DNA of 64,000 bases from Acidovorax sp. Root219. GTDB lineage: Bacteria; Pseudomonadota; Gammaproteobacteria; Burkholderiales; Burkholderiaceae_C. The stretch is taken from the NCBI RefSeq assembly GCF_001428665.1, contig NZ_LMIJ01000001.1:1-64000 (forward strand). The letters run 5' to 3'. The notes beneath the pieces are model-generated. The model saw nothing but the letters and a program-made list of their open reading frames with translations, was not told the origin of the DNA and did not search any database. The position numbers were made by a program, and so were the translations under genes. This document shows positions 1 to 64,000 of the stretch, one piece after another (position 1 is the stretch's first letter; each line of letters starts with the position of its first letter).

Positions 1-44
1 AGCAGGCCGGAGCCCATGATGGATTTGAGGTCTTGCGGGTTCAT
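1..44 (-). CDS. kdgD: 5-dehydro-4-deoxyglucarate dehydratase, N-terminal 15 codons (partial)
   Basis: The window edge cuts this gene; only the start is present on the minus strand. The 15 visible residues read MNPQDLKSIMGSGLL, which matches my memory of the N terminus of KdgD, the DapA-superfamily aldolase-type enzyme that dehydrates and decarboxylates 5-dehydro-4-deoxyglucarate to 2-oxoglutarate semialdehyde in glucarate/galactarate breakdown. A LacI-type operator 173 bp upstream fits a sugar-acid gene. The call rests on 15 residues only. Confidence 0.55.
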   Translation of the reverse strand, partial: MNPQDLKSIMGSGL

Positions 45-216
45 GGTGGTGGCGGGGCTGGTGGGTGTCAGGGCGTTTCAACAGGTCATACAAGTGCTTG
101 CAGCGCCCTGTTTCACGGGATTCATGCAAGGCCAAACGAACTTGCAGACCGGCTTGGGCAGAGTGGAAGCCGAACAGAATCTCGCTTCAAATCACGCAAA
201 AAGGCTGCAATGGATG

Positions 217-234
217 AATGTTAACGTTAACATT
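217..234. promoter_or_regulatory. LacI-type operator palindrome
   Basis: Perfect 18-bp palindrome AATGTTAACGTTAACATT with a central CG, the typical layout of LacI/GalR-family operators. It lies upstream of the minus-strand kdgD-like start at 44 and downstream of the lipoprotein gene that also runs leftward, so kdgD is the likely target. Nothing else is evident in the gene-free stretch 45-386. Confidence 0.6.
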
Positions 235-386
235 TGCGCAGACCATAGGGAAAACCCTTTGTTATGCGATGACCTCCCTACTTTTTGCGGATTGGCATCC
301 GAGCGATGCCTGCCTGCCCGCCAGGGAACACAAAGGCCAGACGCAGCGAAGCGCCCCCCCGCGCGGGTGCCCCCCGCCCTGCCCGC

Positions 387-1382
387 CTACGGCGCCGCAG
401 GCGCAGCCGCAAACACCTCGATGGCTTCGAGCGCCGACACCGAGCGGCCGGCCTTGCCATCGCCGGCCACCACCAGCCGTGCCATGCCGCGCGCCATGGG
501 CTGGTCGTCCAGGCGGTAGGCGATCAGCACGCGCTGGTTGCCCAGCTCGGGGCTCATCTCGGCCAGCGATACCAGGGCCTGGTAGCCATCGGCCCCGGTG
601 GCCACCAGGTACATGCCCTGCACGTTGGCACCGCTGGCGCTGTCGGCCTCGATACCGGCCACGGCGCTCAGCAGCGCCCACAGGTCCACGCCGGTGTAGC
701 GGCGCTCGCCCACCACCTGCGTGACCGCCGGCAGCGCGCGCAGGGCCGCTTCATCAAGGCGCAGCGTGTTCTTCACCGCGCCCAGCACCTGCACCGCCTG
801 CGACTGCGCCGCACCGCTGCCCGCGCCCACCGAGCCGGACGAGCGCACCTCCAGCCGCGTGAGGCCGGCCACGTAGCGGCTGCCCCGCACATCGCCCGGC
901 GCGGTGATGCGCAGCGATGGCGCTGCCCCCGCGGCATCGGCATCGCCTGCCCCAGCCTCTGCATAGGCCACGATGCTGGCCTTGTTGCCAAAATCCGGGT
1001 GCAGCTCGCCCACCGAGAACACGGCGCTGTAGCCCTCGGCCCCGCTGGCGAGGACATAACGGCGCAACGCCGCCGCGCGCTGCCCATGGAGGTCCGTGGC
1101 CGCATCCGACTGCAGCGCGCAGGCCTGCAGCAGCGGCCACAGCGCCGCGCCGGTATAGCTGCGCGCCTGCGGGCCGGTGTCGTCCCTGAAGCTCACCTGC
1201 TGCTGCACCACGCCCTGCAGGCGCAGGTCCACGACCGACTCGGCGGCCACCGCATCCACGGCGCACACGACCTGCACGCGGGGCGGGTCGCCGGCCTGGG
1301 TGGCGCAACCCTGGACCAGCCACAGCACCGCAGCGCAGAGCGCGGCCTTCAGGGTCGTCGGCTGGATGCGCAGGCTGGGCAT
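387..1382 (-). CDS. Lipoprotein with two molybdopterin-binding-like (SUOX-type) domains
   Basis: 331 residues from ATG at 1382, preceded by a GGGAG ribosome site. The N terminus carries a lipoprotein signal ending LVQGC, so the mature protein should be lipid-anchored at Cys. The body is an internal duplication: each half has an SYTG or RYTG motif followed by LWPLL/LWALL, then an EGYSA/DGYQA segment and an ELHPDFGN/EMSPELGN segment. This pattern resembles the oxidoreductase molybdopterin-binding fold (PF00174-like), but I see no clear cofactor Cys, so it may be a non-catalytic or binding version. In-frame sequence upstream of 1382 is not convincing coding. Role unknown. Confidence 0.7.
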   Translation of the reverse strand: MPSLRIQPTTLKAALCAAVLWLVQGCATQAGDPPRVQVVCAVDAVAAESVVDLRLQGVVQQQVSFRDDTGPQARSYTGAALWPLLQACALQSDAATDLHGQRAAALRRYVLASGAEGYSAVFSVGELHPDFGNKASIVAYAEAGAGDADAAGAAPSLRITAPGDVRGSRYVAGLTRLEVRSSGSVGAGSGAAQSQAVQVLGAVKNTLRLDEAALRALPAVTQVVGERRYTGVDLWALLSAVAGIEADSASGANVQGMYLVATGADGYQALVSLAEMSPELGNQRVLIAYRLDDQPMARGMARLVVAGDGKAGRSVSALEAIEVFAAAPAAP

Positions 1383-1421
1383 GAGGGGCTCCCGTTCATA
1401 TATTCTGGTGATAAGCCCATT

Positions 1422-1459
1422 CTGGCACCGCCTGCGCAGCAGAAGGTGCCAGTAGCACC
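1422..1459. other. Two mutually exclusive hairpins upstream of clcA
   Basis: CTGGCACC (1422-1429) pairs with GGTGCCAG (1445-1452), while GGTGC (1445-1449) can instead pair with GCACC (1455-1459). The two stems share one arm and cannot form together. They lie in the divergent region between the lipoprotein gene and clcA. Function unknown; it could be chance in GC-rich DNA. Confidence 0.35.
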
Positions 1460-1645
1460 TGTTTACGCAATACGGTACCCACCGGGTTGGTAGACTTCTT
1501 GCATGCAGACGGGGTTGTGGCCCCGAGCGGGGAACTGCACCCAGCGCGATGCAGTCGCAATGCAACCCTTGCCGCCCGGCCTGCACGCCGCCCCCGTTTT
1601 GCCAACGCCCCAGAGCCCTGCCGCTTCGCACACTGCCTGCCCCGC

Positions 1646-3055
1646 ATGAACCATGAGCCCAATTTCTTCGACAACCTGCGCGAGGAGCTGAAGGACGGCC
1701 GGCGCTGGCTGGACCGCTCCATCGTGCTCGCCTACGCCTGTGCCGCAGGCCTGTGCGTGGTGGCCTTCACCCTGCTGGCCGACGCGGCGTTCGAGCTGTT
1801 CCAGCACATCTACCAATGGCAGGGTGGCTGGGCCGTGCTGCTGTGGATGCCGGCCGTCACGGCCGTGGTGGTGTGGGCCACGCGGCGCTGGGCGCCAGGG
1901 GCTGCAGGATCGGGCATACCGCAGGTCATCACCGCACTGGATCCGGCGCTGGAGACAGGCAAGCGCGGGCGCTTCGTCTCGCTGTGGCTTTCGTTCGCCA
2001 AGATCTTGCTGGCCAGCGCGGGCTTCCTCGCGGGGCTGTCCATCGGGCGCGAAGGCCCCTCGGTGCAGGTGGCGGCCGGTGTCATGCACCATGCGCGCCG
2101 CTGGTTCGACCCGCGCTCGGGCATCACCGCGCATGCGCTGCTGGTGGCGGGCGGAGCAGCGGGCATTGCGGCGGCGTTCAACGCACCGCTGGCCGGCGTG
2201 GTGTTCGCCATCGAAGAGCTGTCGCGCAAGATGGAATCGCGCAGCAGCGGCGTGATCATCACGGCCATCGTGCTGGCCGGGCTGATGGGGGTATCGGCGT
2301 TCGGCAACCTGAGCTACTTCGGCCGCATCCAGGTGCCCCGCCTGGACTGGGACGCCCTGCTGCCCGGCCTGTGCGTGGCGCTGGCCTGCGGCGTGCTGGG
2401 CGGCCTGTTCGCCAAGCTGCTGGCCGCCTCGCTCACCGGCACCTCCGAGCGCATGTGCCGGCTGCGCGCGCGCTTTCCGATCCGCTTCGCGGCGGTCGGC
2501 GCGCTGGTGGTGGCGGTGATCGGCCTGGCCACCGGCGGCGCGACCTTCGGCGCGGGCTCCGAAGCGGTCAAGCACATGCTGGCCGGCGAGGCCGACATGC
2601 CGGCGTTCTACGTCACGCTCAAGTTCGTCGCCACCTGGCTGTCGGCCTGGCTGGGCGTGCCGGGTGGCATCTTCGCCCCATCGCTGTCCATCGGCGCGGG
2701 CGTGGGCCACAACGTGTCGCTGCTGCTGGGCGGCGACATAGCGCCCGCCCTCATCGCCATGGGCATGGCGGCCTTCCTCGCCGCCGTCACACAGGCGCCG
2801 CTCACGGCCTTCATCATCGTCATGGAGATGGTCGACGGCCACGCCATGGTGCTCAGCCTGATGGCGGCGGCCATGCTCGCCAGCCTGGTTTCCCGCATGC
2901 TGGCGCGGCCGCTGTACGAAACGCTGTCCCTGGCCATGCTGCAGTCCATGGTGCCACCGCCTGCGCCTGCGCCTGCGCCTGCGCCATCGCCATCGCCATC
3001 GCCCGTGCCTGCACCTGCGCCCAGGGCCGTCTCACCTCCCGCACCGCCGCCGTGA
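1646..3055 (+). CDS. clcA: ClC-family H+/Cl- antiporter
   Basis: 469 residues from ATG at 1646, the best start before the first membrane helix. It has the ClC signature GSGIP (about residues 88-92), GREGP (134-138) with gating Glu136, and FNAPLAG leading into AIEE (about 188-191), the position of the internal proton-path Glu. GGIFAP is present near residue 350. Having both glutamates points to a 2Cl-/H+ exchanger rather than a channel. The C terminus is a Pro/Ala/Ser tail of about 33 residues encoded by a hexamer repeat, absent from E. coli ClcA. Inner-membrane protein, probably for acid or chloride homeostasis. Confidence 0.9.
   Translation: MNHEPNFFDNLREELKDGRRWLDRSIVLAYACAAGLCVVAFTLLADAAFELFQHIYQWQGGWAVLLWMPAVTAVVVWATRRWAPGAAGSGIPQVITALDPALETGKRGRFVSLWLSFAKILLASAGFLAGLSIGREGPSVQVAAGVMHHARRWFDPRSGITAHALLVAGGAAGIAAAFNAPLAGVVFAIEELSRKMESRSSGVIITAIVLAGLMGVSAFGNLSYFGRIQVPRLDWDALLPGLCVALACGVLGGLFAKLLAASLTGTSERMCRLRARFPIRFAAVGALVVAVIGLATGGATFGAGSEAVKHMLAGEADMPAFYVTLKFVATWLSAWLGVPGGIFAPSLSIGAGVGHNVSLLLGGDIAPALIAMGMAAFLAAVTQAPLTAFIIVMEMVDGHAMVLSLMAAAMLASLVSRMLARPLYETLSLAMLQSMVPPPAPAPAPAPSPSPSPVPAPAPRAVSPPAPPP
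2958..3003 (+). repeat. Hexanucleotide microsatellite in the clcA tail
   Basis: Four CGCCTG-type units followed by three CATCGC-type units encode the Pro-Ala and Pro-Ser repeats of the ClC tail. The unit is six bases, so slippage would change tail length by two residues without breaking the frame. Confidence 0.75.
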
Positions 3056-3208
3056 CCTCGGCCCGCAACTTCCCCTGAGAAGAATCGCCACTGCGCACCA
3101 GCATGCATGCGCGCATGGCCGCGACCATGGCAGATGTCGCACACAGGCTTTGCCCTATTGGAGCCGAGCAGGATCGCCGCCACAATCCAGGCGCCCTCCT
3201 TCGATGCC

Positions 3209-3904
3209 ATGGACGCCATGACCGCAGACCCCCTCGACCTCTTCCTTGCCCAATCGCCCTGGGTGTCTAGCCTCACCGCCGAGGAGGCCGCGCGTGTGCG
3301 CAAGGCGATCACGGTGCGCAGCTACCCTGCGGGCGGTGCGGTGTTTGCGCGCGGCACGCCCACGGCGCACTGGGCCGGGGTGATGGAGGGCATGCTCAAG
3401 CTGGACAACATCACCGCCGAAGGCCGCACCAGCACCTTTGCGGGCGTGCCCTCGGGCGCCTGGTTCGGCGAGGGCTCGGTGCTCAAGGACGAGCCCCGGC
3501 CCTATGCGGTGACGGCGCTGACCGACAGCGTGGTGGCGCTGCTGCCGCGCAGCGAGTTCCTGCGGCTGCTGCACGAGAGCCATCCGTTTGCGCTGTGGCT
3601 GATCGGCCAGCTCAACGCGCGCCTCGCCCATTACGTAGCACAAGTACAGACTGATCGGTTGGGCGACACCACGGCGCAGGTGGCCTACAGCCTGTCGGGG
3701 CTGTTCAACGATGCGCTGTTCCCCAACACCGCGCGGCGCATCACGCTGTCGCAGGAGGAGCTGGGGCGTCTGTCGGGCGTGTCGCGCCAGGTGGCCAACC
3801 GGGCGCTGCAGGAGCTGCAGGACCGGGGCGCCATCCGCCTGGGCTATGGGTCCATCGAGGTGATCGACCTCAAGGTACTCCAGGCGATTGCCCGCGAAGG
3901 CTGA
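3209..3904 (+). CDS. Crp/Fnr-family transcriptional regulator
   Basis: 231 residues from ATG at 3209 (a second in-frame ATG at 3218 is possible). The N-terminal half is a cyclic-nucleotide-binding-type beta roll (GGAVFARGTP, SGAWFGEGSVL), followed by a long dimer helix and a C-terminal Crp-type winged helix (TLSQEELGRLSGVSRQVANRALQ as recognition region). No Fnr-like Cys cluster is present, so oxygen sensing by Fe-S is unlikely. It ends four bases before the convergent acyl-CoA synthetase gene. Target genes are not evident. Confidence 0.85.
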   Translation: MDAMTADPLDLFLAQSPWVSSLTAEEAARVRKAITVRSYPAGGAVFARGTPTAHWAGVMEGMLKLDNITAEGRTSTFAGVPSGAWFGEGSVLKDEPRPYAVTALTDSVVALLPRSEFLRLLHESHPFALWLIGQLNARLAHYVAQVQTDRLGDTTAQVAYSLSGLFNDALFPNTARRITLSQEELGRLSGVSRQVANRALQELQDRGAIRLGYGSIEVIDLKVLQAIAREG

Positions 3905-3908
3905 GCCC

Positions 3909-5597
3909 TCAGCCTGCGGGCTCGGTCTGAACCTGCGCCAGCCGCGTGATCGCCTCGCGGCTGCCCGCGATCTCGCGCAGGCGGAACTTCTGGATCTTGC
4001 CGGTGGCCGTCTTCGGCAGCGTCTCGAAGACGACCCGGCGCGGGCATTTGAAGCGCGCCAGATGGCTGCGGCAGAAGTCAATCAGCTCCTCGGCGCTCAC
4101 GCTGCCCACGGCATCGGGCTTGAGCTCCACGAAGGCGCAAGGTACCTCGCCCCAGCGCTCGTCGGGCTTGGCCACCACGGCGGCCAGCAGCACGGCGGGG
4201 TGGCGGTGCAGCACGTCTTCCACCTCCACCGACGAGATGTTCTCGCCGCCCGAGATGATCACGTCCTTGGAGCGGTCGGTGATCTGCACATAGCCGTCGG
4301 GGTGCAGCACCGCGATGTCGCCGGTGTGGAACCAGCCGCCCGCAAAGGCCTTGGCCGTGGCACCGGGGTTCTTGAGGTAGCCCTTCATCACCGTGTTGCC
4401 ACGCAGCATGATCTCGCCAGCGGTCACGCCATCGGCCGGTACCGGCTGCAGCGTGTCGGGGTCGAGCACGCGCAGATGCTCCAGCGCAGCGGCGCGCACG
4501 CCCTGGCGCGCCTGCAACTGCGCGCGCCCGGCCTCGGGCAGGGCTGCCCACCCGGGCTGGCGCACACAGCTCACGGGCGTGCCCGAGACCTCGGTGATGC
4601 CGTACACATGGTCCACGTCGAAGCCCATGGCGGCAATCGCCTGCAGGATGGCGGCGGGCGGCGGCGAGCCCGCCGTGAGCACGCGAACCGGGCGCGGCAG
4701 CGCGATGCGCTCGTGCGCCGGCGCATTCGCCAGCATGGCCAGCACCGTGGGTGCGGCGCAGAAATGGTCCACGCCGTGCTCGGCAATGGCTTCGAATATC
4801 GCCTTGGCCGTGACCTTGCGCAGGCACACATGCGTGCCCGCCGCCGCCGTGATGGCCCAGGTGAAGCACCAGCCGTTGGCGTGGAACATGGGCAGCGTCC
4901 ACAGGTACACCGGGCGGCGCGGCATGGCCCAGTCGGTCAGCTGCAGCAGGCTCATGAGGTAGGCGCCCCGGTGGCTGGGCACCACGCCCTTGGGGTCGCC
5001 GGTGGTTCCCGAGGTGTAGTTCAGCGCAATGGGGTCCCACTCGTCCTCGGGCCACAGGCCTTCGAAGGCCGGGTCGCCATCGGCCAGCAGGGCTTCGTAG
5101 TCGATTGCACCGAAGGCCGGCTGCGCGGGCAGGCCCGCATCGTGGATGGCGACCACCAGGGGCGGCTGGCCCAGGCCAGCGACGGCCTTGGCGGCCAGCG
5201 CCGCGAACTCGCTGTCCACCAGCAGCACGCGCGCCTCGCCGTGCTGCAGGATGAAGGCGATGCCCTCGCCATCGAGCCGGCAGTTGATGGCGTTGATGAC
5301 CGCGCCGCACAGGGGGATGCCCAGGTGCGCCTCCAGCATGGCCGGCGTGTTGGGCGCGAGGATGGCCACGGTGTCGCCGCGCTGCACGCCGCGACGTGCC
5401 AGGGCACTGGCCAGGCGGTAGGCGCGCTCGCGGGTCTGGGCCCAGGTCTGCGTGCTGCCGGCATGCACCACGGCAATACCTTCGGGATGCACCTGCGCGC
5501 TGCGGTCCAGAAAACCCAGTGGCGTGAGCGGCAGGTGGTTGGCGGGGGTGCGCTCAAGGCCCGTTTGGTAAGGGCTGCGGTGGGGGGCGTGGCTCAT
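3909..5597 (-). CDS. Acyl-CoA synthetase (AMP-forming), fatty-acid/DmdB-like
   Basis: 562 residues. ATG at 5597 is preferred over ATG at 5609 because GGAGA lies just upstream of the former. The ATP-binding motif YTSGTTGDPKG is at about residues 194-204, GGEN with the SVEVEDVL segment follows, and the C-terminal PKTATGKIQK carries the catalytic Lys. The family activates medium-chain or methylmercaptopropionate-type carboxylates to CoA thioesters via an acyl-adenylate. It is 25 bp downstream of a nitroreductase gene on the same strand, probably co-transcribed. Substrate cannot be read from sequence. Cytoplasmic. Confidence 0.88.
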   Translation of the reverse strand: MSHAPHRSPYQTGLERTPANHLPLTPLGFLDRSAQVHPEGIAVVHAGSTQTWAQTRERAYRLASALARRGVQRGDTVAILAPNTPAMLEAHLGIPLCGAVINAINCRLDGEGIAFILQHGEARVLLVDSEFAALAAKAVAGLGQPPLVVAIHDAGLPAQPAFGAIDYEALLADGDPAFEGLWPEDEWDPIALNYTSGTTGDPKGVVPSHRGAYLMSLLQLTDWAMPRRPVYLWTLPMFHANGWCFTWAITAAAGTHVCLRKVTAKAIFEAIAEHGVDHFCAAPTVLAMLANAPAHERIALPRPVRVLTAGSPPPAAILQAIAAMGFDVDHVYGITEVSGTPVSCVRQPGWAALPEAGRAQLQARQGVRAAALEHLRVLDPDTLQPVPADGVTAGEIMLRGNTVMKGYLKNPGATAKAFAGGWFHTGDIAVLHPDGYVQITDRSKDVIISGGENISSVEVEDVLHRHPAVLLAAVVAKPDERWGEVPCAFVELKPDAVGSVSAEELIDFCRSHLARFKCPRRVVFETLPKTATGKIQKFRLREIAGSREAITRLAQVQTEPAG

Positions 5598-5622
5598 GCT
5601 TGTCTCCATTTTTTTGCTGCGG

Positions 5623-6396
5623 TCATGCGTGGTAGGTGGTGAACGAATCGACGCTCTCGCGCTCCGTCACCAGCGTGTTCTCGATGCCCGCCGGATCGGC
5701 GTGGCCCAGGCTCATGCCGCAGACCACCATCTCGGTATCGGGGATGCCGAGCTCGGCGGCAATGACCCGGTGGAACTTCGTGAACGCCACCTGCGGGCAG
5801 GTGTCGAGCCCGCGCGCGCGGGCCGCCACCATCACGCTCTGCAAGAACATGCCGTAGTCCATCAGGCTGCCGGCCTGCATCACCCGGTTCACCGTGAAGA
5901 TCAGCCCCACGGGCGCATCGAAGAAGCGGTAGTTGCGGCCGTGCTGGGCGTGCATGCGCGCCTTGTCGCCTTTGGCAATGCCGAGCAGGCCATACAGGTC
6001 CCAGCCCACCTTGCGGCGCCGGTCCACGTAGGGCGAGACCCATTCGAGCGGGTAGTAGTGGTAGGGCTCGGCGAGGGCTGTCGAGGCCTCGCCGTCGTTG
6101 TCCACAGCGGCGATGGCGGCGCTCAGCCGCTCCTTGGTGGCGCCCATGAGCACGTGCACACGCCAGGGCTGGGTGTTCATACCCGATGCCGCATGGCGCG
6201 CCACGTCGAGGATGGCATGCACCTCGCCCTGCCCCACTGGTGTGGGCAGAAAGGCGCGGATGCTGCGCCGCGAGACGATGGCCCAGTCCACCGCCTGGCG
6301 CAGCGGCTGGGCCGCGATAGGGGCCGCGTGGGGCGACCGATCAGGGTGCGCAATGGAAGGGTCGGGTGCGGCCGTGGGCAGGGATGAACAGGTCAT
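5623..6396 (-). CDS. Nitroreductase-family FMN oxidoreductase
   Basis: 257 residues from ATG at 6396. The SRRSIRAF segment near residue 43 is the FMN phosphate-binding start of the nitroreductase fold; ASGMNTQPWRV follows, and CGMSLGHADP lies near the C terminus. Such enzymes use NAD(P)H to reduce nitroaromatics, quinones or enones. It is the first gene of a two-gene minus-strand unit with the acyl-CoA synthetase. The first 30 residues look disordered and are typical of longer family members. Confidence 0.85.
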   Translation of the reverse strand: MTCSSLPTAAPDPSIAHPDRSPHAAPIAAQPLRQAVDWAIVSRRSIRAFLPTPVGQGEVHAILDVARHAASGMNTQPWRVHVLMGATKERLSAAIAAVDNDGEASTALAEPYHYYPLEWVSPYVDRRRKVGWDLYGLLGIAKGDKARMHAQHGRNYRFFDAPVGLIFTVNRVMQAGSLMDYGMFLQSVMVAARARGLDTCPQVAFTKFHRVIAAELGIPDTEMVVCGMSLGHADPAGIENTLVTERESVDSFTTYHA

Positions 6397-6469
6397 GCCG
6401 GCATGCTAGGCATGGCCGCCGTTCGTGACTGTCGATGCGATGACATTCCGGGAAATCCCGGCCCCCGGC

Positions 6470-7675
6470 TCAGGGAAGAAAAAGCACCAGCCCGAACACG
6501 GCAAACAGCGTGAGGTGCATCAGCCCCTGGATCGGCGAGCTGCGCTGCCCGTTGAAGCTGAGCATCGAGAGTACGACCGTCAGCACCAGCAGCACCACCT
6601 CCGAGCCCGACAGGCCCATGGCCATGCGCTGGCCCGTGGCCACGCCGATGAGCAGCACGGCCGGCACCGTGAGGCCCACGGTGGAGACAAAGGCGCCCAG
6701 GCACAGGTTGACGGCGCGCTGCATCTCGTTGCCCATGGCGGCGCGCACGGCGGTGATGGATTCGGGCGTGAAGACGATGATGGCGATGAGCACCCCGCCC
6801 ACGGCGGCAGGCGCTCCGGCGGCGGCGATGCCGTAGTCCGTCACGATGGCCAGGTAGTGCGCCAGCAGCACGATAGGCAGGACCAGTGCCAGCAGCACCA
6901 ACGAGCGCACAACCATGGCACGCCGGCCTGCAGGTCCAGTCGCTGCCTGGGTCTTGCGGCTCCCGAGCGGCTGCGCCAATGCCGGCACCGCCATGCTGCC
7001 GGCCGCCGGCTGGATGAAGTAGCGCCGGTGGCTGCGCATCTGCAGCCACAGAAACGCCGCGTACAGGCCCGCCGTGAGGGCCGCCATGCCCAGCGCCTGC
7101 GGCGTGGAAAACGCGCCCGCCCCGCCCAGGTGGTTGGGCAGCACCAGCGCCGTGCCGGTGAGCAGCGCGATCATGCCCAGGTAGGCCGTGGCGCCCTGGG
7201 CGTTGTACTCCTGGTCGCCATGGCGGGCCGACCCGGCCACCAGGCAGATGCCGATCACCAGGTTCATGATGATCATCATCACCGCGAAGATGGAGTCGCG
7301 GCCGATGGCCGACGAATCGCCCGGCCCGAGCAGCACCGACGCGATCAGGATCACCTCGACGGAGACGATGGACAGCGTGAGCACCAGCGTGCCATAGGGC
7401 TCCCCGAGTTGCTGCGCAAGGTGGTCCGCCTCGTGCACCACCCCGAAGGATGCCGCGAGGATGGTGGCGAACAGCAGCCCGAAGGCGCCGGCCGCGACGC
7501 CCGCGGTCAGCGGCGCCGCCAGCCAGGTGCTGCCAAAGGCGATGAAGAGACCGGCCACCAGCCATGCGCCGGCCAGCAGGGCCCAGGTGGCGGGCGCCAC
7601 CAGGCGCGGTTGGCCAGGGCGCGCGGGATGCGCTGCCGCGTTGTGAGGAGTTTTGCTAAGGTTCGGCTTGGGCAT
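6470..7675 (-). CDS. Calcium/proton antiporter (ChaA/CaxA type)
   Basis: 401 residues starting MPKPNLSK at 7675 with GGGA upstream. About eleven hydrophobic helices are visible. The first repeat contains GVVHEADHLAQQLGEPYGTLVLTLS and the second contains the VFTPESITAVRAAMGNEMQRAVN segment; these are the paired alpha-repeats of the CaCA superfamily with acidic transport residues (GEPYGT, PES). Inner-membrane exporter of Ca2+ or other cations in exchange for protons. Transcribed alone and divergent from the diguanylate cyclase gene. Confidence 0.85.
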   Translation of the reverse strand: MPKPNLSKTPHNAAAHPARPGQPRLVAPATWALLAGAWLVAGLFIAFGSTWLAAPLTAGVAAGAFGLLFATILAASFGVVHEADHLAQQLGEPYGTLVLTLSIVSVEVILIASVLLGPGDSSAIGRDSIFAVMMIIMNLVIGICLVAGSARHGDQEYNAQGATAYLGMIALLTGTALVLPNHLGGAGAFSTPQALGMAALTAGLYAAFLWLQMRSHRRYFIQPAAGSMAVPALAQPLGSRKTQAATGPAGRRAMVVRSLVLLALVLPIVLLAHYLAIVTDYGIAAAGAPAAVGGVLIAIIVFTPESITAVRAAMGNEMQRAVNLCLGAFVSTVGLTVPAVLLIGVATGQRMAMGLSGSEVVLLVLTVVLSMLSFNGQRSSPIQGLMHLTLFAVFGLVLFLP

Positions 7676-7944
7676 GTCGTCCCACTGTAGGAAAACAAGG
7701 GCCGTCCCCCGCGTGTCGGTACACGGCCGAAGTCGTCCACGGCCCGGCTGGCGCAGAGCGCGCAAGCCCCACCATGCTACCACCGAGCAGCGCAGGATGC
7801 GGGCCGCAAGCCCTGGCGCATGCACCGCTGGCAGCCCGCGCCAAACACACCTTCGGGGGTTTATCCGGTATGGCGCAATCGCAACCCTGGGCGTAACATG
7901 TTGTCACAAGAACACGAGGGCAACCAAGACACGAGGGCGATGCA

Positions 7945-10900
7945 ATGGCCCACATGGTGCGCGACCGGCATGCAACCACCTCTTTGGCACTGGGGGCGCT
8001 GGGAACCGCTTTTGCCTTCGGTCTGGTGCTGCGCTCGGCCTTCCCGCACCTGGCGCTGGGCAAGGGCCTCGCCGATGCGATGGAGCCCGGCATCCATGCC
8101 GCGCTGATCCTGCTGCTCCTGGGTGCCGCACTGTGCCTGCGCGCTTTTCCCGACACCCACCGGCCGGCCCAGGCGGCGGCGTCGCTGCTGGCGCTGGCGG
8201 CCGGCCTGTACAGCGTGCTGGCCCTGTGGCGCGCGCTGGCGGGTCACGATGCGGCGGCCGACCTGCCCGGCTTCATCACCGGCAGCAGCTTGCGGGCCCC
8301 GGGGGCCCACAGCCTCTCGCCCAATGGGGGCGCGGCCTTCATCGCGGGTGCAGCCGCCCTGTGGTTCGCGGCCCCCCTGCGCCGCACCCGGCAGCGGCGC
8401 GCCGGCCTGCTGGCGCTGGCAGTGCTGGCCGCCGTGGCCACGCTGGGCCTGGCTGGCCACCTGATGGGGCTGGAGCTGCTGTACCGCGTGGCCTCGCACA
8501 ACCAGGTGCGGTTGACCACGGCGGTGGCGCTATTGGTGCTGGGGGCAGGCATCTGGCAGCTGCGCGACAGGGTTCTCATCGACAGGGCACGCGACCCGCA
8601 GTGGCTGGAGCGGCGCATCACCTACCGCGCCATCACCGCGCTCACGCTGGTCGCCGTGGGCGGGGGCATCGCCGGCTTTGTCGCCATGCGCGAGACCTTC
8701 GAGAAATCGGTGCTGCAGGCCATGGAGCAGTCGGCCCGCACCTATGCGCTGGCGCTGGACGATGCGCTGCGCAGCAGCCTTGCGCTGTCGGCCGCCGTGG
8801 GCGACCACCACGCCGTGGCCCAGGCCATGGAGCGCCTGAGCGGCTCGCCGCGCGACGTACAGGCCGGTGAGCAACTGGAGAAGCTGACGGCCGGCTTTCT
8901 CATGGGCGGTGTGGACGGCGTGCGCTTTCTCGATGCGCGTGGGCACCTGCTACACACGGCCGGCCTGTTTTTGGGCGACAGCGCGCGCTCCATCGAGTCG
9001 CTGGACCTGGACGGGCCGCAGCAGGCCGAGCTGCGCTGGAACGCCGGCTATGTGCTGCGCACGCTGGTGCCCATGCACCAGGGCGGCACGGTGGTGGGAC
9101 AGGTGGTGATGGAGCAAAAGCTCAGGCTGTTCGACAGCCTGATGGACCAGATGCGCCGCTCTACCGAATCGGCCGACGCCTTGATCTGCCGCCGCCGCGC
9201 CGACGTGGCCGCCTGCGCCCCGAGCCGGCTGTACCCCACGCCCTTCACCGTGCCCCTGTGGGCGGCATCGGGCAAGCCCAACCTGCCCGTGAGCCTGGCG
9301 CTGCTGGGCCAGAGCGGTGTGAACTATGCCCGCGACCTGCGTGGCGTGCCGGTGGTGGCGGGCTACGGCCCCATTGGCGGCTACGGCCTGGGCCTGGTCC
9401 TCAAGACGGACGTCACCACGCTGTATGCCCCCCTGCGCGGGCAGTTGCACCTGATCGTGCTGTCGGTCCTGGCGCTGGTGGCCGCTGGCACCTGGGCGCT
9501 GCGCCGCCGCGTGCGGCCGCTGCTGGCCACACTGGTGCAGGAGCAGCAGCGCACCGCCGACATCCTGAACACGGCCGGCGACGCCTTCATCGCCGTGGGC
9601 GCCGATGGCCGCGTGACCGACTGGAACCCCGAGGCCGTGCGCATGTTCGGCTGGAGCACCGCTGAAGCCATCGGCCGGGACGTGGCGCAGCTGATGGTGC
9701 CGCGCATCCACCCGCATGCGCCGCTCACGGACTTCGCGCAGCTGGTGAACCTGGGCAGCAACCAGGCCGTGAGCCGCCACACCGAGCTGGTAGGCCACCA
9801 CCGCGACGGCAGCGAGGTGCCGGTGGAGATGATGATGACGGTGCAGCCCACCGCCAACGGCCCGATTGCCAACGCCTTCCTGCGCGACATCCGCTCGCGC
9901 CGCGAAGCCGAGCAGCGCCTGGCCCGCAGCGAGCAGCGCCTGCGCGACGTGCTGTGCAGCCTGCCGGCCGTGGTCTGCCATTTCGACGCCCGCCAGCGCT
10001 GCCTGTTCGCCAACGACTACGCGCTGCAGTCGCGCGGGCTGATCGCCCACCCGCAGGTCGGCCTGTACGCCCAGGAGCTGCTGGGCGACGTGCAGTACGC
10101 CCTGCACCTGCCCTACCTGCTGGAGGCACTGGCCGGCCGGCGCGCCCAGTTCGAAGGCTGCGTGGACCACGAGGGCACGCCCCGGCACCTGCAGAGCCAC
10201 CTGATCCCCGAGTTCGATGCCGGCGATGGCGAGGGCAGCACCGGGCCGGCGGTGGTGGGCTTTTACCTGATGTCGTTCGACGTCACCGCCGTGAAGGAGC
10301 TGCAGCTGCGCCACGAGCGCACCGAGCGGCGGCTGCGCGCCATTGCCGACAACCTGCCGGTGATGATCACCTACATTGACCGCGCGCACCGGCTGCAGTT
10401 TCTGAACCACACCTTCGAGGAGTGGACCGGCCTGCCCATTGCCAACGCCCTGGGCAAGCCCCTGCCCGAGGTGATCGGCCCGGCCCTGTACGCCCAGCGT
10501 GCAGACCCCCTGCGCCGGGCCCTGTCGGGCCAGCGCGTGCAGTTCGAGGTGGAATCCCAGGCGCTGGGCATACGGCGCATCCTGCAGACCGACTACATCC
10601 CCGACATGGTGGCAGTGGGCGAGGTGCTGGGCATCTACACGCTGACCACCGATGTGACCGCCATCCGCCAGTCCGAGCGCCGCATGAAGGAGCTGGCCAT
10701 GACCGACACGCTGACTGGCCTGGCCAACCGGCGCCAGTTCGACATCCACCTGGCTGCGGCCCTGCAGGCCAGCCAGGTCTCGGGCACGGGCATGGCGCTG
10801 ATGTTCCTGGACATCGACCACTTCAAGGCCATCAACGACACCTGGGGCCACGCCGCCGGGGATGCGGCCCTGATCGCCATGGCCGAGCGGCTGCAGGGCG

Positions 10901-11217
10901 CCGTGCGCAGCACGGACTTCCCGGCGCGCATCGCCGGCGACGAGTTCGCCGTGGTGCTGCCCCATCTGTCGTCGTGCGATGAAGCGCAGACCGTGGCCGA
11001 CAAGGTGCTGCACGCCATCCGCGAACCCCTGCCACTGCAGCACCACATGCCCCGGCAGATGACCACCAGCGTGGGCGTGGCCTACCTCGCCCCGGGCGAC
11101 CCGTCGGTGCGCCCCACCGACCTGCTGCTGGCCGCCGACCGCGCCCTCTACGCAGCCAAGCACGGCGGGCGCAATGCCTGCGCGGTGCATGTGGTGGATC
11201 TGCGGGAGGTGGGGTGA
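7945..11217 (+). CDS. Membrane diguanylate cyclase with three PAS domains
   Basis: 1090 residues from ATG at 7945 with GAGG upstream. Order: N-terminal multi-helix membrane region (about 1-210), a helix and a periplasmic sensory region (about 230-495), a membrane helix (about 499-515), three PAS domains starting near 534, 662 and 796, and a C-terminal GGDEF domain (914-1090). The active-site loop reads AGDEF (997-1001), an accepted active variant, and RSTD (988-991) is a complete product-inhibition I-site. No EAL domain follows. It should make cyclic di-GMP and be feedback inhibited. The signal sensed is unknown. Confidence 0.92.
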   Translation: MAHMVRDRHATTSLALGALGTAFAFGLVLRSAFPHLALGKGLADAMEPGIHAALILLLLGAALCLRAFPDTHRPAQAAASLLALAAGLYSVLALWRALAGHDAAADLPGFITGSSLRAPGAHSLSPNGGAAFIAGAAALWFAAPLRRTRQRRAGLLALAVLAAVATLGLAGHLMGLELLYRVASHNQVRLTTAVALLVLGAGIWQLRDRVLIDRARDPQWLERRITYRAITALTLVAVGGGIAGFVAMRETFEKSVLQAMEQSARTYALALDDALRSSLALSAAVGDHHAVAQAMERLSGSPRDVQAGEQLEKLTAGFLMGGVDGVRFLDARGHLLHTAGLFLGDSARSIESLDLDGPQQAELRWNAGYVLRTLVPMHQGGTVVGQVVMEQKLRLFDSLMDQMRRSTESADALICRRRADVAACAPSRLYPTPFTVPLWAASGKPNLPVSLALLGQSGVNYARDLRGVPVVAGYGPIGGYGLGLVLKTDVTTLYAPLRGQLHLIVLSVLALVAAGTWALRRRVRPLLATLVQEQQRTADILNTAGDAFIAVGADGRVTDWNPEAVRMFGWSTAEAIGRDVAQLMVPRIHPHAPLTDFAQLVNLGSNQAVSRHTELVGHHRDGSEVPVEMMMTVQPTANGPIANAFLRDIRSRREAEQRLARSEQRLRDVLCSLPAVVCHFDARQRCLFANDYALQSRGLIAHPQVGLYAQELLGDVQYALHLPYLLEALAGRRAQFEGCVDHEGTPRHLQSHLIPEFDAGDGEGSTGPAVVGFYLMSFDVTAVKELQLRHERTERRLRAIADNLPVMITYIDRAHRLQFLNHTFEEWTGLPIANALGKPLPEVIGPALYAQRADPLRRALSGQRVQFEVESQALGIRRILQTDYIPDMVAVGEVLGIYTLTTDVTAIRQSERRMKELAMTDTLTGLANRRQFDIHLAAALQASQVSGTGMALMFLDIDHFKAINDTWGHAAGDAALIAMAERLQGAVRSTDFPARIAGDEFAVVLPHLSSCDEAQTVADKVLHAIREPLPLQHHMPRQMTTSVGVAYLAPGDPSVRPTDLLLAADRALYAAKHGGRNACAVHVVDLREVG

Positions 11218-11334
11218 GGGGGATACATCGGAGCGCTCCGGCCTGGCCGAGGCAACCACCGCGCCGCGATAATCGGCGCAGCCTTGGTTTCACGCCCTGC
11301 CCCCTGTTGCCCCCCTTTTCAACGGAGACACCGC

Positions 11335-11898
11335 ATGCCCCTGCCCCCCGACGTACTCACCGAGATCGACGCCTTCGTGCGCGGTGGTTTTGAAGACCGC
11401 GAGCGCACCATCGAGATCCTGACCGAGGAGATGTACGAGCCCGGCGAGCTCGATGCCGCCGAGGTGGAGCACGCCGTCGATGCGGCCATGCGGGCGCACG
11501 ACCAGGCGAAAAAGGGCTGGCCGGCCACGACCGATTGCGACCGGCTGGATGCCGCCTTCGACGCGCTGGCCCGCCAGGGCTTGGTAGCCCTGCAGAACGC
11601 GGGCTACACGCAAAGCGATGGCTATGGGGACGTGACCGAGGCTTGGCACAACGCGCCGGACCGGGCCGACATCGTGGGCTACTGCTTCTACCATGGCCAG
11701 GACCTGGCGCGCGCGGTGCATGGCGGCGGCCTGTTCCTCGCTTTCGGCCCCATGGATGCCGACACCGAGGAGACCGAGGGCCCGCGCATCGGCGCCCTCA
11801 TCGCCAGCGAACTGCAGCGCGCGGGGCTTGAGGTACGCTGGAACGGCACGTTCAACCAGCGCATCTGCATTCCGGGCATCGACTGGAAGCGGCGCTGA
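11335..11898 (+). CDS. DUF6891-like protein
   Basis: 187 residues from ATG at 11335, preceded by GGAGAC. The protein is acidic and soluble with no signal peptide. The segment GYCFYHGQDLARAVHGGGLFLAFGP is, as I remember it, the hallmark of the DUF6891 family. No biochemical role is known to me. It is followed after 20 bp by a VOC-fold gene on the same strand and may be co-transcribed with it. Confidence 0.7.
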   Translation: MPLPPDVLTEIDAFVRGGFEDRERTIEILTEEMYEPGELDAAEVEHAVDAAMRAHDQAKKGWPATTDCDRLDAAFDALARQGLVALQNAGYTQSDGYGDVTEAWHNAPDRADIVGYCFYHGQDLARAVHGGGLFLAFGPMDADTEETEGPRIGALIASELQRAGLEVRWNGTFNQRICIPGIDWKRR

Positions 11899-11918
11899 CC
11901 CCTGCATACCGACAGACC

Positions 11919-12560
11919 ATGCTCCAGCTCGACCACCTGTCCATCATCGCGCCCTCGCTCAAACAGGGAGTGGCCCATGTGCGCGACTGCCTGGGCATCG
12001 ACATGCCATTTGGCCGCCAGCACCCCGACATGGGCACCCACAACCACCTGCTCAGGCTGGGCGACGATGTGTACCTGGAGGTCATCGCCATCGATCCCGC
12101 TGCCCCTGCCCCGGCGCAAGCGCGCTGGTTCGGGCTCGATGACAGGGATGCGGTGCGGGCGGCCTGGGACAGCGGCCGCCGCCTGCGCGGCTGGGTGGCA
12201 CGCACGCAGCAGATGGACGCGGTGCTGGCGCAGCACGGCCACCTGCTGGGCCGCAAGACCCAGCTGTCCGCCGGGGCCGCACCGCCCTACTTCTTTGCGA
12301 TCCCTGCGGGCGGCGCGCTGCCGCTCGCAGGCGTGGCGCCTTCGGTGATCGACCGGGGTCAGCGCCCACCGCCGATAGCGTCGATGCCGGACCTGGGGGC
12401 GCGGCTTGTCCGCTTCACCATCGAGCACCCCGAGCCTGACATGGTGCTGGCCCTGTATGCCAGCCTGGGTATAGAGAACGCACCCCATGTGGAAAAAAGC
12501 GACCGCTTGCACTACCGCGCCGAGATACGCACGCCCGCAGGCATCAAGGCGCTGTACTGA
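11919..12560 (+). CDS. VOC-superfamily (glyoxalase-like) protein
   Basis: 213 residues from ATG at 11919. The start LQLDHLSIIAPSLKQGVAHVRDCLG is typical of the glyoxalase-like family (PF13468): a beta-alpha-beta module with His5 as a likely metal ligand. GTHNHLLRLGDDVYLEVI supplies the second strand pair and a Glu ligand. The C-terminal half is a second, weaker module. Family members are metal-dependent lyases, isomerases or binding proteins; the substrate is unknown. Confidence 0.75.
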   Translation: MLQLDHLSIIAPSLKQGVAHVRDCLGIDMPFGRQHPDMGTHNHLLRLGDDVYLEVIAIDPAAPAPAQARWFGLDDRDAVRAAWDSGRRLRGWVARTQQMDAVLAQHGHLLGRKTQLSAGAAPPYFFAIPAGGALPLAGVAPSVIDRGQRPPPIASMPDLGARLVRFTIEHPEPDMVLALYASLGIENAPHVEKSDRLHYRAEIRTPAGIKALY

Positions 12561-12689
12561 TCCGTGCCCTGGGTACTGCGCAGGCCGCCTTGCCGTGGCG
12601 GTGCGCTACGATGCCACGCCAGTGCGGGCAGGTTGCCTACCCCGCAATACCCTTCCATCACCTCCCCTGGTCCCTGCGCCGGGCACAAC

Positions 12690-12704
12690 GGAGCTGTTCT
12701 TCTG
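12690..12704 (+). promoter_or_regulatory. Ribosome site and probable CTG start of the LysR gene
   Basis: GGAG at 12690-12693 is followed after eight bases by an in-frame CTG (12702). No ATG, GTG or TTG at a suitable position lies before the conserved LysR N terminus (TRRLDSYSLRLFIAVARTG), so CTG is the best start on the visible evidence. Confidence 0.5.
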
Positions 12705-13589
12705 ACACGACGCCTGGATTCCTACAGCCTCCGGCTTTTTATCGCTGTTGCCCGCACAGGCTCCATTGCACGGGCGGCAGAGCAGGAGCACATAGCGCCG
12801 TCCGCGCTGAGCCGCCGGCTGGCCGATCTGGAGCATGCCTTCGGGACGGCGCTGGTGGTGCGCTCGCCGCGCGGCGTGGCGCTGACCGATGCCGGTCGCA
12901 TCGTTTTCGAGCGGGGTGTCCGTCTCGACGACGAACTGCAGGGACTGCTGCGCGAAGTGCAGCTGCACAGCGACGAAGTCCGGGGCACGGTGCGCCTGTA
13001 CGCCAACATGTCGGCCGTGGTCGGCTTCTTGCCCGAGCGGCTCAAACACCTGAAGGCAAAGTACCCGGGCCTGGACATTTCGCTGCACGAAGCGGATACG
13101 CGGGAAGTCATCCGCGCGTGCCTGGACGACAGGGCGGATGTCGGCGTGGGCGTTGCCGGCACGGTTGCGCCAGGGCTCGATTCTTGGCATTTTGCGAATG
13201 ACCCTTTGCAGGTGGTGGTTCCCACGGGACACGAGTTGGGCCACCTGAAGTCGGTCGAGTTTGCCAAGGTGCTGGAGTTTCCGCTGATCGGGGTGCACCA
13301 GGGCGGCGCCCTCGACCAGACCCTGCATGAGCGCGCGCAGGCGGTGCAGATGCGGTTTGCGCCCGAGGTGTCGGTCAGCAGCTTCGACGCCGTGGGCCGA
13401 ATGGTTGAGGCCGGGATGGGGATTGCCGTGATCCCGCAGAGCGCTGCTTCGGCCTATGCGGGCAATGCGCGCTTCACGCGGCTGCCGCTGGCGGATGCAT
13501 GGGCGGACCGGGAGCTGCGGCTCTACGCCCTGCGGCGCACACCCCAGCTGCGCTCGGTCCAGGCGCTCATCGATTGCCTTTGCGGGTAA
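12702..13589 (+). CDS. LysR-family transcriptional regulator of the aconitase-like cluster
   Basis: About 295 residues if translation starts at CTG 12702, the usual length for LysR regulators. The winged helix is complete: SLRLFIAVARTGSIARAAE, then APSALSRRLADLEHAFGTALVVRS and ALTDAG. The effector domain is of the LysR_substrate type. A GTG at 12564 in the same frame would give an unlikely N-terminal extension of 46 residues. It lies 79 bp upstream of, and on the same strand as, the dehydratase gene, with Bug and aldolase genes beyond, so it probably controls that set in response to an organic acid. Confidence 0.85.
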   Translation: MTRRLDSYSLRLFIAVARTGSIARAAEQEHIAPSALSRRLADLEHAFGTALVVRSPRGVALTDAGRIVFERGVRLDDELQGLLREVQLHSDEVRGTVRLYANMSAVVGFLPERLKHLKAKYPGLDISLHEADTREVIRACLDDRADVGVGVAGTVAPGLDSWHFANDPLQVVVPTGHELGHLKSVEFAKVLEFPLIGVHQGGALDQTLHERAQAVQMRFAPEVSVSSFDAVGRMVEAGMGIAVIPQSAASAYAGNARFTRLPLADAWADRELRLYALRRTPQLRSVQALIDCLCG

Positions 13590-13668
13590 TCCCGGACGTC
13601 GAGTTCCGCGCTATCCCCCGTGCCGTCTTGGCACTTCCCAGAGGGCGCGTGGATTCCGATGATCGGGC

Positions 13669-15657
13669 ATGTCCATCCAGTCGCCCCACGCCCTGCGCTT
13701 TGCCCCACGCATCCTGTACCTGAGCCAATCGCCCGAGCTGGTGAGCAGGGCCTTGGCAGGCCAACGTGTCGCGCTGCCCGAAGCCCTGCCGCTGCGCGAT
13801 GACATCTCCACCGACGAAATCACACCGATCGCGATCCTCACCCACTTCGATGAGCAACTGGGGCGCTACCCCTACACCGGCTTCAAGGCCGGTGGCCAGG
13901 CGCCCATCGGGGTGGACGCCCTGCGCACCAGCGGCATACAGGTGGTGGTGGCGGGCAAGCGCTACGGCAAAGGCTCCTCGCGTGAGCACAGCCCGGCGGC
14001 CGAAAAGCTCGCCGGCGTGCGCCTGGTCATCGCCGAGAGCTTCGAGCGCATCTACCGGCAGAACGCCGACAACATCGGCCTGATCACCTCCACCGACTTC
14101 GGGCTGATTGCGCGGATCGAGGCCGGCGAGGAAATCACCTGGCGCGAGCTGCTGACCGGACGGGATACCCTGGATGCCGCCGTGCTCGCAGGCGGTGGCC
14201 TGCTGCGCTTTGGTCAGGCGCACCTGGGCCAGGTGTCCGAGCCGCTGCCGCCAAGGCAGCCCCAGGCTGGGGGGCGCACCCTGTTCGAGAAGATCGTCGC
14301 GCGGCACGCACTGGCCACCGGGGTCACGCCGGCCAACCCGGGCCGGGGCGATGGCGCCTTCGTGCGTGCAGACTGGCGCTTCATCCACGAGTACTACACC
14401 GGCATGGCGGCCCACATGCTGCATGCCACCTTCGGCAGGCCATTGGTGCTCAAGGACCCCGGTTCGGTCATCGTGTTCGAGGACCACACCTCCTATGTGC
14501 AGGAGAGCCCTGCGCACGTGCGCGGCGGCCTGGTCCCCAACGTCCATCGCATGGTGCAGGCACAGCGCGAGTTTGCGCAGGCTTACGCACTGCGCACCCA
14601 CCGCACCCTGACCGAGCAGGAAGCCCGCGACGACGACGGCGGCAACGTGGCCGGCATTTCGCACGCGATGATGGCCGAGCACTATGCCCTGCCCGGGCAA
14701 CTGGTGGTCGGCACCGACTCGCACACCCCGCACAGCGGTGCGCTGGGCTGCGTGGCCTTCGGGGTCGGCACCACCGACATGGCCAACGCCTTCGCCACGG
14801 GTGCGGTGCGGCTGACGCTGCCCGAGACCCTGCGCATCGTTCTGGACGGCGCACTGCCCCCGGGCGTGACGGCCAAGGACGTGGTGCTGCACCTGCTGGC
14901 GCAGCCCGGCATCCGCGGCGGTGCTGGCGTGGGCAAGGTGTTCGAGTTCACCGGGCCGGCCATCGCAGGCCTGGGCACGGACGAGCGCGCGACCTTCACC
15001 AACATGACAGCGGAGCTGGGTGGATTCACCGGCATCGTGGCGCCCGATGAGGAGACGGTGCGCTTTCTGCGCGAGCGTCGGGGCGTGGATTTTGTGGTCG
15101 AAGACTGGATGTGCAGTGACCCCGACGCCACCTATGCCGACACCATCCGCATCGATTGCGCGAGTGTGCCGGCGATGGTCGCCTCCCCGGGCGACCCTGG
15201 CAACGGCCTGCCCCTGTCCGCCCTGGCCCACCAAGTACGCATCGATATCGCCTACGGCGGCTCGTGCACCGCAGGAAAGCGCGAAGACTTCGACCACTAC
15301 CACAAGGTGCTGCGCTGGGCCGCAGACCGCAACCTCAGGGTGGCACCCGGTGTCGAGCTGTTCCTGCAGTTCGGAACCACCGCCGTGCGAGACCACTGCA
15401 TCGCGGCAGGCTACCTCGACGCCTTCGAGCGGGTCGGCGCGCGCATCCTGCAGCCCTCGTGCGGCGCCTGCGGCAACTGCGGGCCTGGAGGATCGAGCCG
15501 GGCGGACCAGGTCACGGTGAGCGCCATCAACCGCAACTTTCCGGGCCGTGGCGGCCCGGGCAACGTGTGGCTCGCCAGCCCGCCGACCGTGGCTGCCAGC
15601 GCGATTGCCGGGGAGCTGGTGTCATTCGACGAACTGCAACAACGATTTCCCACTTGA
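13669..15657 (+). CDS. Aconitase-superfamily hydro-lyase with swivel domain first (fused LeuD-LeuC-like)
   Basis: 662 residues. Residues about 20-190 form the swivel (LeuD-like) domain: DDISTDEITPI, then YGKGSSREHSPAAEKLAGVRLVIAES split across a loop. Residues about 260-655 form the large catalytic part. Fe-S ligands are visible as Cys533 (GGSCTAGK) and Cys598/Cys601 (SCGACGNCG, with Cys604 next to them). DSHTPHSGALG is the substrate loop. Domain order is reversed relative to most aconitases and resembles AcnB without its HEAT domain. It should dehydrate/hydrate a hydroxy di- or tricarboxylate. It stands between a LysR gene and Bug/RraA genes, so a catabolic substrate is more likely than isopropylmalate. 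Confidence 0.85.
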   Translation: MSIQSPHALRFAPRILYLSQSPELVSRALAGQRVALPEALPLRDDISTDEITPIAILTHFDEQLGRYPYTGFKAGGQAPIGVDALRTSGIQVVVAGKRYGKGSSREHSPAAEKLAGVRLVIAESFERIYRQNADNIGLITSTDFGLIARIEAGEEITWRELLTGRDTLDAAVLAGGGLLRFGQAHLGQVSEPLPPRQPQAGGRTLFEKIVARHALATGVTPANPGRGDGAFVRADWRFIHEYYTGMAAHMLHATFGRPLVLKDPGSVIVFEDHTSYVQESPAHVRGGLVPNVHRMVQAQREFAQAYALRTHRTLTEQEARDDDGGNVAGISHAMMAEHYALPGQLVVGTDSHTPHSGALGCVAFGVGTTDMANAFATGAVRLTLPETLRIVLDGALPPGVTAKDVVLHLLAQPGIRGGAGVGKVFEFTGPAIAGLGTDERATFTNMTAELGGFTGIVAPDEETVRFLRERRGVDFVVEDWMCSDPDATYADTIRIDCASVPAMVASPGDPGNGLPLSALAHQVRIDIAYGGSCTAGKREDFDHYHKVLRWAADRNLRVAPGVELFLQFGTTAVRDHCIAAGYLDAFERVGARILQPSCGACGNCGPGGSSRADQVTVSAINRNFPGRGGPGNVWLASPPTVAASAIAGELVSFDELQQRFPT

Positions 15658-15681
15658 AAAGAAAATGAAGGAGACACCACC

Positions 15682-15789
15682 ATGAAATCCCCACCCACCA
15701 GGCGCAGCGCCTTGTCGCGGCTCGGCCTTTGCCTGGCGCTGGCCTCGGCATCACCGTGGACCATGGCCCAGCCGGCCATAGCAGGCTGA
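15682..15789 (+). pseudogene. Bug-family receptor, 5' fragment split by an IS
   Basis: A good AAGGAG site precedes ATG at 15682. The peptide is a secretion signal (MKSPPTRRSALSRLGLCLAL and following, ending near TMAQP) and then runs into the IS end, stopping at TGA 15787-15789. Removing the IS and one 4-bp duplication joins Ile at 15778-15780 in frame to Gly-Asp-Lys-Pro-Ile-Arg at 17187, rebuilding a normal Bug receptor. The rest lies at 17184-18077. Confidence 0.85.
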
Positions 15790-17183
15790 AGAAATACTCC
15801 CCAGATTCCAAGCCCGTCCTGCCCCACGGCCGCAGGTTGGTTCGCCTTTTTCACATTCCGGGATTAGCGTGCCCAATTGAGCGTTTTATTGCACTTCAGA
15901 GGCCGCTTTGGCCTTCGCTTGCCCTCAATGCGCCCCCTGCGGACGCACCTGTCCCAATTGCTCCAAAGTGCGCATGCGCACCAGGTTGTAGCCCGCCATC
16001 GTCAGCACGAACATCTGGTCCACGCGTTTGATTCCTCGCACCATCACCTGCCTCATGCCGCCCACGGTCTTGGCCCAGCCAAAGCCTTGCTCGATGAGCT
16101 TTCTCTTTTGCTGCGATACCGCGTAGCCTTCGCTTTGCGCAATCGCATCGGGCACAGCCGAGTTTCTGCCTGACTTGTTCTGCGCCACATGGGGAATGAC
16201 GTTCATGGCATGGCAGGCCTCAATGAATTCGCGTGCGTCATAGCCTTTGTCCGCCCCCAGCGTGATGGTTCGCGTGGGATCGGCCTGCGCCTGTCTGGCG
16301 TCGTTGACCATGGCTTTGGCCGCTTCGCGCTCTGCGTAGCCATCGGCCAGCGTGACCACTGCATTGGCCACCAGGCCGTGGCGGTTGTCGCTCAGGGTGT
16401 GGCCCATGTAGCGCAGCTCGCTGGCGGTTTTGCCTTTGCGGTACAGCCGGGCATCGCCGTCCGTTGTGGATTCATGGGTGTCGTTGCTGCGCCGCTGGCC
16501 CTTGAAGTTGCCGCCATCGCTGTGGGCTTTGGCATCTGCATCAGGGCCGCCATCTGCTCTGTCACCATTGCCATCACCACCCGCGTCATCGTCGCCTTTG
16601 CGCACAAAGCTCTTGTGGCCCGCCCAGGCCTGGATGAGCGTTCCGTCCACGCTGAAGTGCTCGCCCGAGAGCCAGTGCTTCTTGTCGGCGATCTTGAGCA
16701 CTTCGTTGAAGAACTCGATCACGGCGTCGTGTTCGATCAGCCGCTCGCGGTTCTTGGTGAACACGCTGGGCACCCAGACCTCATCGTCCATGGACAGGCC
16801 GATGAACCAGCGAAACAAGAGGTTGTACTGCACCTGCTCCATCAGCTGGCGCTCCGAGCGCACGCTGTACAGCACCTGCAGCAGCATGGCGCGCAGCAGC
16901 TTCTCGGGGGCGATGCTGGGGCGTCCGCCCTTGATGTCTGCTTCGTACATGCGCGAGAACAGGGCATCCATCTTGGCCAAGGCGGTGTTGACCATCTTGC
17001 GAACGGGGCGCAGGGGGTGCGAGGCTGGAACGAAGTCGTCGAGCTTGCGGACAGAGAACAGGCTCTCGGTGAAGGTGTCGGCGCCGCGCATGGGGGTCAG
17101 GGTCAAGCTATGTGGGTGGAACCGGTGAGCTTACCGGGGTTGGACTGCTGGGCTGGCTGAGCGGGAAGTATTTCTTCAGCCTG
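15782..17183. mobile_element. IS5-family-like insertion sequence, 1402 bp
   Basis: Both ends read CAGGCTGAAGAAATAC inward (15782-15797 and the complement of 17168-17183), a perfect 16-bp terminal inverted repeat. ATAG occurs directly outside each end (15778-15781 and 17184-17187), a 4-bp target duplication of the NTAN kind expected for the IS5 subgroup. One transposase gene fills the minus strand. Perfect ends and an uneroded target duplication suggest a recent, possibly active insertion. The target is a Bug receptor gene just after its signal peptide. Confidence 0.92.
15925..17091 (-). CDS. IS5-family-like DDE transposase
   Basis: 388 residues from ATG at 17091 (MRGADTFTESLFSVRKL); an in-frame TTG at 17106 would add five residues. 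The N terminus has the DUF772-type region (PASHPLRPVRKMVNTAL, then SERQLMEQVQYNLLFRWFIGL). The DDE catalytic core is visible as HFSVDGTLIQAWAGHKSF (first Asp), LGADKGYD (second Asp) and KRKLIEQGFGWAKTVGG (Glu). A Gly/Asp-rich stretch of about 40 residues lies between the first and second Asp. It appears intact. It should cut and paste the surrounding 1402-bp element. Confidence 0.92.
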   Translation of the reverse strand: MRGADTFTESLFSVRKLDDFVPASHPLRPVRKMVNTALAKMDALFSRMYEADIKGGRPSIAPEKLLRAMLLQVLYSVRSERQLMEQVQYNLLFRWFIGLSMDDEVWVPSVFTKNRERLIEHDAVIEFFNEVLKIADKKHWLSGEHFSVDGTLIQAWAGHKSFVRKGDDDAGGDGNGDRADGGPDADAKAHSDGGNFKGQRRSNDTHESTTDGDARLYRKGKTASELRYMGHTLSDNRHGLVANAVVTLADGYAEREAAKAMVNDARQAQADPTRTITLGADKGYDAREFIEACHAMNVIPHVAQNKSGRNSAVPDAIAQSEGYAVSQQKRKLIEQGFGWAKTVGGMRQVMVRGIKRVDQMFVLTMAGYNLVRMRTLEQLGQVRPQGAH

Positions 17184-18077
17184 ATAGGCGACAAGCCGAT
17201 CCGCATGGTCGTGCCGCTGGCCGCCGGCTCCACGGTCGACGCGGTTGCGCGCGCGCTCGGGCCCAGCTTCGGGCGCAGCACCGGACATCCGGTGGTCGTT
17301 GAAAACATCGTGGGCGCCGGCGGTATCCCGGGTACCTCGCAAATCGTCAAGGCGCCCAAGGACGGGCTGACGCTGGGCATGATCTCGTCCAACCACGTCA
17401 TCAACCCCGGCATCTACAAGACCATCCCGTACGACAGCCTCAAGGACATCACACCCATCGCCGTCCTCGTCACGGTGCCCCTGGTGCTGGCGGTCAATGC
17501 CAGGCTGCCGGTGAAGAACGTCCAGGAGCTGCTGGCCTATGCCAAGGCCCACCCCGGCACATTGAACTACGGCTCTGCCGGCAACGGCAGCACCCTGCAC
17601 CTCGCCGGCGAGCTGATGATCGCCGAGACCGGCATCGACATGAAGCACGTGCCCTATCGCGGCACGGCCCCCCTCATCACCGACCTGGTGGGCGGCCAGG
17701 TGCAGCTGGGCTTCGTCTCGGTCTCGCAGGTCGCGCCCCAGGTCAAGGCAGGCACGCTGCGCGCATTGGCCGTGTCCACACCCCTGCGGTCATCGGCCCT
17801 GCCGGAGGTGCCCACCATGGCGGAAGCGGGTGTGCCGAAGTACAGCTTTGACGCCTGGATCGCACTGGTAGGGCCCGCAGGGCTGGGCAAGGCGGTGGTG
17901 GACAGCTACGCCAGCGCCATCAAGGCCGCAATTGCATCGCCCGAAGCACAGGCCGCCATCCTGGGCCAGGGCCTGATGGTCATGGACAAGGGCCCAGGCG
18001 AAGCGCCTGCCTTCTTTCAGTCGGAGCTGGCCAAGCACCAGAAGCTGGTCAAACAATCCGGCGCCACGCTGGACTGA
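17184..18077 (+). pseudogene. Bug-family receptor, 3' fragment split by an IS
   Basis: Carries all of the mature receptor after the signal peptide: KPIRMVVPLAAGSTVDAVARALG, VENIVGAGGIPGT, the HVPYRGTAPLITDLVGGQVQLGF loop and a normal C terminus. An open frame continues back through the IS end, so a cytoplasmic product lacking its signal could be made, but an exported receptor is not possible. Its stop overlaps the start of the aldolase gene, which shows it was part of that operon. The lost function is periplasmic capture of a carboxylate. Confidence 0.85.
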
Positions 18078-18583
18078 TGACCATGGCGACCATCCACACG
18101 GCCGACCTGTGCGATGAACTGGGCCCGGCTGCGCGGGTATGCCTGGCGCCATGGCGCAGCCATGGCGGCCGCCACGCAGTGTCAGGCCACGTGCAGACCC
18201 TGCGCACCTTCGAGGACGCCGCCCTGATCCGCCACACCTTGGGCACACCGGGCAAGGCGCGCGTGCTGGTCATCGACGCGGGCGGCTCGCTCAAGGCCGC
18301 CGTGATCGGTGATCGCATGGCGCGCATCGGGATGGACAACGGGTGGGCGGGCGTGCTCGTCTACGGAGCCATCCGTGACGTCGCCATCCTGCAGGGCCTC
18401 GACTTCGGCGTGTTTGCCCTCGGCAGCGTTCCAGCGCGTGGAGGGAAGGCGGGGACCGGCGAAGTCGGGGACGACCTGACCATCGGGAGCGCCTCGATCC
18501 GGCCGGGTGATTTCATCGCCATGGACCACGATGGGGTGGTGGTGACAGCGGGGATATCCACCACCAGGCACCCAGCGGGTTGA
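18077..18583 (+). CDS. RraA-like aldolase family protein
   Basis: 168 residues; ATG at 18077 overlaps the Bug stop codon (ATGA), with a second ATG at 18083. It has the RraA/HMG-CHA aldolase pattern: HTADLCDELG at the start, GGSLKAAVIGDRMARIG, the GAIRDVAIL segment with the substrate Arg and metal Asp, and GDFIAMDHDGVVV. Although often labelled RNase E regulator, such proteins next to carboxylate genes are usually class II pyruvate or oxaloacetate aldolases. With the upstream aconitase-like enzyme this suggests hydration of an unsaturated acid and then cleavage. Confidence 0.8.
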   Translation: MTMATIHTADLCDELGPAARVCLAPWRSHGGRHAVSGHVQTLRTFEDAALIRHTLGTPGKARVLVIDAGGSLKAAVIGDRMARIGMDNGWAGVLVYGAIRDVAILQGLDFGVFALGSVPARGGKAGTGEVGDDLTIGSASIRPGDFIAMDHDGVVVTAGISTTRHPAG

Positions 18584-18633
18584 AGGCACTGCGCTGACCA
18601 ATGCCTGGGGTGGCCTGCCATCTGCAGGCACGC

Positions 18634-19623
18634 CTAAAGCATGAGACCGGCCATCCATTGGTACAGCGGAATTCCCACCAGCAGATTGAAAGGGAACGTG
18701 ACGCCCAGCGACAGCCCGATGTAGACGGCTGGGCGGGCCTCCGGGACCGCATGCCTAAGCACGGCGGGCACGGCGATGTAGGAAGCGCTGGCCGCCAGCA
18801 CTGCGAGCAGGGTGGCGTCCTCGACACCCACCCCTGCCATCCGTGCAAATGCCAGCGCCAGAGCCGCATGCACCACCGGGCCCAGCACCGCGTAGGCAAA
18901 CAGAGAGGGCGCCAGCGAGCGCAAGCCCGCCATCTGGCGCGCAGTCAGCAGGCCCATGTCCAGCAGAAAAAAGGCCAGCAAGCCTTTGAACAGGTCGCCG
19001 GTGAAAGGCTGCATCGCCTTCGCCCCCGCGGGGCCCGATACCAGGCCCACGAGCAGGGCGCCCACCAGCAGCACCGTGCCGCCGTCCGTGAGGGCTTCGC
19101 GCAGCACGCCCGCCATGCGCGGCGGTGCATTGCCGATGGCCATTGCCGCAGCGCCTGAGCCCCCAGCCGCCATACGCTGGGTGCGGGCCCACTGCGCACC
19201 CACCAATGCCAGCACGATGGCCGGCGACTCCATCAAGGCCATGGCTGCAGCCATGTACCCGCCGCCGGGGTTGCCCTGGGATTCCAGGATGTGCGCGGCA
19301 GTCACAAAGGTCACCGCGCTCACGCTGCCGTAGGTTGCCGCCACGCTGATGGCGTCCAGTGGAGGCAGTGCGCGCTTGAGAAACTGCCAGTCCAGCAAAG
19401 GGATGAGGATGGCCAACAGCACAGCGCACCCAAGGGCCGCCACGACAGCCGATGTCACACCGGTCTGGCCCAGCGCGAAGCCGCCCTTCAGGCCCAGGGC
19501 CATCAACAGGTACAGCGATAGAAATCGGGACAGGGGTGGCGGCACTTCCAGGTTGGAGCGCAGCAGCCCGGCGGCAACGCCGAGCACGAAAAACAGGATG
19601 GCGGGGTCCAGAAGAATGTTCAT
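18634..19623 (-). CDS. sbtA: SbtA-like sodium-dependent bicarbonate transporter
   Basis: 329 residues from ATG at 19623 (MNILLDPAILFFVLG). About ten membrane helices. The pattern LDPAILFFVLGVAAGLLRSNLEVP and the repeat-related PPLDAISVAATYGSVSAVTF and NPGGGYMAAAMALMESPAIV are characteristic of the SbtA family. In cyanobacteria SbtA imports HCO3- with Na+; in a heterotrophic betaproteobacterium it may supply carboxylases. Divergent from a CbbR/CmpR-like LysR gene, a common pairing. Confidence 0.85.
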   Translation of the reverse strand: MNILLDPAILFFVLGVAAGLLRSNLEVPPPLSRFLSLYLLMALGLKGGFALGQTGVTSAVVAALGCAVLLAILIPLLDWQFLKRALPPLDAISVAATYGSVSAVTFVTAAHILESQGNPGGGYMAAAMALMESPAIVLALVGAQWARTQRMAAGGSGAAAMAIGNAPPRMAGVLREALTDGGTVLLVGALLVGLVSGPAGAKAMQPFTGDLFKGLLAFFLLDMGLLTARQMAGLRSLAPSLFAYAVLGPVVHAALALAFARMAGVGVEDATLLAVLAASASYIAVPAVLRHAVPEARPAVYIGLSLGVTFPFNLLVGIPLYQWMAGLML

Positions 19624-19667
19624 GGCTGCGAATGGTAGGGACAAGCTCCAATCGAGGAAAATCAATA

Positions 19668-19677
19668 GTATCGATAC
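19668..19677. promoter_or_regulatory. Candidate LysR site in the sbtA divergent region
   Basis: The palindrome GTATCGATAC sits in the 73-bp AT-rich gap between the sbtA-like gene and its divergent LysR regulator, where an autoregulatory LysR site is expected. Short, so tentative. Confidence 0.4.
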
Positions 19678-19696
19678 GAACCATAGATAAAACCCT

Positions 19697-20602
19697 ATGC
19701 ATGCCACCTTTCGACAACTGCGCCTTCTGGTGGCCTTGGCCGACACCGGGTCCATCACCGGCGCGGCCCGCGCATGCCATGTGACCCAGCCCACCGTGTC
19801 CATGCAGATCAAGGAACTGGCCGATGCCGTGGGCATGCCATTGCATGAACAGATTGGCCGCGCCCTGTACCTGACACCTGCCGGCGAGGCAGTGGCGGAA
19901 AGCGCGCGCGCCATGGTGGCGGAGTGGGAGGCACTGGAGCAGCGCATCGCGGGCCTGAAGGGCCTGCGGCAGGGACGTTTGCGGGTTGCGCTGGCCAGCA
20001 CGGCCAAGTACTTCATACCGCGCATGCTGGGCCCCTTTTGCGCCAGGCACCCTGAGGTGGACATCGAGCTGCAGGTGCTGAACCGCGATGGCGTGGTGCA
20101 GCGCATGCGCGCCAACCAGGACGATCTCTACATCCTGTCCCTGCCTCCAGACGACCTGCCGCATGAGCGGCTGGCATTGCTGGACAACCCGCTGGTCCCG
20201 ATCGCCGCGCTGGGCCACCCCTTGGCGGGCGCCGCCCGCGTGCGTGCCGCGCGGCTGCAGCAAGAGCCCTTCATCCTGCGCGAGCGGGGGTCAGGCACGC
20301 GGCTGGCCGGCGATGCGCATTTCGCGCGCCTGGGGCTGCACCCTCGCGTGCGGCTGGAGCTCGGCAGCAACGAAGCCGTCAAGCAAGCGGTGGCGGCAGG
20401 CATGGGGCTGGGCCTGGTGTCCCGGCACGCCCTGGCCGGCCAGCCTTCGGCGGAAGGGCTTGCCGTGCTGAAGGCGAACCGCTTCCCAGTGCCCTCCTCC
20501 TGGTCGGTGCTCTGGCTCCAAGGCAAACGCCTGTCGCCGGTGGCCAGCGCATTTCTGGAACACCTGCAGGAGCTGGCAACCCAGTGGGAGGTGCATTCCT
20601 GA
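19697..20602 (+). CDS. LysR-family regulator (CbbR/CmpR-like)
   Basis: 301 residues from ATG at 19697. Winged helix at residues 5-65 (TFRQLRLLVALADTGSITGAARACHVTQPTVSMQIKEL), followed by an effector domain with GLKGLRQGRLRVALASTAKYFIPRMLGPF, which resembles CbbR/CmpR, regulators of carbon fixation and bicarbonate uptake. It is transcribed away from the SbtA-like gene across a 73-bp gap, so it most likely controls that transporter. Confidence 0.85.
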   Translation: MHATFRQLRLLVALADTGSITGAARACHVTQPTVSMQIKELADAVGMPLHEQIGRALYLTPAGEAVAESARAMVAEWEALEQRIAGLKGLRQGRLRVALASTAKYFIPRMLGPFCARHPEVDIELQVLNRDGVVQRMRANQDDLYILSLPPDDLPHERLALLDNPLVPIAALGHPLAGAARVRAARLQQEPFILRERGSGTRLAGDAHFARLGLHPRVRLELGSNEAVKQAVAAGMGLGLVSRHALAGQPSAEGLAVLKANRFPVPSSWSVLWLQGKRLSPVASAFLEHLQELATQWEVHS

Positions 20603-21060
20603 AAGGCCCTGCAACGCGCAAGGCGATACCTGGCATCACCCGGCACATGCTGGCGGCGGGTGGTGGCACGCACATCGCCAACGACCTGGTGGGCGGCCAG
20701 GGGGACAGCGCCATGCTGGTGCTCTCCACCGCCATGCCTTTTCTCAAGGACGGCAAGATCCGGGCGCTGTGGAACTCGGACACCTTGCGCGTTCTGCAGT
20801 TGCCGCACATCAAGCGCATCGGCATGGCCATGCCCCTTTGGCAGAGACTCTTCATGAAGGCCGGTCCGCCTGCCGCCAGGGTGACTGCGGTCGACAAGGC
20901 TTTGCAGGAGTCGCTGGCGAAGCCCGAGCTGCGCCAAAAGCTGCAGGACGCGGGCATCTCCGTGGCACCGATGCACGGCCCCGAGTTCAAGGCCTTCATC
21001 AAGCCTCATGCTGCGCTGTACCGCGACATCGTGACCAGCTCGAAGATCACGATGGAGTGA
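20603..21060 (+). pseudogene. Bug-family receptor, decayed C-terminal remnant
   Basis: Right after the LysR stop an open frame encodes about 150 residues resembling only the second half of a Bug receptor: GGTHIANDLVGGQGDSAMLVLSTAMPFLKDGKIRAL, then VTAVDKALQESLAKPELRQKLQDAGI and EFKAFIKPHAALYRDIV. The signal peptide, the first lobe and the HVPY loop are missing, and no ribosome site is evident. Read as a deletion remnant. The 160 bp after it hold nothing recognisable apart from one copy of a 14-base motif (21138-21151). Confidence 0.7.
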
Positions 21061-21224
21061 CGACTGCGGAGCGGCGCGGCTGGGGACCGCTTTGCAGCGG
21101 TTGCGGTCATCCGCCTTTCGTCGTCGAGCGCGTAATATCGGCCAAAAGCTGCCGCCCAATCAAAGACGCCGCTTGAGGAAAAGCGGTCATTTCTGTAGCG
21201 CATCTGGTAGGTGCAACAACCCGA

Positions 21225-22178
21225 CTAGTCGCGTTGGCCAGGTGCCAGATTCGCACGGATCCACGACGACACGTCGGTCACCGGAATGGCGTTGAGTTGA
21301 TTGAATGTGCCGGTCTTGTCCCATGCCACACCGCGTCCTTGGGAAAATGCCGCGCGGTATTTCCGCATCATGTTCTGCGGGTCGCGCGCCAGTTCGTCCA
21401 GCAGATATTGCTCGGACCATTCCGACTTGCTGAAGGGACGGCCCAGGGCTGCTTGCAGCTTGTCCGCTACTTCGCTGTATGTCACGGTGTCGCCAGCCAG
21501 AAAAACGATGTCGTTGCGGATGCGCGGTTGGGCGAACACGACAGCGGCCGTCAGCGCTCCGATATCTTCCGGCGTCGTCAGCGTCACCGCGGTGTCGCGG
21601 CTACCCAGGGCGTGTACTGCACTGTTTTTCAGATCCACGACGCCGAATTCCGACTCGAACAAGTAGCTCATGAACATGCCGGTGGAGATGATCACCCACT
21701 CCGTTTGGTGCTGACTGCGCAGCAACTCACGCACGTCCAGTTGCGCGTCGAAAATGTCCTGCGGGCTGCCTCGACCAATCACGTCGAAATCCACCCCGAA
21801 CTGCCAGGGGAAGTACCTTGGAATGCGTGCTTGCAATGCGGCTCGCGCAAGCTTCATCGGCGTATTGATCCCGGCGGCATAACCCGCGCAGCCGATCACC
21901 GTGTCAAAGCGCGCGAACACTACGGCAAGCTCGTCAATGGAGCTTTTCACCAGATCGCCCACGACGATCTCGATACCGAGGTTGCGAATCTCTGCAACAT
22001 CTCGCTGCTTGCCTGGTTCGGTGGATTCGACGGCGCTGGCGCGCAGCAGCACACTGATCTTCGCCCCAGTGACGTCCTTCGCGCGGCGTGCCAAGTTGCT
22101 CAGCACTGGAAAACCAAGTTCGCCAGCACCGAGAACGAGAATATTTTGCGACGTAGCGTTAGGATCTGATAGGTTCAT
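21225..22178 (-). CDS. NmrA/isoflavone-reductase-like NAD(P) oxidoreductase
   Basis: 317 residues from ATG at 22178. The nucleotide-binding motif ILVLGAGELGFPVLSNLARR is at residues 13-32, a Rossmann GxGxxG. PRYFPWQFGVDFD and the C-terminal NmrA_N-type pattern place it in the atypical short-chain dehydrogenase group that includes isoflavone reductases and NmrA. It could be an enzyme or a redox sensor. It diverges from an HxlR regulator gene across 94 bp, so it is likely the regulated target. Codon use is less GC-rich than its neighbours. Confidence 0.8.
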   Translation of the reverse strand: MNLSDPNATSQNILVLGAGELGFPVLSNLARRAKDVTGAKISVLLRASAVESTEPGKQRDVAEIRNLGIEIVVGDLVKSSIDELAVVFARFDTVIGCAGYAAGINTPMKLARAALQARIPRYFPWQFGVDFDVIGRGSPQDIFDAQLDVRELLRSQHQTEWVIISTGMFMSYLFESEFGVVDLKNSAVHALGSRDTAVTLTTPEDIGALTAAVVFAQPRIRNDIVFLAGDTVTYSEVADKLQAALGRPFSKSEWSEQYLLDELARDPQNMMRKYRAAFSQGRGVAWDKTGTFNQLNAIPVTDVSSWIRANLAPGQRD

Positions 22179-22272
22179 CTGTTAGCCCATTTGAGAGAAA
22201 GTTGGGCCAGTCTAGCCACGCATCGTCGGCAATGTAAGAAGGCACACGCGTGATACCGGGAGCAAAACCACA

Positions 22273-22686
22273 GTGAATCGAGACGAAATTCTTCAGTACG
22301 CGCAGACCGTGTGTGACGGCTTGCGGGACGATGACGACGGGGTGCGGCGGGAGGTGCTCGCGCATGCCGGGAGCCGTTGGTCGCTCGGTATCGTCCACAC
22401 CCTTGGCGTGTATGGCAGGCTCCGCCACGCTGAGATTGGCAGACGTATGCACGGGGTGACCCAGCGCATGTTGACGCTGACCTTGCGGCAGTTGGAGCGC
22501 GATGGGCTGGTGCTCCGTCACGACTTCGAAGAGGTGCCTCCCAAGGTCGAGTATGAACTTTCAGAAACCGGCATGGAGTTGCTGGTTCGGATGGTTCCGC
22601 TTTGGACATGGATCGTCGAAAATGCGGACCGCTTCAGGGAAGCTCGGCAGAACTTCGACAGCCAACACCGCGAAGCCAACTCTTAG
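22273..22686 (+). CDS. HxlR-family transcriptional regulator
   Basis: 137 residues from GTG at 22273. Winged-helix pattern of HxlR: AGSRWSLGIVHTLGVYGRLRHAEIGRRMHGVTQRMLTLTLRQLERDGLV, then EVPPKVEYELSETG, the family wing. HxlR proteins act as dimers and usually control a divergent detoxification or reductase gene, here the NmrA-like oxidoreductase. No sensing Cys in the helix region. The following 291 bp (22687-22977) contain no recognisable gene. Confidence 0.88.
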   Translation: MNRDEILQYAQTVCDGLRDDDDGVRREVLAHAGSRWSLGIVHTLGVYGRLRHAEIGRRMHGVTQRMLTLTLRQLERDGLVLRHDFEEVPPKVEYELSETGMELLVRMVPLWTWIVENADRFREARQNFDSQHREANS

Positions 22687-22977
22687 TCACCAAACCGCAA
22701 CCACTTGGAAGGTGCATTCGACGGCGCTAGCGGATGTCGCGTCCGTCAACCAAACGGGTGCGGCATGCACAATACGGTCGGTGTTGAAAAGCGAAGCCGC
22801 TATCCGCGCATTTCCACTGAACGTCGGCATCCAGCCTAAAACGGCCTTTGACTTTCATTTGCCTCATGGTAGTGCCACTTGCCAGAGCGGGAGGCGCAGA
22901 ATGAGTCAGCGAAACCGCCCCGGGGATCACCAACCAGTTCCCCACGCGCCCAACCTGCGCACTGCACAATCCCCCGA

Positions 22978-24231
22978 ATGCCACCGCAGCCTTCCTTTCC
23001 CACGCCCCATCCATCTTCACGAACAAAACCCCTCTGGCTGATGCTCCTGGCCCTGCTGTCAGGCTTCGCGCTCAGCCAGGCCTACCGCACCACCGCCTCC
23101 ATCGTGGCCCAGGGGCTGCAGGTGGACTTTGGTCTGGGGGCCTCGTCGCTGGGCGCGTTTGCCGGGCTGTTCGGCCTGTCGTTCGGCGTCGCGCAGCTGC
23201 TCATGGGCATTGCACTGGACCGCTACGGCCTGCGCCGCACGGTGCTGGCGGCCGCGCCGTTGGGGATCGCCGGGGCCGCCTTGTCGGCGCTGGCGCCCAG
23301 TTATGGCTGGCTGATGGCTGGGCAGGTGCTGATCGGGGTCGGCTACTCACCGGCGTTTGTGGCGTGCACCCTGTTCATTGCACGGTATTTCTCGGTCGAG
23401 CGTTTTGCCTTTTACTCGGGCGTGAGCATGGGCGTCGGCAGCCTGGGCCTGATTTTCACCGGCACCCCGCTGGCCTGGGTGGTGCAGCATTGGGGATGGC
23501 GCACGGGGTTCGGTCTGCTGGCCCTACTGAGCGCGCTGTCGTGGATGCTGATTTTTGCGCTGGTGCGCGAGCCCGTGGTCCCTGACGCACCGCCCACCCC
23601 GCAGGAAAGCTGGGGGCAGTCGCTGGCGCGCTTTGCCGAGCTGCTCACCGTGCCGCACACCTGGGGCATCGTGGTGCTGGGCATGTCGTGCTACGCCGCG
23701 TTCCTCACGCTGCGCGGCCTGTGGCTGGGGCCCCTGCTGACCGACCGGTTTGGCTTCTCGCTGCTGGACAGCGGCAATGTGGCGCTGGCGCTCTCGTTGA
23801 TCGCGGTCTTCACCCCGGCCGCGTTTGGGCGCATGGACCCGGGCGTGCACCGGCGCCGCGCCTGGATTGGCAACGCCTCGCTGCTGATGGCCAGCCTGTT
23901 TGCGGTGCTTGCCTTCGTGCACCACGGTGCCGCCACCGTGGTGCTCATTTTTCTCATGGGGCTGTTGTCCGGCTATGGCGTGCTGCAGTACAGCGACGCA
24001 CGCGCGTCCTATCCGGCCGAGATGACCGGGCGCGCACTGTCGCTGTACACCATGTCCATGTTCCTGGGCGTGGCCCTGATGCAATCGGTGACCGGCGTAG
24101 TGGCCGCCTGGGCCGGGCGATGGGGCATCGAGCCTTACCAGATGGTGTGCCTGGCCATCGCTGCCTGGTTGGCGCTGGCTTCGCTGGCGTTCCGGCTTCT
24201 GCCGGCGTCGCCGCTGATCCAGCGACGCTGA
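22978..24231 (+). CDS. MFS transporter
   Basis: 417 residues from ATG at 22978 (MPPQPSFP). Twelve hydrophobic helices in two halves. Loop 2-3 has the MFS signature MGIALDRYGLRRTV (D-x-x-G-R-R type), and LFIARYFSVERFAFYSGVSMGVGSLG lies in helices 4-5. Similar proteins are annotated as organic-anion or cyanate-type transporters. An in-frame extension to 22879 exists but lacks a ribosome site. Convergent with the MocR-type gene, 22 bp apart. Substrate unknown. Confidence 0.85.
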   Translation: MPPQPSFPTPHPSSRTKPLWLMLLALLSGFALSQAYRTTASIVAQGLQVDFGLGASSLGAFAGLFGLSFGVAQLLMGIALDRYGLRRTVLAAAPLGIAGAALSALAPSYGWLMAGQVLIGVGYSPAFVACTLFIARYFSVERFAFYSGVSMGVGSLGLIFTGTPLAWVVQHWGWRTGFGLLALLSALSWMLIFALVREPVVPDAPPTPQESWGQSLARFAELLTVPHTWGIVVLGMSCYAAFLTLRGLWLGPLLTDRFGFSLLDSGNVALALSLIAVFTPAAFGRMDPGVHRRRAWIGNASLLMASLFAVLAFVHHGAATVVLIFLMGLLSGYGVLQYSDARASYPAEMTGRALSLYTMSMFLGVALMQSVTGVVAAWAGRWGIEPYQMVCLAIAAWLALASLAFRLLPASPLIQRR

Positions 24232-24253
24232 ACTTGCCTGAGATGGCGAGGGC

Positions 24254-25717
24254 TCAGCCCCGCACCACGCCCGCCAGTTTTTCCACCAGCGGCTCCATGG
24301 CCTCCACCGGCACCTGCGCATAGCCCAGCAGAAAGCCGCGCCAGGGCTGGGCGCGCAGGCCCACAGCGTGCAGGCTGAGCGCTGGCGCCATGATGCCGTG
24401 CTGCGCCATGAGGCGCGTGCTCAGCGCCACGTCGTCGGCCGCGCCGTCGTGCAGGCGCAGCGCCAGGTGCATGCCGGCCGAGCCGCCGTGTACGGTGGCC
24501 ACGTCGCCCAGTTGCTCGCCGAGCGCGGCCACCAGCGCATCACGGCGCTGGCGGTACAGGCGGCGCATGCGCCGCAGGTGCAGGCTGAACTGGCCGCTGG
24601 TGATGAACTCGGCCAGCGCCAGTTGCTCGGCCGTGCGCCCGCGCGGTGCGGCCCGGTCCAGCATTTCCGACAGGGCCGGCGCCAGCGCCGTGGGCACCAC
24701 CATGAAGCCCATGCGCAGCGCGGGGAACAGCGTCTTGCTGAAGGTGCCCAGGTAGACCACGGGCGCATCCACCGCCAGGCCCTGCATGCACGACAGCGGC
24801 GGGCCGTCATGGCGGAACTCGCTGTCGTAGTCGTCCTCGATGATGAGGGCACCGGCCTTGCGCGCCCCGTCGATCAGCGCAAGCCGCCGCGCCAGGCTGA
24901 GCACACTGCCCACCGGGTACTGGTGCGAGGGCGTGGCGTAGATCAGCCGGGGCCGCTGGCGCAGCCAGTCGCCCGCCGTGGGGGCCATGCCCTCGGCATC
25001 CACCACAATGCCGATGGTCTTGAGCTGCGCTGCGCGAAACGCCGCCACCGCGCCCTGGTAGCCGGGGTTCTCTACCCACACCTTGTCGCCGGCATCGGCG
25101 AACGCGCGGGCGCACAGGTCCAGGCTGCTTTGCGTGCCGTCGGTGATGAACACCTGAGCGGCATCGACCAGCGCGCCGCGCGCCACGCGCAGGTGGCCTG
25201 CGATGGCCTCGCGCAGCGCGGGCTCGCCCGCCGGGTCGGCGTAGTTGAGCTGCGCGGGCCTGATCGAGGCCCAGGCCCGGTCGAGCATGCGCCGCCAGCG
25301 CAGGAGCGGAAAATCCCGGAGCGAGGGCACGCCAGGGGCAAACGCTACCGAAGCCTCCGAGCCCGGCAGCAGCGGCATGTTCTGCGCGCGCCGCGACAGG
25401 CTGGCACGCTGCACGCCGGGCACAGTGCGCAGGGCCGCTGGGGGTGCCAGCAGCCCTGCCAGCGGCGCCACCACGCTGCCGCGCCGGCTGGCGAGCAAAA
25501 AGCCCTCGGTGGCCAACTGCTCATAGGCATAGAGCACGCTGTTGCGCGCCAGCCCCAGATCGGCCGCCAGCGTGCGGCTGGCGGGCAGGCGCGTGCCGCT
25601 GGGCAGCAGGCCGCTGCGTATGCCGTGGCGCAGGCACTCGTGCAACTGGCGCTGCTGCGACCAGGCAGCATGCGGCGGCCTGGCCTGGAAGTCGGAGAAC
25701 AGGAGCTGGTAGTCCAT
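24254..25717 (-). CDS. MocR-type regulator (GntR helix fused to aminotransferase domain)
   Basis: 487 residues from ATG at 25717 (MDYQLLFSDF). A GntR winged helix (about 20-90: LRHGIRSGLLPSGTRLPASRTLAADLGLARNSVLYAYEQL) is fused to a fold-type I aminotransferase domain (about 115-480) with NPGYQG, IIEDDYDSEFR and YLGTFSKTLFP, whose Lys should bind pyridoxal phosphate. Members such as PdxR sense PLP and control vitamin B6 genes. The divergent neighbour is a pyridoxamine-phosphate-oxidase-like protein, matching that theme. Cytoplasmic. Confidence 0.88.
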   Translation of the reverse strand: MDYQLLFSDFQARPPHAAWSQQRQLHECLRHGIRSGLLPSGTRLPASRTLAADLGLARNSVLYAYEQLATEGFLLASRRGSVVAPLAGLLAPPAALRTVPGVQRASLSRRAQNMPLLPGSEASVAFAPGVPSLRDFPLLRWRRMLDRAWASIRPAQLNYADPAGEPALREAIAGHLRVARGALVDAAQVFITDGTQSSLDLCARAFADAGDKVWVENPGYQGAVAAFRAAQLKTIGIVVDAEGMAPTAGDWLRQRPRLIYATPSHQYPVGSVLSLARRLALIDGARKAGALIIEDDYDSEFRHDGPPLSCMQGLAVDAPVVYLGTFSKTLFPALRMGFMVVPTALAPALSEMLDRAAPRGRTAEQLALAEFITSGQFSLHLRRMRRLYRQRRDALVAALGEQLGDVATVHGGSAGMHLALRLHDGAADDVALSTRLMAQHGIMAPALSLHAVGLRAQPWRGFLLGYAQVPVEAMEPLVEKLAGVVRG

Positions 25718-25832
25718 GGAGTGGCAGATTTCTGTGGCCCTAAAAAATAGCACGGGCTTGGGTCTTATTCTGGCACCACAGCAAGGCTACAGTGCGCTCC
25801 TTTCTTCACTCCCCCTTTCGGAAAAATCACCC

Positions 25833-26489
25833 GTGAACGACAACGCCCCTGCCGCCCTGCCCCCCACCGACCGCACCCGCGTGCGCCGCGTGGCCGAGAA
25901 CGCCGCCTACGACCGCGCCACGCTGCACGCCATCATCGACGCCGCCTACCTGTGCCACGTGGCGTTTGCCGACGACAAGGGCACGCACTGCATCCCCACG
26001 GCCTGCTGGCGCGAGGGCGAGCACCTGTACATCCATGGCTCCAACGGCGGGCGCCTGATCAAGTGGCTGGGCAAGGGAATTCAGGCCTGCGTGACCATCA
26101 CCCACCTCGACGGCCTGGTGCTGGCGCGCTCGGCCTTCAACCATTCGATGAACTACCGCTCGGCCATGGTGTATGGCCGCTTCGAGGCCGTGGCCGACAA
26201 GCATGCATCGCTGGCGGCCCTGATGGACCACCTGGCCGTGGGCCGCCAGGCCGAGGTGCGCGCCGGCAACGACAAGGAGTTTGCGGCCACCACCGTGATG
26301 CGCATCGCGCTCGATGAAGCCGCCTGCAAGGTGCGCAGCGGCCCGCCCGTGGACGATGAGGAAGACATGCAGCACCCGGTGTGGGTGGGTGTGCTGCCGC
26401 TGGTGCAGGTGCGCGGCACGCCCGTGGCAGACCGACTGAACACGGCTGCTACGCCAGGCTATGTGGCAGCCTGGGCTGCGGAAACTTAG
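25833..26489 (+). CDS. Pyridoxamine 5'-phosphate oxidase-related flavoprotein
   Basis: 218 residues from GTG at 25833. Split-barrel flavin-binding fold of the PNPOx-like type with [38 protein letters not shown] at residues 46-85. It resembles the FlaRed/YhbP-like group rather than true PdxH. It diverges from a MocR regulator across 115 bp; CTGTGG (25732-25737) and CCACAG (25776-25781) in that gap are a weak candidate operator. Its stop codon overlaps that of the convergent ispF gene (bases 26486-26489). Likely FMN- or F420-type redox or haem-utilisation role; uncertain. Confidence 0.8.
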
Positions 26490-26965
26490 GCCTTGTAGAT
26501 CAGCGCAGCCGCCCGCGCCTCCATCGCCAGCCCCTGCCCCACGGGCCCCAGGCGCTCGGCCGTCTTGGCCTTCACGTTGACCTGATCGGGCTCCACCCCA
26601 AGGGCTTTGGCAATGCACTCGCACATGCCGGGGATGTGGGCCGCCAGGCGTGGGGCCTGGGCCACCACGGTGCTGTCCACGTTGCCGATGGTGTAGCCCG
26701 CAGCCCGCACGCGGCGCGCGGCTTCGGCCAGCAGCACGGCCGAGTCGGCACCGCGGAACTGGGCATCGGTGTCCGGGAAATGCCGGCCGATGTCGCCCAG
26801 GCCAGCCGCGCCCAGAATGGCGTCGGTGATGGCGTGCAGCAGCACGTCGGCATCGGAATGCCCGAGCAGTCCCATGGTGTGGGGAATCGTGACACCGCCG
26901 ATCACCAAGGCACGGCCCGGCACCAGTGCGTGCGTGTCCCAACCTTCCCCAATTCTGAAATTCAT
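26486..26965 (-). CDS. ispF: 2-C-methyl-D-erythritol 2,4-cyclodiphosphate synthase
   Basis: 159 residues from ATG at 26965 ([15 protein letters not shown]). Metal ligands Asp10, His12 and His44 are present, with [11 protein letters not shown] and the C-terminal [14 protein letters not shown], which binds the CDP part. It catalyses the fifth step of the MEP isoprenoid pathway, cyclising CDP-methylerythritol phosphate with loss of CMP. It lies downstream of ispD on the same strand, the common proteobacterial order, but the two are separated here by a 115-bp repeat that may affect co-transcription. Confidence 0.95.
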
Positions 26966-27023
26966 GCGTTCCTTTCCACGCGCCCACACGGGACGCGAAG
27001 TCATACATCCGCTTGCGCGGTCT

Positions 27024-27139
27024 TAGAGCGGATAACAAAACTCAGCGAAGCGGTTCTGGCTAGGCGCTGCGTCGCAGGCAGTACGGGTAGTACGACAAGA
27101 CGCAGCAACGACGCCAGAAGATTTTTGTTAGCCGCTCTT
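27024..27139. repeat. Structured intergenic repeat, copy 1 (between ispD and ispF)
   Basis: About 115 bp with complementary outer arms (AGAGCGGATAACAAAA and its near-complement near 27125-27139) and an inner long hairpin built from TTCTGGC...GCTGCGTC arms. The inner 80 bp are almost identical to copy 2 at 33907-34022 in the opposite orientation. It separates ispD from ispF. Confidence 0.85.
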
Positions 27140-28052
27140 AAAAAATCGTCTTGCGTCCGGTCTCTGTGGCGCCTTGGCCTCGCTCGCCTCCAAAGCGCGC
27201 CAGCGTGGTGCCGTAGCCGCGCTGGGCCAGCACGGCCTCGGCGAGGGCGAAGTCGTCGGGGTAGGTCACCTTGAAGTTCTGTGCGCCGCCGGGCACCAGG
27301 CGCGGGTGCAGGCCCATGGCCTCCATGGCGCTGGCCTCGTCGGTCACGTTGGTGCCCACCCGGGCCAGCGCGTCCAGCAGCGGGCCGATGCGGAACATCT
27401 GCGGCGTCTGCGCCAGCCATTTGTTGCTGCGGTCCACGGTGGAGGCCACGCGCACGCCGCCGGGTCCGTCGATGGAGGTCTTGAGCGTGTCGGCCAGCTG
27501 GTGGGCCAGCAGGCCGCCCACGCTGTCCTGCGCGCACACGTCGATGAGGCGGTCGATCTGCTCGGCGGTGACCAGGCAGCGCGCCGCATCGTGCACCAGC
27601 ACCCAGTCATCGCGCTGGGCGCCGCGCTCCTGCAGGGCCTTGATCCCGCCCTGCACCGTGGCCGCGCGTGTGGGGCCGCCGCATTCCACCACGAAGTACG
27701 AAGGGTGGTCGTGCGCGTCCAGGTAGCGGTCGCCCGGCGCCACGGCCACCAGCGTGCCCGCCAGGCGCCCCACCCCCGCGAACGCGGCCAGGGTGTGCAT
27801 GACCATGGGGTGGCCCGCCACCAGGTGGTACTGCTTGGGCAACTGTGGCGGCGCGGGTGCCAGGGGCTCGCCTGCAGCCCCGGCCAGCGCGCCGAACGCC
27901 GAGATGGTGGAGCCCGCCGGTGCGACCGGGGGCGCCGCCACCGCGCGCGAACCCGTGCCCGCGCACGGCACCAGCGCCCAGAAGCGCCCCTGCACAGACG
28001 TGGGGGCGTGCGAGGCGGTGAGCGAGGGTTGCAGCAGCGGGTCGATGGTCAT
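27138..28052 (-). CDS. ispD: 2-C-methyl-D-erythritol 4-phosphate cytidylyltransferase
   Basis: 304 residues from ATG at 28052, against about 230 usual. Nucleotide-binding loop ALVPCAGTGSR (26-36), PKQY (72-75) with the catalytic Lys, VHDAARCLV and the TPQMFR segment are present. It transfers CMP to methylerythritol phosphate in the MEP pathway. Extra length comes from an Ala/Pro/Gly-rich insertion of about 34 residues (37-70) between the loop and PKQY, plus a longer N terminus and C-terminal tail. Its stop overlaps the edge of the repeat at 27024. Confidence 0.92.
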   Translation of the reverse strand: MTIDPLLQPSLTASHAPTSVQGRFWALVPCAGTGSRAVAAPPVAPAGSTISAFGALAGAAGEPLAPAPPQLPKQYHLVAGHPMVMHTLAAFAGVGRLAGTLVAVAPGDRYLDAHDHPSYFVVECGGPTRAATVQGGIKALQERGAQRDDWVLVHDAARCLVTAEQIDRLIDVCAQDSVGGLLAHQLADTLKTSIDGPGGVRVASTVDRSNKWLAQTPQMFRIGPLLDALARVGTNVTDEASAMEAMGLHPRLVPGGAQNFKVTYPDDFALAEAVLAQRGYGTTLARFGGERGQGATETGRKTIF

Positions 28053-28137
28053 GAGAGGGCCATTTTAGGAGGCCGCACCCACCCCCGGTCTACAACGTCG
28101 ACGAAATCCAACCTCTACCGTCACCCGCATTCGTCAA

Positions 28138-28262
28138 AACTGGCGTGGTTCAAGCCAGTGCCCCCGCGCAAGGGCCGCCCCGCCGCGCTGGGGGCGTCCC
28201 CCTCCCGACTCGCGCAGCGAGACGAGAGAGGGGTGAAGGCGCGCAGCGACTCAGGGGGTGCT
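28138..28262. repeat. GC-rich palindromic intergenic element
   Basis: Starts with a hairpin ACTGGC-N9-GCCAGT (28138-28158), continues with C-rich and G-rich tracts and a CTCGCGCAGCGAG hairpin near 28210, and ends with GACTCAGGGGG. I recall very similar intergenic elements as common in Comamonadaceae genomes; only one copy is in this window. It fills most of the gap between ispD and the DUF4253 gene. Confidence 0.5.
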
Positions 28263-28266
28263 TTAT

Positions 28267-30195
28267 CTACGGCCTTTCGTGCAAGAACCAGGTGCCATGC
28301 CCCACCAGCCCCAGCGCATGGTGGCGCAAGGCGATGCCGGGCAGGGCCAGGGTGCAGGGCGCGGCCAGGTCGTGCTCGCGCGCCAGCGCCAGGGCGCTGT
28401 CGAAATCCTGCGGCGGCTGTCGCACCCTGAATTCGAGCATGGTGCCGTAGTGGGCCCACAGCTCGGCACCGTAGCGCTCGCGCCAGCGGCGCAGCAGTGC
28501 GATGAAGCCATCGGCACGGCCACGCTCCATGCCATACCAGTGCAGGTAGGCCAGCGCTTCTTCGCTGTGGGGCGTGGGCAGCAGCACCAGCCAGGCGTTG
28601 TCGGGATCGAAGCGCTCCTGGCGGCCGCGCTCGGGGTCAGCAGCACCCTGGGCCTCTTCGAGGGCAGCCAGCCAGCGCTCAAAGCGCAGCCGGTCCCCGG
28701 CGCATGCGGCCCAGGCGGCGTCGAAGCCGGCGCAGGCCTCCCCGGCCACGCCGGCCGCAGCGAGTTCGCCGCGCCAGACGTCCAGTTGGTCCTCTTCGTC
28801 CAGGGGGTAGAAGCTTTCTGCCAGCTCGGCCAGCACCTCGTCGGCGCCGATGCCGCGCGCAGTGGCGATGAAGGACCGTGGCGACACATCGTCGCGCGCG
28901 GCGCCCTGCTCGTAGGGGAAGCGCATGAACAGGTCATCCGCCAACGCCTCGGGCCCAGGTGCCTCGGCGGCGCCGGACCACAGGGTGGTCACCACGGGCC
29001 AGCGTCCACTGCCCTGCTCCACCAGCGCCCGCGCCACCTGCCACAGGGCCTCGCGTTCTGGCACCGGCACCTGGGCCGCCCAGGCGACTTCGCCACTGGC
29101 CGCGCCCGCATGGCCGGCCACCGGCAGCGCCAGCCAGTCCAGCGCCGCCAAGGGCGTGCCCTGCAGCCGGGCGAGCCAGGCTTCGCGCGACTCCGTGGGC
29201 GTAGCTGGCGGCACCGCCGCTGGCTGCTCAGGCGCAGGCGCAGATGCCGCCCGCGTGGCCAGAGCCGCCCGCCATGTGGACACGGCCTGTGCATCCACAC
29301 CCACCGCCTGCTCCAGGTGCCCCGCGCGCAGCAGGTTCGCGGCGACAGGCACCACGGCCAGGTCGAGCAGCCCTGTGGCAGCGGCCGGCGCATCGTGGGC
29401 CAGCCAGGCGGCGGCGACCTCGGTGGCATCGCCGTCGCGGCCCTGCCCCGCCAGCAGCAGCCAGCTGGCCTGCCAGATGCTGTGTACCAGGTAGCCGCCG
29501 GCAAAGCCCGTGGCGCGCAGGTAGCCGGCCATGGCACGCGCAATCGCCAGGGTGTCCGTGGCCTCGGCCGTAGGCGCGACGTCGATATGGCCGGCCGACT
29601 GCAGCTGTGCCAGCATGGCGGCCACCTCGTCTTCGGGCAGGCCCAGCGCGGTCAAGTCATCGGCCGTGGGCACATCGGCGAGCAAGGCGTTCGACGCGCC
29701 GAAATGCTGCGCAATGCGGGCCTTGAGCACCAGCTCCGCATCCATGCAGAAGGCGCCAAAGGCCAGGTGCGGCCGCGGGTCGCCGGCCGCACCCTGGCGC
29801 TGCACCAGGGTGGCAAGGAAGTCGGCCGACCAATCCTGGCCCGCAGGCGCCAGCTGCAGGCGGCCCGGCAGGGCCAGCGACTGCAGCAGTTGCCCGGCCT
29901 GCTGCCCGGCCCAGTTGGCCAGTTGGTCGCAATCCATCGCTTCCTGCTCCCCCACGGCAGGGCAGCCCTGCCCGGCCAGCAGCGCCACGGCGGGCAACAG
30001 CCGCTGCACCTGCGCCACCAGCGCGCCGTGGGCCGGCAGCCGCCATGCGCCCTCGCGCTGCAGCAGCAGGCCCAGCGCGGCCAGTGCCTCGGGCGCATGG
30101 CCGGCCACTGCTGCGAGCCGGGCATTGGCGAGCAGTTCGTCCAGGGCGCTGTCAAGCCGCTGGTCGTTCAAATGTCGGGTGGTCAGCGGGATCAA
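28267..30195 (-). CDS. DUF4253 domain protein, large
   Basis: 642 residues with TTG start at 30195, chosen because an excellent AAGGAGG site (complement of 30203-30209) lies eight bases upstream. The last 110 residues match the DUF4253 pattern: LLPTPHSEEALAYLHWYGMERG, ALLRRWRERYGAEL, LEFRVRQPP, and a closing WFLHERP. The first 500 residues are Ala/Leu-rich helical sequence, probably a scaffold, with no motif I know. No signal peptide. The family's function is unknown. The 245 bp upstream (30196-30440) serve as a divergent promoter region with mfd. Confidence 0.75.
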   Translation of the reverse strand: MIPLTTRHLNDQRLDSALDELLANARLAAVAGHAPEALAALGLLLQREGAWRLPAHGALVAQVQRLLPAVALLAGQGCPAVGEQEAMDCDQLANWAGQQAGQLLQSLALPGRLQLAPAGQDWSADFLATLVQRQGAAGDPRPHLAFGAFCMDAELVLKARIAQHFGASNALLADVPTADDLTALGLPEDEVAAMLAQLQSAGHIDVAPTAEATDTLAIARAMAGYLRATGFAGGYLVHSIWQASWLLLAGQGRDGDATEVAAAWLAHDAPAAATGLLDLAVVPVAANLLRAGHLEQAVGVDAQAVSTWRAALATRAASAPAPEQPAAVPPATPTESREAWLARLQGTPLAALDWLALPVAGHAGAASGEVAWAAQVPVPEREALWQVARALVEQGSGRWPVVTTLWSGAAEAPGPEALADDLFMRFPYEQGAARDDVSPRSFIATARGIGADEVLAELAESFYPLDEEDQLDVWRGELAAAGVAGEACAGFDAAWAACAGDRLRFERWLAALEEAQGAADPERGRQERFDPDNAWLVLLPTPHSEEALAYLHWYGMERGRADGFIALLRRWRERYGAELWAHYGTMLEFRVRQPPQDFDSALALAREHDLAAPCTLALPGIALRHHALGLVGHGTWFLHERP

Positions 30196-30440
30196 GGCGA
30201 TTCCTCCTTTTGGCGCGCGAGTGTAGGGACACAGGGCTGCGGGCGTGGGCATGGCCCGACGAATGGACGGAAATGGACGACGGTCAGCGCGGGCCACGCG
30301 GCGCCTGGGCACTTGTCACAGCCTGTACGCCCCAGCAAAGATGCGTTCCACCACCTAAAATGGTCTGTTGCCCCCCATCCAGCCCGTGCGCGTCTCGCGC
30401 CCCTGGGGATGCGGTGGCCCAGACGACCCCTACCGTCCGC

Positions 30441-33400
30441 ATGGAACTGCCCAAACTCTCCCCCGGAAAACGTTTCACCCTGCCCCGCCCCGTGGGCAGC
30501 GCCGATTCCCTGCTGCTGGCCCGCCTGGCCGAACGTGACAAGGCGGGGGGCCGCACCACCGCCATCGTCACGGCCGACGCCACCGATGCGCAGCGCCTCA
30601 TCGATGAAATGGCGTTCTTTGCGCCCACGCTGCGCTGCGCGCTGTTCCCGGACTGGGAGACGCTGCCCTACGACACCTTTTCGCCGCACCAGGATTTGAT
30701 CAGCGAGCGGCTGGCCACGCTGTGGCGCATCAGCCAGGGTGAGGCCGACGTGGTGCTGGTCCCAGCCACCACGGCACTGTACCGGCTGGCGCCGCCCTCC
30801 TTCCTGGCGGGGTATACCTTCCACTTCCAGGTCAAGCAAAAGCTCGACGAGGCCAAGTTCAAGGCCCAGCTCACGCTGGCCGGCTACAGCCATGTGTCGC
30901 AGGTGGTGAGCCCCGGCGAATACGCGGTGCGCGGCGGGCTGATCGACCTGTTCCCCATGGGCTCGCTGGTGCCTTACCGGGTGGACCTGTTCGACAACGA
31001 GATCGACAGCATCCGCACCTTCGATCCCGACAGCCAGCGCAGCCTGTACCCCGTGCCCGAGGTGCGCCTGCTGCCCGGCCGCGAGTTCCCGATGGACGAC
31101 GATGCGCGCGCCAAGTTCCGCAGCCGCTGGCGCGAGATGATCGAGGGCGACCCGACCAAGAGCCGCATCTACAAGGACATGGGCAACGGCGTGGCCACCG
31201 CCGGCATCGAGTACTACCTGCCGCTGTTCTTCGACGACACGGCCACCGTGTTCGACTACCTGGGCAGCGAGGCCACGGTGGTGCTGCATGGCGACCTGGA
31301 GCCGGCCTTCCAGCGCTTCTGGCAAGACACGAAAGACCGCTTTCGCCTGGTGCAGGGCGACCCGGAGCGCCCGGCGCTGCCGCCCGAATCGCTGTTCCTC
31401 TCGGTAGACCAGTTCTACACCCGCGCCAACCTGCATGCGCAGCTGTCCATCCGCCCCGGGGTGGAAGACATTGCCGACAACCCGCACTTCCAGAAGCTCG
31501 GCGACCTGTCGGTGGTGCGCGGGGCCGAGGACCCACTGGCCCGCCTGCACGCCCACATCCGCAACACGCAGCACCGCGTGCTGCTGCTGGCCGAGAGCGC
31601 GGGCCGGCGCGAGAGCCTGCTCGACTTTTTGCGCGCCAGCGGGGTCAGCCCGCCGGCCTTTGACTCGCTGGCCGAGTTCCAGGGCACGCCCGACGAAAAG
31701 GTGGGCATTGCCACCGCTGGCCTCACCGTGGGCTTCAGCTGGATCGAGGACGGCATCGACTTCGTGACCGAGACGGAGCTGTTTGCCGCCGGCCCCACCA
31801 CGCGCCGGCGCAAGAAGCAGGAGCAGGTGAGCGATGTCGAGGCGCTGATCAAGGACCTGGCCGAACTCAACGTGGGCGACCCTGTGGTGCACAGCGCCCA
31901 CGGCATCGGCCGCTACCGCGGCCTGGTCAACATGGACGTGGGCAACAAGAACGCCGACGGCACGCCCGCCATGCAGGAGTTCTTGCACCTGGAGTACGCC
32001 GACAAGGCCGTGCTCTACGTGCCCGTGAGCCAGCTGCAGCTGATCAGCCGCTACACCGGCGTGAGCGCCGACGAGGCGCCGCTGCACAAGCTGGGCAGCG
32101 GCCAGTGGGAAAAGGCCAAGCGCAAGGCCGCCGAGCAGGTGCGCGACAGCGCGGCCGAGCTGCTCAACATCTACGCCCGCCGTGCTGCGCGCGAGGGCCA
32201 TGCCTTCCGCTACAGCCCGCAGGATTACGAGACCTTTGCCAACGACTTCGGCTTTGAAGAAACTGCCGACCAGAACGCCGCCATCCACGCGGTGATCCAG
32301 GACATGATCAGCCCGCGCCCCATGGACCGCCTGGTCTGCGGCGACGTGGGCTTCGGCAAGACCGAGGTGGCCCTGCGCGCCGCCTTCGTGGCCGTCACGG
32401 GCGGCAAGCAGGTGGCCTTTCTCGCGCCCACCACGCTGCTGGCCGAGCAGCACTACCAGACGCTGATGGACCGCTTCGGCAAGTGGCCGGTGAAGGTGGC
32501 CGAGGTCTCGCGCTTTCGCTCGGGCAAGGAGATCACCGCCGCCATCAAGGGCATTGGCGATGGCACGGTGGACATCGTGGTGGGCACGCACAAGCTGCTC
32601 AGCGAATCGACCAAGTTCCACAACCTGGGCCTGCTCATCATCGACGAGGAGCACCGCTTTGGCGTGCGCCACAAGGAGCAGATGAAGGCCCTGCGCGCCG
32701 AGGTGGACGTGCTCACCCTCACGGCCACGCCCATCCCGCGCACGCTGGGCATGGCGCTCGAAGGCCTGCGCGACCTGTCGGTCATCGCCACAGCACCGCA
32801 GCGGCGCCTGGCGATCAAGACCTTCGTGCGCAACGAGGGCACGGGCGTGATCCGCGAGGCGGTGCTGCGCGAATTGAAGCGCGGCGGGCAGGTGTACTTT
32901 CTGCACAACGAGGTGGAGACCATCGAGAACCGCCGCCAGAAGCTCGAAGAAATCTTGCCCGAGGCGCGCATCGCCGTGGCCCACGGCCAGATGCCCGAGC
33001 GTGAGCTCGAGCGCGTGATGCGCGACTTCGTGGCCCAGCGCTACAACATCCTGCTGTGCTCGACCATCATCGAGACCGGCATCGACGTGCCCACGGCCAA
33101 CACCATCATCATGAGCCGCGCCGACAAGTTCGGCCTGGCGCAGCTGCACCAGCTGCGCGGCCGCGTGGGCCGCAGCCACCACCAAGCGTATGCCTACCTC
33201 ATGGTGCCCGACACCGAGGGCCTGACCAAGAACGCCGCCCAGCGCCTGGATGCCATTCAGCAGATGGAAGAGCTGGGCAGCGGCTTCTACCTGGCCATGC
33301 ACGACCTGGAGATCCGCGGCGCCGGCGAGGTGCTGGGCGAGAACCAGAGCGGCAACATGCTGGAGGTGGGCTTTCAGCTGTACAACGAGATGCTCAACGA

Positions 33401-33908
33401 GGCCGTCAAGGCGCTCAAGGCCGGCAAGGAGCCGGACCTGCTCAGCCCCCTGTCGGTCACGACCGACATCAACCTGCACGCCCCCGCCCTGCTGCCCGAC
33501 GACTACTGCGGCGACGTGCACCTGCGCCTGTCGTTCTATAAGAAGCTGGCCACCGCCAAGAACCCCGACCAGATCGACGGCCTGCTCGAAGAGATCGTGG
33601 ACCGCTTCGGCAAGCTGCCGCCGCAGGCCCAGACCCTCATCGATGTGCACCGCCTGCGCGTGCTGAGCCAGCCCTACGGCGTGGTGAAGGTCGATGCCGC
33701 CCCGGGCGTCATCCACATCACCTTCAAGCCCCAGCCGCCCATCGACCCGATGCGCATCATCGAGCTGATCCAGAAGAACAAGCACATCAAGCTGGCGGGC
33801 AACGAGAAGCTGCGCATCGAGCGCGAGCTCAAGGACCCCAAGGACCGCGCGCAGATGGTGCGGGACATACTGCGATCGCTGGGGCAGCCGCAGCCTGTCG
33901 CTGCCTGA
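30441..33908 (+). CDS. mfd: Transcription-repair coupling factor
   Basis: 1155 residues from ATG at 30441 (MELPKLSPGKRF), normal length for Mfd. UvrB-homology region at the N terminus (FFAPTLRCALFPDWETLPYDTFSPHQDLISERL), RNA-polymerase-interaction region (NVGDPVVHSAHGIGRY), Walker A GDVGFGKT (634-641), DEEH box (735-738), the TATPIPRT and QLHQLRGRVGRS helicase motifs and a C-terminal TRCF domain. It removes RNA polymerase stalled at lesions and recruits UvrA for repair. A repeat copy begins at its stop codon. Confidence 0.97.
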   Translation: MELPKLSPGKRFTLPRPVGSADSLLLARLAERDKAGGRTTAIVTADATDAQRLIDEMAFFAPTLRCALFPDWETLPYDTFSPHQDLISERLATLWRISQGEADVVLVPATTALYRLAPPSFLAGYTFHFQVKQKLDEAKFKAQLTLAGYSHVSQVVSPGEYAVRGGLIDLFPMGSLVPYRVDLFDNEIDSIRTFDPDSQRSLYPVPEVRLLPGREFPMDDDARAKFRSRWREMIEGDPTKSRIYKDMGNGVATAGIEYYLPLFFDDTATVFDYLGSEATVVLHGDLEPAFQRFWQDTKDRFRLVQGDPERPALPPESLFLSVDQFYTRANLHAQLSIRPGVEDIADNPHFQKLGDLSVVRGAEDPLARLHAHIRNTQHRVLLLAESAGRRESLLDFLRASGVSPPAFDSLAEFQGTPDEKVGIATAGLTVGFSWIEDGIDFVTETELFAAGPTTRRRKKQEQVSDVEALIKDLAELNVGDPVVHSAHGIGRYRGLVNMDVGNKNADGTPAMQEFLHLEYADKAVLYVPVSQLQLISRYTGVSADEAPLHKLGSGQWEKAKRKAAEQVRDSAAELLNIYARRAAREGHAFRYSPQDYETFANDFGFEETADQNAAIHAVIQDMISPRPMDRLVCGDVGFGKTEVALRAAFVAVTGGKQVAFLAPTTLLAEQHYQTLMDRFGKWPVKVAEVSRFRSGKEITAAIKGIGDGTVDIVVGTHKLLSESTKFHNLGLLIIDEEHRFGVRHKEQMKALRAEVDVLTLTATPIPRTLGMALEGLRDLSVIATAPQRRLAIKTFVRNEGTGVIREAVLRELKRGGQVYFLHNEVETIENRRQKLEEILPEARIAVAHGQMPERELERVMRDFVAQRYNILLCSTIIETGIDVPTANTIIMSRADKFGLAQLHQLRGRVGRSHHQAYAYLMVPDTEGLTKNAAQRLDAIQQMEELGSGFYLAMHDLEIRGAGEVLGENQSGNMLEVGFQLYNEMLNEAVKALKAGKEPDLLSPLSVTTDINLHAPALLPDDYCGDVHLRLSFYKKLATAKNPDQIDGLLEEIVDRFGKLPPQAQTLIDVHRLRVLSQPYGVVKVDAAPGVIHITFKPQPPIDPMRIIELIQKNKHIKLAGNEKLRIERELKDPKDRAQMVRDILRSLGQPQPVAA

Positions 33909-34022
33909 GAGCGACGAACACAGCTCTTCTGGCGTTGTTGCTGCGTCTTGTCGTACTGACCGTACTGCCTGCGACGCAGCGCCTAGCCAGAACCGCTTCG
34001 CTGAGCTGTGTGCGCCGCTCCT
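33907..34022. repeat. Structured intergenic repeat, copy 2 (after mfd)
   Basis: Inverted-orientation copy of the element at 27024-27139. The core is nearly identical, but the outer arms carry a different sequence (GAACACAGCTC pairing with its near-complement GAGCTGTGTGC) that is still self-complementary. It begins within the mfd stop codon and may act as its terminator. Confidence 0.85.
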
Positions 34023-34105
34023 GTCGGAAGGCCCGGATACGCATGGGGCTGCGCTCGACATCTTCCCTGGCATCTGGCATGGTGCGTGCATGCACTTTCA
34101 GTGAC

Positions 34106-34885
34106 ATGACCACCGCCCCCGCACTGCAACCCACCCTGTCGCCCAAGCTCCCCCAGCTGGCGGCCCAGGGCTTTGCGCTGCGCCACAGCCGCCAGGCGCA
34201 CTACGAGTTCGACTGGCATGTGCACGATTGCGCCATGCTGCTATGGCCGCGCAAGGGGGCGCTGCAAAGCGCTTGGCAGAGTGAAGGCGCCCCTGGCCAT
34301 GCCGGTTTCGCGCAGATGCGCCTGGCACGCAGCCAGGCCATCCTGCTGCCCGTGGCCACCGCCCACCGCACCCAGTCCGCCACGCAGCAGCAGGAGCATG
34401 GCGAGCTGTACCTGGCGCCCGAGATCGCGCGCGCCTGCGGCACCGGGCGGGGCGCCATCCGGCTCGACGCGGCGGCGCTGTCCATGCTCGATGCGCTGCT
34501 GGCCCCGGCGCTCGATGCGCGCGCGGCCGAGCCCCTGGTGCTGGCCGTGGTGCGCCAGATCGCCCGGGCGCGCCCGCTCGACGTGGCCCGGCCGCGCTCG
34601 CCTGCAAGGCAGATGCTGGCGCGCTTTGCCCAGGCGCTGGATTGGGACGAGCCCCTGCCCGGCATCGACGCCATCGCCTGCGAGCTGGGCACCTCCACCC
34701 GCCAGTTGCAGCGCGCTTGCCAGGACGAATTCGGCCAGAGCCCCGTGGCCCTGCGCCGGCAGATGCTGGCCGCGCATGCGCGCCGCCTGCTGGCCACCGG
34801 CCTGCCGCTGGCGCAGGTGAGCGGGCAACTGGGGTTTGCGACCAGCGGGCACTTGACGCGGCTGCTGAAGTCGGTGGCACACTGA
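34106..34885 (+). CDS. AraC-family transcriptional regulator
   Basis: 259 residues from ATG at 34106 (MTTAPALQP); ATG at 34079 would add nine. The N-terminal part is a cupin-like sensor domain (HYEFDWHVHDCAMLLWPRKG). The C-terminal AraC double helix-turn-helix includes GIDAIACELGTSTRQLQRACQDEFGQSPVALRRQML and ends LPLAQVSGQLGFATSGHLTRLLKS. It lies 110 bp upstream of, and on the same strand as, a Bug-PhzF-RidA set and may control it. Confidence 0.85.
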   Translation: MTTAPALQPTLSPKLPQLAAQGFALRHSRQAHYEFDWHVHDCAMLLWPRKGALQSAWQSEGAPGHAGFAQMRLARSQAILLPVATAHRTQSATQQQEHGELYLAPEIARACGTGRGAIRLDAAALSMLDALLAPALDARAAEPLVLAVVRQIARARPLDVARPRSPARQMLARFAQALDWDEPLPGIDAIACELGTSTRQLQRACQDEFGQSPVALRRQMLAAHARRLLATGLPLAQVSGQLGFATSGHLTRLLKSVAH

Positions 34886-34995
34886 CCCTGCTGCGGCACC
34901 ACCTGTCGCAATTGGGATCACGGCCTGTCGCATCCTGGTTTTCCAGATCGGGGCGCTGTTCCTAGCATGGGACCTCCTTCGTGATGGAGTTCCCC

Positions 34996-35985
34996 ATGCC
35001 CGCCTTGCCCCCCGTTTCCCATCCCCGCAGACGCGCCCTGCTGGCCCTGGCCCTTGCCGGCATCTGCGCACCCTTGCTCGCGCAGACGACTGCATGGCCC
35101 ACCAAGCCCATCACCCTGGTCGTGCCCTTCCCGGCCGGCGGCGGCACCGACCTGGTGGTGCGCGCGCTGCAGCCCCGGCTGCAAAAGGAGCTGGGCCAGC
35201 CCCTGGTCATCGACAACCGCGCAGGCGCCGGCGGCACCCTGGGCTCCGCGCTGGTGGCCCGCGCCACGCCCGACGGCTACACCGCGGGCGTGGCCACCAC
35301 CAGCACCCACGCGGTCAGCGTGAGCGTGTACCCCAAGCTGCCGTTCGACCCGGCCAAGGATTTCGCGTATGCCGGCTTCATCGGTACATCGCCCTACGTG
35401 CTGGCCACCACGGGCGCCCTGGGCAAGCCCGACACCAAGGCCCTGCTGGCCGCGCTCAAGGCCAAACCCGAGGGCTTCAGCTTCGCGTCGGTGGGCGCAG
35501 GCACGGTGTCGCACCTGCTGGGCGAGCAGTTCAAGGGCGTCGCCAAGGTGCCGCTGGTGCACATCCCCTATCGCGGCGCGGCACCGGCCTACACCGACCT
35601 GATCTCGGGCCAGGTGCAGCTGATGTTCGACAACCCGGCCGGGCTGGTGCCCTACATCCGCGCGGGCCGCATCCACGCCGTGGCCACCACGGCGCCCAAT
35701 GCGCTGCTGGCTGGCGTGCCCACCTTCCAGCAGCAGGGCATGGCCGGGTTCGACCAGTCGCTGTGGTACGGCATCGTCTTCCCCGCGCAGACACCCAAGG
35801 CCGTGGTGGAGCGCTTCAACCAGGCACTCAACAGCGTGTTGTCCGACCGCGCCGTGGCCGCCGAGCTGGCCGCGCTGGGCGTGAACGCCGCCCCCGGCAC
35901 GCCCGATGCACTGCAGGCCGCAGTGGTGCGCGACACGGCCTACTGGGGCCGCATCGCCAAGGCAGTAGGAGCCCGCGTTGATTGA
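34996..35985 (+). CDS. Bug-family periplasmic carboxylate receptor
   Basis: 329 residues from ATG at 34996, with GGAG six bases upstream. Signal peptide of about 30 residues (RRRALLALALAGICAPLLAQ). Mature part has the family pattern WPTKPITLVVPFPAGGGTDLVVRALQPRL, DNRAGAGGTLG, VPLVHIPYRGAAPAYTDLISGQVQLMF. Bug/TctC proteins bind carboxylates or related small molecules; many are orphans without their own TctAB pump, as here. Overlaps the PhzF gene by eight bases, so the three-gene unit Bug-PhzF-RidA is translationally coupled. Confidence 0.9.
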   Translation: MPALPPVSHPRRRALLALALAGICAPLLAQTTAWPTKPITLVVPFPAGGGTDLVVRALQPRLQKELGQPLVIDNRAGAGGTLGSALVARATPDGYTAGVATTSTHAVSVSVYPKLPFDPAKDFAYAGFIGTSPYVLATTGALGKPDTKALLAALKAKPEGFSFASVGAGTVSHLLGEQFKGVAKVPLVHIPYRGAAPAYTDLISGQVQLMFDNPAGLVPYIRAGRIHAVATTAPNALLAGVPTFQQQGMAGFDQSLWYGIVFPAQTPKAVVERFNQALNSVLSDRAVAAELAALGVNAAPGTPDALQAAVVRDTAYWGRIAKAVGARVD

Positions 35986-36892
35986 GCAAGACCGCCCCTT
36001 TCCCGCCTCGCTGCCTGCCGCCGGCCAGGTCGTTCTGATCCGCGTATTCGTCAACGGCCCGGCCGGCGGCAACCCCGTGCCGCTGGTGGCCGATGCGCGC
36101 GGCATGGATGCCGAGCAGATGCAGGACGTGGCGCGCACCCACGGGCACGAGTCGGCCTTCGTGCTGCCGGCCGATGTACCCGGTGCCGATTGGCGCCTGC
36201 GATTTTTCGTGCCGCACCACGAGATGGAGATGTGCGGCCACGCCACCGTGGGCAGCCTGTGGGCGCTGCGCCGCTGGGGCGTGTGGACCACGCCCACGGC
36301 CTGCGTGCAGACCCTGAGCGGCCTGGTGGACGTGGAGTGGGACGCGGCACGCCAGCGCGTGTGGATATCGCAGCCCGCCGTGCGCCAGGAGCTGCTGGAG
36401 CCCGATGCGGCTGCGCTCGTGGCGCGCACCCTGCGCCTGCCTGCCCCCCTCCCCACCACCAACGCCGCCACCAGCCGCGTGAAGACCCTGGTGCCCCTGC
36501 CCGATGCGGCCACGCTGAACGGCCTCGTGCCGGACTTCGCTGCCATGGAATCCACCTGCGACGCTATCGCCTCCACCGGCCTGTACCCCTATGCACTGGC
36601 CACCGGCGAGCAGGTGGCGGCAGAACCCACCGTGTTCGCCCGCCAGTTCCCGCGCAAATCCGGCTACCCGGAAGATGCAGCCACCGGCATTGCGGCGGCA
36701 GCGCTCTGGGGGCACCTGGCAGCCACCGGCACCATTGCCGTGGGCAGCGCGGCATCGCCCGTGGTGTGCACCGTGCGCCAGGGCGACGCCATGGGCAGCC
36801 CCTCGGCCATCGCGGTGCGGCCGCGGTTTGATGCGCAGGGTGCGGTCGCCGGCTGCTGGCTCAGCGGCGAGGTGATGGAGGGCGCGGCATGA
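35978..36892 (+). CDS. PhzF-family isomerase/epimerase
   Basis: 304 residues from TTG at 35978, preceded by AGGAG. PhzF landmarks: IRVFVNGPAGGNPVPLV, HGHESAFVLP with catalytic Glu58, FVPHHEMEMCGHATVG, and GYPEDAATGIAAAAL in the second half. The two-domain diaminopimelate-epimerase-like fold is complete. Family members isomerise double bonds or epimerise; the best known makes phenazine intermediates, but no phenazine genes are nearby. Its stop overlaps the RidA start (ATGA). Confidence 0.88.
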   Translation: MIEQDRPFPASLPAAGQVVLIRVFVNGPAGGNPVPLVADARGMDAEQMQDVARTHGHESAFVLPADVPGADWRLRFFVPHHEMEMCGHATVGSLWALRRWGVWTTPTACVQTLSGLVDVEWDAARQRVWISQPAVRQELLEPDAAALVARTLRLPAPLPTTNAATSRVKTLVPLPDAATLNGLVPDFAAMESTCDAIASTGLYPYALATGEQVAAEPTVFARQFPRKSGYPEDAATGIAAAALWGHLAATGTIAVGSAASPVVCTVRQGDAMGSPSAIAVRPRFDAQGAVAGCWLSGEVMEGAA

Positions 36893-37386
36893 ACGACGAC
36901 ACCATGCACACCACGCCCGAAGAACGCCTGGCCGCCGCCGGCCTGGTGCTGCCACCCGCCCCCCAGCCGCGCGGCAGCTACGCGCCCTGCCATGTGCACG
37001 AGGTGGCGGGCCAGTGCTGGGTGGCGGTGAGCGGCCAGACCAGCCGCATCGCCGGCCAGGCCCTGGCCGGCATTTGCGAATCGGATGCCGACCTGCAGCC
37101 CGCGCGCCATGCAGCCACCGTGGCGATGCTCAACGCCCTGGCCGCATTGCGCACCGCCTGCGGCGGCGAGCTGGCCCGCGTGCAGCACGTGGTGCGCCTG
37201 CGCGGCTTCGTGCGCTCGGCACCCGGCTTTGGCGCACACCCTCGGGTGCTCGACGCCGCATCGGACGTGTTGGCCATCGCCTTCCCGCAGCACGCGCTGC
37301 CCGCACGCAGCGCCATCGGCGTGGCCAGCCTGCCCGATGGGGTGTGGGTGGAGCTGGAAATCGATGCGGTGATCGATCCCACCTGA
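36889..37386 (+). CDS. RidA/YjgF-family protein
   Basis: 165 residues from ATG at 36889. The segment ERLAAAGLVLPPAPQPRGSYAPC and the WVAVSGQTSR stretch belong to the RidA subgroup often seen beside catabolic genes; LARVQHVVRLRGFVRSAPGF is the trimer core and PARSAIGVASLPDGVWVELEIDAV contains the Arg that in RidA binds the imine carboxylate. It probably hydrolyses a reactive enamine/imine or a related intermediate made by the PhzF partner. Confidence 0.88.
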   Translation: MNDDTMHTTPEERLAAAGLVLPPAPQPRGSYAPCHVHEVAGQCWVAVSGQTSRIAGQALAGICESDADLQPARHAATVAMLNALAALRTACGGELARVQHVVRLRGFVRSAPGFGAHPRVLDAASDVLAIAFPQHALPARSAIGVASLPDGVWVELEIDAVIDPT

Positions 37387-37474
37387 ACACGCCTGGGCAC
37401 GGGAAGGCAACCCCCTCTGACCACCGGTACTCCAGTCACAGGTCGTCTTCCTTTGCTCGCATCTTAAATTTTGG

Positions 37475-37499
37475 GAAAATGTAATTTTCTCGCATAGAA
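37475..37499. promoter_or_regulatory. Operator-like AT-rich site upstream of the RraA gene
   Basis: GAAAAT-GTA-ATTTTC (37475-37489) is a perfect inverted repeat and overlaps TTCT-CGCAT-AGAA (37487-37499), a second one. The element TTCTCGCAT recurs as TTCTCGTAT upstream of the porin gene (40669-40677). The two sites flank the IclR gene, a plausible regulator of both. Confidence 0.5.
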
Positions 37500-37560
37500 G
37501 GAATTTTTAAACTACACTCCGTGCATACCAACCACCCATCACGCACAGGAGATAGACACC

Positions 37561-38349
37561 ATGAGCCGCGAACAAGTCCTCAACGACTACCAGGAGTACG
37601 AAGCCCAGGGCCGCATCTGGGGCCAGGTGCCGCCCGAGCGCATCAGCAAGATCAAGTTCCCGCGCGCCGATGCGGCCACGGTGCAGCGCTACCTGGCGCT
37701 GCCGGACATGACGACCACGGTGTCCGACCTGCTGGACAGCTACGGCATCCGCGGCGTGGTGGCGGGCTCGTTCATCAAGCCGCTGATCGAAGGCAAGCGC
37801 ATCGTGGGCACAGCGGTTACGCTGCGCTCCATGCCCGAGCGCAAGACGCCCACGCAGGGCACCATCGACAAGGACCCGATCAAGATGTCCACGCGCGAGA
37901 TCTACTACCTCTCGGAGCCGGGCGACATCCTGGTGGCCGACTTCGGCGGCAACCTCGATGTGTCCAACATGGGTGGACAGTCGGCGCTGGTGGGCAAGAC
38001 CTGCGGCTTTGCGGGCGCCATCGTCAACGGTGCGGTGCGCGACGTGCCAGCCATCCGCGAGATCGGCTTTCCCGTGTGGTCGGCCGGCGTCACGCCGATC
38101 ACGGGTAAATTCCGCATGGAAGCGACCGAGATCAACGGCCCCGTGCGCCTGCACGACATCGTGGTCTACCCGGGCGACCTGATCGTGGCGGACGATTCGG
38201 GCATCTGCGTGGTGCCGGCCGAGCGCATCACCAGCCTGATCGACGAAGCCGAGAGCATCGGCGGCGCCGAGGACCGCATGCGCGAGCTGATCGTGAGCAA
38301 GGCCCCGATCTCCGAGCTGCGCCCGCTGTTCCGCAAGCGCTACGACTGA
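37561..38349 (+). CDS. RraA-family protein (probable aldolase/decarboxylase)
   Basis: 262 residues from ATG at 37561 with AGGAGA upstream. It has the RraA fold: TTTVSDLLDSYGIRGVV, GKRIVGTAVTLRSMPE, the metal/substrate region GAIVNGAVRDVPAIREIGFPVWSAG and the closing GDLIVADDSGICVVP. It is longer than E. coli RraA (161) by N- and C-terminal extensions. Its place before Bug, IclR and porin genes indicates carbon catabolism (pyruvate-releasing aldolase or oxaloacetate decarboxylase type), not RNA decay. The AT-rich leader carries an operator-like palindrome. Confidence 0.85.
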   Translation: MSREQVLNDYQEYEAQGRIWGQVPPERISKIKFPRADAATVQRYLALPDMTTTVSDLLDSYGIRGVVAGSFIKPLIEGKRIVGTAVTLRSMPERKTPTQGTIDKDPIKMSTREIYYLSEPGDILVADFGGNLDVSNMGGQSALVGKTCGFAGAIVNGAVRDVPAIREIGFPVWSAGVTPITGKFRMEATEINGPVRLHDIVVYPGDLIVADDSGICVVPAERITSLIDEAESIGGAEDRMRELIVSKAPISELRPLFRKRYD

Positions 38350-38374
38350 CGGCACCCCACCAGAAGGCCGAGCC

Positions 38375-39391
38375 ATGAACAACAAGAGACGAGACATGAT
38401 TTCCCGCCGGGCATCGCTGGCGGCGCTGACTGCAGTGGCGGCCGTGGCCGCGGCTGGGGCGCTGGCGCCCATCGCCGCCACGGCGCAGCCGGCCTACCCC
38501 ACCACCGCCGTGCGCCTGGTCGTGCCCTTCGCCGCCGCAGGCGGCACCGATTCGGTGGCCCGCGTGGTGGTGCAGGTGATGGGCACGCGCCTGGGCCAGC
38601 CTGTGGTGGTGGACAACCGCCCCGGTGCGGGCGGCAGCATCGGCACGCTGGCGGTGACCCAGGCCACACCCGACGGCCACACCCTGCTCCTGGGCAGCAA
38701 CGGCACCATGGTGCTCAACCCCCTGCTGTACCCCCAGCTCAAGTACCAGGTGGACCGGGACCTGTTGCCCGTGGCCGGCATCGCGGCCGTGCCCTTCCTG
38801 GTGGCGGCCAACCCGCAGTTCGGCGCCACCGACCTCAAGGGCCTGCTGGCGGCGGCGAAACAGAAGGATGTGACCTTCGCCTCGCCCGGCAACGGCACCA
38901 CCAACCACCTGGCGGGTGTGCTGCTGGGCAGCATGGCCGGCGTGAACCTGACCCACGTACCCTACCGCGGCACCTCGCCCGCAACCAACGACGTGGTGGG
39001 CGGCGTGGTCAACTTCCTGTCGGGCGACTTCGGCACGCTGCTGCCCATGGTCAACGCGGGCAAGCTGCGCGCGCTGGCCGTCACGGGCACGCAGCGTGTC
39101 TCCATCCTGCCCAACGTGCCCACCGTGGCCGAGACACTGCCGGGCTTCGACGCCACGGGCTGGTTCGGCGTGTTCGCCCCTAAGGGCACGCCGCAGGCGG
39201 TGGTGGACAAGCTCTCGGCCGAGTTCCTGCAGACCCTGAAGGACCCGCGCGTGGCGCAGCGCCTGCAGGAGTTGGGCGGCATGCCCATGCCGCTCAACGC
39301 CACGCAGCTCAAGGCCCTGATCGGCACCGAGACCGCCAAGTGGCAAAAGGTGATCAAGGACAACAAGGTCACGGCCGACGCGCTGCAGTGA
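38375..39391 (+). CDS. Bug-family periplasmic carboxylate receptor
   Basis: 338 residues from ATG at 38375, 25 bp after the RraA gene. Signal peptide of about 37 residues with twin Arg (SRRASLAALTAVAAVAAAGAL), possibly Tat-dependent. Mature part: YPTTAVRLVVPFAAAGGTDSVARVV, DNRPGAGGSIGTL, LTHVPYRGTSPATNDVVGGVVNF. It should deliver the substrate of the RraA partner. A strong intrinsic terminator follows 25 bp after the stop, closing the RraA-Bug unit. Confidence 0.9.
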   Translation: MNNKRRDMISRRASLAALTAVAAVAAAGALAPIAATAQPAYPTTAVRLVVPFAAAGGTDSVARVVVQVMGTRLGQPVVVDNRPGAGGSIGTLAVTQATPDGHTLLLGSNGTMVLNPLLYPQLKYQVDRDLLPVAGIAAVPFLVAANPQFGATDLKGLLAAAKQKDVTFASPGNGTTNHLAGVLLGSMAGVNLTHVPYRGTSPATNDVVGGVVNFLSGDFGTLLPMVNAGKLRALAVTGTQRVSILPNVPTVAETLPGFDATGWFGVFAPKGTPQAVVDKLSAEFLQTLKDPRVAQRLQELGGMPMPLNATQLKALIGTETAKWQKVIKDNKVTADALQ

Positions 39392-39415
39392 CGGCCGGCC
39401 CATCCTCCTGAGCCC

Positions 39416-39460
39416 CGGCACCGGCCGACCATGCGTCGGCCGGTGCCGCTGTGTTTTTTT
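39416..39460 (+). terminator. Rho-independent terminator of the RraA-Bug operon
   Basis: Perfect 14-bp stem CGGCACCGGCCGAC / GTCGGCCGGTGCCG with a five-base loop (39416-39448), followed by CTGTG and seven T residues (39454-39460). Confidence 0.9.
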
Positions 39461-39485
39461 GCTGCAAAATCGACGGGACACACCT

Positions 39486-40418
39486 ATGCCGACGCCACCC
39501 TCGATCCAGCCGCGCACCGCTGCGGCACGCACCACCCCCGCCAAGCACGCCACCAAGGCCGCGCAGGCCACCCCCACCGAGCTGCCGCCAGCGGCCATGG
39601 GGGCCGCCCCGGAGGGCGAGGCCGGCGGCGCCAGCACCAGCGCGCTGGCACGCCTACTGCAGATCCTGGACCTGTTCTCGCTCACACGCACCACCATCCG
39701 CGTGGAAGAGGTGGTGCAGGCCTTCGACATCGTGCAGTCCACCGCCTACCGCTACCTGCGCGAGCTGTGCGATGCGGGGCTGCTGGCCCAGCAGGGCAAG
39801 GGCGTGTATTCGCTGGGCCGGCGCATCGTGGAGCTGGAGCGGCTGCTGCAGCTGTCCGACCCGTTGCTGCTGGCCGGCAAGGGCGTGATGGACAGCCTGG
39901 TCGAGGAATCGCCCAACCGCTCCTTCCTGCTATGCGCCTACTACCGCGACGGCGCCCTGTGCGTCTACAAGGTGGGGCCCGATGAGATACGCCACGCCGG
40001 CACGGCCATGAAGATCCAGCGCGGGCGCGGCACACGGCTGCCGCTGTTCGTGGGCGCGGGCTCGCACGTGATCCTGGCGCACCTGCCGCCGCACCAGCTC
40101 AAGTCACTGTATCTGCTGCAGGCTCGCGAGATCGCCGAGGCAGGCCTGGGCCAGTCGTGGATGGAGTTTCGCGACCAGCTCTCGCAGATCCGCAAGCGCG
40201 GCTTTGCAGAAACCTTCGGCAAGGTGAACCCCGGCATGCACAGCATCGCCGTGCCCGTGCTGCGCGACGATGGCAAGGTCATCGGCAGCGTACTCGCCCT
40301 GGGCTCGGCCGCACCTGCCAAGGCCGAGGAGGCGCGCCAGCTGGTGCCCCTGCTGCAGACCAAGGCCGAGGCCATCCAGCAGGCCCTGCCCGCCATCGAC
40401 ACCAACGGCAAGGACTGA
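39486..40418 (+). CDS. IclR-family transcriptional regulator
   Basis: 310 residues from ATG at 39486 (an upstream TTG at 39459 falls in the terminator T run). A Thr/Ala/Pro-rich tail of about 50 residues precedes the winged helix (ALARLLQILDLFSLTRTTIRVEEVVQAFDIVQSTAYRYLRELCDAGLL) and the IclR effector domain (LLCAYYRDGALCVYKVGPDE, QIRKRGFAETFGKVNPGMHSIAVPV). It sits between the RraA-Bug unit and the porin, whose upstream regions share TTCTCGYAT, so it is the best candidate regulator of both. Confidence 0.88.
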   Translation: MPTPPSIQPRTAAARTTPAKHATKAAQATPTELPPAAMGAAPEGEAGGASTSALARLLQILDLFSLTRTTIRVEEVVQAFDIVQSTAYRYLRELCDAGLLAQQGKGVYSLGRRIVELERLLQLSDPLLLAGKGVMDSLVEESPNRSFLLCAYYRDGALCVYKVGPDEIRHAGTAMKIQRGRGTRLPLFVGAGSHVILAHLPPHQLKSLYLLQAREIAEAGLGQSWMEFRDQLSQIRKRGFAETFGKVNPGMHSIAVPVLRDDGKVIGSVLALGSAAPAKAEEARQLVPLLQTKAEAIQQALPAIDTNGKD

Positions 40419-40638
40419 GGCCGCGGCGCTTGCCGCCCCTCCCATCGCGCGGCAGCCCGCGCGCATTCATGCATTGACGCCCCCCGGGCCGACCCCTTTG
40501 CGCCCTGCGCCGGGGCGGCCTGCGCGCGCCGCTTTCCCTCCGAGGCCGCGGCCACCACGCCATGGCCGATCCGTATCCCGCGCCCCTTCCCCACCTCCAT
40601 CGCGCCTGCCACCGCACGGCCTGGCGCGCCCCTCTTCG

Positions 40639-40711
40639 GGTATATACCTAGATCAAATAAATAATTAATTCTCGTATTTGGAGAAAACATGTTTTATTCT
40701 TTAGAGAGAAT
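40639..40711. promoter_or_regulatory. AT-rich regulatory region of the porin gene
   Basis: Four palindromic sites occur in about 70 bp: GGTATATACC (40639-40648), TTCTC-N7-GAGAA (40669-40685), AAAACATGTTTT (40684-40695) and ATTCT-N6-AGAAT (40696-40711). The rest of the gene-free stretch 40419-40638 is GC-rich with nothing recognisable. Confidence 0.5.
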
Positions 40712-40782
40712 AATTTTGTTCTTTGTAGCGTGCGCTAGCGCCCCGGTCGGGGCCTGCGCGCTCCCCACCCAAGGCCATTCCC

Positions 40783-41862
40783 ATGAAACGAGACACCCTC
40801 CTCCTGCTTGCCTGCGCAAGCCTTTGCGGCGCCGCGTCCGCGCAATCCTCGGTCACCATCTTCGGCATCGCGGACGTGATGCTCACGCGCGGCAACGGCT
40901 CGCTGGCGGGCAAGACGGCGCTGGCCTCGGGCGGGCTGCAGAGCTCGCGCGTGGGCTTTCGCGGGGTGGAGGATCTGGGCGGCGGCCTCAAGGCCAGCTT
41001 CCACCTGGAGGCGCAGTTCTTCCTCGACACGGGCGAGGGCCAGGCCACCAACACCAACAACCAGACCAGCGGCACCACCACTGCGCCAGCCGGCTCGCAG
41101 GGCCTGACCTTCGCGCGCCGCTCCACCGTGAGCCTGGAAGGGCCCTGGGGCGAGCTGCGCGCGGGGCGTGATTTTTCATCGCAGTACCGCAACCGGCTGG
41201 AGTTGGACCCGTACGCCAGCGCCGGTGTGGGCACCATCCAGCCCTTCATCGGCTCTCTCGGTGGGCCGGTGTCCACCCGGGCCTCGAACATGCTGGGCTA
41301 CTACCTGCCGCGCGACCTGGGCGGCCTGTACGGCCAGTTCCAGGCCTACCTGGGCGAGAACGCCAGCAACCAGCCGGCCGACGACGGCACCGGCGTGAAC
41401 ATGCGCCTGGGCTACCAGTGGGGGCCACTCAACGTGTCGGCATCGGCCGCGCGCACCGAGTACGTGCAGGCCGCAGCCACCGGCGACATCCTCACCCAGA
41501 ACCTGGGCGTCCACTACCAGCTCGGCCCCATGAAGCTGCTGACCGGCGTGTTCCGCGACGTGGTGTACCGCACCAACCAGCCCCTGCGCGGCAAGGGCTG
41601 GACGGCCGGCGGCATCTGGGCCGTGGGCGTGGGCGAGGTGAAGTTCGCGCTTTCGGAGTACGGCACCGACGCTCCGGGCCATCCCGAGGCACGCAAGCTC
41701 TCGCTGGGCTACGTGCATAACCTGTCCAAGCGCACAGCGCTGTACACCACCTGGGCGCGCGTCTCCAACTCGGGCGGTGCCAGCTTCTCGCTCAACGGCG
41801 CAGCCACCGGGCCGAATCGAAGCTCCACGGGGATGGACGTGGGCATCCGGCACCTGTTCTGA
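40783..41862 (+). CDS. Outer-membrane general porin (Bordetella/Comamonas type)
   Basis: 359 residues from ATG at 40783. Signal peptide of about 20 residues ending ASAQ, then SSVTIFGIADV, the typical first strand of betaproteobacterial trimeric porins. LQSSRVGFRGVEDLGGGLKASFHLE and RRSTVSLEGPWGELRAGRDFS are conserved strands; the protein ends GIRHLF with the C-terminal Phe required for outer-membrane assembly. It should pass small anionic nutrients into the periplasm for the neighbouring Bug receptors. Confidence 0.93.
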   Translation: MKRDTLLLLACASLCGAASAQSSVTIFGIADVMLTRGNGSLAGKTALASGGLQSSRVGFRGVEDLGGGLKASFHLEAQFFLDTGEGQATNTNNQTSGTTTAPAGSQGLTFARRSTVSLEGPWGELRAGRDFSSQYRNRLELDPYASAGVGTIQPFIGSLGGPVSTRASNMLGYYLPRDLGGLYGQFQAYLGENASNQPADDGTGVNMRLGYQWGPLNVSASAARTEYVQAAATGDILTQNLGVHYQLGPMKLLTGVFRDVVYRTNQPLRGKGWTAGGIWAVGVGEVKFALSEYGTDAPGHPEARKLSLGYVHNLSKRTALYTTWARVSNSGGASFSLNGAATGPNRSSTGMDVGIRHLF

Positions 41863-41963
41863 GCCACCGGCCGAGGCCCCTCCTCTGGTACAGGACTTGC
41901 ATAACCTTTGCACTTGCGGCATACCTGCCGATGCCAGTCCATTCCAGTCCGGAGGAGTTCCCC

Positions 41964-42941
41964 ATGCAACGCCGACACTTGATTGCCACCCTCGCCAGCG
42001 CCCTGGTTGCGCCAGCCGCCGCCCTCGCGCAAGGCGCTGCGCCCTACCCCGACCGCCCTGTCAAGGTCATCGTGGCCCTGCCCGCCGGCGGCAGTGCCGA
42101 CATGATCGCCCGCGTGGTCACCCAGAAGATGGCGGCCGAGCTGGGCCAGCCTTTCGTGGTGGACAACAAGGCCGGCGCCTCCGGCCAGATTGGCACGCCG
42201 CTGGTCTCACGCGCCGCGCCAGACGGTTACACGCTGATGGTCTCGCCCGCCTCGTTCCTCACCACCAACAAGAGCATCTTCAAGACCCTGCCCTACGACC
42301 CCGAGGCCGACTTCGTGCCCATCACCAAGTTCGTGAACCAGCCCATGGTGCTGGTGGTCAAGGACAAGCAGAAATTCCCCACCGTGGCCGCCGTGCTGGC
42401 CGCCGCCAAGGCCGCGCCGGGCAAGCTGACCTACGCCTCCTCAGGCGATGGCAGCCCGCAGCACCTGGCGGGGCTGATGTTCACCACCCGCACCAAGACC
42501 GACCTGCTGCACGTGCCCTACAAGGGCGGGGCCCCGGCCATTAACGACGCCCTGGCCGGCACGGTGGACATGCTGTTTGCCGTGCTGCCCGAGGCCCTGC
42601 CGCACATCCAGTCCGGCAAGCTGCATGCCCTCGGCCTGATGGCTGCGCAGCGCACGGCCACCCTGCCGCAGACCCCCACCATGGCGGAAGCTGGCGCGCC
42701 CGAGATGAACCTCTCGGCCTGGGTCGGCCTGCTCGCCCCCGCCAAGACGCCCCAGCCCATCATCGACCGGCTGCAGCGCGCCGCGCACGCCGCGCTGGCC
42801 GATGCCGACATCAAGGCCAAGCTGGCCGCCAGCGGGATGGAAGTGGCACCCGGCACCAGCCAGCAGCTCAAGGACGCGATCACGCAGGAGATCAAGGTCC
42901 ATGCGGAGCTGGTGAAGGCTGCGGGGCTGGTGCCGCAGTAG
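41964..42941 (+). CDS. Bug-family periplasmic carboxylate receptor
   Basis: 325 residues from ATG at 41964, with a strong GGAGGAG site. Signal peptide RRHLIATLASALVAPAAALAQ. Mature part: YPDRPVKVIVALPAGGSADMIARVV, DNKAGASGQIGT, LLHVPYKGGAPAINDALAGTVDMLF. It follows the porin by 101 bp and may share its regulation. No TctA/TctB pump genes are present in the window, so the receptor must use a distant transporter or act as a sensor. Confidence 0.9.
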   Translation: MQRRHLIATLASALVAPAAALAQGAAPYPDRPVKVIVALPAGGSADMIARVVTQKMAAELGQPFVVDNKAGASGQIGTPLVSRAAPDGYTLMVSPASFLTTNKSIFKTLPYDPEADFVPITKFVNQPMVLVVKDKQKFPTVAAVLAAAKAAPGKLTYASSGDGSPQHLAGLMFTTRTKTDLLHVPYKGGAPAINDALAGTVDMLFAVLPEALPHIQSGKLHALGLMAAQRTATLPQTPTMAEAGAPEMNLSAWVGLLAPAKTPQPIIDRLQRAAHAALADADIKAKLAASGMEVAPGTSQQLKDAITQEIKVHAELVKAAGLVPQ

Positions 42942-43004
42942 CGCCATCCCCGCCCAGGGCTGGCATTGCTGCTTCCTGAGGGTGGCCCCTGCCGGTATCC
43001 CGAA

Positions 43005-43763
43005 TCAGGGTTTCACGCTGGCTTCAGCTCCCGCTCCACGGCGAAGCACAAGCACCACCACGGCGATCGAAGCCACATAGGTGCCACCCAGAAAGACGAG
43101 CGCGCCAAGGCTCTGGGGGCCCTTCCCCAGACCCTGGGCAATGCTCGAAAAATCCCACAGGGCGTGCAAAGCCATCGCCACCCACAGGCTGCCGGTGAGC
43201 CGGCGCACGAGGTACAGCCCCGTGCCCGCGCAAAAGGCCAGAACGACCTGCACCAGGGCCGCCGCGCCCAGGCCGAAGAAGGCGTTGGTGGCGTGCAGCA
43301 GGCCAAACAGCGCGCTCGACCAGAACCACACCCACGCCTCGGACCGCAGCGAGTGGCGCAGGCCCACCAGCAGAATGCCGCGGTGGACCATTTCTTCGCA
43401 GAACCCCACCAGCAGCATGGCGGCGGCCAGCACCAGCACGTGTTCCATGCCGATTGCCGCCCATGCCGTGCTGTACAGGTTCATGCCGATGAACCCGAGC
43501 ATGGGCACCAGCACTGCGGCCAGGAATACCGGCTGGCGCAGCGGTGGTTCGCGGGTCGCCTGAGGCCACCACCCTGCCAGCCCATTGAAGGCGCACAGCA
43601 CGATGGCCGCAATGCCCAGTGGCACGATGACGCCCCGCAGCAGGTTCGCCTGCGAACCCAGCGCTGCATAGTCGATGCCCAGGTAAGTCCATGCAGCGAA
43701 AACCCAGCCCATATAGGCAAAGTACACGCCCAGACCGATCCACCAACGGGGTTGAATGCGCAT
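43005..43763 (-). CDS. CPBP-family intramembrane protease-like protein
   Basis: 252 residues from ATG at 43763. About seven helices. The conserved CPBP (Abi/Rce1-type) motifs are present: EEMVHRG with Glu123, Glu124 and Arg128, FGLLHATN with His157, and HALWD with His200 and Asp204. In other bacteria such proteins process prenylated or peptide substrates, and some protect against bacteriocins. It lies 22 bp downstream of another membrane-protein gene on the same strand, likely one operon. Confidence 0.85.
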   Translation of the reverse strand: MRIQPRWWIGLGVYFAYMGWVFAAWTYLGIDYAALGSQANLLRGVIVPLGIAAIVLCAFNGLAGWWPQATREPPLRQPVFLAAVLVPMLGFIGMNLYSTAWAAIGMEHVLVLAAAMLLVGFCEEMVHRGILLVGLRHSLRSEAWVWFWSSALFGLLHATNAFFGLGAAALVQVVLAFCAGTGLYLVRRLTGSLWVAMALHALWDFSSIAQGLGKGPQSLGALVFLGGTYVASIAVVVLVLRRGAGAEASVKP

Positions 43764-43785
43764 GCGCTCTCCTGCAGCCAGGCGG

Positions 43786-44457
43786 TCAAAAAATCGCAAC
43801 CAACACTGCAGCGACAAGCACCCAGGCGCATGCCCACACCAACAGCCCAAGACCCATTCCCAGCGCGGCCAGGCGTCCAACGCCCAACTTGGCCCTGAAC
43901 CACGCGGCCTGAATGCCTACCATCCATACGAATGCCATCGCGCACGCAACCCCTCCCGCCATGCCAAAGCCCCGCCCAGGCATTTGCGTCGCGATGAGGC
44001 CCAGCGAAACGACCAGCGCGAACGGCGATGTCAGGTAACACTGTGCGAAGAAGGGCGGCCGCAACGTCGTGCGGGATGCTGCCTGCCTTCGCCTTCGCAA
44101 CAGCAGCACCGCGGCCGTCAGCGGGACAAGGCTGAAAAGCAGGCTGCGAAAAAGAAGCAGGTTCTGCGGCGAGTCCAGGAGTTCCTTGGCCAGAGGCGGA
44201 GCGTCCGACGCCTGTGCAACGTGCAAAGCCATCGCCACCCCGTTGGTAAGCAGCAGTGTGATCAACAGCAGCAAGGGCGGGCTCACCGCGTCATCGTAGG
44301 CCAGGGGCTTGTCCGAGGCCTCTTCATGCTCGGCGTACTCCATGGCCTGCAGGGGCTTGAAGACAATCCTCAGCAGCGTTCGGGGGTAGAAGAACAGCAG
44401 CGCGATCGCCTCGAAGACAAACTCCTCCAGGCTGCGCATCAACTTCATCAGATCCAT
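43786..44457 (-). CDS. Integral membrane protein of unknown function
   Basis: 223 residues from ATG at 44457, with a strong GGAGGAG site. A short cytoplasmic N terminus (MDLMKLMRSLEEFVFEAIALLFFYPRTLL, split) with an amphipathic helix is followed by five to six membrane helices. The arrangement recalls Yip1-like permease proteins, but I cannot name the family with confidence. It is the first gene of a pair with the CPBP protease and may be its membrane partner. Confidence 0.7.
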   Translation of the reverse strand: MDLMKLMRSLEEFVFEAIALLFFYPRTLLRIVFKPLQAMEYAEHEEASDKPLAYDDAVSPPLLLLITLLLTNGVAMALHVAQASDAPPLAKELLDSPQNLLLFRSLLFSLVPLTAAVLLLRRRRQAASRTTLRPPFFAQCYLTSPFALVVSLGLIATQMPGRGFGMAGGVACAMAFVWMVGIQAAWFRAKLGVGRLAALGMGLGLLVWACAWVLVAAVLVAIF

Positions 44458-44582
44458 AAACTCCTCCGAAAGCGCGCCACGCGCGCGCCGTGGATCAACA
44501 CATGGGGGCATCCGACTGGACAGTTTGTCCAGCGATCCAGCGTGAACCCTGCCTAAGATCCGCAGCACACCAGCCATGTTGC

Positions 44583-45662
44583 ATGATCAAAAAAACAAGG
44601 GAGAACGACTTGGGATATTTTGACGGCTTTGATGCGAGCCACTGGAAAACGACCGACAAGGCGTGGATGGCAGAACGCACTCTCCAATGGCTGGAGATAG
44701 AGCCGCTGCTGTACCTGCTGGACAAGAACAAGAAGGCCAGGGCCATCATCAAGAGGTACTTTCTCAAGGGCACGCTGCCTGAATGGGAGAAGCTGCACGA
44801 CTGGAACCGGAGTTCCACGACACGGCATCTGGACCTGATGCTCTTTCTGTACCTGCACCCCTGCAAGGATGAAGCGGTGCTGCGCCCCTTGCGCGACATG
44901 TTCATGGACAACCCCCATGCGTTGCCAGCCGACCGGTTGATGGGTTTCACCGAACTGTGCTTGCACATAGGCCTCGTTCTGCCCGCTACGGGCGGCACCC
45001 ACATGTTCCAGCAATCCGAACTGGAAAGGGAGATACCGCAATCGATGGTGCACCTTGCCCAGGCGCGGGAACCTTACGCGGACTGCAAGGTGATCGTTGC
45101 GCACACGGACGACAGCAACGAGCGCCTGTTCAATCTGATGTGGCCCGAGGACGCTACCCAGCGCCACGTGCGCTTGCCCGTGACACGCAACACCTATTCC
45201 TTCAAAGCGCCCCGCTACCCGGTGGATTTTGAGGAGTTTCCTCTGCTGCCCCTACCTCTCGATCTGGACCAATTGTGGACCATGAGCAAATGGCTGGCGT
45301 CGCCAAAAGCCCTGGCGCCCGGCGCCCGCGACATGCTGTTCCAGTACGAGCGGCCGCTGGAGGTCTGGTACCACTTCTGCGCACGGGAGGAAGTTTCTAG
45401 CAAAGCGGCATGGCGGGAACTGCTGCTGATCGCGGTGTACCGCATCTTCCATTTCGACCAGCAAGCGGAAGGCGAAGACAGCCCCCGCACGCGCTTCGTG
45501 GCGCGGATCAAGGCGATCTTCGAACAACGCGAATTCTCGCCATCGTTCCAGGCACTGCTGGCAGTCGTCAGGAACGGCGAAGCAGTGGTCGAAGACCCTT
45601 GGTCGAACGATGCGAAAGTGGTCTCGCCCGAACTCTATACCGGCATCCGCCACAGCAGCTGA
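44583..45662 (+). CDS. Hypothetical cytoplasmic protein
   Basis: 359 residues from ATG at 44583 (MIKKTREND). No signal peptide or membrane helix. Rich in Trp, Leu and charged residues; segments such as HLDLMLFLYLHPCKDEAVLRP and SKWLASPKALAPGARDMLFQYERPLEVWYHF suggest a helical fold. I do not recognise it. Transcribed divergently from the membrane-protein/CPBP pair. The gap to 45762 has no recognisable feature. Confidence 0.65.
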   Translation: MIKKTRENDLGYFDGFDASHWKTTDKAWMAERTLQWLEIEPLLYLLDKNKKARAIIKRYFLKGTLPEWEKLHDWNRSSTTRHLDLMLFLYLHPCKDEAVLRPLRDMFMDNPHALPADRLMGFTELCLHIGLVLPATGGTHMFQQSELEREIPQSMVHLAQAREPYADCKVIVAHTDDSNERLFNLMWPEDATQRHVRLPVTRNTYSFKAPRYPVDFEEFPLLPLPLDLDQLWTMSKWLASPKALAPGARDMLFQYERPLEVWYHFCAREEVSSKAAWRELLLIAVYRIFHFDQQAEGEDSPRTRFVARIKAIFEQREFSPSFQALLAVVRNGEAVVEDPWSNDAKVVSPELYTGIRHSS

Positions 45663-45762
45663 GAAGCCAAGGGCTACAGACCAAAGGCGACAAGGCAGTG
45701 CTGTAGCACGGCAAGGCGGACCAACGAAGTTAGACGGTTGAAGACAAATCCGTAGGAGGGCT

Positions 45763-46545
45763 TCAATGCCCCCCGAACCGCCCCACCTGCGCGAGCCCGC
45801 CCGCCAGGCTCCACAGGGTGATGCACCACCCGTCGCAGCCCTCGCTGACCACCAGCCCTGGCAGTTGGGTGGCTTGGTCGATATCGGCAAAGCTGACGGG
45901 CTTGCCGGGTACCTCGCCAAGGTACGACACGCCACTGCCGTTTTTCGTGAACACATGGTGCCTGCGCGCATGGTAGAACGCGGCGCGATCCTCCACCACC
46001 CGCCCGGGCACGATGATGGCCACAGTTGGGCTGCCAGGCTGGCTCACCACCGATGCCGTGGCGAGCTTCAATTGCCGCTGCACCGCGCCAAACCGCTTGG
46101 TATCTGAGCCCAGCAGCGCCGCAATGGCCTCCACCTCCGGTGCAGAGATACGGCGCGTGGCCCACCGGGTGGCGCGCACTGGTGCCGTGGAAAAAAGCCC
46201 GAACTGCCGTGTGTCCGACTTGGGCACTTCGCCCTGCACCGAGGCTTCTGCCGAATCCCATTGCTCCTGCCCCGAAGCGTTCTTGGGCACTTCCATCTTG
46301 CACTGGTACTGCACGCCGGTCTGGGTGGAAAAGACACCACGGCCCGCATTGCAGTGGCGCGCCAGTGCCCGGACATGGGCGGGATCATCGAACTGCACTA
46401 CCACCGATCCATCATCGGGCGACAGCCATGCGAAGAAAAGGCCGGGGCGCGCGCTGTGGCTTTCCTTGGCCTCACCGGCAACCGATGGCGCGACGACGGC
46501 CAGGCCAAGAATGAGTGCCGTGATTGCCCGCTGAAGCAGCCGCAT
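45763..46545 (-). CDS. Hypothetical exported protein
   Basis: 260 residues from ATG at 46545. Signal peptide MRLLQRAITALILGLAVVAP cleaved near SVAGEA. The mature protein has four Cys (HCNAGRG, YQCKME and EGCDGWCIT), able to form disulfides in the periplasm. No known motif; the C-terminal half (PTVAIIVPGRVVEDRAAFYHARRHH) is beta-rich. Divergent from polB across 177 bp. Function unknown. Confidence 0.7.
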   Translation of the reverse strand: MRLLQRAITALILGLAVVAPSVAGEAKESHSARPGLFFAWLSPDDGSVVVQFDDPAHVRALARHCNAGRGVFSTQTGVQYQCKMEVPKNASGQEQWDSAEASVQGEVPKSDTRQFGLFSTAPVRATRWATRRISAPEVEAIAALLGSDTKRFGAVQRQLKLATASVVSQPGSPTVAIIVPGRVVEDRAAFYHARRHHVFTKNGSGVSYLGEVPGKPVSFADIDQATQLPGLVVSEGCDGWCITLWSLAGGLAQVGRFGGH

Positions 46546-46722
46546 GGTGTTTTCCCCCGCAATGGATCTCGCAAAGCCAGCAGGATAAGCGCAACACTGT
46601 GGCCACGGCCAGAACAAGCTGACGCAGCCGGTGCGTCCCACCCCTCCTTCGGCGAGAATCAGCAACCTAGTCTGCCCGCCCCTCTGTCCCCCTGTCTGCC
46701 TCCCCGTGCGCCATCGATCCAA

Positions 46723-49080
46723 ATGAAGGGCTTCATCCTCACGCGCAACTGGCGGGACACACCGGCGGGCACCGAAATCGAATACTGGCTTGCGACCGAC
46801 ACCGGCCCGCTGAAGGTGCTGCTGACCGGCCAGACCTCGGTGGCCTTTGTCGAGGCGCGGCACAAGGGCACGGTGGATGCCCAGCTCATGGCCCTGCCGG
46901 ACGTGGAGTTGCGTGCGCTGGACCTCAAGAGCTTTCAGCAGGAGCCTGTGATCGGGGTCTATGCCAAGCACTTTCGCCAGCTGGGGCGCCTGGCGCGCTC
47001 GCTGCAGCAGTTGGGCATATCGCTGCTCGAAGCCGATGTGCGCCCGCACGAGCGCTACCTGATGGAGCGCTTCATCACCGCCGGCGTGCTGGTGGAGGGC
47101 GGGCGCACTGAGAACGGCGCCCGCGTGGACTGCAGGCTGGCGCCTGCGCCCGACTACCGGCCGGCGCTGAAAGTCGTGTCGCTGGACATCGAGACCAGCC
47201 AGCACCAGGCGCTGTACTCCATTGCGCTCGACGGCATGGCCGAGCGCGTGGTGTACATGCTGGGCGAGCCGCCCTCCGAGCCTGCGGAGCCCGAGGGCTT
47301 TGCGCTCGTCTACTGCCCCACGCGCCAAGCCATGATCGAGCAGCTCAACGACTGGTTCGAGCGCAACGACCCGGACGTGCTCATCGGCTGGAACGTGATC
47401 CAGTTCGACCTGCACGTGCTGCAAAAGACCGCCGATGAATGCGCCACGCCGCTGCTGATGGGCCGCGAGCGCCGGCCCATCGCTTGGCGCACGCACCCGG
47501 GCAAGCAGGGCTACCTCTTCGCGCCCATGCCCGGCCGCGTGGTCATCGACGGCATCGAGGCGCTGCGCGCTGCGGTGTGGAGCTTTTCTTCGTTCAGCCT
47601 CGAGAACGTCTCGCAGCAACTGCTGGGCGAGGGCAAGGAGATCGGCGACGAGTACGACAAAATGGCCGAGATCGAGCGCCGCTACCAGCACGACAAGCCC
47701 GCGCTGGCCACTTACAACATCCGCGATTGCGAGCTGGTGCTGCGCATCTTCGAGAAAACGCGGCTGCTGCAGTTTGCGATGGAGCGCGCCCACACCACCG
47801 GCCTGCAGATGGACCACTTCGGTGGTTCCATCGCCGCGTTCAGCCACCACTACCTGCCGCGCATGCACCGCCTGGGCTATGTGGCGCCCAATGTGGGCGA
47901 GATAGAGGGCCAATCGTCGCCCGGCGGCTACGTGATGGATTCGAAGCCCGGCTTCTACGACTCTGTGGTGGTGCTCGACTACAAGAGCCTGTACCCCTCG
48001 ATCATCCGCACCTTCCTGGTCGACCCGGTGGGGTACGTGGAAGGCATGCACGCCAGCGATGCGGCACCGCTCATCCAGGGCCCGCTGGGCACGCGCTTCT
48101 CGCGCGACAGGCACTGCCTGCCAGAGATCGTCACCACCCTCTGGCGCGCGCGCGACGAGGCCAAGCGCACCAAGAACGAGCCCCTGTCCCAGGCGCTCAA
48201 GCTGGTGATGAACTCCTTTGCCGGGGTGCTGGGGGCGTCGGAATGCCGCTTCTTCAACCCGCAGGTGATTTCAGCGATCACCCTGCGCGGCCATGAGATG
48301 GTGAAGCTCACCCGCGAGTTCGTCGAGAAGCGCGGGTACCAGGCGATCTACGGCGATACCGACTCGATCTTCATCTGGCTCGGGCGCACCCACACCAACG
48401 CCGAGGCGCACGCCGTGGCAGCGGAGCTGGTCAGGGACATCAACACGTGGTGGACACGCAGGCTGCGCGAAGAACAGAACCTCGACAACCACCTCGAAAT
48501 CGAATTCGACACGCACTACAAGAAGTTCTTCATGCCCACCATCCGCGGTTCGGACGTGGGCAGCAAGAAGCGCTACGCCGGCCTGAGCTTGGACACCCAG
48601 GGCAAGGAGGAGATGGTCTACCGCGGCCTGGAGATGGCCCGCAGCGACTGGACGCCCCTGGCCCGGCAGTTCCAGGAAGGCCTGCTCTCGCGCGTCTTCC
48701 AGGGCGCACCCTACCGCGAGTTCGTGGCCGACTACGCGCAGGCCACGCTGGCGGGCGACAAGGACGACCTGCTCGTCTACCGCAAGCGCCTGCGCCACCG
48801 CCTGGACGCCTACGTCGCCAACGTGCCCCCGCAGGTGCGCGCAGCGCGCATGGCCGACGAGTACAACACCCGCATGAACCGCCCCCAGCAGTACCAGAGC
48901 GGCGGCTGGATCCGCTACGTCATGACCCGCAACGGGCCGGAACCACTGGAAGCGCGCCATTCGCCCATCGACTACGGGCACTACCTGGGCAAGCAGCTGC
49001 AGCCGATTGCGGATGCCATTTTGCAGCCGCTGGGGGAGAGCTTTGCCGCGTTGACTTCGGCACAGCAGGACCTTTTCTAG
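46723..49080 (+). CDS. polB: DNA polymerase II (family B)
   Basis: 785 residues from ATG at 46723 (MKGFILTRNW), the usual Pol II length. Exonuclease motifs: SLDIETS (Asp155, Glu157), NVIQFDLH and YNIRDCELV. Polymerase motifs: DYKSLYPSII (A), LKLVMNSFAGVLG (B) and YGDTDS (C, Asp545 and Asp547). All catalytic acids are present, so both polymerase and proofreading activities are expected. Acts in restart of stalled forks and translesion synthesis, often SOS-induced, though no clear LexA box was found upstream. A small hairpin CGCCAG-CCA-CTGGCG follows at 49092-49106. Confidence 0.95.
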   Translation: MKGFILTRNWRDTPAGTEIEYWLATDTGPLKVLLTGQTSVAFVEARHKGTVDAQLMALPDVELRALDLKSFQQEPVIGVYAKHFRQLGRLARSLQQLGISLLEADVRPHERYLMERFITAGVLVEGGRTENGARVDCRLAPAPDYRPALKVVSLDIETSQHQALYSIALDGMAERVVYMLGEPPSEPAEPEGFALVYCPTRQAMIEQLNDWFERNDPDVLIGWNVIQFDLHVLQKTADECATPLLMGRERRPIAWRTHPGKQGYLFAPMPGRVVIDGIEALRAAVWSFSSFSLENVSQQLLGEGKEIGDEYDKMAEIERRYQHDKPALATYNIRDCELVLRIFEKTRLLQFAMERAHTTGLQMDHFGGSIAAFSHHYLPRMHRLGYVAPNVGEIEGQSSPGGYVMDSKPGFYDSVVVLDYKSLYPSIIRTFLVDPVGYVEGMHASDAAPLIQGPLGTRFSRDRHCLPEIVTTLWRARDEAKRTKNEPLSQALKLVMNSFAGVLGASECRFFNPQVISAITLRGHEMVKLTREFVEKRGYQAIYGDTDSIFIWLGRTHTNAEAHAVAAELVRDINTWWTRRLREEQNLDNHLEIEFDTHYKKFFMPTIRGSDVGSKKRYAGLSLDTQGKEEMVYRGLEMARSDWTPLARQFQEGLLSRVFQGAPYREFVADYAQATLAGDKDDLLVYRKRLRHRLDAYVANVPPQVRAARMADEYNTRMNRPQQYQSGGWIRYVMTRNGPEPLEARHSPIDYGHYLGKQLQPIADAILQPLGESFAALTSAQQDLF

Positions 49081-49315
49081 ACGTGTTCAACCGCCAGCCA
49101 CTGGCGCTAGTTGCGAACGCCTCCCCCAGTTGCGCATTTCGGTCACTGCAGGAAAGTCTGTGCGAATTCGATTGGTCAGCGTGAACTGGACACACAGACC
49201 GGCCCTCGTGGACACTCCCAGGTCGCGGACGACGAGCATCTGGTCAGCTTCGCTGAGTCGCCTTCTTGGGTGATGCAGGGCACGGGTGCGTACAGCTAGA
49301 CTTCCGCTATCGGAC

Positions 49316-49465
49316 GAGGCTGTGTGAAAACGTCGATGGCTGACTTTTGCGGGGGTACTTCAACCATTGCTCGCATCGAGATCGTGCGTTGTAGGCCGTT
49401 CTGAGCGGTCGATTTCTGAGAAGGCCAGCAACACCAGGGCGTATGGCGCGTTTTCACACAGCCTC
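49316..49465. mobile_element. 150-bp MITE-like element, copy A
   Basis: Ends are perfect inverted repeats GAGGCTGTGTGAAAACG. The 150-bp body matches copy B (53269-53418) in reverse orientation over most of its length, with identical total length. No reading frame. Outside it on the left is CTAGACTTCCGCTATCGGAC (49296-49315), which also has a mirrored counterpart beyond copy B. Confidence 0.88.
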
Positions 49466-49860
49466 GGCCAGAAGCGGTCGTTCGTAAGGGAAGCTAGGTT
49501 GCATGCAAACGCATAAAGTAACGTCGCGCGATGGAAGTTTAGCGACGCTGTATCAAGCAGCATCGGGGCTGTGGGCGTGTCCCATATGCGGAAGCAGTGA
49601 GCTTTCGACGGCCCCATATTTCGATAATGGTGCCGCGTCGTTCGAAATGTGTAGCTGCGGCTTTGAGTTCGGGTTTGACGACGATCCGAATGCGTCATCA
49701 CACGCCGTCCAATGTGTGCAAGGCAACTGGCAGCTATGGCGCACAAATTTTCTCGCTCGTTTTGTTGGGCATCCGCAGGCAATGGCCGAGGTTTCGTTAC
49801 GCTTGCGAGCCATCGGTGTAGAAACCAGTCAGTAGAACTGCGGCAATCGGCCAAAAGCGG
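49464..49860. repeat. Direct copies of a 14-base motif bracketing the zinc-ribbon gene
   Basis: TCGGCCAGAAGCGG at 49464-49477 and TCGGCCAAAAGCGG at 49847-49860 stand on either side of the small gene at 49503-49835. Related copies lie at 49304-49317 and 51801-51814 (complement), 53417-53430, and 21138-21151. Confidence 0.6.
49503..49835 (+). CDS. Small zinc-ribbon protein
   Basis: 110 residues from ATG at 49503. ACPICG (Cys26, Cys29) and FEMCSCGFEFGFDDDP (Cys50, Cys52) form a zinc-ribbon-like site followed by an acidic turn, a pattern I know from small orphan proteins in accessory regions. No signal peptide. It is the first gene of the MITE-bounded block and is framed closely by two copies of a 14-base motif, like a single-gene cassette. 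GC is lower than in flanking core genes. Function unknown. Confidence 0.65.
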   Translation: MQTHKVTSRDGSLATLYQAASGLWACPICGSSELSTAPYFDNGAASFEMCSCGFEFGFDDDPNASSHAVQCVQGNWQLWRTNFLARFVGHPQAMAEVSLRLRAIGVETSQ

Positions 49861-49999
49861 CCGGTCACTGCAAATGAAGCGACGTTCAACGTCGGAGTTG
49901 ACCGGCGCGCTGGGTGAGGCGCCGGGAGACTCACGCTTCCGCGTATGACTCATTGCGCCTTGCCGGTGCGTGTCCGCGTCGAATGACCTGTTATTCGCA

Positions 50000-50584
50000 T
50001 TATCGTCTCCGCTCGCCGCGGTGGAACTGCGTTGGGTCGTCCCCTATGACACTGCGCCACGTCTTCGAGCGCACCCCAGCTCGCAAGATGCGAAAGCGGG
50101 TGTACCGACTGGGTATCCACTTGCCGTCGTCGCTCAGTCGCATGGATGGCACCGTTCGACCGTCCGGATTGAACTCCCAATGGTCCTTCAGGAAGGTGTA
50201 GACGTCCCGATTTCTGGGGGGATTGTCAAAGAGCTTCACGGGACTCCATTGATGTCCCTCGAACGTAAGGCCCCATTCGCTACGCGCGCCTTCTTCTGTT
50301 GGATTCCGGCCGAGTTTTAGGAGTATCCACTGCTCCCCCGTATCTTGGCGCTCAATATGAAGCCACATCAGGGCAGCGTCGAAGCGTATCGGCCGCCCGT
50401 CTTCCTGCGTATGCCACGCGAGAAGGCGCACGTCCTTCACCTCACCCGACGCCAATCCCTCGGTCGCGGCCTGTACTAACTCTGAATAGTTCCACGGCGG
50501 GAGTTGGTCCAAGGTGTCTTCGCTAGCCCTCGCCTGCAAAAGGACGAACGCCATACCCGCCGCGAGAAATTGCCGTCTGGTCAT
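50000..50584 (-). CDS. Hypothetical Tat-exported protein
   Basis: 194 residues from ATG at 50584. The N terminus TRRQFLAAGMAFVLLQARA is a twin-arginine signal (R-R-x-F-L), so it should be exported folded. The mature part is acidic and Trp-rich (WLHIERQDTGEQWILLKLGRNP, VYTFLKDHWEFNPDG). Unrecognised family. It is convergent with the zinc-ribbon gene inside the accessory block. Confidence 0.65.
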   Translation of the reverse strand: MTRRQFLAAGMAFVLLQARASEDTLDQLPPWNYSELVQAATEGLASGEVKDVRLLAWHTQEDGRPIRFDAALMWLHIERQDTGEQWILLKLGRNPTEEGARSEWGLTFEGHQWSPVKLFDNPPRNRDVYTFLKDHWEFNPDGRTVPSMRLSDDGKWIPSRYTRFRILRAGVRSKTWRSVIGDDPTQFHRGERRR

Positions 50585-50668
50585 CGTGCCGTACAACGTA
50601 ATGAATATCGCAAAACCTGCGGGATAAACTGGACCGAGCGGGATATTCGGGACACTGATTCCTCCTAG

Positions 50669-50818
50669 CAGGCTGAAGAAATACTGTTTTCGGATCGGAA
50701 ATTTGTTCGATTCGAGGGTGTCTTACCCCTTGCCAGCATCAGAAAAGTCGCTTGTAGCGCGTTCTACGAGGTCGAAGATTTTTGGGAAACGCTGGCCGGG
50801 AGGTATTTCTTCAGCCTG
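50669..50818. mobile_element. 150-bp MITE related to the IS at 15782-17183
   Basis: Both ends read CAGGCTGAAGAAATAC inward, identical to the 16-bp ends of the 1402-bp IS, and CTAG is duplicated directly outside (50665-50668 and 50819-50822). The right end resembles the right end of the IS beyond the 16 bp as well. No transposase. It should be movable in trans by the IS transposase. The rest of the gap, 50823-51266, holds nothing recognisable. Confidence 0.92.
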
Positions 50819-51266
50819 CTAGAAGTGGTTTGCAGCTGGGGCTTGCGATCAGCGCACTGTTCACTTAGACAGCACGTTTTTGGACTGTCAGGCAGCGGGG
50901 TGGCGCTGAACGGTAGCTCAGCAGTATTGTTGCCCAGAGGCCGCTTCGGGCCCGAGTTGGACGGCTGTTTTAGGCAAGAGCGAAAGGCAGCTTTGGGCCC
51001 AAAGCCGACGCTGGGCTCTATTCCCCAAAGCGGTCATGGATCCAAAATCGGCTTGACCACAGTCTGAAACGTGCCGTCATAAAGCCCGTTCCCTGCCTGC
51101 TAGCAGGCTATAGTTTGCCTCGCTGAAAGTTGCAGGGTTTCGGGAATTTTGTACCGGCCCGTTTGAGTAGTCCTGCACCTGTAGCCACAGACTGCAAGCC
51201 ACCTACAGGAGGAATAAGTGTCCAGAATCTCCCGCACGGTCCAGTACATCCAACGGGTTTTGCGGA

Positions 51267-51695
51267 ATGCATGAAGTCAGATCGCATGTGGGGCATCGGC
51301 TTTCGCTCGTTGTTGCCTGGCTGGGTGCCGTGCTCGTTGGCGTGCTGCTTTTTTATCAGCAATGGTGGGGCGAGCTGTTTGGCCATTTGCTCTCAGGACT
51401 CACGCACGGGCAGCAGTCCGCCTTTGTCGGCATCGCCCAACTTGTAGTTTGCGCGGCTCTCATCGCGGTGACTGCGCGCCATCGAGTCCTTGGGTTTTCG
51501 CTGATCAGTTTTTTCTTTTCTGAGTGTTTTTTGGTGCTCGGTATCTGGCGCTACAACCAACAGTATTCTCCGGATCACATCGTCTACTCGATGTACTCAT
51601 TCGCTGAGACAGCTTTAACGATGGTCTTCTTCGCAGGCATGTCGTGGTGTTGGTGGCGGTGCATATCTGACGGGAAGGTGAAAAATGCAACCTAA
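51267..51695 (+). CDS. Small membrane protein of unknown function
   Basis: 142 residues from ATG at 51267. Four hydrophobic helices: LSLVVAWLGAVLVGVLLFY, FVGIAQLVVCAALIAV, VLGFSLISFFFSECFLVLGI and AETALTMVFFAGMSWCWW. Moderately lower GC than core genes. Inner-membrane location. No family recognised. It belongs to the accessory block. Confidence 0.6.
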   Translation: MHEVRSHVGHRLSLVVAWLGAVLVGVLLFYQQWWGELFGHLLSGLTHGQQSAFVGIAQLVVCAALIAVTARHRVLGFSLISFFFSECFLVLGIWRYNQQYSPDHIVYSMYSFAETALTMVFFAGMSWCWWRCISDGKVKNAT

Positions 51696-51800
51696 CCTGA
51701 AGGCCAACGCCGACTGCTTACGTGCGCCGGCCCCGGAGGCTTGGGGAGCAAGTCGCGGGTTAACCGTGTGTTGAGCGTCCGCTCCTTTTGCCGCCACCGG

Positions 51801-51814
51801 CCGCTTCTGGCCGA
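51801..51814 (-). repeat. Copy of the TCGGCCARAAGCGG motif (complement)
   Basis: CCGCTTCTGGCCGA, complementary to the motif that flanks the zinc-ribbon gene. It stands about 90 bp before the exported HExxH protein gene. Confidence 0.6.
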
Positions 51815-51902
51815 TGGCCCCCATCGTATCAGCGGCTGCCACGGGCCCCTTGCGGCCACCGCTTCAGGACGAGCGCGTCTTGCCGATAACCAGAAGGTTA
51901 CG

Positions 51903-52493
51903 ATGAAAAGCCTCCTCGCTCTGCTGCTGGTCAGCGCCTGCTTCCAGGCGCAGTCCGCCAACCTGCCTCCCTGCGACAAGGCGGTGCGTTTCAGTGCGGC
52001 TTGGTTCGCCGACCCGGAAGTGGACAACGCCAAACCGGCCGCCGAACTGACGAAGATCGGCGCGGGCGCCGGCCGCAGCGGTACGCAACTCGGCCACGTC
52101 GTTGTCGAGACCAAGCTGGCGGTGATGCCGCAGACCAGTTGCCAGGGCGTCGTCGTGCGGCTGGATTACATCAAACCGGTGCTGCGCGTGGCCAGCGAGA
52201 TCCCGCCGGGCAGCTGTGCCTATGCGCATGTGATGAAACACGAGCAGACGCATGTGCGCATTCACCGCGACATCGCGCGCCAGTTCCGCGAGCTGGACTA
52301 TCCCTGGGCCTCGGGCGGCAACAGCGTGGGCATCCTGGTCTACGCGAAACAAGAACTCGACCGCCTGATGCAAGCCCAGGTGATGTTCGACAACCCCGAG
52401 GAATACGCCAGCAACTTCAGCGCGTGCGGTGGTGAGATTGCGCGGCTGGTCAAGCCCGCGGCGTCTACCAAGTCGGGGCAGACACCGGGGTAA
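51903..52493 (+). CDS. Exported protein with HExxH motif
   Basis: 196 residues from ATG at 51903. Signal peptide MKSLLALLLVSACFQAQSA. The segment AYAHVMKHEQTHVRIHRDIARQF contains His113-Glu114-x-x-His117, the zinc-protease signature, with His121 close by. Four further Cys (Cys24, Cys80, Cys105 and one near the end) could form disulfides. It may be a small secreted metallopeptidase of the DUF922-like kind, but catalysis is unproven. Function within the accessory block unknown. Confidence 0.65.
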   Translation: MKSLLALLLVSACFQAQSANLPPCDKAVRFSAAWFADPEVDNAKPAAELTKIGAGAGRSGTQLGHVVVETKLAVMPQTSCQGVVVRLDYIKPVLRVASEIPPGSCAYAHVMKHEQTHVRIHRDIARQFRELDYPWASGGNSVGILVYAKQELDRLMQAQVMFDNPEEYASNFSACGGEIARLVKPAASTKSGQTPG

Positions 52494-52626
52494 GGCAACC
52501 GCCTTCCGCGAAGGCTGATTGGTCGCGCCTTGGGCTGGACCAGACTGATGCCGACGGTCAGGCTTGCTGCCGCCGAGACCGGAGTGAGCCACCGCGCCGA
52601 CCTTCGACTGCGCCACTTGTTCCGCC

Positions 52627-52671
52627 CCCACACCCAACAGGCGTGTGGGTAAAGAGCCACTCGCGTGGCTC
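52627..52671. other. Two tandem perfect hairpins
   Basis: CCCACAC-N9-GTGTGGG (52627-52649) is followed by GAGCCAC-TCGC-GTGGCTC (52654-52671). No T run follows, so they are not a standard terminator. They lie in the 291-bp gap between the HExxH gene and the SMI1-like gene. Confidence 0.55.
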
Positions 52672-52784
52672 ACGGGTCGTCGGCACATGAGTCAAAAGCG
52701 GCTTACTTCTACACCGGCGCCAATACTCTGACCGATGGCAGCCATCGTACACGCGGCAGCCACGGGCCCGAAGCGGACGGTTAT

Positions 52785-53243
52785 TCACTCCCAGTTATAC
52801 GCCTTCAACTCAAGTCCGTTTGTCCACCCTTCAAGATCGAAACGGCGACGTTCAAGCTCCTCTAAAAAATCACCAAGTGAAGTAGCTATTAGAGCGTACT
52901 CAGGCGAGCGGCGCGATACAAAGAAGATCTGCTTGTCAGATGTTGAACAAGCATAGTGATTACCGCCGTCATCCTGAGCAAAGATGACATGCCCAGCCAA
53001 CTCTCCACGATCAATAACGTGTATCCACTCTGCGCGAAAGCTCAGTACTTCGGCGATATCGCCGTAGCCGGTCGCGGTCAGGAACGCCTCGACGCTCTCG
53101 GGAACTGGCATTTCCCCGCCGGTACCTGCGCTTGGTCGGTGGTACGGCCCAAACCGTTTAAACAACGGATGCGTTCGCAACCACGTCTTTCGCTTGCCGG
53201 TCATCAAACGAGCGATAAAGTCATTGATCTGCGTTTCAGCCAT
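52785..53243 (-). CDS. SMI1/KNR4 (SUKH)-like protein
   Basis: 152 residues from ATG at 53243. The order PVPESVEAFLTATGYGD, then VIFAQDDGGNHYACSTSDKQIFFVSR and SLGDFLEELERR matches the SUKH fold common among immunity proteins of toxin systems. No toxin gene is next to it. It is the last gene of the accessory block, next to MITE copy B, and points toward that MITE in its promoter region. Confidence 0.7.
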   Translation of the reverse strand: MAETQINDFIARLMTGKRKTWLRTHPLFKRFGPYHRPSAGTGGEMPVPESVEAFLTATGYGDIAEVLSFRAEWIHVIDRGELAGHVIFAQDDGGNHYACSTSDKQIFFVSRRSPEYALIATSLGDFLEELERRRFDLEGWTNGLELKAYNWE

Positions 53244-53268
53244 GTCCCTCCAATGTCTGCTTGTGGCC

Positions 53269-53418
53269 GAGGCTGTGTGAAAACGCGCGTTGCGCCCTTG
53301 ACCTGCCAGTCGACTCAGAAATCGACCGCTCAGATCGGCCTAAAACGCACGATCTCGATGCGAGCAAGGGTTGAAGTACCCCTGCAAAAGTCGTCTATCG
53401 ACGTTTTCACACAGCCTC
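53269..53418. mobile_element. 150-bp MITE-like element, copy B
   Basis: Inverted counterpart of copy A (49316-49465), with the same 17-bp ends GAGGCTGTGTGAAAACG. The outside flank GGCCGATAGCGGAAATCTAG (53419-53438) mirrors the outside flank of copy A with three mismatches, so the whole repeat unit is about 170-180 bp and ends in CTAG on both sides of the block. Confidence 0.88.
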
Positions 53419-53563
53419 GGCCGATAGCGGAAATCTAGCCCAGCGCTTCAACATGCGCCCGACAACGATGTTTGCTCAGCCGCCAACAAATGTCCGGTGT
53501 GCGTGTTGTCGAATTCGATGCTAACAGTGCCGAACCGATGTCCAAGAGCGCCGCACGACGCAC

Positions 53564-53635
53564 TATTGGCAGACCGCCAGCCAGCCCACCCAGGGCAGCG
53601 GCAGTGCAGTCGACCCACAGCAACTGGTTCTTCAC
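53564..53635 (-). pseudogene. Truncated start of a small membrane-protein gene
   Basis: A GTG at 53635, eight bases after the carotenoid oxygenase stop, opens a peptide beginning VKNQLLWVDCTAAALGGLAG. I recall this as the N terminus of a short membrane protein family (typical start M-K-N-x-LLWxDxxAG). The match ends after about 24 codons, and the frame then runs into unrelated sequence toward the MITE. It looks like a gene cut when the accessory block arrived. Confidence 0.4.
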
Positions 53636-53643
53636 CGCCCAAC

Positions 53644-55146
53644 TCACCCCGGCATCCAGGCAGGCTTGAACGCCGCATGGAACCCGAACGGCACCACCTG
53701 CGGCAAATGCAGCGTGGCCAGGCACTGCATGCTGGCCGGGTCGATCACGCCGATCACCGTGCCCTCGTCGCCTTCGGCCAGCGTGGGCACCAGCAGCACG
53801 CCATCGTCCTCGGCGGGGGAGCCGGGGCGATCCACGAACAGGGGCTCCAGCTGCACGGCGGCCTCGCGCTGCCAGGTGCCGGCGATGCGGCCGCCGTCCA
53901 GGTCGAGTTTCACCGTGCGGTCGAACATGGGCGCCTTGCCATCGGGGTCGAAGCCGGCAAACCAGGCATGGCGCGATTGCTTCTTGCCCCAGTAGGCGCC
54001 ATGCACGGCGGGCAGCTCCACGCTGGCGCCTTCGACCAGCGGCCGGGGCTGCGCATCGCTGCGGCCGGGCTCCAGCCGGTAGCGCTGCACGCGGTGCTGC
54101 ACGCCGATGGGCTGGCCGGCGCGCAGCCGATCCAGGCGCAGCGCGCTGAAGATCTCGGGGCCATCGGTGGTGCACAGGTCCAGCACCAGGGTGGCGGGCG
54201 TGCGCCCGTCCTGGCTGGGCTCGTCCCAGGCCTGCACGGCATGAAAACTGGCCATGGCCGGCACCACCCAGCTGCGCACGCTGCCATCGGTGAGCGAGAC
54301 GGCGTCGATGCGCGAACCCGTGGCCGCATTCCACTTGAAGTTGTCGATGAAGCCCTTGCCCGCCAACGCCAGCTTGATGGCATTGACCCGCATGGCCGGC
54401 TGCCACACCAGGGCGTGCGTGGGCGTCATGGCAAAGGCATGCAGGTAGCCCGCCTGCCGCACGGACCAGCGCCCCACCACCTCGCGCCGCCGGCTGCCCG
54501 CCACGATCTTGAACAGCTTGTAGGTGCACTTGGGGCCCATCTCCACGCCCACGTTCCAGTAGGTGCCCTGCGCGTCCGTGATGCCATGGGCCGACATGAC
54601 GTGGACCACCTCGGCATCGTCGTACACGATGCGCCCCGTGGTGGCCAGCGTGTCGGGGTCGAAGCTGGTGAGCAGCGGCGTTTCGGTCTGCGCCACCCAC
54701 TGCGAGCCGATGCGCGCCATCACCACCGCCCCGTTGTCCGTCACGATCGGGTGGCGCAGGTTGCGCAGGCGCGAAAACAGCCCTGCCGGGTCGGCCGTGC
54801 CAAAGGCACTGCGCGCCGGCTTGCGCGCCGCCAGGCTCTCGCGCAGGTCATCGGTCTGCAGGTAGCGGCTGCGGTAGGTGGCGCTGGCGCCCCCCACATC
54901 GCCCGGCGCCAGCCGCACCCGGTGCAGCATGGCCAGGCCATCGAACCAGTGTTCGTAACTGCCATGGGGCAAGTCCCACAGCGCCGGGCCATTGAGGAGC
55001 AGGCTGCCGCCGATGAGCCACGGGGGGATCTGGCCGCGGACTTCGACCGGGGTGTCGGGGAGCTCGCGGGCGGTGGATTGGAGGCCGCGCAGGCGGGTGG
55101 TGAAGTGTGAAAGCATAGCGCTGGCAGCCGTTGAAGCAAGGGGCAT
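53644..55146 (-). CDS. Carotenoid oxygenase-family protein
   Basis: 500 residues from ATG at 55146 (ATG at 55116 is also possible). Seven-bladed propeller pattern of carotenoid/stilbene cleavage enzymes, with four iron-ligand His in HVMSAHGITD, YLHAFAMTP, ASFHAVQAWDE and PFGFHAAF, and FDGLAMLHRVRL near residue 68. It should cleave a double bond in carotenoids or lignin-derived stilbenes with non-haem Fe(II). No carotenoid genes are nearby. No signal peptide is evident. Confidence 0.88.
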   Translation of the reverse strand: MPLASTAASAMLSHFTTRLRGLQSTARELPDTPVEVRGQIPPWLIGGSLLLNGPALWDLPHGSYEHWFDGLAMLHRVRLAPGDVGGASATYRSRYLQTDDLRESLAARKPARSAFGTADPAGLFSRLRNLRHPIVTDNGAVVMARIGSQWVAQTETPLLTSFDPDTLATTGRIVYDDAEVVHVMSAHGITDAQGTYWNVGVEMGPKCTYKLFKIVAGSRRREVVGRWSVRQAGYLHAFAMTPTHALVWQPAMRVNAIKLALAGKGFIDNFKWNAATGSRIDAVSLTDGSVRSWVVPAMASFHAVQAWDEPSQDGRTPATLVLDLCTTDGPEIFSALRLDRLRAGQPIGVQHRVQRYRLEPGRSDAQPRPLVEGASVELPAVHGAYWGKKQSRHAWFAGFDPDGKAPMFDRTVKLDLDGGRIAGTWQREAAVQLEPLFVDRPGSPAEDDGVLLVPTLAEGDEGTVIGVIDPASMQCLATLHLPQVVPFGFHAAFKPAWMPG

Positions 55147-55308
55147 GGACTATGTTGGGTGAACCAAGTTGCAGCTTCCCATGATGAATCAAACGGAGCC
55201 GCTACGACAGTCTTTTATCGCAACAATGATCATTCTTTGCATTTCAGGCGACATCACTTATATTCATCGCCTAAGCCCCAATCCATTCCATAGAATTTAC
55301 CAAAAATT

Positions 55309-55328
55309 TATATTATTAAAATAATATA
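55309..55328. promoter_or_regulatory. AT-rich palindrome upstream of the trypsin-like gene
   Basis: TATATTATT-AA-AATAATATA, nine perfect pairs around a two-base centre, 38 bp before the start codon in AT-rich DNA. It could be an operator or overlap the promoter. Confidence 0.5.
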
Positions 55329-55366
55329 GAAAAACAGAAATAAATAATCACATGATGGAGAATTTC

Positions 55367-56275
55367 ATGGAAAACGAAATTTATGAAACAATTGCAACAG
55401 TAGACCCAATAACAAAATTTACAAAAAACACCATTTTACGCATAACATCAAAATGCTTCACTCTTCAATCAATGCAAGGCTCTCATGGCGAAACTTATTT
55501 AAATTCATTTGAGGGCACTGCTTTAGCAATCAGCTTTCGAGATGACAATGGCCACCATACCACAGGCTCTGCGACGATTGTTGGGCCAGGCGTCGCAATT
55601 TCTGCGAAACATGTGATTGAAGAATGGCTGGATGACATCACGCAGAGCGACACCGCCATAGTGGGCCAAGGAGTATCCAAAATTGGCCTGGAGCTGTGGA
55701 ACATAGAGAAAGTAACGCTACTAGATTCGACCGATTTAGCGATACTTTCAATCAAACGATGCTCCGAACTCCCAGACAATTTAGAAATTTACACAACACA
55801 CATAACAACAAGAACTCCCGCAATCGGAGATAAGGTGCTCTTAACAGGATTTTCCGCAGATCGACGTACTGCGACGGCACACGACCCTCTTGGCATCAAT
55901 GTAACTTTACGCCTTTGCCACGGCGAAGTTGTAGAGGTTTGGCACAAAGGAAGAGATCGAATAATGCTGCCCGGCCCTTCCTTCGCAGTGAACTGTCCTG
56001 CCTTTGGCGGAATGAGCGGAGGCGCAGTTTTTGATCATCACGGCCATCTCACCGGAATAGTTTCATCTTCGATGGAAGGTGATGAGATTGCTTATGTATC
56101 TCATATATGGCCTGCGTTAGTGACAAAATTTGAACCCACCTGGCCCAGGATAAGCAATTCAACATACTTACTCAGCATGGGCGCAAAAAAATGCGTTCGC
56201 ATTCATAGACCAGACGCCTTTACGCCAGACATAAAAGAAGGACAATTTGCAATTACCTATACGCCTTGGAGTTAG
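55367..56275 (+). CDS. Trypsin-like serine protease domain protein, AT-rich
   Basis: 302 residues from ATG at 55367, chosen because GGAG lies six bases upstream (ATG at 55352 would add five residues). Catalytic triad positions are clear: His82 in AISAKHV, Asp123 in DSTDLAIL and Ser217 in FGGMSGGAVF. No signal peptide or membrane helix, so a cytoplasmic protease is implied. Base composition is far more AT-rich than anything else in the window, and codon use differs sharply, so it was acquired from elsewhere. Similar solitary proteases occur in defence-related islands, but no partner gene is adjacent. Confidence 0.82.
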   Translation: MENEIYETIATVDPITKFTKNTILRITSKCFTLQSMQGSHGETYLNSFEGTALAISFRDDNGHHTTGSATIVGPGVAISAKHVIEEWLDDITQSDTAIVGQGVSKIGLELWNIEKVTLLDSTDLAILSIKRCSELPDNLEIYTTHITTRTPAIGDKVLLTGFSADRRTATAHDPLGINVTLRLCHGEVVEVWHKGRDRIMLPGPSFAVNCPAFGGMSGGAVFDHHGHLTGIVSSSMEGDEIAYVSHIWPALVTKFEPTWPRISNSTYLLSMGAKKCVRIHRPDAFTPDIKEGQFAITYTPWS

Positions 56276-56288
56276 AACAAAGTCAGAG

Positions 56289-57932
56289 TTAATTTTTTTC
56301 GCGCCCCCGCACCTGCCCCCTGAACCCCCAGTTGTTCTCCAACCCTACATTCACCGCCTTCCCGCCGTCTTCGAACTTCAGCGTGACCACGGTGACCTCG
56401 CCGTCCGCCACCGAGCGTGAGATGAGCTGAAAGCTCTGCGCGTCGAGCCAGTGGCCCTTGATGGCGATGACGGCGTTGGGGCCCTGCGGAGCAGTGCGGT
56501 ACTTGCCGTCCAGGCCCAGCGGTCCGGTGACCGGCTCGCGCGGCAGATCGGGGCGGCTGCTGTCGAAGGTGACTTCGTAGCGCGGGTTGGCGGGCGTGAG
56601 GTCGAGCAGCAGGCGCTGGATGCCCATGCCGTTGCGCTCCAGCAGCCAGGCCTTGCGCGAGATGGTGGCGGCCAGTTCGGGCGTGGTGATGGGGGTGGCG
56701 CTGGGCTTTTCGACCCCGGCGTCGCGGATGCGGGCGGCCAGTTGGTCCTGCGCGGTGGCGTCGGCAGGCAGGGGCTCGCGCGAGTGCGCGGCGGCGGTGA
56801 TGTGGTCGATGAACGCCGGCAGCGGGTAGTTGCGCCGGCCCGTGACGGCGACGACCACGTCGATGTCGGGCAGCACCACGATGAGCTGGCGGTTGAAGCC
56901 GGCTGTGAAGTAGGCGCGCTTGGACGGGATGCTCCACCAGCCGTTGGCGTATTTGAAAACCGGTGCTGCACTGCCAAAGCCCATGTCCACCGTGGGATGG
57001 AAAACCTGCTCCACCCAGGCGGCGGGCAGCAGTTGGCGGCCGTTCCACTGGCCCCGACGCAGGTAGAGGTAGCCGATGCGCGCCATGTCGCGCGGGTGCA
57101 GGTACAGGCCCCAGCCGCCGACCTCGATGCCCTGCGGGTCCTTGCGCCAGCGCACGTCGGTGATGCCCAGGGGGCCGAACAGGCGCTTTTGCGCATAGGC
57201 CAGGGTGCTGCCGCCGGTCTTTTGCGCCACGATGGCCGAGAGCAGGTGGGTGTTGCCGCTGTTGTAGTTGAAGCCCGCACCGGGCGCCTGGGCCATGGGG
57301 CGGTCGAGCACGAAGCCCTGCCAGTCGCGCGCGCGGCCCAGCTGCAGCATGGTCTCGGGCACAGCGTCGCTGAGCGGCTCGATCCAACTCAAACCCGAGG
57401 TCATGTCGAGCAGGTGGCCCAGGGTCATGGCCTTCTTGGAGGCGTCGGCGTTGGCGACCTTGCGGCCTTCAAAGAAGTCGAGCACGGGCGCGTCGCGCGA
57501 GGCGATCAGCCCGTCCTGGATGGCCATGCCGGTGAGCGTGGCGACGATACCCTTGGTGGTGGAGTTGACGGCGTGCTTGAGCCCCTCGCGGTAGGGGGCG
57601 TAGAAAGCCTCGGCCACCAGGCTGCCGTGGCGGGTGACGAGCAGGCTGTCCATGCCCTGCGCGGCGCCGAAGTCGATGAGCTTGGCCAGGGCCGCAGAGT
57701 CCATGCCCTGGGCCTCGGGCGTGCTCTCGGCCCAGTCGTCACCGGGCCAGAGGGTGGTGGCTGCGGTAGTCGTCGCCGATGCAGCGGATGATGCAGGCGC
57801 CGCTGCGTCCTGCGCGGCCACGGTGAAGGGCGCGGCGGCGCTGGCCAGCAGCACGGCAGTGGCCTGCCTGCGGTTGATCGCTGCGGCTGCTGATGATTTA
57901 CCCGTCGTCTTGTCATGCCAGTGCATTGCCAT
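56289..57932 (-). CDS. Serine hydrolase (beta-lactamase / class C-like)
   Basis: 547 residues from ATG at 57932 with GGGAGG upstream. Signal region INRRQATAVLLASAAAP has twin Arg, so Tat export is likely. Ser124-x-x-Lys127 (STTKG) is the nucleophile motif and FNYNSGN supplies the Tyr-x-Asn element; TLGHLLDMTSGLSWIEP is the typical preceding loop. Esterase, D-aminopeptidase or 6-aminohexanoate hydrolase-like activities are all possible. A C-terminal beta domain of about 120 residues follows the catalytic domain. Downstream of a LysR gene on the same strand (56 bp). Confidence 0.85.
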   Translation of the reverse strand: MAMHWHDKTTGKSSAAAAINRRQATAVLLASAAAPFTVAAQDAAAPASSAASATTTAATTLWPGDDWAESTPEAQGMDSAALAKLIDFGAAQGMDSLLVTRHGSLVAEAFYAPYREGLKHAVNSTTKGIVATLTGMAIQDGLIASRDAPVLDFFEGRKVANADASKKAMTLGHLLDMTSGLSWIEPLSDAVPETMLQLGRARDWQGFVLDRPMAQAPGAGFNYNSGNTHLLSAIVAQKTGGSTLAYAQKRLFGPLGITDVRWRKDPQGIEVGGWGLYLHPRDMARIGYLYLRRGQWNGRQLLPAAWVEQVFHPTVDMGFGSAAPVFKYANGWWSIPSKRAYFTAGFNRQLIVVLPDIDVVVAVTGRRNYPLPAFIDHITAAAHSREPLPADATAQDQLAARIRDAGVEKPSATPITTPELAATISRKAWLLERNGMGIQRLLLDLTPANPRYEVTFDSSRPDLPREPVTGPLGLDGKYRTAPQGPNAVIAIKGHWLDAQSFQLISRSVADGEVTVVTLKFEDGGKAVNVGLENNWGFRGQVRGREKN

Positions 57933-57988
57933 CGCCAGCCTCCCTCAGTGTTTGTTGTGCAGGAATCATATGCGCCCTGCGGCGCGGG

Positions 57989-58942
57989 CTAGGCCCTCCT
58001 TTTGGGGGAGCGTGGCCGCTTTTCCACAGGGGGTGGAGGTGGTGGCACCAGACCTTCGCAGGCTGCACGCAGCCACGCCAGCACGGTGTTGAAGGCATCA
58101 CCATCGTCCACGGCCGCGCGCGGCGCCATGAGCTGGTAGCAGCTGCCATCGGCCACAAAACCGCGCGGCGCGCACAGCACGCCGCTGGCCAGGTCGTCAG
58201 CCACCAGGGCCAGCGGGCCGATGGCCACGCCGGCACCGGCCACGGCGGCCTGCAGGCTCTGGTAGAAGTGCTCGAAGCGGATGGCGCGCGTGGGCTGCAG
58301 GGGCGTGCCGGCCAGCGCAGCCCAGCTCTCCCACGCGCCCGGCCGCGTGGCGGTGTGCAGCAGCACGCCCTGCAGGGCTGCGCCTTGTTGCGGCCCGAGG
58401 GTGGCGGCCACATCGGGGCGGCACACGGGGCCGATGTATTCGTGCACGAAGGGCTCGGCCACCACGTCGTCGGCCAGCGCAAAGTCGTTGCGGCGAATGG
58501 CCAGGTCGATGCCGTCGCGCTCGAAGTGCACCACGCCCCCAGCCGACACCAGGCGCAGCTCGCGCTCGCCCCCCACGGCGGCCTGCAGCTGCGCCAGCCG
58601 CGGTATGAGCCAGCGGATCAGCAAGGTGGGCTCGCACGACAGCACCAGCGGCCGGCCCGGCCCCGCCGTGCGGCGCGCACGGGCCAGGGCCGCGCGCAGG
58701 CGGTCCAGCGCGCCGGCCACATCCTCGGCCAGCACCTGGGCGGTGGGCGTGGGCACCACGGCGCGGCTGCTGCGCTGGAACAGGTCAAAGCCCAGATCGC
58801 CCTCCAGCTCGCGCACGGCACGGCTGACGGCGCCGTCGGTCAGGTGCAGCTCGCGCGCAGCGCGCGACACGCTGCCGTGGCGCACCGTGGCCTCGAAGGC
58901 GCGCAGGGCGGACAGCGGGGGCAGGCGGGTGTCTGGAGACAT
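57989..58942 (-). CDS. LysR-family regulator (GcvA-like)
   Basis: 317 residues from ATG at 58942. Winged helix LPPLSALRAFEATVRHGSVSRAARELHLTDGAVSRAVRELE (residues 7-47) with the GcvA-type start, then an effector domain (LSCEPTLLIRWLIPRLAQLQAA, GIDLAIRRND). A Pro-rich C terminus is unusual. It diverges from the PdxA-fusion gene across 110 bp and probably controls it; it may also be co-transcribed with the serine hydrolase gene downstream. Confidence 0.85.
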   Translation of the reverse strand: MSPDTRLPPLSALRAFEATVRHGSVSRAARELHLTDGAVSRAVRELEGDLGFDLFQRSSRAVVPTPTAQVLAEDVAGALDRLRAALARARRTAGPGRPLVLSCEPTLLIRWLIPRLAQLQAAVGGERELRLVSAGGVVHFERDGIDLAIRRNDFALADDVVAEPFVHEYIGPVCRPDVAATLGPQQGAALQGVLLHTATRPGAWESWAALAGTPLQPTRAIRFEHFYQSLQAAVAGAGVAIGPLALVADDLASGVLCAPRGFVADGSCYQLMAPRAAVDDGDAFNTVLAWLRAACEGLVPPPPPPVEKRPRSPKRRA

Positions 58943-59052
58943 GGCTTGGTGGTTGAGTTTTGCTCAATCATGCATGAGATCAAATCGATTTTCTGAAAGC
59001 GCTTGCCCAGGCACAGTGTCGGCATTCCATTGATTGAGTCTCAAGAAACCCG

Positions 59053-60837
59053 ATGACAGCAGCGACAACGACTCACCCCCTGCCCCTGGCCATCACCATG
59101 GGCGACCCGGCGGGCATCGGCCCCGAGATCATTGCCAAGTGGGCGATGGGGGCGCTGGCGGGCAACCGCCACGTGCACCCTTTTATCGTGCTGGGCGACG
59201 TGGGCACCCTGCAGCGCGCGGCAGCCATGGTGGGCGCACCGCTGCAGTTGCGCGCCGTGGGCGATGACCTGCATGGGATGCGCGAAGCACTGCAGCAAGG
59301 CGCCCTGCCCGTGTTGCAGGCCTGCACACCGCTGCCCGCCGACTTGCCCATGGGCCGGGTGGACGCACGTGCCGGCGCCGCAGCGCATGCCTGCGTGCAG
59401 CGCGCCATCGACCTGGCGCTGGCGGGCAGCGTGGCCGGCATCGTGACCGCGCCGCTGCACAAGGAGGCGCTGCGCGCCGCTGGCGTGCGGCACCCGGGCC
59501 ACACCGAGATGCTGGCCGAGCGCGCCGGCACCACCGAATTCGCGATGATGCTGGCCAATGGCGAGCTGCGGGTGCTGCTGGTGTCCATCCACCTCTCGCT
59601 GCGCGATGCGATTGCCGCCGTGACGCCCCAGAACGAGCTGCGCGCCATACGCCTGGCGCACCGTGCCTGCCGCGCCTACGGCATTGCACACCCGCGCGTG
59701 GCGGTGGCGGGGCTCAACCCGCATGCAGGCGAAGGCGGGCTGTTCGGCCGCGAAGACCAGGACACCATTGCCCCCGCCATTGCCGCTGCGCGCGCCGAGG
59801 GCATCGACGCCACGGGCCCCTGGCCGGGGGACACAGTGTTCATGCGAGCACGCCAGGGCGACTTCGACATCGTGGTGGCGCAGTACCACGACCAGGGCCT
59901 GATCCCCGTGAAGTACCTGGGGGTGGACCAGGGCGTGAACATCACCGTGGGCCTGCCCTTTGTGCGCACCTCGGTGGACCACGGCACGGCCTTCGACATC
60001 GCGGGCACGGGCCGTGCCGATGCGGCCAGCCTGGGGCATGCGGTGGAGCAGGCGGAGGCCATGGCCGTGGCCTCTTCCATGCAGCCGGCCATGGTGGTGA
60101 CCACGCAGGTGCAACCACCACCTGCCCCTCCATTGCCGGAATTCATCTTCATGCTCACCCGGCACGACAAGACCATCGCCGACGCCCTGGAGCAGTTGCC
60201 CACGGTGCTGGCCGCCGGGGTGCGGCACATCGGCTTCAAGGACATCGGCCTGCCCTGGGCCGCGCTGCAGCGCCTGGCCGATGCCATCCGCGCGGCCGGC
60301 GCGGTGAGCTACCTGGAGGTGGTGAGCCAGGACGCGGCGAGTGAGCTCGCATCGGCCCGCGCCGCCGGGGCGCTGGGGGTGGACGTGCTGATGGGCGGCA
60401 CCCGGCCCGAGGCGGTGCTGCCGTTGCTGCGCAGCACCCCCATCCGCTACTACCCGTTTGCCGGCCAGGTGGTGGGGCACCCCAGCGTGCTGCAGGGCAC
60501 CGTGGCGGACGTGGTGGCCAGCGCGCGCCGCATTGCCGCGCTGGAGGGCGTGCACGGGCTGGACCTGCTGGCCTACCGGTTTGAGGGTGACTCTGCGGAC
60601 GTGCCCGCGCTCATAGCCGCCGTGTGCGCGGCGGTGGGCAAACCAGTGGTGGTGGCCGGGTCCATCGACCGGGCCGAGCGCATCGCAGCCGTGGTGGCAG
60701 GCCGGGCGGCAGGCTTTACCGTGGGCACGGCAGCGCTCGACGGCACCTTTGAAGCCACAGGCTTGGGACCGCATGGGCTGACAGGGCAGCTGCGCGCCAT
60801 CCAGACCGTGCTGCACGATGCAGCGGCGCAAGCCTGA
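59053..60837 (+). CDS. PdxA-like dehydrogenase fused to a C-terminal barrel-like domain
   Basis: 594 residues from ATG at 59053. Residues 10-335 are a complete PdxA-type domain: TMGDPAGIGPEI, APLHKEAL, metal ligands His180, His224 (GLNPHAGEGG) and His279 (AQYHDQGLIPVK), and DHGTAFDIAGTG. A Pro-rich linker (about 340-362) leads to about 230 residues that look like an alpha/beta barrel (HIGFKDIGLPWAALQRL, GVDVLMGGT, PVVVAGSIDRAERIAAV). PdxA paralogs with LysR regulators act on 4-phospho-threonate or -erythronate rather than in vitamin B6 synthesis. The added domain may process the product, but I cannot name it. Confidence 0.85.
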   Translation: MTAATTTHPLPLAITMGDPAGIGPEIIAKWAMGALAGNRHVHPFIVLGDVGTLQRAAAMVGAPLQLRAVGDDLHGMREALQQGALPVLQACTPLPADLPMGRVDARAGAAAHACVQRAIDLALAGSVAGIVTAPLHKEALRAAGVRHPGHTEMLAERAGTTEFAMMLANGELRVLLVSIHLSLRDAIAAVTPQNELRAIRLAHRACRAYGIAHPRVAVAGLNPHAGEGGLFGREDQDTIAPAIAAARAEGIDATGPWPGDTVFMRARQGDFDIVVAQYHDQGLIPVKYLGVDQGVNITVGLPFVRTSVDHGTAFDIAGTGRADAASLGHAVEQAEAMAVASSMQPAMVVTTQVQPPPAPPLPEFIFMLTRHDKTIADALEQLPTVLAAGVRHIGFKDIGLPWAALQRLADAIRAAGAVSYLEVVSQDAASELASARAAGALGVDVLMGGTRPEAVLPLLRSTPIRYYPFAGQVVGHPSVLQGTVADVVASARRIAALEGVHGLDLLAYRFEGDSADVPALIAAVCAAVGKPVVVAGSIDRAERIAAVVAGRAAGFTVGTAALDGTFEATGLGPHGLTGQLRAIQTVLHDAAAQA

Positions 60838-60973
60838 GGCAGGCCGCCCAGGCGCACATGGCGCAACCAAGGCAGTTCGCACTACAATAAGAAAATGCTA
60901 TTTTAAAAATTGAATTTATTTTAATTTAAACAATAGTTATTCTTGAAAATTTGCATTTGAAAGGCACGACCCC

Positions 60974-61348
60974 ATGACCCTCAACTGGAAGACCGCCGCC
61001 GCCGGTGCCTTGCTCGCCTTGGGCGTCCTGCATATCGTGATGGGCTTGGTAAGGTTCAAACAGCCGTTCCTGGCGGCACTGTCCGACGGACTGCTGGACG
61101 CATTCAAGACCGACGACAGCCGTCGCCTCGCGTTGTGGTTCACCCTGTTGGGGCCGGTGCTGATGCTGTGTGGCCACCTCGCGCTGCGGGCCGCCGCCAG
61201 CGGGGATGTGCACACCCTGGGACTGATGGGCGTGTACCTGCTGGTTGCCGCGTTGGTGGGTATCGTGGCCTTCCCGGCATCGCCCCTGTGGGCGTTGCTC
61301 GTGGTCGCAGGGGTGTTGTTCGCGACGGGGCAACGCTGGCTTGCGTGA
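60974..61348 (+). CDS. DUF6463-like small membrane protein
   Basis: 124 residues from ATG at 60974, with AAAGG upstream. Four helices; the opening AAAGALLALGVLHIVMGLVRF with LSDGLLDAF and RLALWFTLLGPVLMLCGHLAL fits the DUF6463 family as I remember it. Inner-membrane protein of unknown role. The 136 bp upstream are strikingly AT-rich (runs of A and T at 60893-60945) compared with the GC-rich gene, so they form an unusual promoter region. Confidence 0.7.
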   Translation: MTLNWKTAAAGALLALGVLHIVMGLVRFKQPFLAALSDGLLDAFKTDDSRRLALWFTLLGPVLMLCGHLALRAAASGDVHTLGLMGVYLLVAALVGIVAFPASPLWALLVVAGVLFATGQRWLA

Positions 61349-61438
61349 TCGCCATGCCGTGGCGATTTCCCGCAGAGAGGGAGGCTGCGTACTGGAGTCG
61401 CCCGGGCTTCAGCCCCTGTAGTGGAGCTTCGGTGGGTT

Positions 61439-61912
61439 TCAGTCAGCGCCGCGTCGCTCGACACCGGCCAACAGGCCACCCAAAGCGAGCTTGATGGCAT
61501 CGAGTTCGCCCGCGCCGATCAACCCCGCCCACTGCCCCTCGATGCGGCTACCAGCCGCCATGGCCAGCGGCCGGATCTGCTGCCCCCGCGCGGTGAGGAA
61601 CACCAGGCGCGAGCGCTTGTCGCTGGGGCTGGGCCGGCGCTCCACATAGCCGAGCTTTTCCAGCTCGTCCACCGTCTGCGCCATGGACTGCTTGCGCACG
61701 TGCGCGCGCAGCGTGAGTTCGCTCACCGGCATGCCCTCGGAGGGGACAAAGGTGAACACACTGGCATGCGCTGCGCGCACGTCGCCAAAGCCGGCCTCGG
61801 CCAGGGCCTCGTCCACCGCGCCCGCGAACTGCTGGTGCAGCAGGCGCAGCAGCACGCCCAGCGAGCCGGGGGTGGCGAAGGTGGCAGTTGCGGAGGGTGT
61901 CGATGGGTTCAT
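61439..61912 (-). CDS. MarR-family transcriptional regulator
   Basis: 157 residues from ATG at 61912. Winged helix of MarR type: GMPVSELTLRAHVRKQSMAQTVDELEKLGYVERRPSPSDKRSRLVFLTARGQQI, with the conserved D-x-R-S-R wing. The long N-terminal helix LGVLLRLLHQQFAGAVDEAL mediates dimerisation. It diverges from a haloalkane dehalogenase gene across 73 bp that contain a palindromic operator, so it very likely represses the dehalogenase and itself. Confidence 0.9.
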   Translation of the reverse strand: MNPSTPSATATFATPGSLGVLLRLLHQQFAGAVDEALAEAGFGDVRAAHASVFTFVPSEGMPVSELTLRAHVRKQSMAQTVDELEKLGYVERRPSPSDKRSRLVFLTARGQQIRPLAMAAGSRIEGQWAGLIGAGELDAIKLALGGLLAGVERRGAD

Positions 61913-61920
61913 GGCAATAT

Positions 61921-61961
61921 TTGACAGGCACCTGTCTATTTCAATAAACTAGACAGGTACC
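61921..61961. promoter_or_regulatory. MarR operator overlapping the dehalogenase promoter
   Basis: GGCACCTGTCTA (61927-61938) and TAGACAGGTACC (61950-61961) are inverted repeats matching at 11 of 12 positions with an 11-bp centre. TTGACA (61921-61926) and TAAACT (61945-61950), 18 bp apart, form a plausible promoter reading toward the dehalogenase, so bound repressor would cover it. Confidence 0.7.
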
Positions 61962-61985
61962 TTACCACTTTGCAAGGAGCAGTCC

Positions 61986-62915
61986 ATGCCCACTGTGACC
62001 ATTCTCGATTCGCAGATGCACTACGAAGACACCGGCGCCCCTGCGGGGAGTGCCGGCCCGACCTGGGTGTTCCTGCACGGCAACCCCGCCTCGTCGCGCC
62101 TGTGGCGCAAGGTGCTGCCACGCACGCAGGTGCTGGGCCGCTGCCTGGCGCCCGACCTGATCGGCATGGGGCAATCCGGCAAGCCGGACATCGTGTACAG
62201 CTACGACGATCATGCGCGCTACCTCGCGGCGTGGTTCGACGCGCTGGACCTACAGGAAGTCGTGCTCGTGGGCATCGACTGGGGTGCGTCGCTCGCCTTC
62301 GACTGGGCGCGCAGGCATGCACACCGGGTGCGCGGCATCGCCTTCATGGAGACCATCGTCAAGCCCATGTCCTGGGCGGACTTCCCTGCAGCGGCGCGGC
62401 CGCGCTTCGAGGCGTTTCGCACGCCGGGCATGGGGGAGCAGTTGGTCATGGAGCTGAACCAGTTCCTCGCCGGCTCGCTCACTGCCACGGTGCTCACGCC
62501 CCTGTCTGCGGCCGACCGCGCGGTGTACGAGGTGCCCTACCCCACGCCCGCAAGCCGGCGCCCGCTGCTGGCCTGGCCGCGCGCCATGCCGCTCGAAGGC
62601 TCGCCCGCCGACGTGGTTGCGCGGGTGGAGGCCTATGGCGCGTGGCTGGCCGGCTCGACCGATGTGCCCAAGCTGCTGCTCACCTTCACCGGGTCGCCCA
62701 CGCTGATGATCGGCCCGGCCATGGAGGCCTGGTGCCGTGAGCACATTGCCAGCCTGGAAGTACAGGCCTGCGGCGATGCCGGCCACATGGCACCCGAGGA
62801 CCAGCCCGGGCGCATTGCCGATGCGCTGGTGGCCTGGGCAGGTACCGCCCTGCCTTCGGCTGCCGCTACTGCTTCTGGATCCCGGCCTGCTGGATCACAT
62901 CGCCCCAGCGCTTGA
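61986..62915 (+). CDS. Haloalkane dehalogenase (HLD-II, LinB/DhaA-like)
   Basis: 309 residues from ATG at 61986 with AAGGAG upstream. Alpha/beta hydrolase with nucleophile Asp98 in GIDWGASLAFDWARRH, Trp99 as halide-binding residue, Asn33 (HGNP) as the second halide contact, Glu122 in FMETI as the catalytic acid and His267 in GDAGHMAPED. This D-E-H set is that of subfamily II. It should hydrolyse carbon-halogen bonds to alcohol and halide. It is controlled by a divergent MarR gene. Its C-terminal 16 codons overlap the end of the convergent Bug gene. Confidence 0.87.
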   Translation: MPTVTILDSQMHYEDTGAPAGSAGPTWVFLHGNPASSRLWRKVLPRTQVLGRCLAPDLIGMGQSGKPDIVYSYDDHARYLAAWFDALDLQEVVLVGIDWGASLAFDWARRHAHRVRGIAFMETIVKPMSWADFPAAARPRFEAFRTPGMGEQLVMELNQFLAGSLTATVLTPLSAADRAVYEVPYPTPASRRPLLAWPRAMPLEGSPADVVARVEAYGAWLAGSTDVPKLLLTFTGSPTLMIGPAMEAWCREHIASLEVQACGDAGHMAPEDQPGRIADALVAWAGTALPSAAATASGSRPAGSHRPSA

Positions 62916-63843
62916 TCTCGCGCGCAAAGAAGTCGGCCTGCGCCTGGGGTGTGCCGCCGCTGGCCTGCACACCGAGCTGCAGCAGCCGCGCCTTGACCTC
63001 GGGCGTGTTGAGCGCAGCATTGGTCTCCTTGTTCAGCCGCGCAATGATGTCGGGCGGCGTGTTGGCCGGGGCGGCAAAGGCGTTCCACGAGGCCACGTTG
63101 AACCCCGGAGCGCCGCTCTCGGCCACGGTGGGGACCTTGGGCAACGCGGGCGAACGCTTCTCGCCCATCACGGCCAGGGCATTGAGCGTGTTGCCCGAGA
63201 TCTGCGCCAGCACCGGCGCCAGAATCTCAACGCCCGCATCCACCTGCTCGCCCAGCAGCGCGCTGACCACGGCCGAGGTGCTGTTGAACGGCACGATGGT
63301 CACATCGATGCCCAGGCTGCGCTTGAACAGCTCGGCCGCCAGGTGCTGGGTGCTGCCGATGTTGATGGTGCCGATGTTGAGCTTGCCGGGGTTGGCCCTG
63401 GCATAGGCCAGCAGCGCGGCGATGTCCTTGAAGCGGGACTTGCCACCCGTGACCAGGGCGATGTCGAAGGTGCCCAGCATGGACACCGGGGTGAAACTCT
63501 TGACCGGGTCGAACGGCAGGCTCTTGAACAGGCCCGCGCTCACCGCGTTGCCGTTGGACATGAGCAGCAGCGTGCGGCCATCAGGCGCCGCCTTGGCCAC
63601 GGCGTCTGCCGCAACGATGCCGCCCGCGCCGGGCTTGTTGTCCACCACGATGCTCTGGCCCGTGGCCTCGGTCATCTTCTGCGCCACGGTGCGCGCCGTG
63701 AGGTCGGCCACGCCGCCGGGGCCGAAGGGCACAACCAGGCGGATGGGGCGCTTGTCGGCGGGCTGCGCTGCCACGCCCGTGCCAGCCATGGCAACAGCCA
63801 GCAACAGGAAAGCCCGGCGCTCAGGGATCAAAGGAAAAGTCAT
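62866..63843 (-). CDS. Bug-family periplasmic carboxylate receptor
   Basis: 325 residues from ATG at 63843 (MTFPLIPERR); ATG at 63852 is also possible. Signal peptide RRAFLLLAVAMAGTGVAAQ. Mature part: KRPIRLVVPFGPGGVADLTARTVAQKM, DNKPGAGGIVAADAVA, VTIVPFNSTSAVVSALLGEQVDAGV; the usual HVPYRG loop is replaced by VPFNST, as in some subgroups. It overlaps the 3' end of the dehalogenase gene by 50 bp. The remaining 157 bp to the window end show no gene. Confidence 0.9.
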   Translation of the reverse strand: MTFPLIPERRAFLLLAVAMAGTGVAAQPADKRPIRLVVPFGPGGVADLTARTVAQKMTEATGQSIVVDNKPGAGGIVAADAVAKAAPDGRTLLLMSNGNAVSAGLFKSLPFDPVKSFTPVSMLGTFDIALVTGGKSRFKDIAALLAYARANPGKLNIGTINIGSTQHLAAELFKRSLGIDVTIVPFNSTSAVVSALLGEQVDAGVEILAPVLAQISGNTLNALAVMGEKRSPALPKVPTVAESGAPGFNVASWNAFAAPANTPPDIIARLNKETNAALNTPEVKARLLQLGVQASGGTPQAQADFFAREIKRWGDVIQQAGIQKQ

Positions 63844-64000
63844 GCATTGCACTATGACAAAAACCGGATTGTGCTGCCACCCCGCCCGCGCACTGGGAGC
63901 TATGCCCCATCGGCATGGGTACCCCGGATTCCTCGGACCGTAAGGGGGACACCTGCGCGGGCGATACCATTGGGGCTTCCGATCCCCGCATTCGCCCCTT

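Follow-up and report, generated by a model that had tools for sequence, protein, structure and literature searches.

A gene joining a PdxA-family dehydrogenase to an unnamed, predicted barrel domain in Acidovorax sp. Root219

What does a dehydrogenase of the PdxA family gain from a second domain that continues its own polypeptide chain? The question is raised by a gene at positions 59053..60837 (+ strand) of the window, by which we mean the whole stretch of 64,000 nucleotides from Acidovorax sp. Root219 that was analysed. The gene encodes 594 amino acids in one open frame, from ATG to TGA with zero internal stops. Modules in which a DUF1537 kinase works with a PdxA2 dehydrogenase, including those of DtnK and DenK, were reportedly described by Zhang et al. 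2016 and Thiaville et al. 2016. Two reviews assign DtnK to D-threonate and DenK to D-erythronate (PMC7954711, PMC10971088). The loci examined here resemble such modules in having a PdxA-family dehydrogenase, a local regulator and, in most of the relatives' PdxA loci, a DUF1537 kinase; they differ in the extra barrel domain or gene, and the window locus differs further in having no kinase. A second point of comparison, from Table 4 of PMC4921024, is DUF1537 itself joined to a gene of the PLP pathway. There too an unnamed domain on a vitamin-B6-type gene points to function, although the partner in that case is a kinase and the partner in the window is an unrelated barrel. Neither the PdxA half nor the kinase neighborhood is new in kind. 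The barrel has no name in the Pfam and NCBIfam libraries scanned and represents an uncharacterised family. The open-licence PMC literature contains no description that we found of the barrel or of a PdxA–barrel fusion, a scope that leaves aside the founding DUF1537 papers, where a mention is possible.

Architecture and authenticity of the fused gene

The initial annotation, made from the letters of the sequence, had described a complete PdxA-like dehydrogenase domain with three metal-binding histidines, fused through a Pro-rich linker to a second domain, and this architecture is indeed what the single 594-residue frame contains. The dehydrogenase domain comprises residues 1–340 (59053..60072, + strand) and is recognized by PF04166, TIGR00557 and Foldseek. 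The linker comprises residues 341–360 (60073..60132, +), ends in VQPPPAPPLPE, and is predicted with low confidence (mean pLDDT of 41 for residues 341–350 and 38 for residues 351–360). The remaining 234 residues (361–594; 60133..60834, +) form the unnamed domain, predicted by AlphaFold2 to be a (β/α)8 barrel and conserved over 102 sequences. A full-length model from an alignment of 13 fusions is of moderate quality (pLDDT 77.2, pTM 0.52), such that contacts between the domains are not readable from it; its best Foldseek matches are the PdxA structures 4jqp, 2hi1 and 6e85.

Matches to PF04166 over residues 42–334 (E 3.2e-107; 358.6 bits against a cut-off of 27) and to TIGR00557 over residues 11–338 (380.2 bits against 290.35), together with the three retained histidines, place the N-terminal domain in the PdxA family on sequence grounds. 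H180, H224 and H279, which by correspondence to E. coli PdxA we take to be the metal ligands, are conserved in all 60 aligned PdxA sequences (that of the window, 58 others linked to a barrel, and the genome's other PdxA; a fragment from locus L064 was left out). The more specific proposal that this domain is a PdxA2 enzyme acting on a 4-phospho sugar acid fared less well. Its score of 315.8 bits against NF002891 (D-threonate 4-phosphate dehydrogenase, PdxA2) is far under the equivalog cut-off of 583. Its nearest solved structures, 6e85 and 2hi1, are those of PdxA2, but the other PdxA of the genome, of the housekeeping type, has these two as its best matches as well; with the control behaving alike, nearest structure was dropped as a test of PdxA2 assignment. 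A PdxA2-like reading of the domain would rest on the kinase neighbors of its relatives and on a PdxA tree that parts barrel-linked from housekeeping PdxA.

The reality of the fusion can be judged against related loci. Scanning GTDB contigs with a pattern produced 349 matches, and 307 of them were confirmed to encode a relative of the barrel. The best 80 of these were retained, which biases the set towards close relatives, and together with the window, 8 plasmid loci and 13 loci from genome samples they make up 102 barrel loci with 99 distinct barrel sequences; the duplicates L021, L022 and L110 were removed before the count, and L107 and L108 lie outside the search behind it. Barrel and PdxA occur in one open frame in 13 loci (fused), a separate PdxA lies upstream in 47 (split, with the PdxA match ending no more than 400 bases before the barrel match), and the other 42 are without an adjacent pdxA (lone). 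Eight of the lone loci (L109, L112–L118) were classed from 1.5-kb flanks; for seven of these eight, wider stretches (L189–L195) have no PdxA or kinase among the genes listed. Gene calling came back empty for L067 and without a barrel gene for L058 and L075.

Given that PdxA and the barrel are separate, adjacent genes in 47 of the 102 loci, one can imagine that an assembly error or a frameshift joined two such genes in the window, a failing the initial annotation had itself warned of. Against this, the identical architecture is found in 12 further loci, from Acidovorax (L027–L031, L033), Delftia (L037, L040, L042), Mitsuaria (L032), Microvirga (L038) and Roseomonas (L046), with linkers that differ in both length and sequence; over the 13 fusions the spacing between the DIAGxG and FIFML motifs ranges from 28 to 58 residues. 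An artefact is hardly conceivable in light of these loci, and the window gene is a genuine PdxA–barrel fusion. The barrel tree accounts for the fused state with three changes, and supported branches make at least two of these unavoidable; therefore, fusion or fission occurred more than once. The nearest barrels and the nearest PdxA domains to those of the window are all from Acidovorax in the respective trees.

Fold and conserved residues of the barrel domain

The second domain had been read as barrel-like with turns resembling phosphate sites, and structure prediction agrees: from a 57-sequence alignment, AlphaFold2 models residues 361–594 as a high-confidence (β/α)8 barrel (mean pLDDT 94.7, pTM 0.92), apparently of a phosphate-handling type. 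The best Foldseek matches are largely phosphate-handling barrels (BexX, BX1/TrpA, ThiE, RPE, HisA and KDPGal aldolase), and a profile of the 57 barrels, through residues 133–205, matches HisA chains twice, in the first half barrel and in the region of strands 7 and 8 (whole-chain E 7.7e-10). A second structural aligner places pyruvate kinase (Z 21.1, rmsd 2.3 over 205 residues) and HPS (Z 20.7, rmsd 2.6 over 199) at the top; every one of the 999 chains aligned has a Z of at least 8, and we read these two matches as indicating a barrel and not a function.

Sequence models point in the same general direction and give the domain no name. On residues 361–594 no Pfam model scores above cut-off, the best being PF00977 (HisA/HisF; E 0.03, 14.2 bits against 23.6), nor does any NCBIfam model. 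Weak Pfam matches over the 57 barrels are to PF03060 (NMO) in 53 (best 1e-6), PF00977 in 52 (at E up to 1, best 1.3e-5), TMP-TENI in 16 and Trp_syntA in 14, and weak NCBIfam matches are to a GGGPS model in 53 (best 6.9e-5) and to two HisA models in 50 and 49. The searches made brought up no relative that has been characterised. The domain shares its fold, and a similarity in the phosphate region of strands 7 and 8, with HisA/PriA, TrpA/BX1, ThiE, RPE, the ThiG-like BexX, KDPGal aldolase and HPS, whereas the window copy falls under every curated cut-off of these families and the domain has invariants of its own: Lys-Asp on strand 2, Glu on strand 3, His after strand 5 and Arg on strand 6. The domain does not show the mark of the suprafamily of OMP decarboxylase, KGPDC and HPS: strand 3 reads YLEVVS, the conserved Lys sits in FKD on strand 2, and the D-x-K-x-x-D motif, which we take to mark strand 3 in relatives of OMP decarboxylase, is absent. 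Public records label stand-alone barrels “4-hydroxythreonine-4-phosphate dehydrogenase”; L013, the one checked, has no PdxA domain.

The conservation of the barrel is more informative. Thirty-one residues are invariant in all 102 sequences, among them the polar residues T9, D12, T14, K36, D37, E62, S65, Y106, H116, R149 and T196 (adding 360 gives the numbering of the window protein), with D144 conserved in 101 and S177 in 100. In the window protein these include K396, D397, E422, H476, D504 and R509; G536, S537, T556 and G558 are likely residues of a putative phosphate site. Barrel enzymes have their active sites at the C-terminal ends of the strands, and most of the conserved polar residues, placed on the predicted strands, appear to sit at such ends. 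In view of the 31 invariant residues the barrel is probably an enzyme, and the residue pattern suits one acting on a phosphorylated substrate by means of a Lys and acidic side chains.

It is worth considering whether the barrel might instead catalyse nothing and serve as a sensor or allosteric domain for a phosphorylated metabolite, much as the glycerol-3-phosphate-responsive barrel GlpP does; 26 of the 57 barrels weakly match PF04309 (G3P_antiterm; best E 0.012). Such a role seems very doubtful, in that the invariance of Lys36, Asp37, Glu62, His116 and Arg149 should go beyond the needs of phosphate binding and the 42 lone barrels have no adjacent PdxA to regulate. A catalytic barrel is the reading we prefer.

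Genomic settings of the barrel and of PdxA

Upstream of the fused gene in the window lies a divergent LysR-type regulator (57989..58942, − strand; PF00126 E 2.9e-20, PF03466 E 5.9e-17), separated from it by a divergent intergenic region of 110 bp (58943..59052, no strand assigned) that is a probable LysR-controlled promoter. The LysR-proximal part of this region is conserved in L027, L028 and L029, the LysR beside the fused gene in these loci is 88–96% identical to that of the window, and the fused gene is probably under divergent LysR control. The conserved intergenic stretch leads straight into the fused gene in the window, L028 and L029; in L027 a DUF1537 kinase of 402 amino acids (PF07005, 119.4 bits, above cut-off) lies between the two. 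The kinase was either lost at the window locus or gained by relatives; L027 is nested among kinase-less neighbors in the tree, a placement that decides for neither.

The absence of a DUF1537 kinase had been noted in the initial annotation as unusual for a gene of this kind, an observation that stands for the window locus but does not extend to the family. The eight neighboring proteins scanned in the window all belong to families other than DUF1537, and tblastn over the 64 kb gave chance-level matches with the DUF1537 kinases of two relatives (E ≥ 0.18) and E 0.06 with the genome's own OiaK-like kinase. That kinase, the genome's only PF07005 match, is on another contig, where its neighbors are an OiaX-like RuBisCO-like gene and a TRAP transporter. 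Yet 6 of the 13 fusions do carry an upstream DUF1537 kinase, as do 36 of the 47 split loci and none of the 42 lone ones, by a search with three query kinases at E 1e-5 that diverged kinases may escape, and in loci some of which end near the barrel (for example L052 and L087), where a remoter kinase could go unnoticed. Six of the seven kinase-less fusions (the window and six others) have had their genomes searched, L029's being left out, and each genome has a DUF1537 match above cut-off elsewhere, in that of L028 as two adjacent pieces; a kinase acting from another locus is therefore possible, the type of kinase having been determined for the window's genome only.

A recurring gene order emerges from the annotated loci: LysR, a four-carbon acid sugar kinase, pdxA and the barrel, with or without a fused cupin. 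The plant symbiont Sinorhizobium fredii USDA 205 is one strain with kinase, pdxA and barrel as separate genes in this order. Stand-alone homologues of the barrel, which the initial annotation had suggested looking for beside such genes, thus lie directly behind pdxA and DUF1537 kinase genes, by annotation as well as by similarity. An in-frame C-terminal extension of cupin length (more than 70 residues, with similarity to cupins shown in some only) is present in 13 of the 47 split and 34 of the 42 lone barrels and in none of the 13 fused.

PdxA and the barrel also share much of their history. A single group of 32 loci, fused as well as split ones, is recovered in the barrel tree (95/89) and again, with identical membership, in the PdxA tree (SH-aLRT 97; L266 was left out of the latter), and pairwise distances for the two proteins correlate across 59 loci (r 0.89, against a top value of 0.18 in 2000 permutations). 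By these comparisons the two evolve in parallel where both occur, with the caveat that common descent alone would account for part of the correlation. Barrel-linked PdxA is set apart in the tree from 22 housekeeping-type PdxA of the bacterial family, the genome's own copy included, and also from the PdxA of L239, L240 and L265, which have a kinase or kinase-like neighbor (for L265 a partial match, E 1e-4) and no barrel within 1.5 kb. The loci L239 and L240 imply that the barrel is not required in every such pathway. In L242 the PdxA falls inside the barrel-linked group, yet there is no barrel or kinase within 1.5 kb, and the genome concerned does not figure in the list of family-sample genomes that match the barrel; this speaks against strict coupling. 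Conversely, the 42 barrels without an adjacent pdxA show that there is no strict dependence on a neighboring PdxA, and since at least one PdxA is present in 35 of the 36 genomes searched via the loci, a lone barrel does not imply a PdxA-free cell.

Relatives of the barrel with E < 1e-50 occur in 7 of 250 genomes of a family sample, 12 of 398 of a phylum sample and 2 of 369 of a class sample, the genome studied here being counted, and the remaining matches in these samples are weak (28 bits or less); the barrel is also present on 22 plasmid records. The 42 lone barrels have few consistent neighbors, an ABC importer and an SDR in three Bosea loci among them. Of 39 barrel groups (80% identity), 5 have Lrp/AsnC clusters within the stretches examined, 5 have aldehyde dehydrogenase clusters and 4 have FAD oxidoreductase clusters, hinting at amino-acid or organic-acid catabolism and naming no substrate.

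Eight alphaproteobacterial loci (L047, L061, L072, L078, L079, L089, L094 and L106) are of a different kind, with a PdxY-like kinase gene directly before the barrel and no PdxA; a further stretch, L193, has the same PdxY-like match. These kinases score 106–143 bits against a pyridoxal kinase model with a cut-off of 144.5, a value that the kinase of L106 reaches exactly in a separate scan, and in seven of the eight genomes no other match to pyridoxal kinase exceeds 46 bits. Such loci bear on the main rival to our reading, in which the barrel acts before PdxA or on the same phospho-acid, as a Lys/His two-base epimerase or isomerase that converts further stereoisomers of a 4-phospho C4 acid into the form accepted by PdxA. 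A barrel directly behind a kinase gene fits action on the kinase product, and the kinase-linked PdxA of L239 and L240 (and, with its partial match, L265) makes the barrel look like an add-on that might widen the substrate range. Repeated fusion to the C terminus of PdxA and the order kinase–pdxA–barrel disfavor this alternative, and the window barrel scores below cut-off with every epimerase model, though 42 of the 57 relatives weakly match the model for N-acetylmannosamine-6-phosphate 2-epimerase (best E 4.3e-4). On balance we consider an epimerase unlikely.

The same kinases invite a comparison with vitamin B6 metabolism. DXP-dependent B6 synthesis employs PdxA and PdxJ one after the other, and PdxJ, too, has a barrel fold; the PdxA domain could make 3-amino-2-oxopropyl phosphate from 4-phosphohydroxythreonine, with a PdxJ-like barrel making or clearing a B6-related compound. 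The eight kinase genes just before the barrel resemble pyridoxal kinase, and a kinase would be dispensable if the cell's own 4-phosphohydroxythreonine were used. Moreover, PMC7954711 describes DUF1537 members able to phosphorylate 4-hydroxythreonine. However, the genome holds another PdxA and a PdxJ, so that B6 synthesis is already covered, and hhalign of the barrel profile gives PdxJ a probability of 4% (HisA 3%), values that are uninformative because the profiles are shallow (Neff 1.6–2.5). Even with E allowed up to 1, PF03740 (PdxJ) does not match the window barrel, and it is not among the 24 families matched by the 57 relatives; PdxJ is likewise absent among the 50 structural matches listed from Foldseek and the second aligner, which excludes nothing. 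A branch of B6 metabolism is, in our estimation, improbable.

A predicted step in the breakdown of phosphorylated acids

We put the probability that the fused protein is a bifunctional enzyme, PdxA and barrel each contributing an activity to one polypeptide, at about 0.5. By analogy with PdxA and PdxA2 chemistry, the PdxA domain would take a four-carbon acid phosphorylated at position 4, oxidize its C3 hydroxyl with NAD and a divalent metal, and decarboxylate the oxidized acid to a phosphorylated C3 ketone, candidates for which are dihydroxyacetone phosphate (from a sugar acid) and 3-amino-2-oxopropyl phosphate (from 4-phosphohydroxythreonine). The phosphate site at strands 7 and 8 would let the barrel bind the phosphorylated carbonyl compound, on which Lys396, Asp397, Glu422, His476 and Arg509, together with Asp504, may carry out chemistry of the enolisation type, that is, an isomerisation, an epimerisation or an aldol step. 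That the barrel acts in this order, on the product of PdxA, is a tentative view that we consider less likely than not. Both the substrate and the reaction are guesses for want of a characterised relative, the favored one being carbonyl chemistry on PdxA's phosphorylated product. Joined in one chain, the two domains would be able to retain a reactive ketone.

Relatives that have a neighboring PdxA would mostly obtain the phosphorylated substrate from the DUF1537 kinase; at the window locus, which has no such gene, it would have to be supplied by a kinase or pathway whose genes lie elsewhere. A bolder proposal, which we hold to be unlikely, is that the barrel founds a new enzyme family catalyzing an unrecognized step on the PdxA product, and that kinase, PdxA and barrel, in some cases with a cupin, make up a complete pathway that has not been described. 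Kinase-less strains would then draw on an existing intermediate, such as 4-phosphoerythronate or the 4-phosphohydroxythreonine of B6 synthesis.

The barrel domain probably acts somewhere in the degradation of small phosphorylated acids, given that its relatives lie next to this type of dehydrogenase in many other bacteria. A conserved family, encoded by 307 stretches in one GTDB scan, lacks a Pfam or NCBIfam model that scores above cut-off on the window copy, and the fusion links it to PdxA chemistry, which shortens the list of substrates and makes the function directly testable. If catalytic, the barrel adds a step to, or a branch from, the catabolism of acids by DUF1537 kinases and PdxA, and it may explain why some PdxA paralogues persist without a kinase.

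A PdxY-like kinase gene ahead of the barrel gene

At eight alphaproteobacterial loci (L047, L061, L072, L078, L079, L089, L094 and L106), the gene for the barrel domain, which forms the C-terminal part of the PdxA-barrel fusion, is directly preceded by a gene for a PdxY-like kinase, with gaps between the two of -11 to +13 bases. In seven of these eight genomes, no further pyridoxal-kinase match above 46 bits was found.

Other neighbourhoods of the barrel gene

A common gene set precedes the barrel gene in three Bosea loci (L056, L081 and L090); by Pfam, that of L056 comprises a LuxC-like reductase, an ABC importer and a short-chain dehydrogenase. In Marinibacterium (L103, barrel gene at 8001-8678), the upstream genes belong to the Lrp/AsnC, aldehyde dehydrogenase and aminotransferase clusters and, judged by eye, resemble an ectoine-degradation set. 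At another locus, L013, ehuABCD, annotated as ectoine transport (10923-14029), lies a few genes away from the barrel gene.

Genes in the Acidovorax sp. Root219 genome

Just downstream of the fusion, the window encodes a DUF6463 protein (60974-61348, plus strand), and a DUF6463 gene likewise lies downstream of the fusion in the Acidovorax locus L027. The window also encodes a 500-residue RPE65/carotenoid-oxygenase family protein (53644-55146, minus strand; PF03055, E 1.5e-82). On contig C11 of the same genome, consecutive genes encode a TRAP transporter, a glyoxalase-like protein, an OiaX-like RuBisCO-like protein and an OiaK-like DUF1537 protein (L187, 3042-9186); the latter two score under the OiaX and OiaK equivalog cut-offs of NCBIfam.

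Naming of the stand-alone barrels

Public records name the stand-alone barrel proteins of L013 (7989-8687), L015 (7992-8672) and L017 (7986-8714) "4-hydroxythreonine-4-phosphate dehydrogenase". The L013 protein has no Pfam match at E 1e-5 and no NCBIfam match at E 1e-10. The name has probably leaked onto these proteins from PdxA-barrel fusions.
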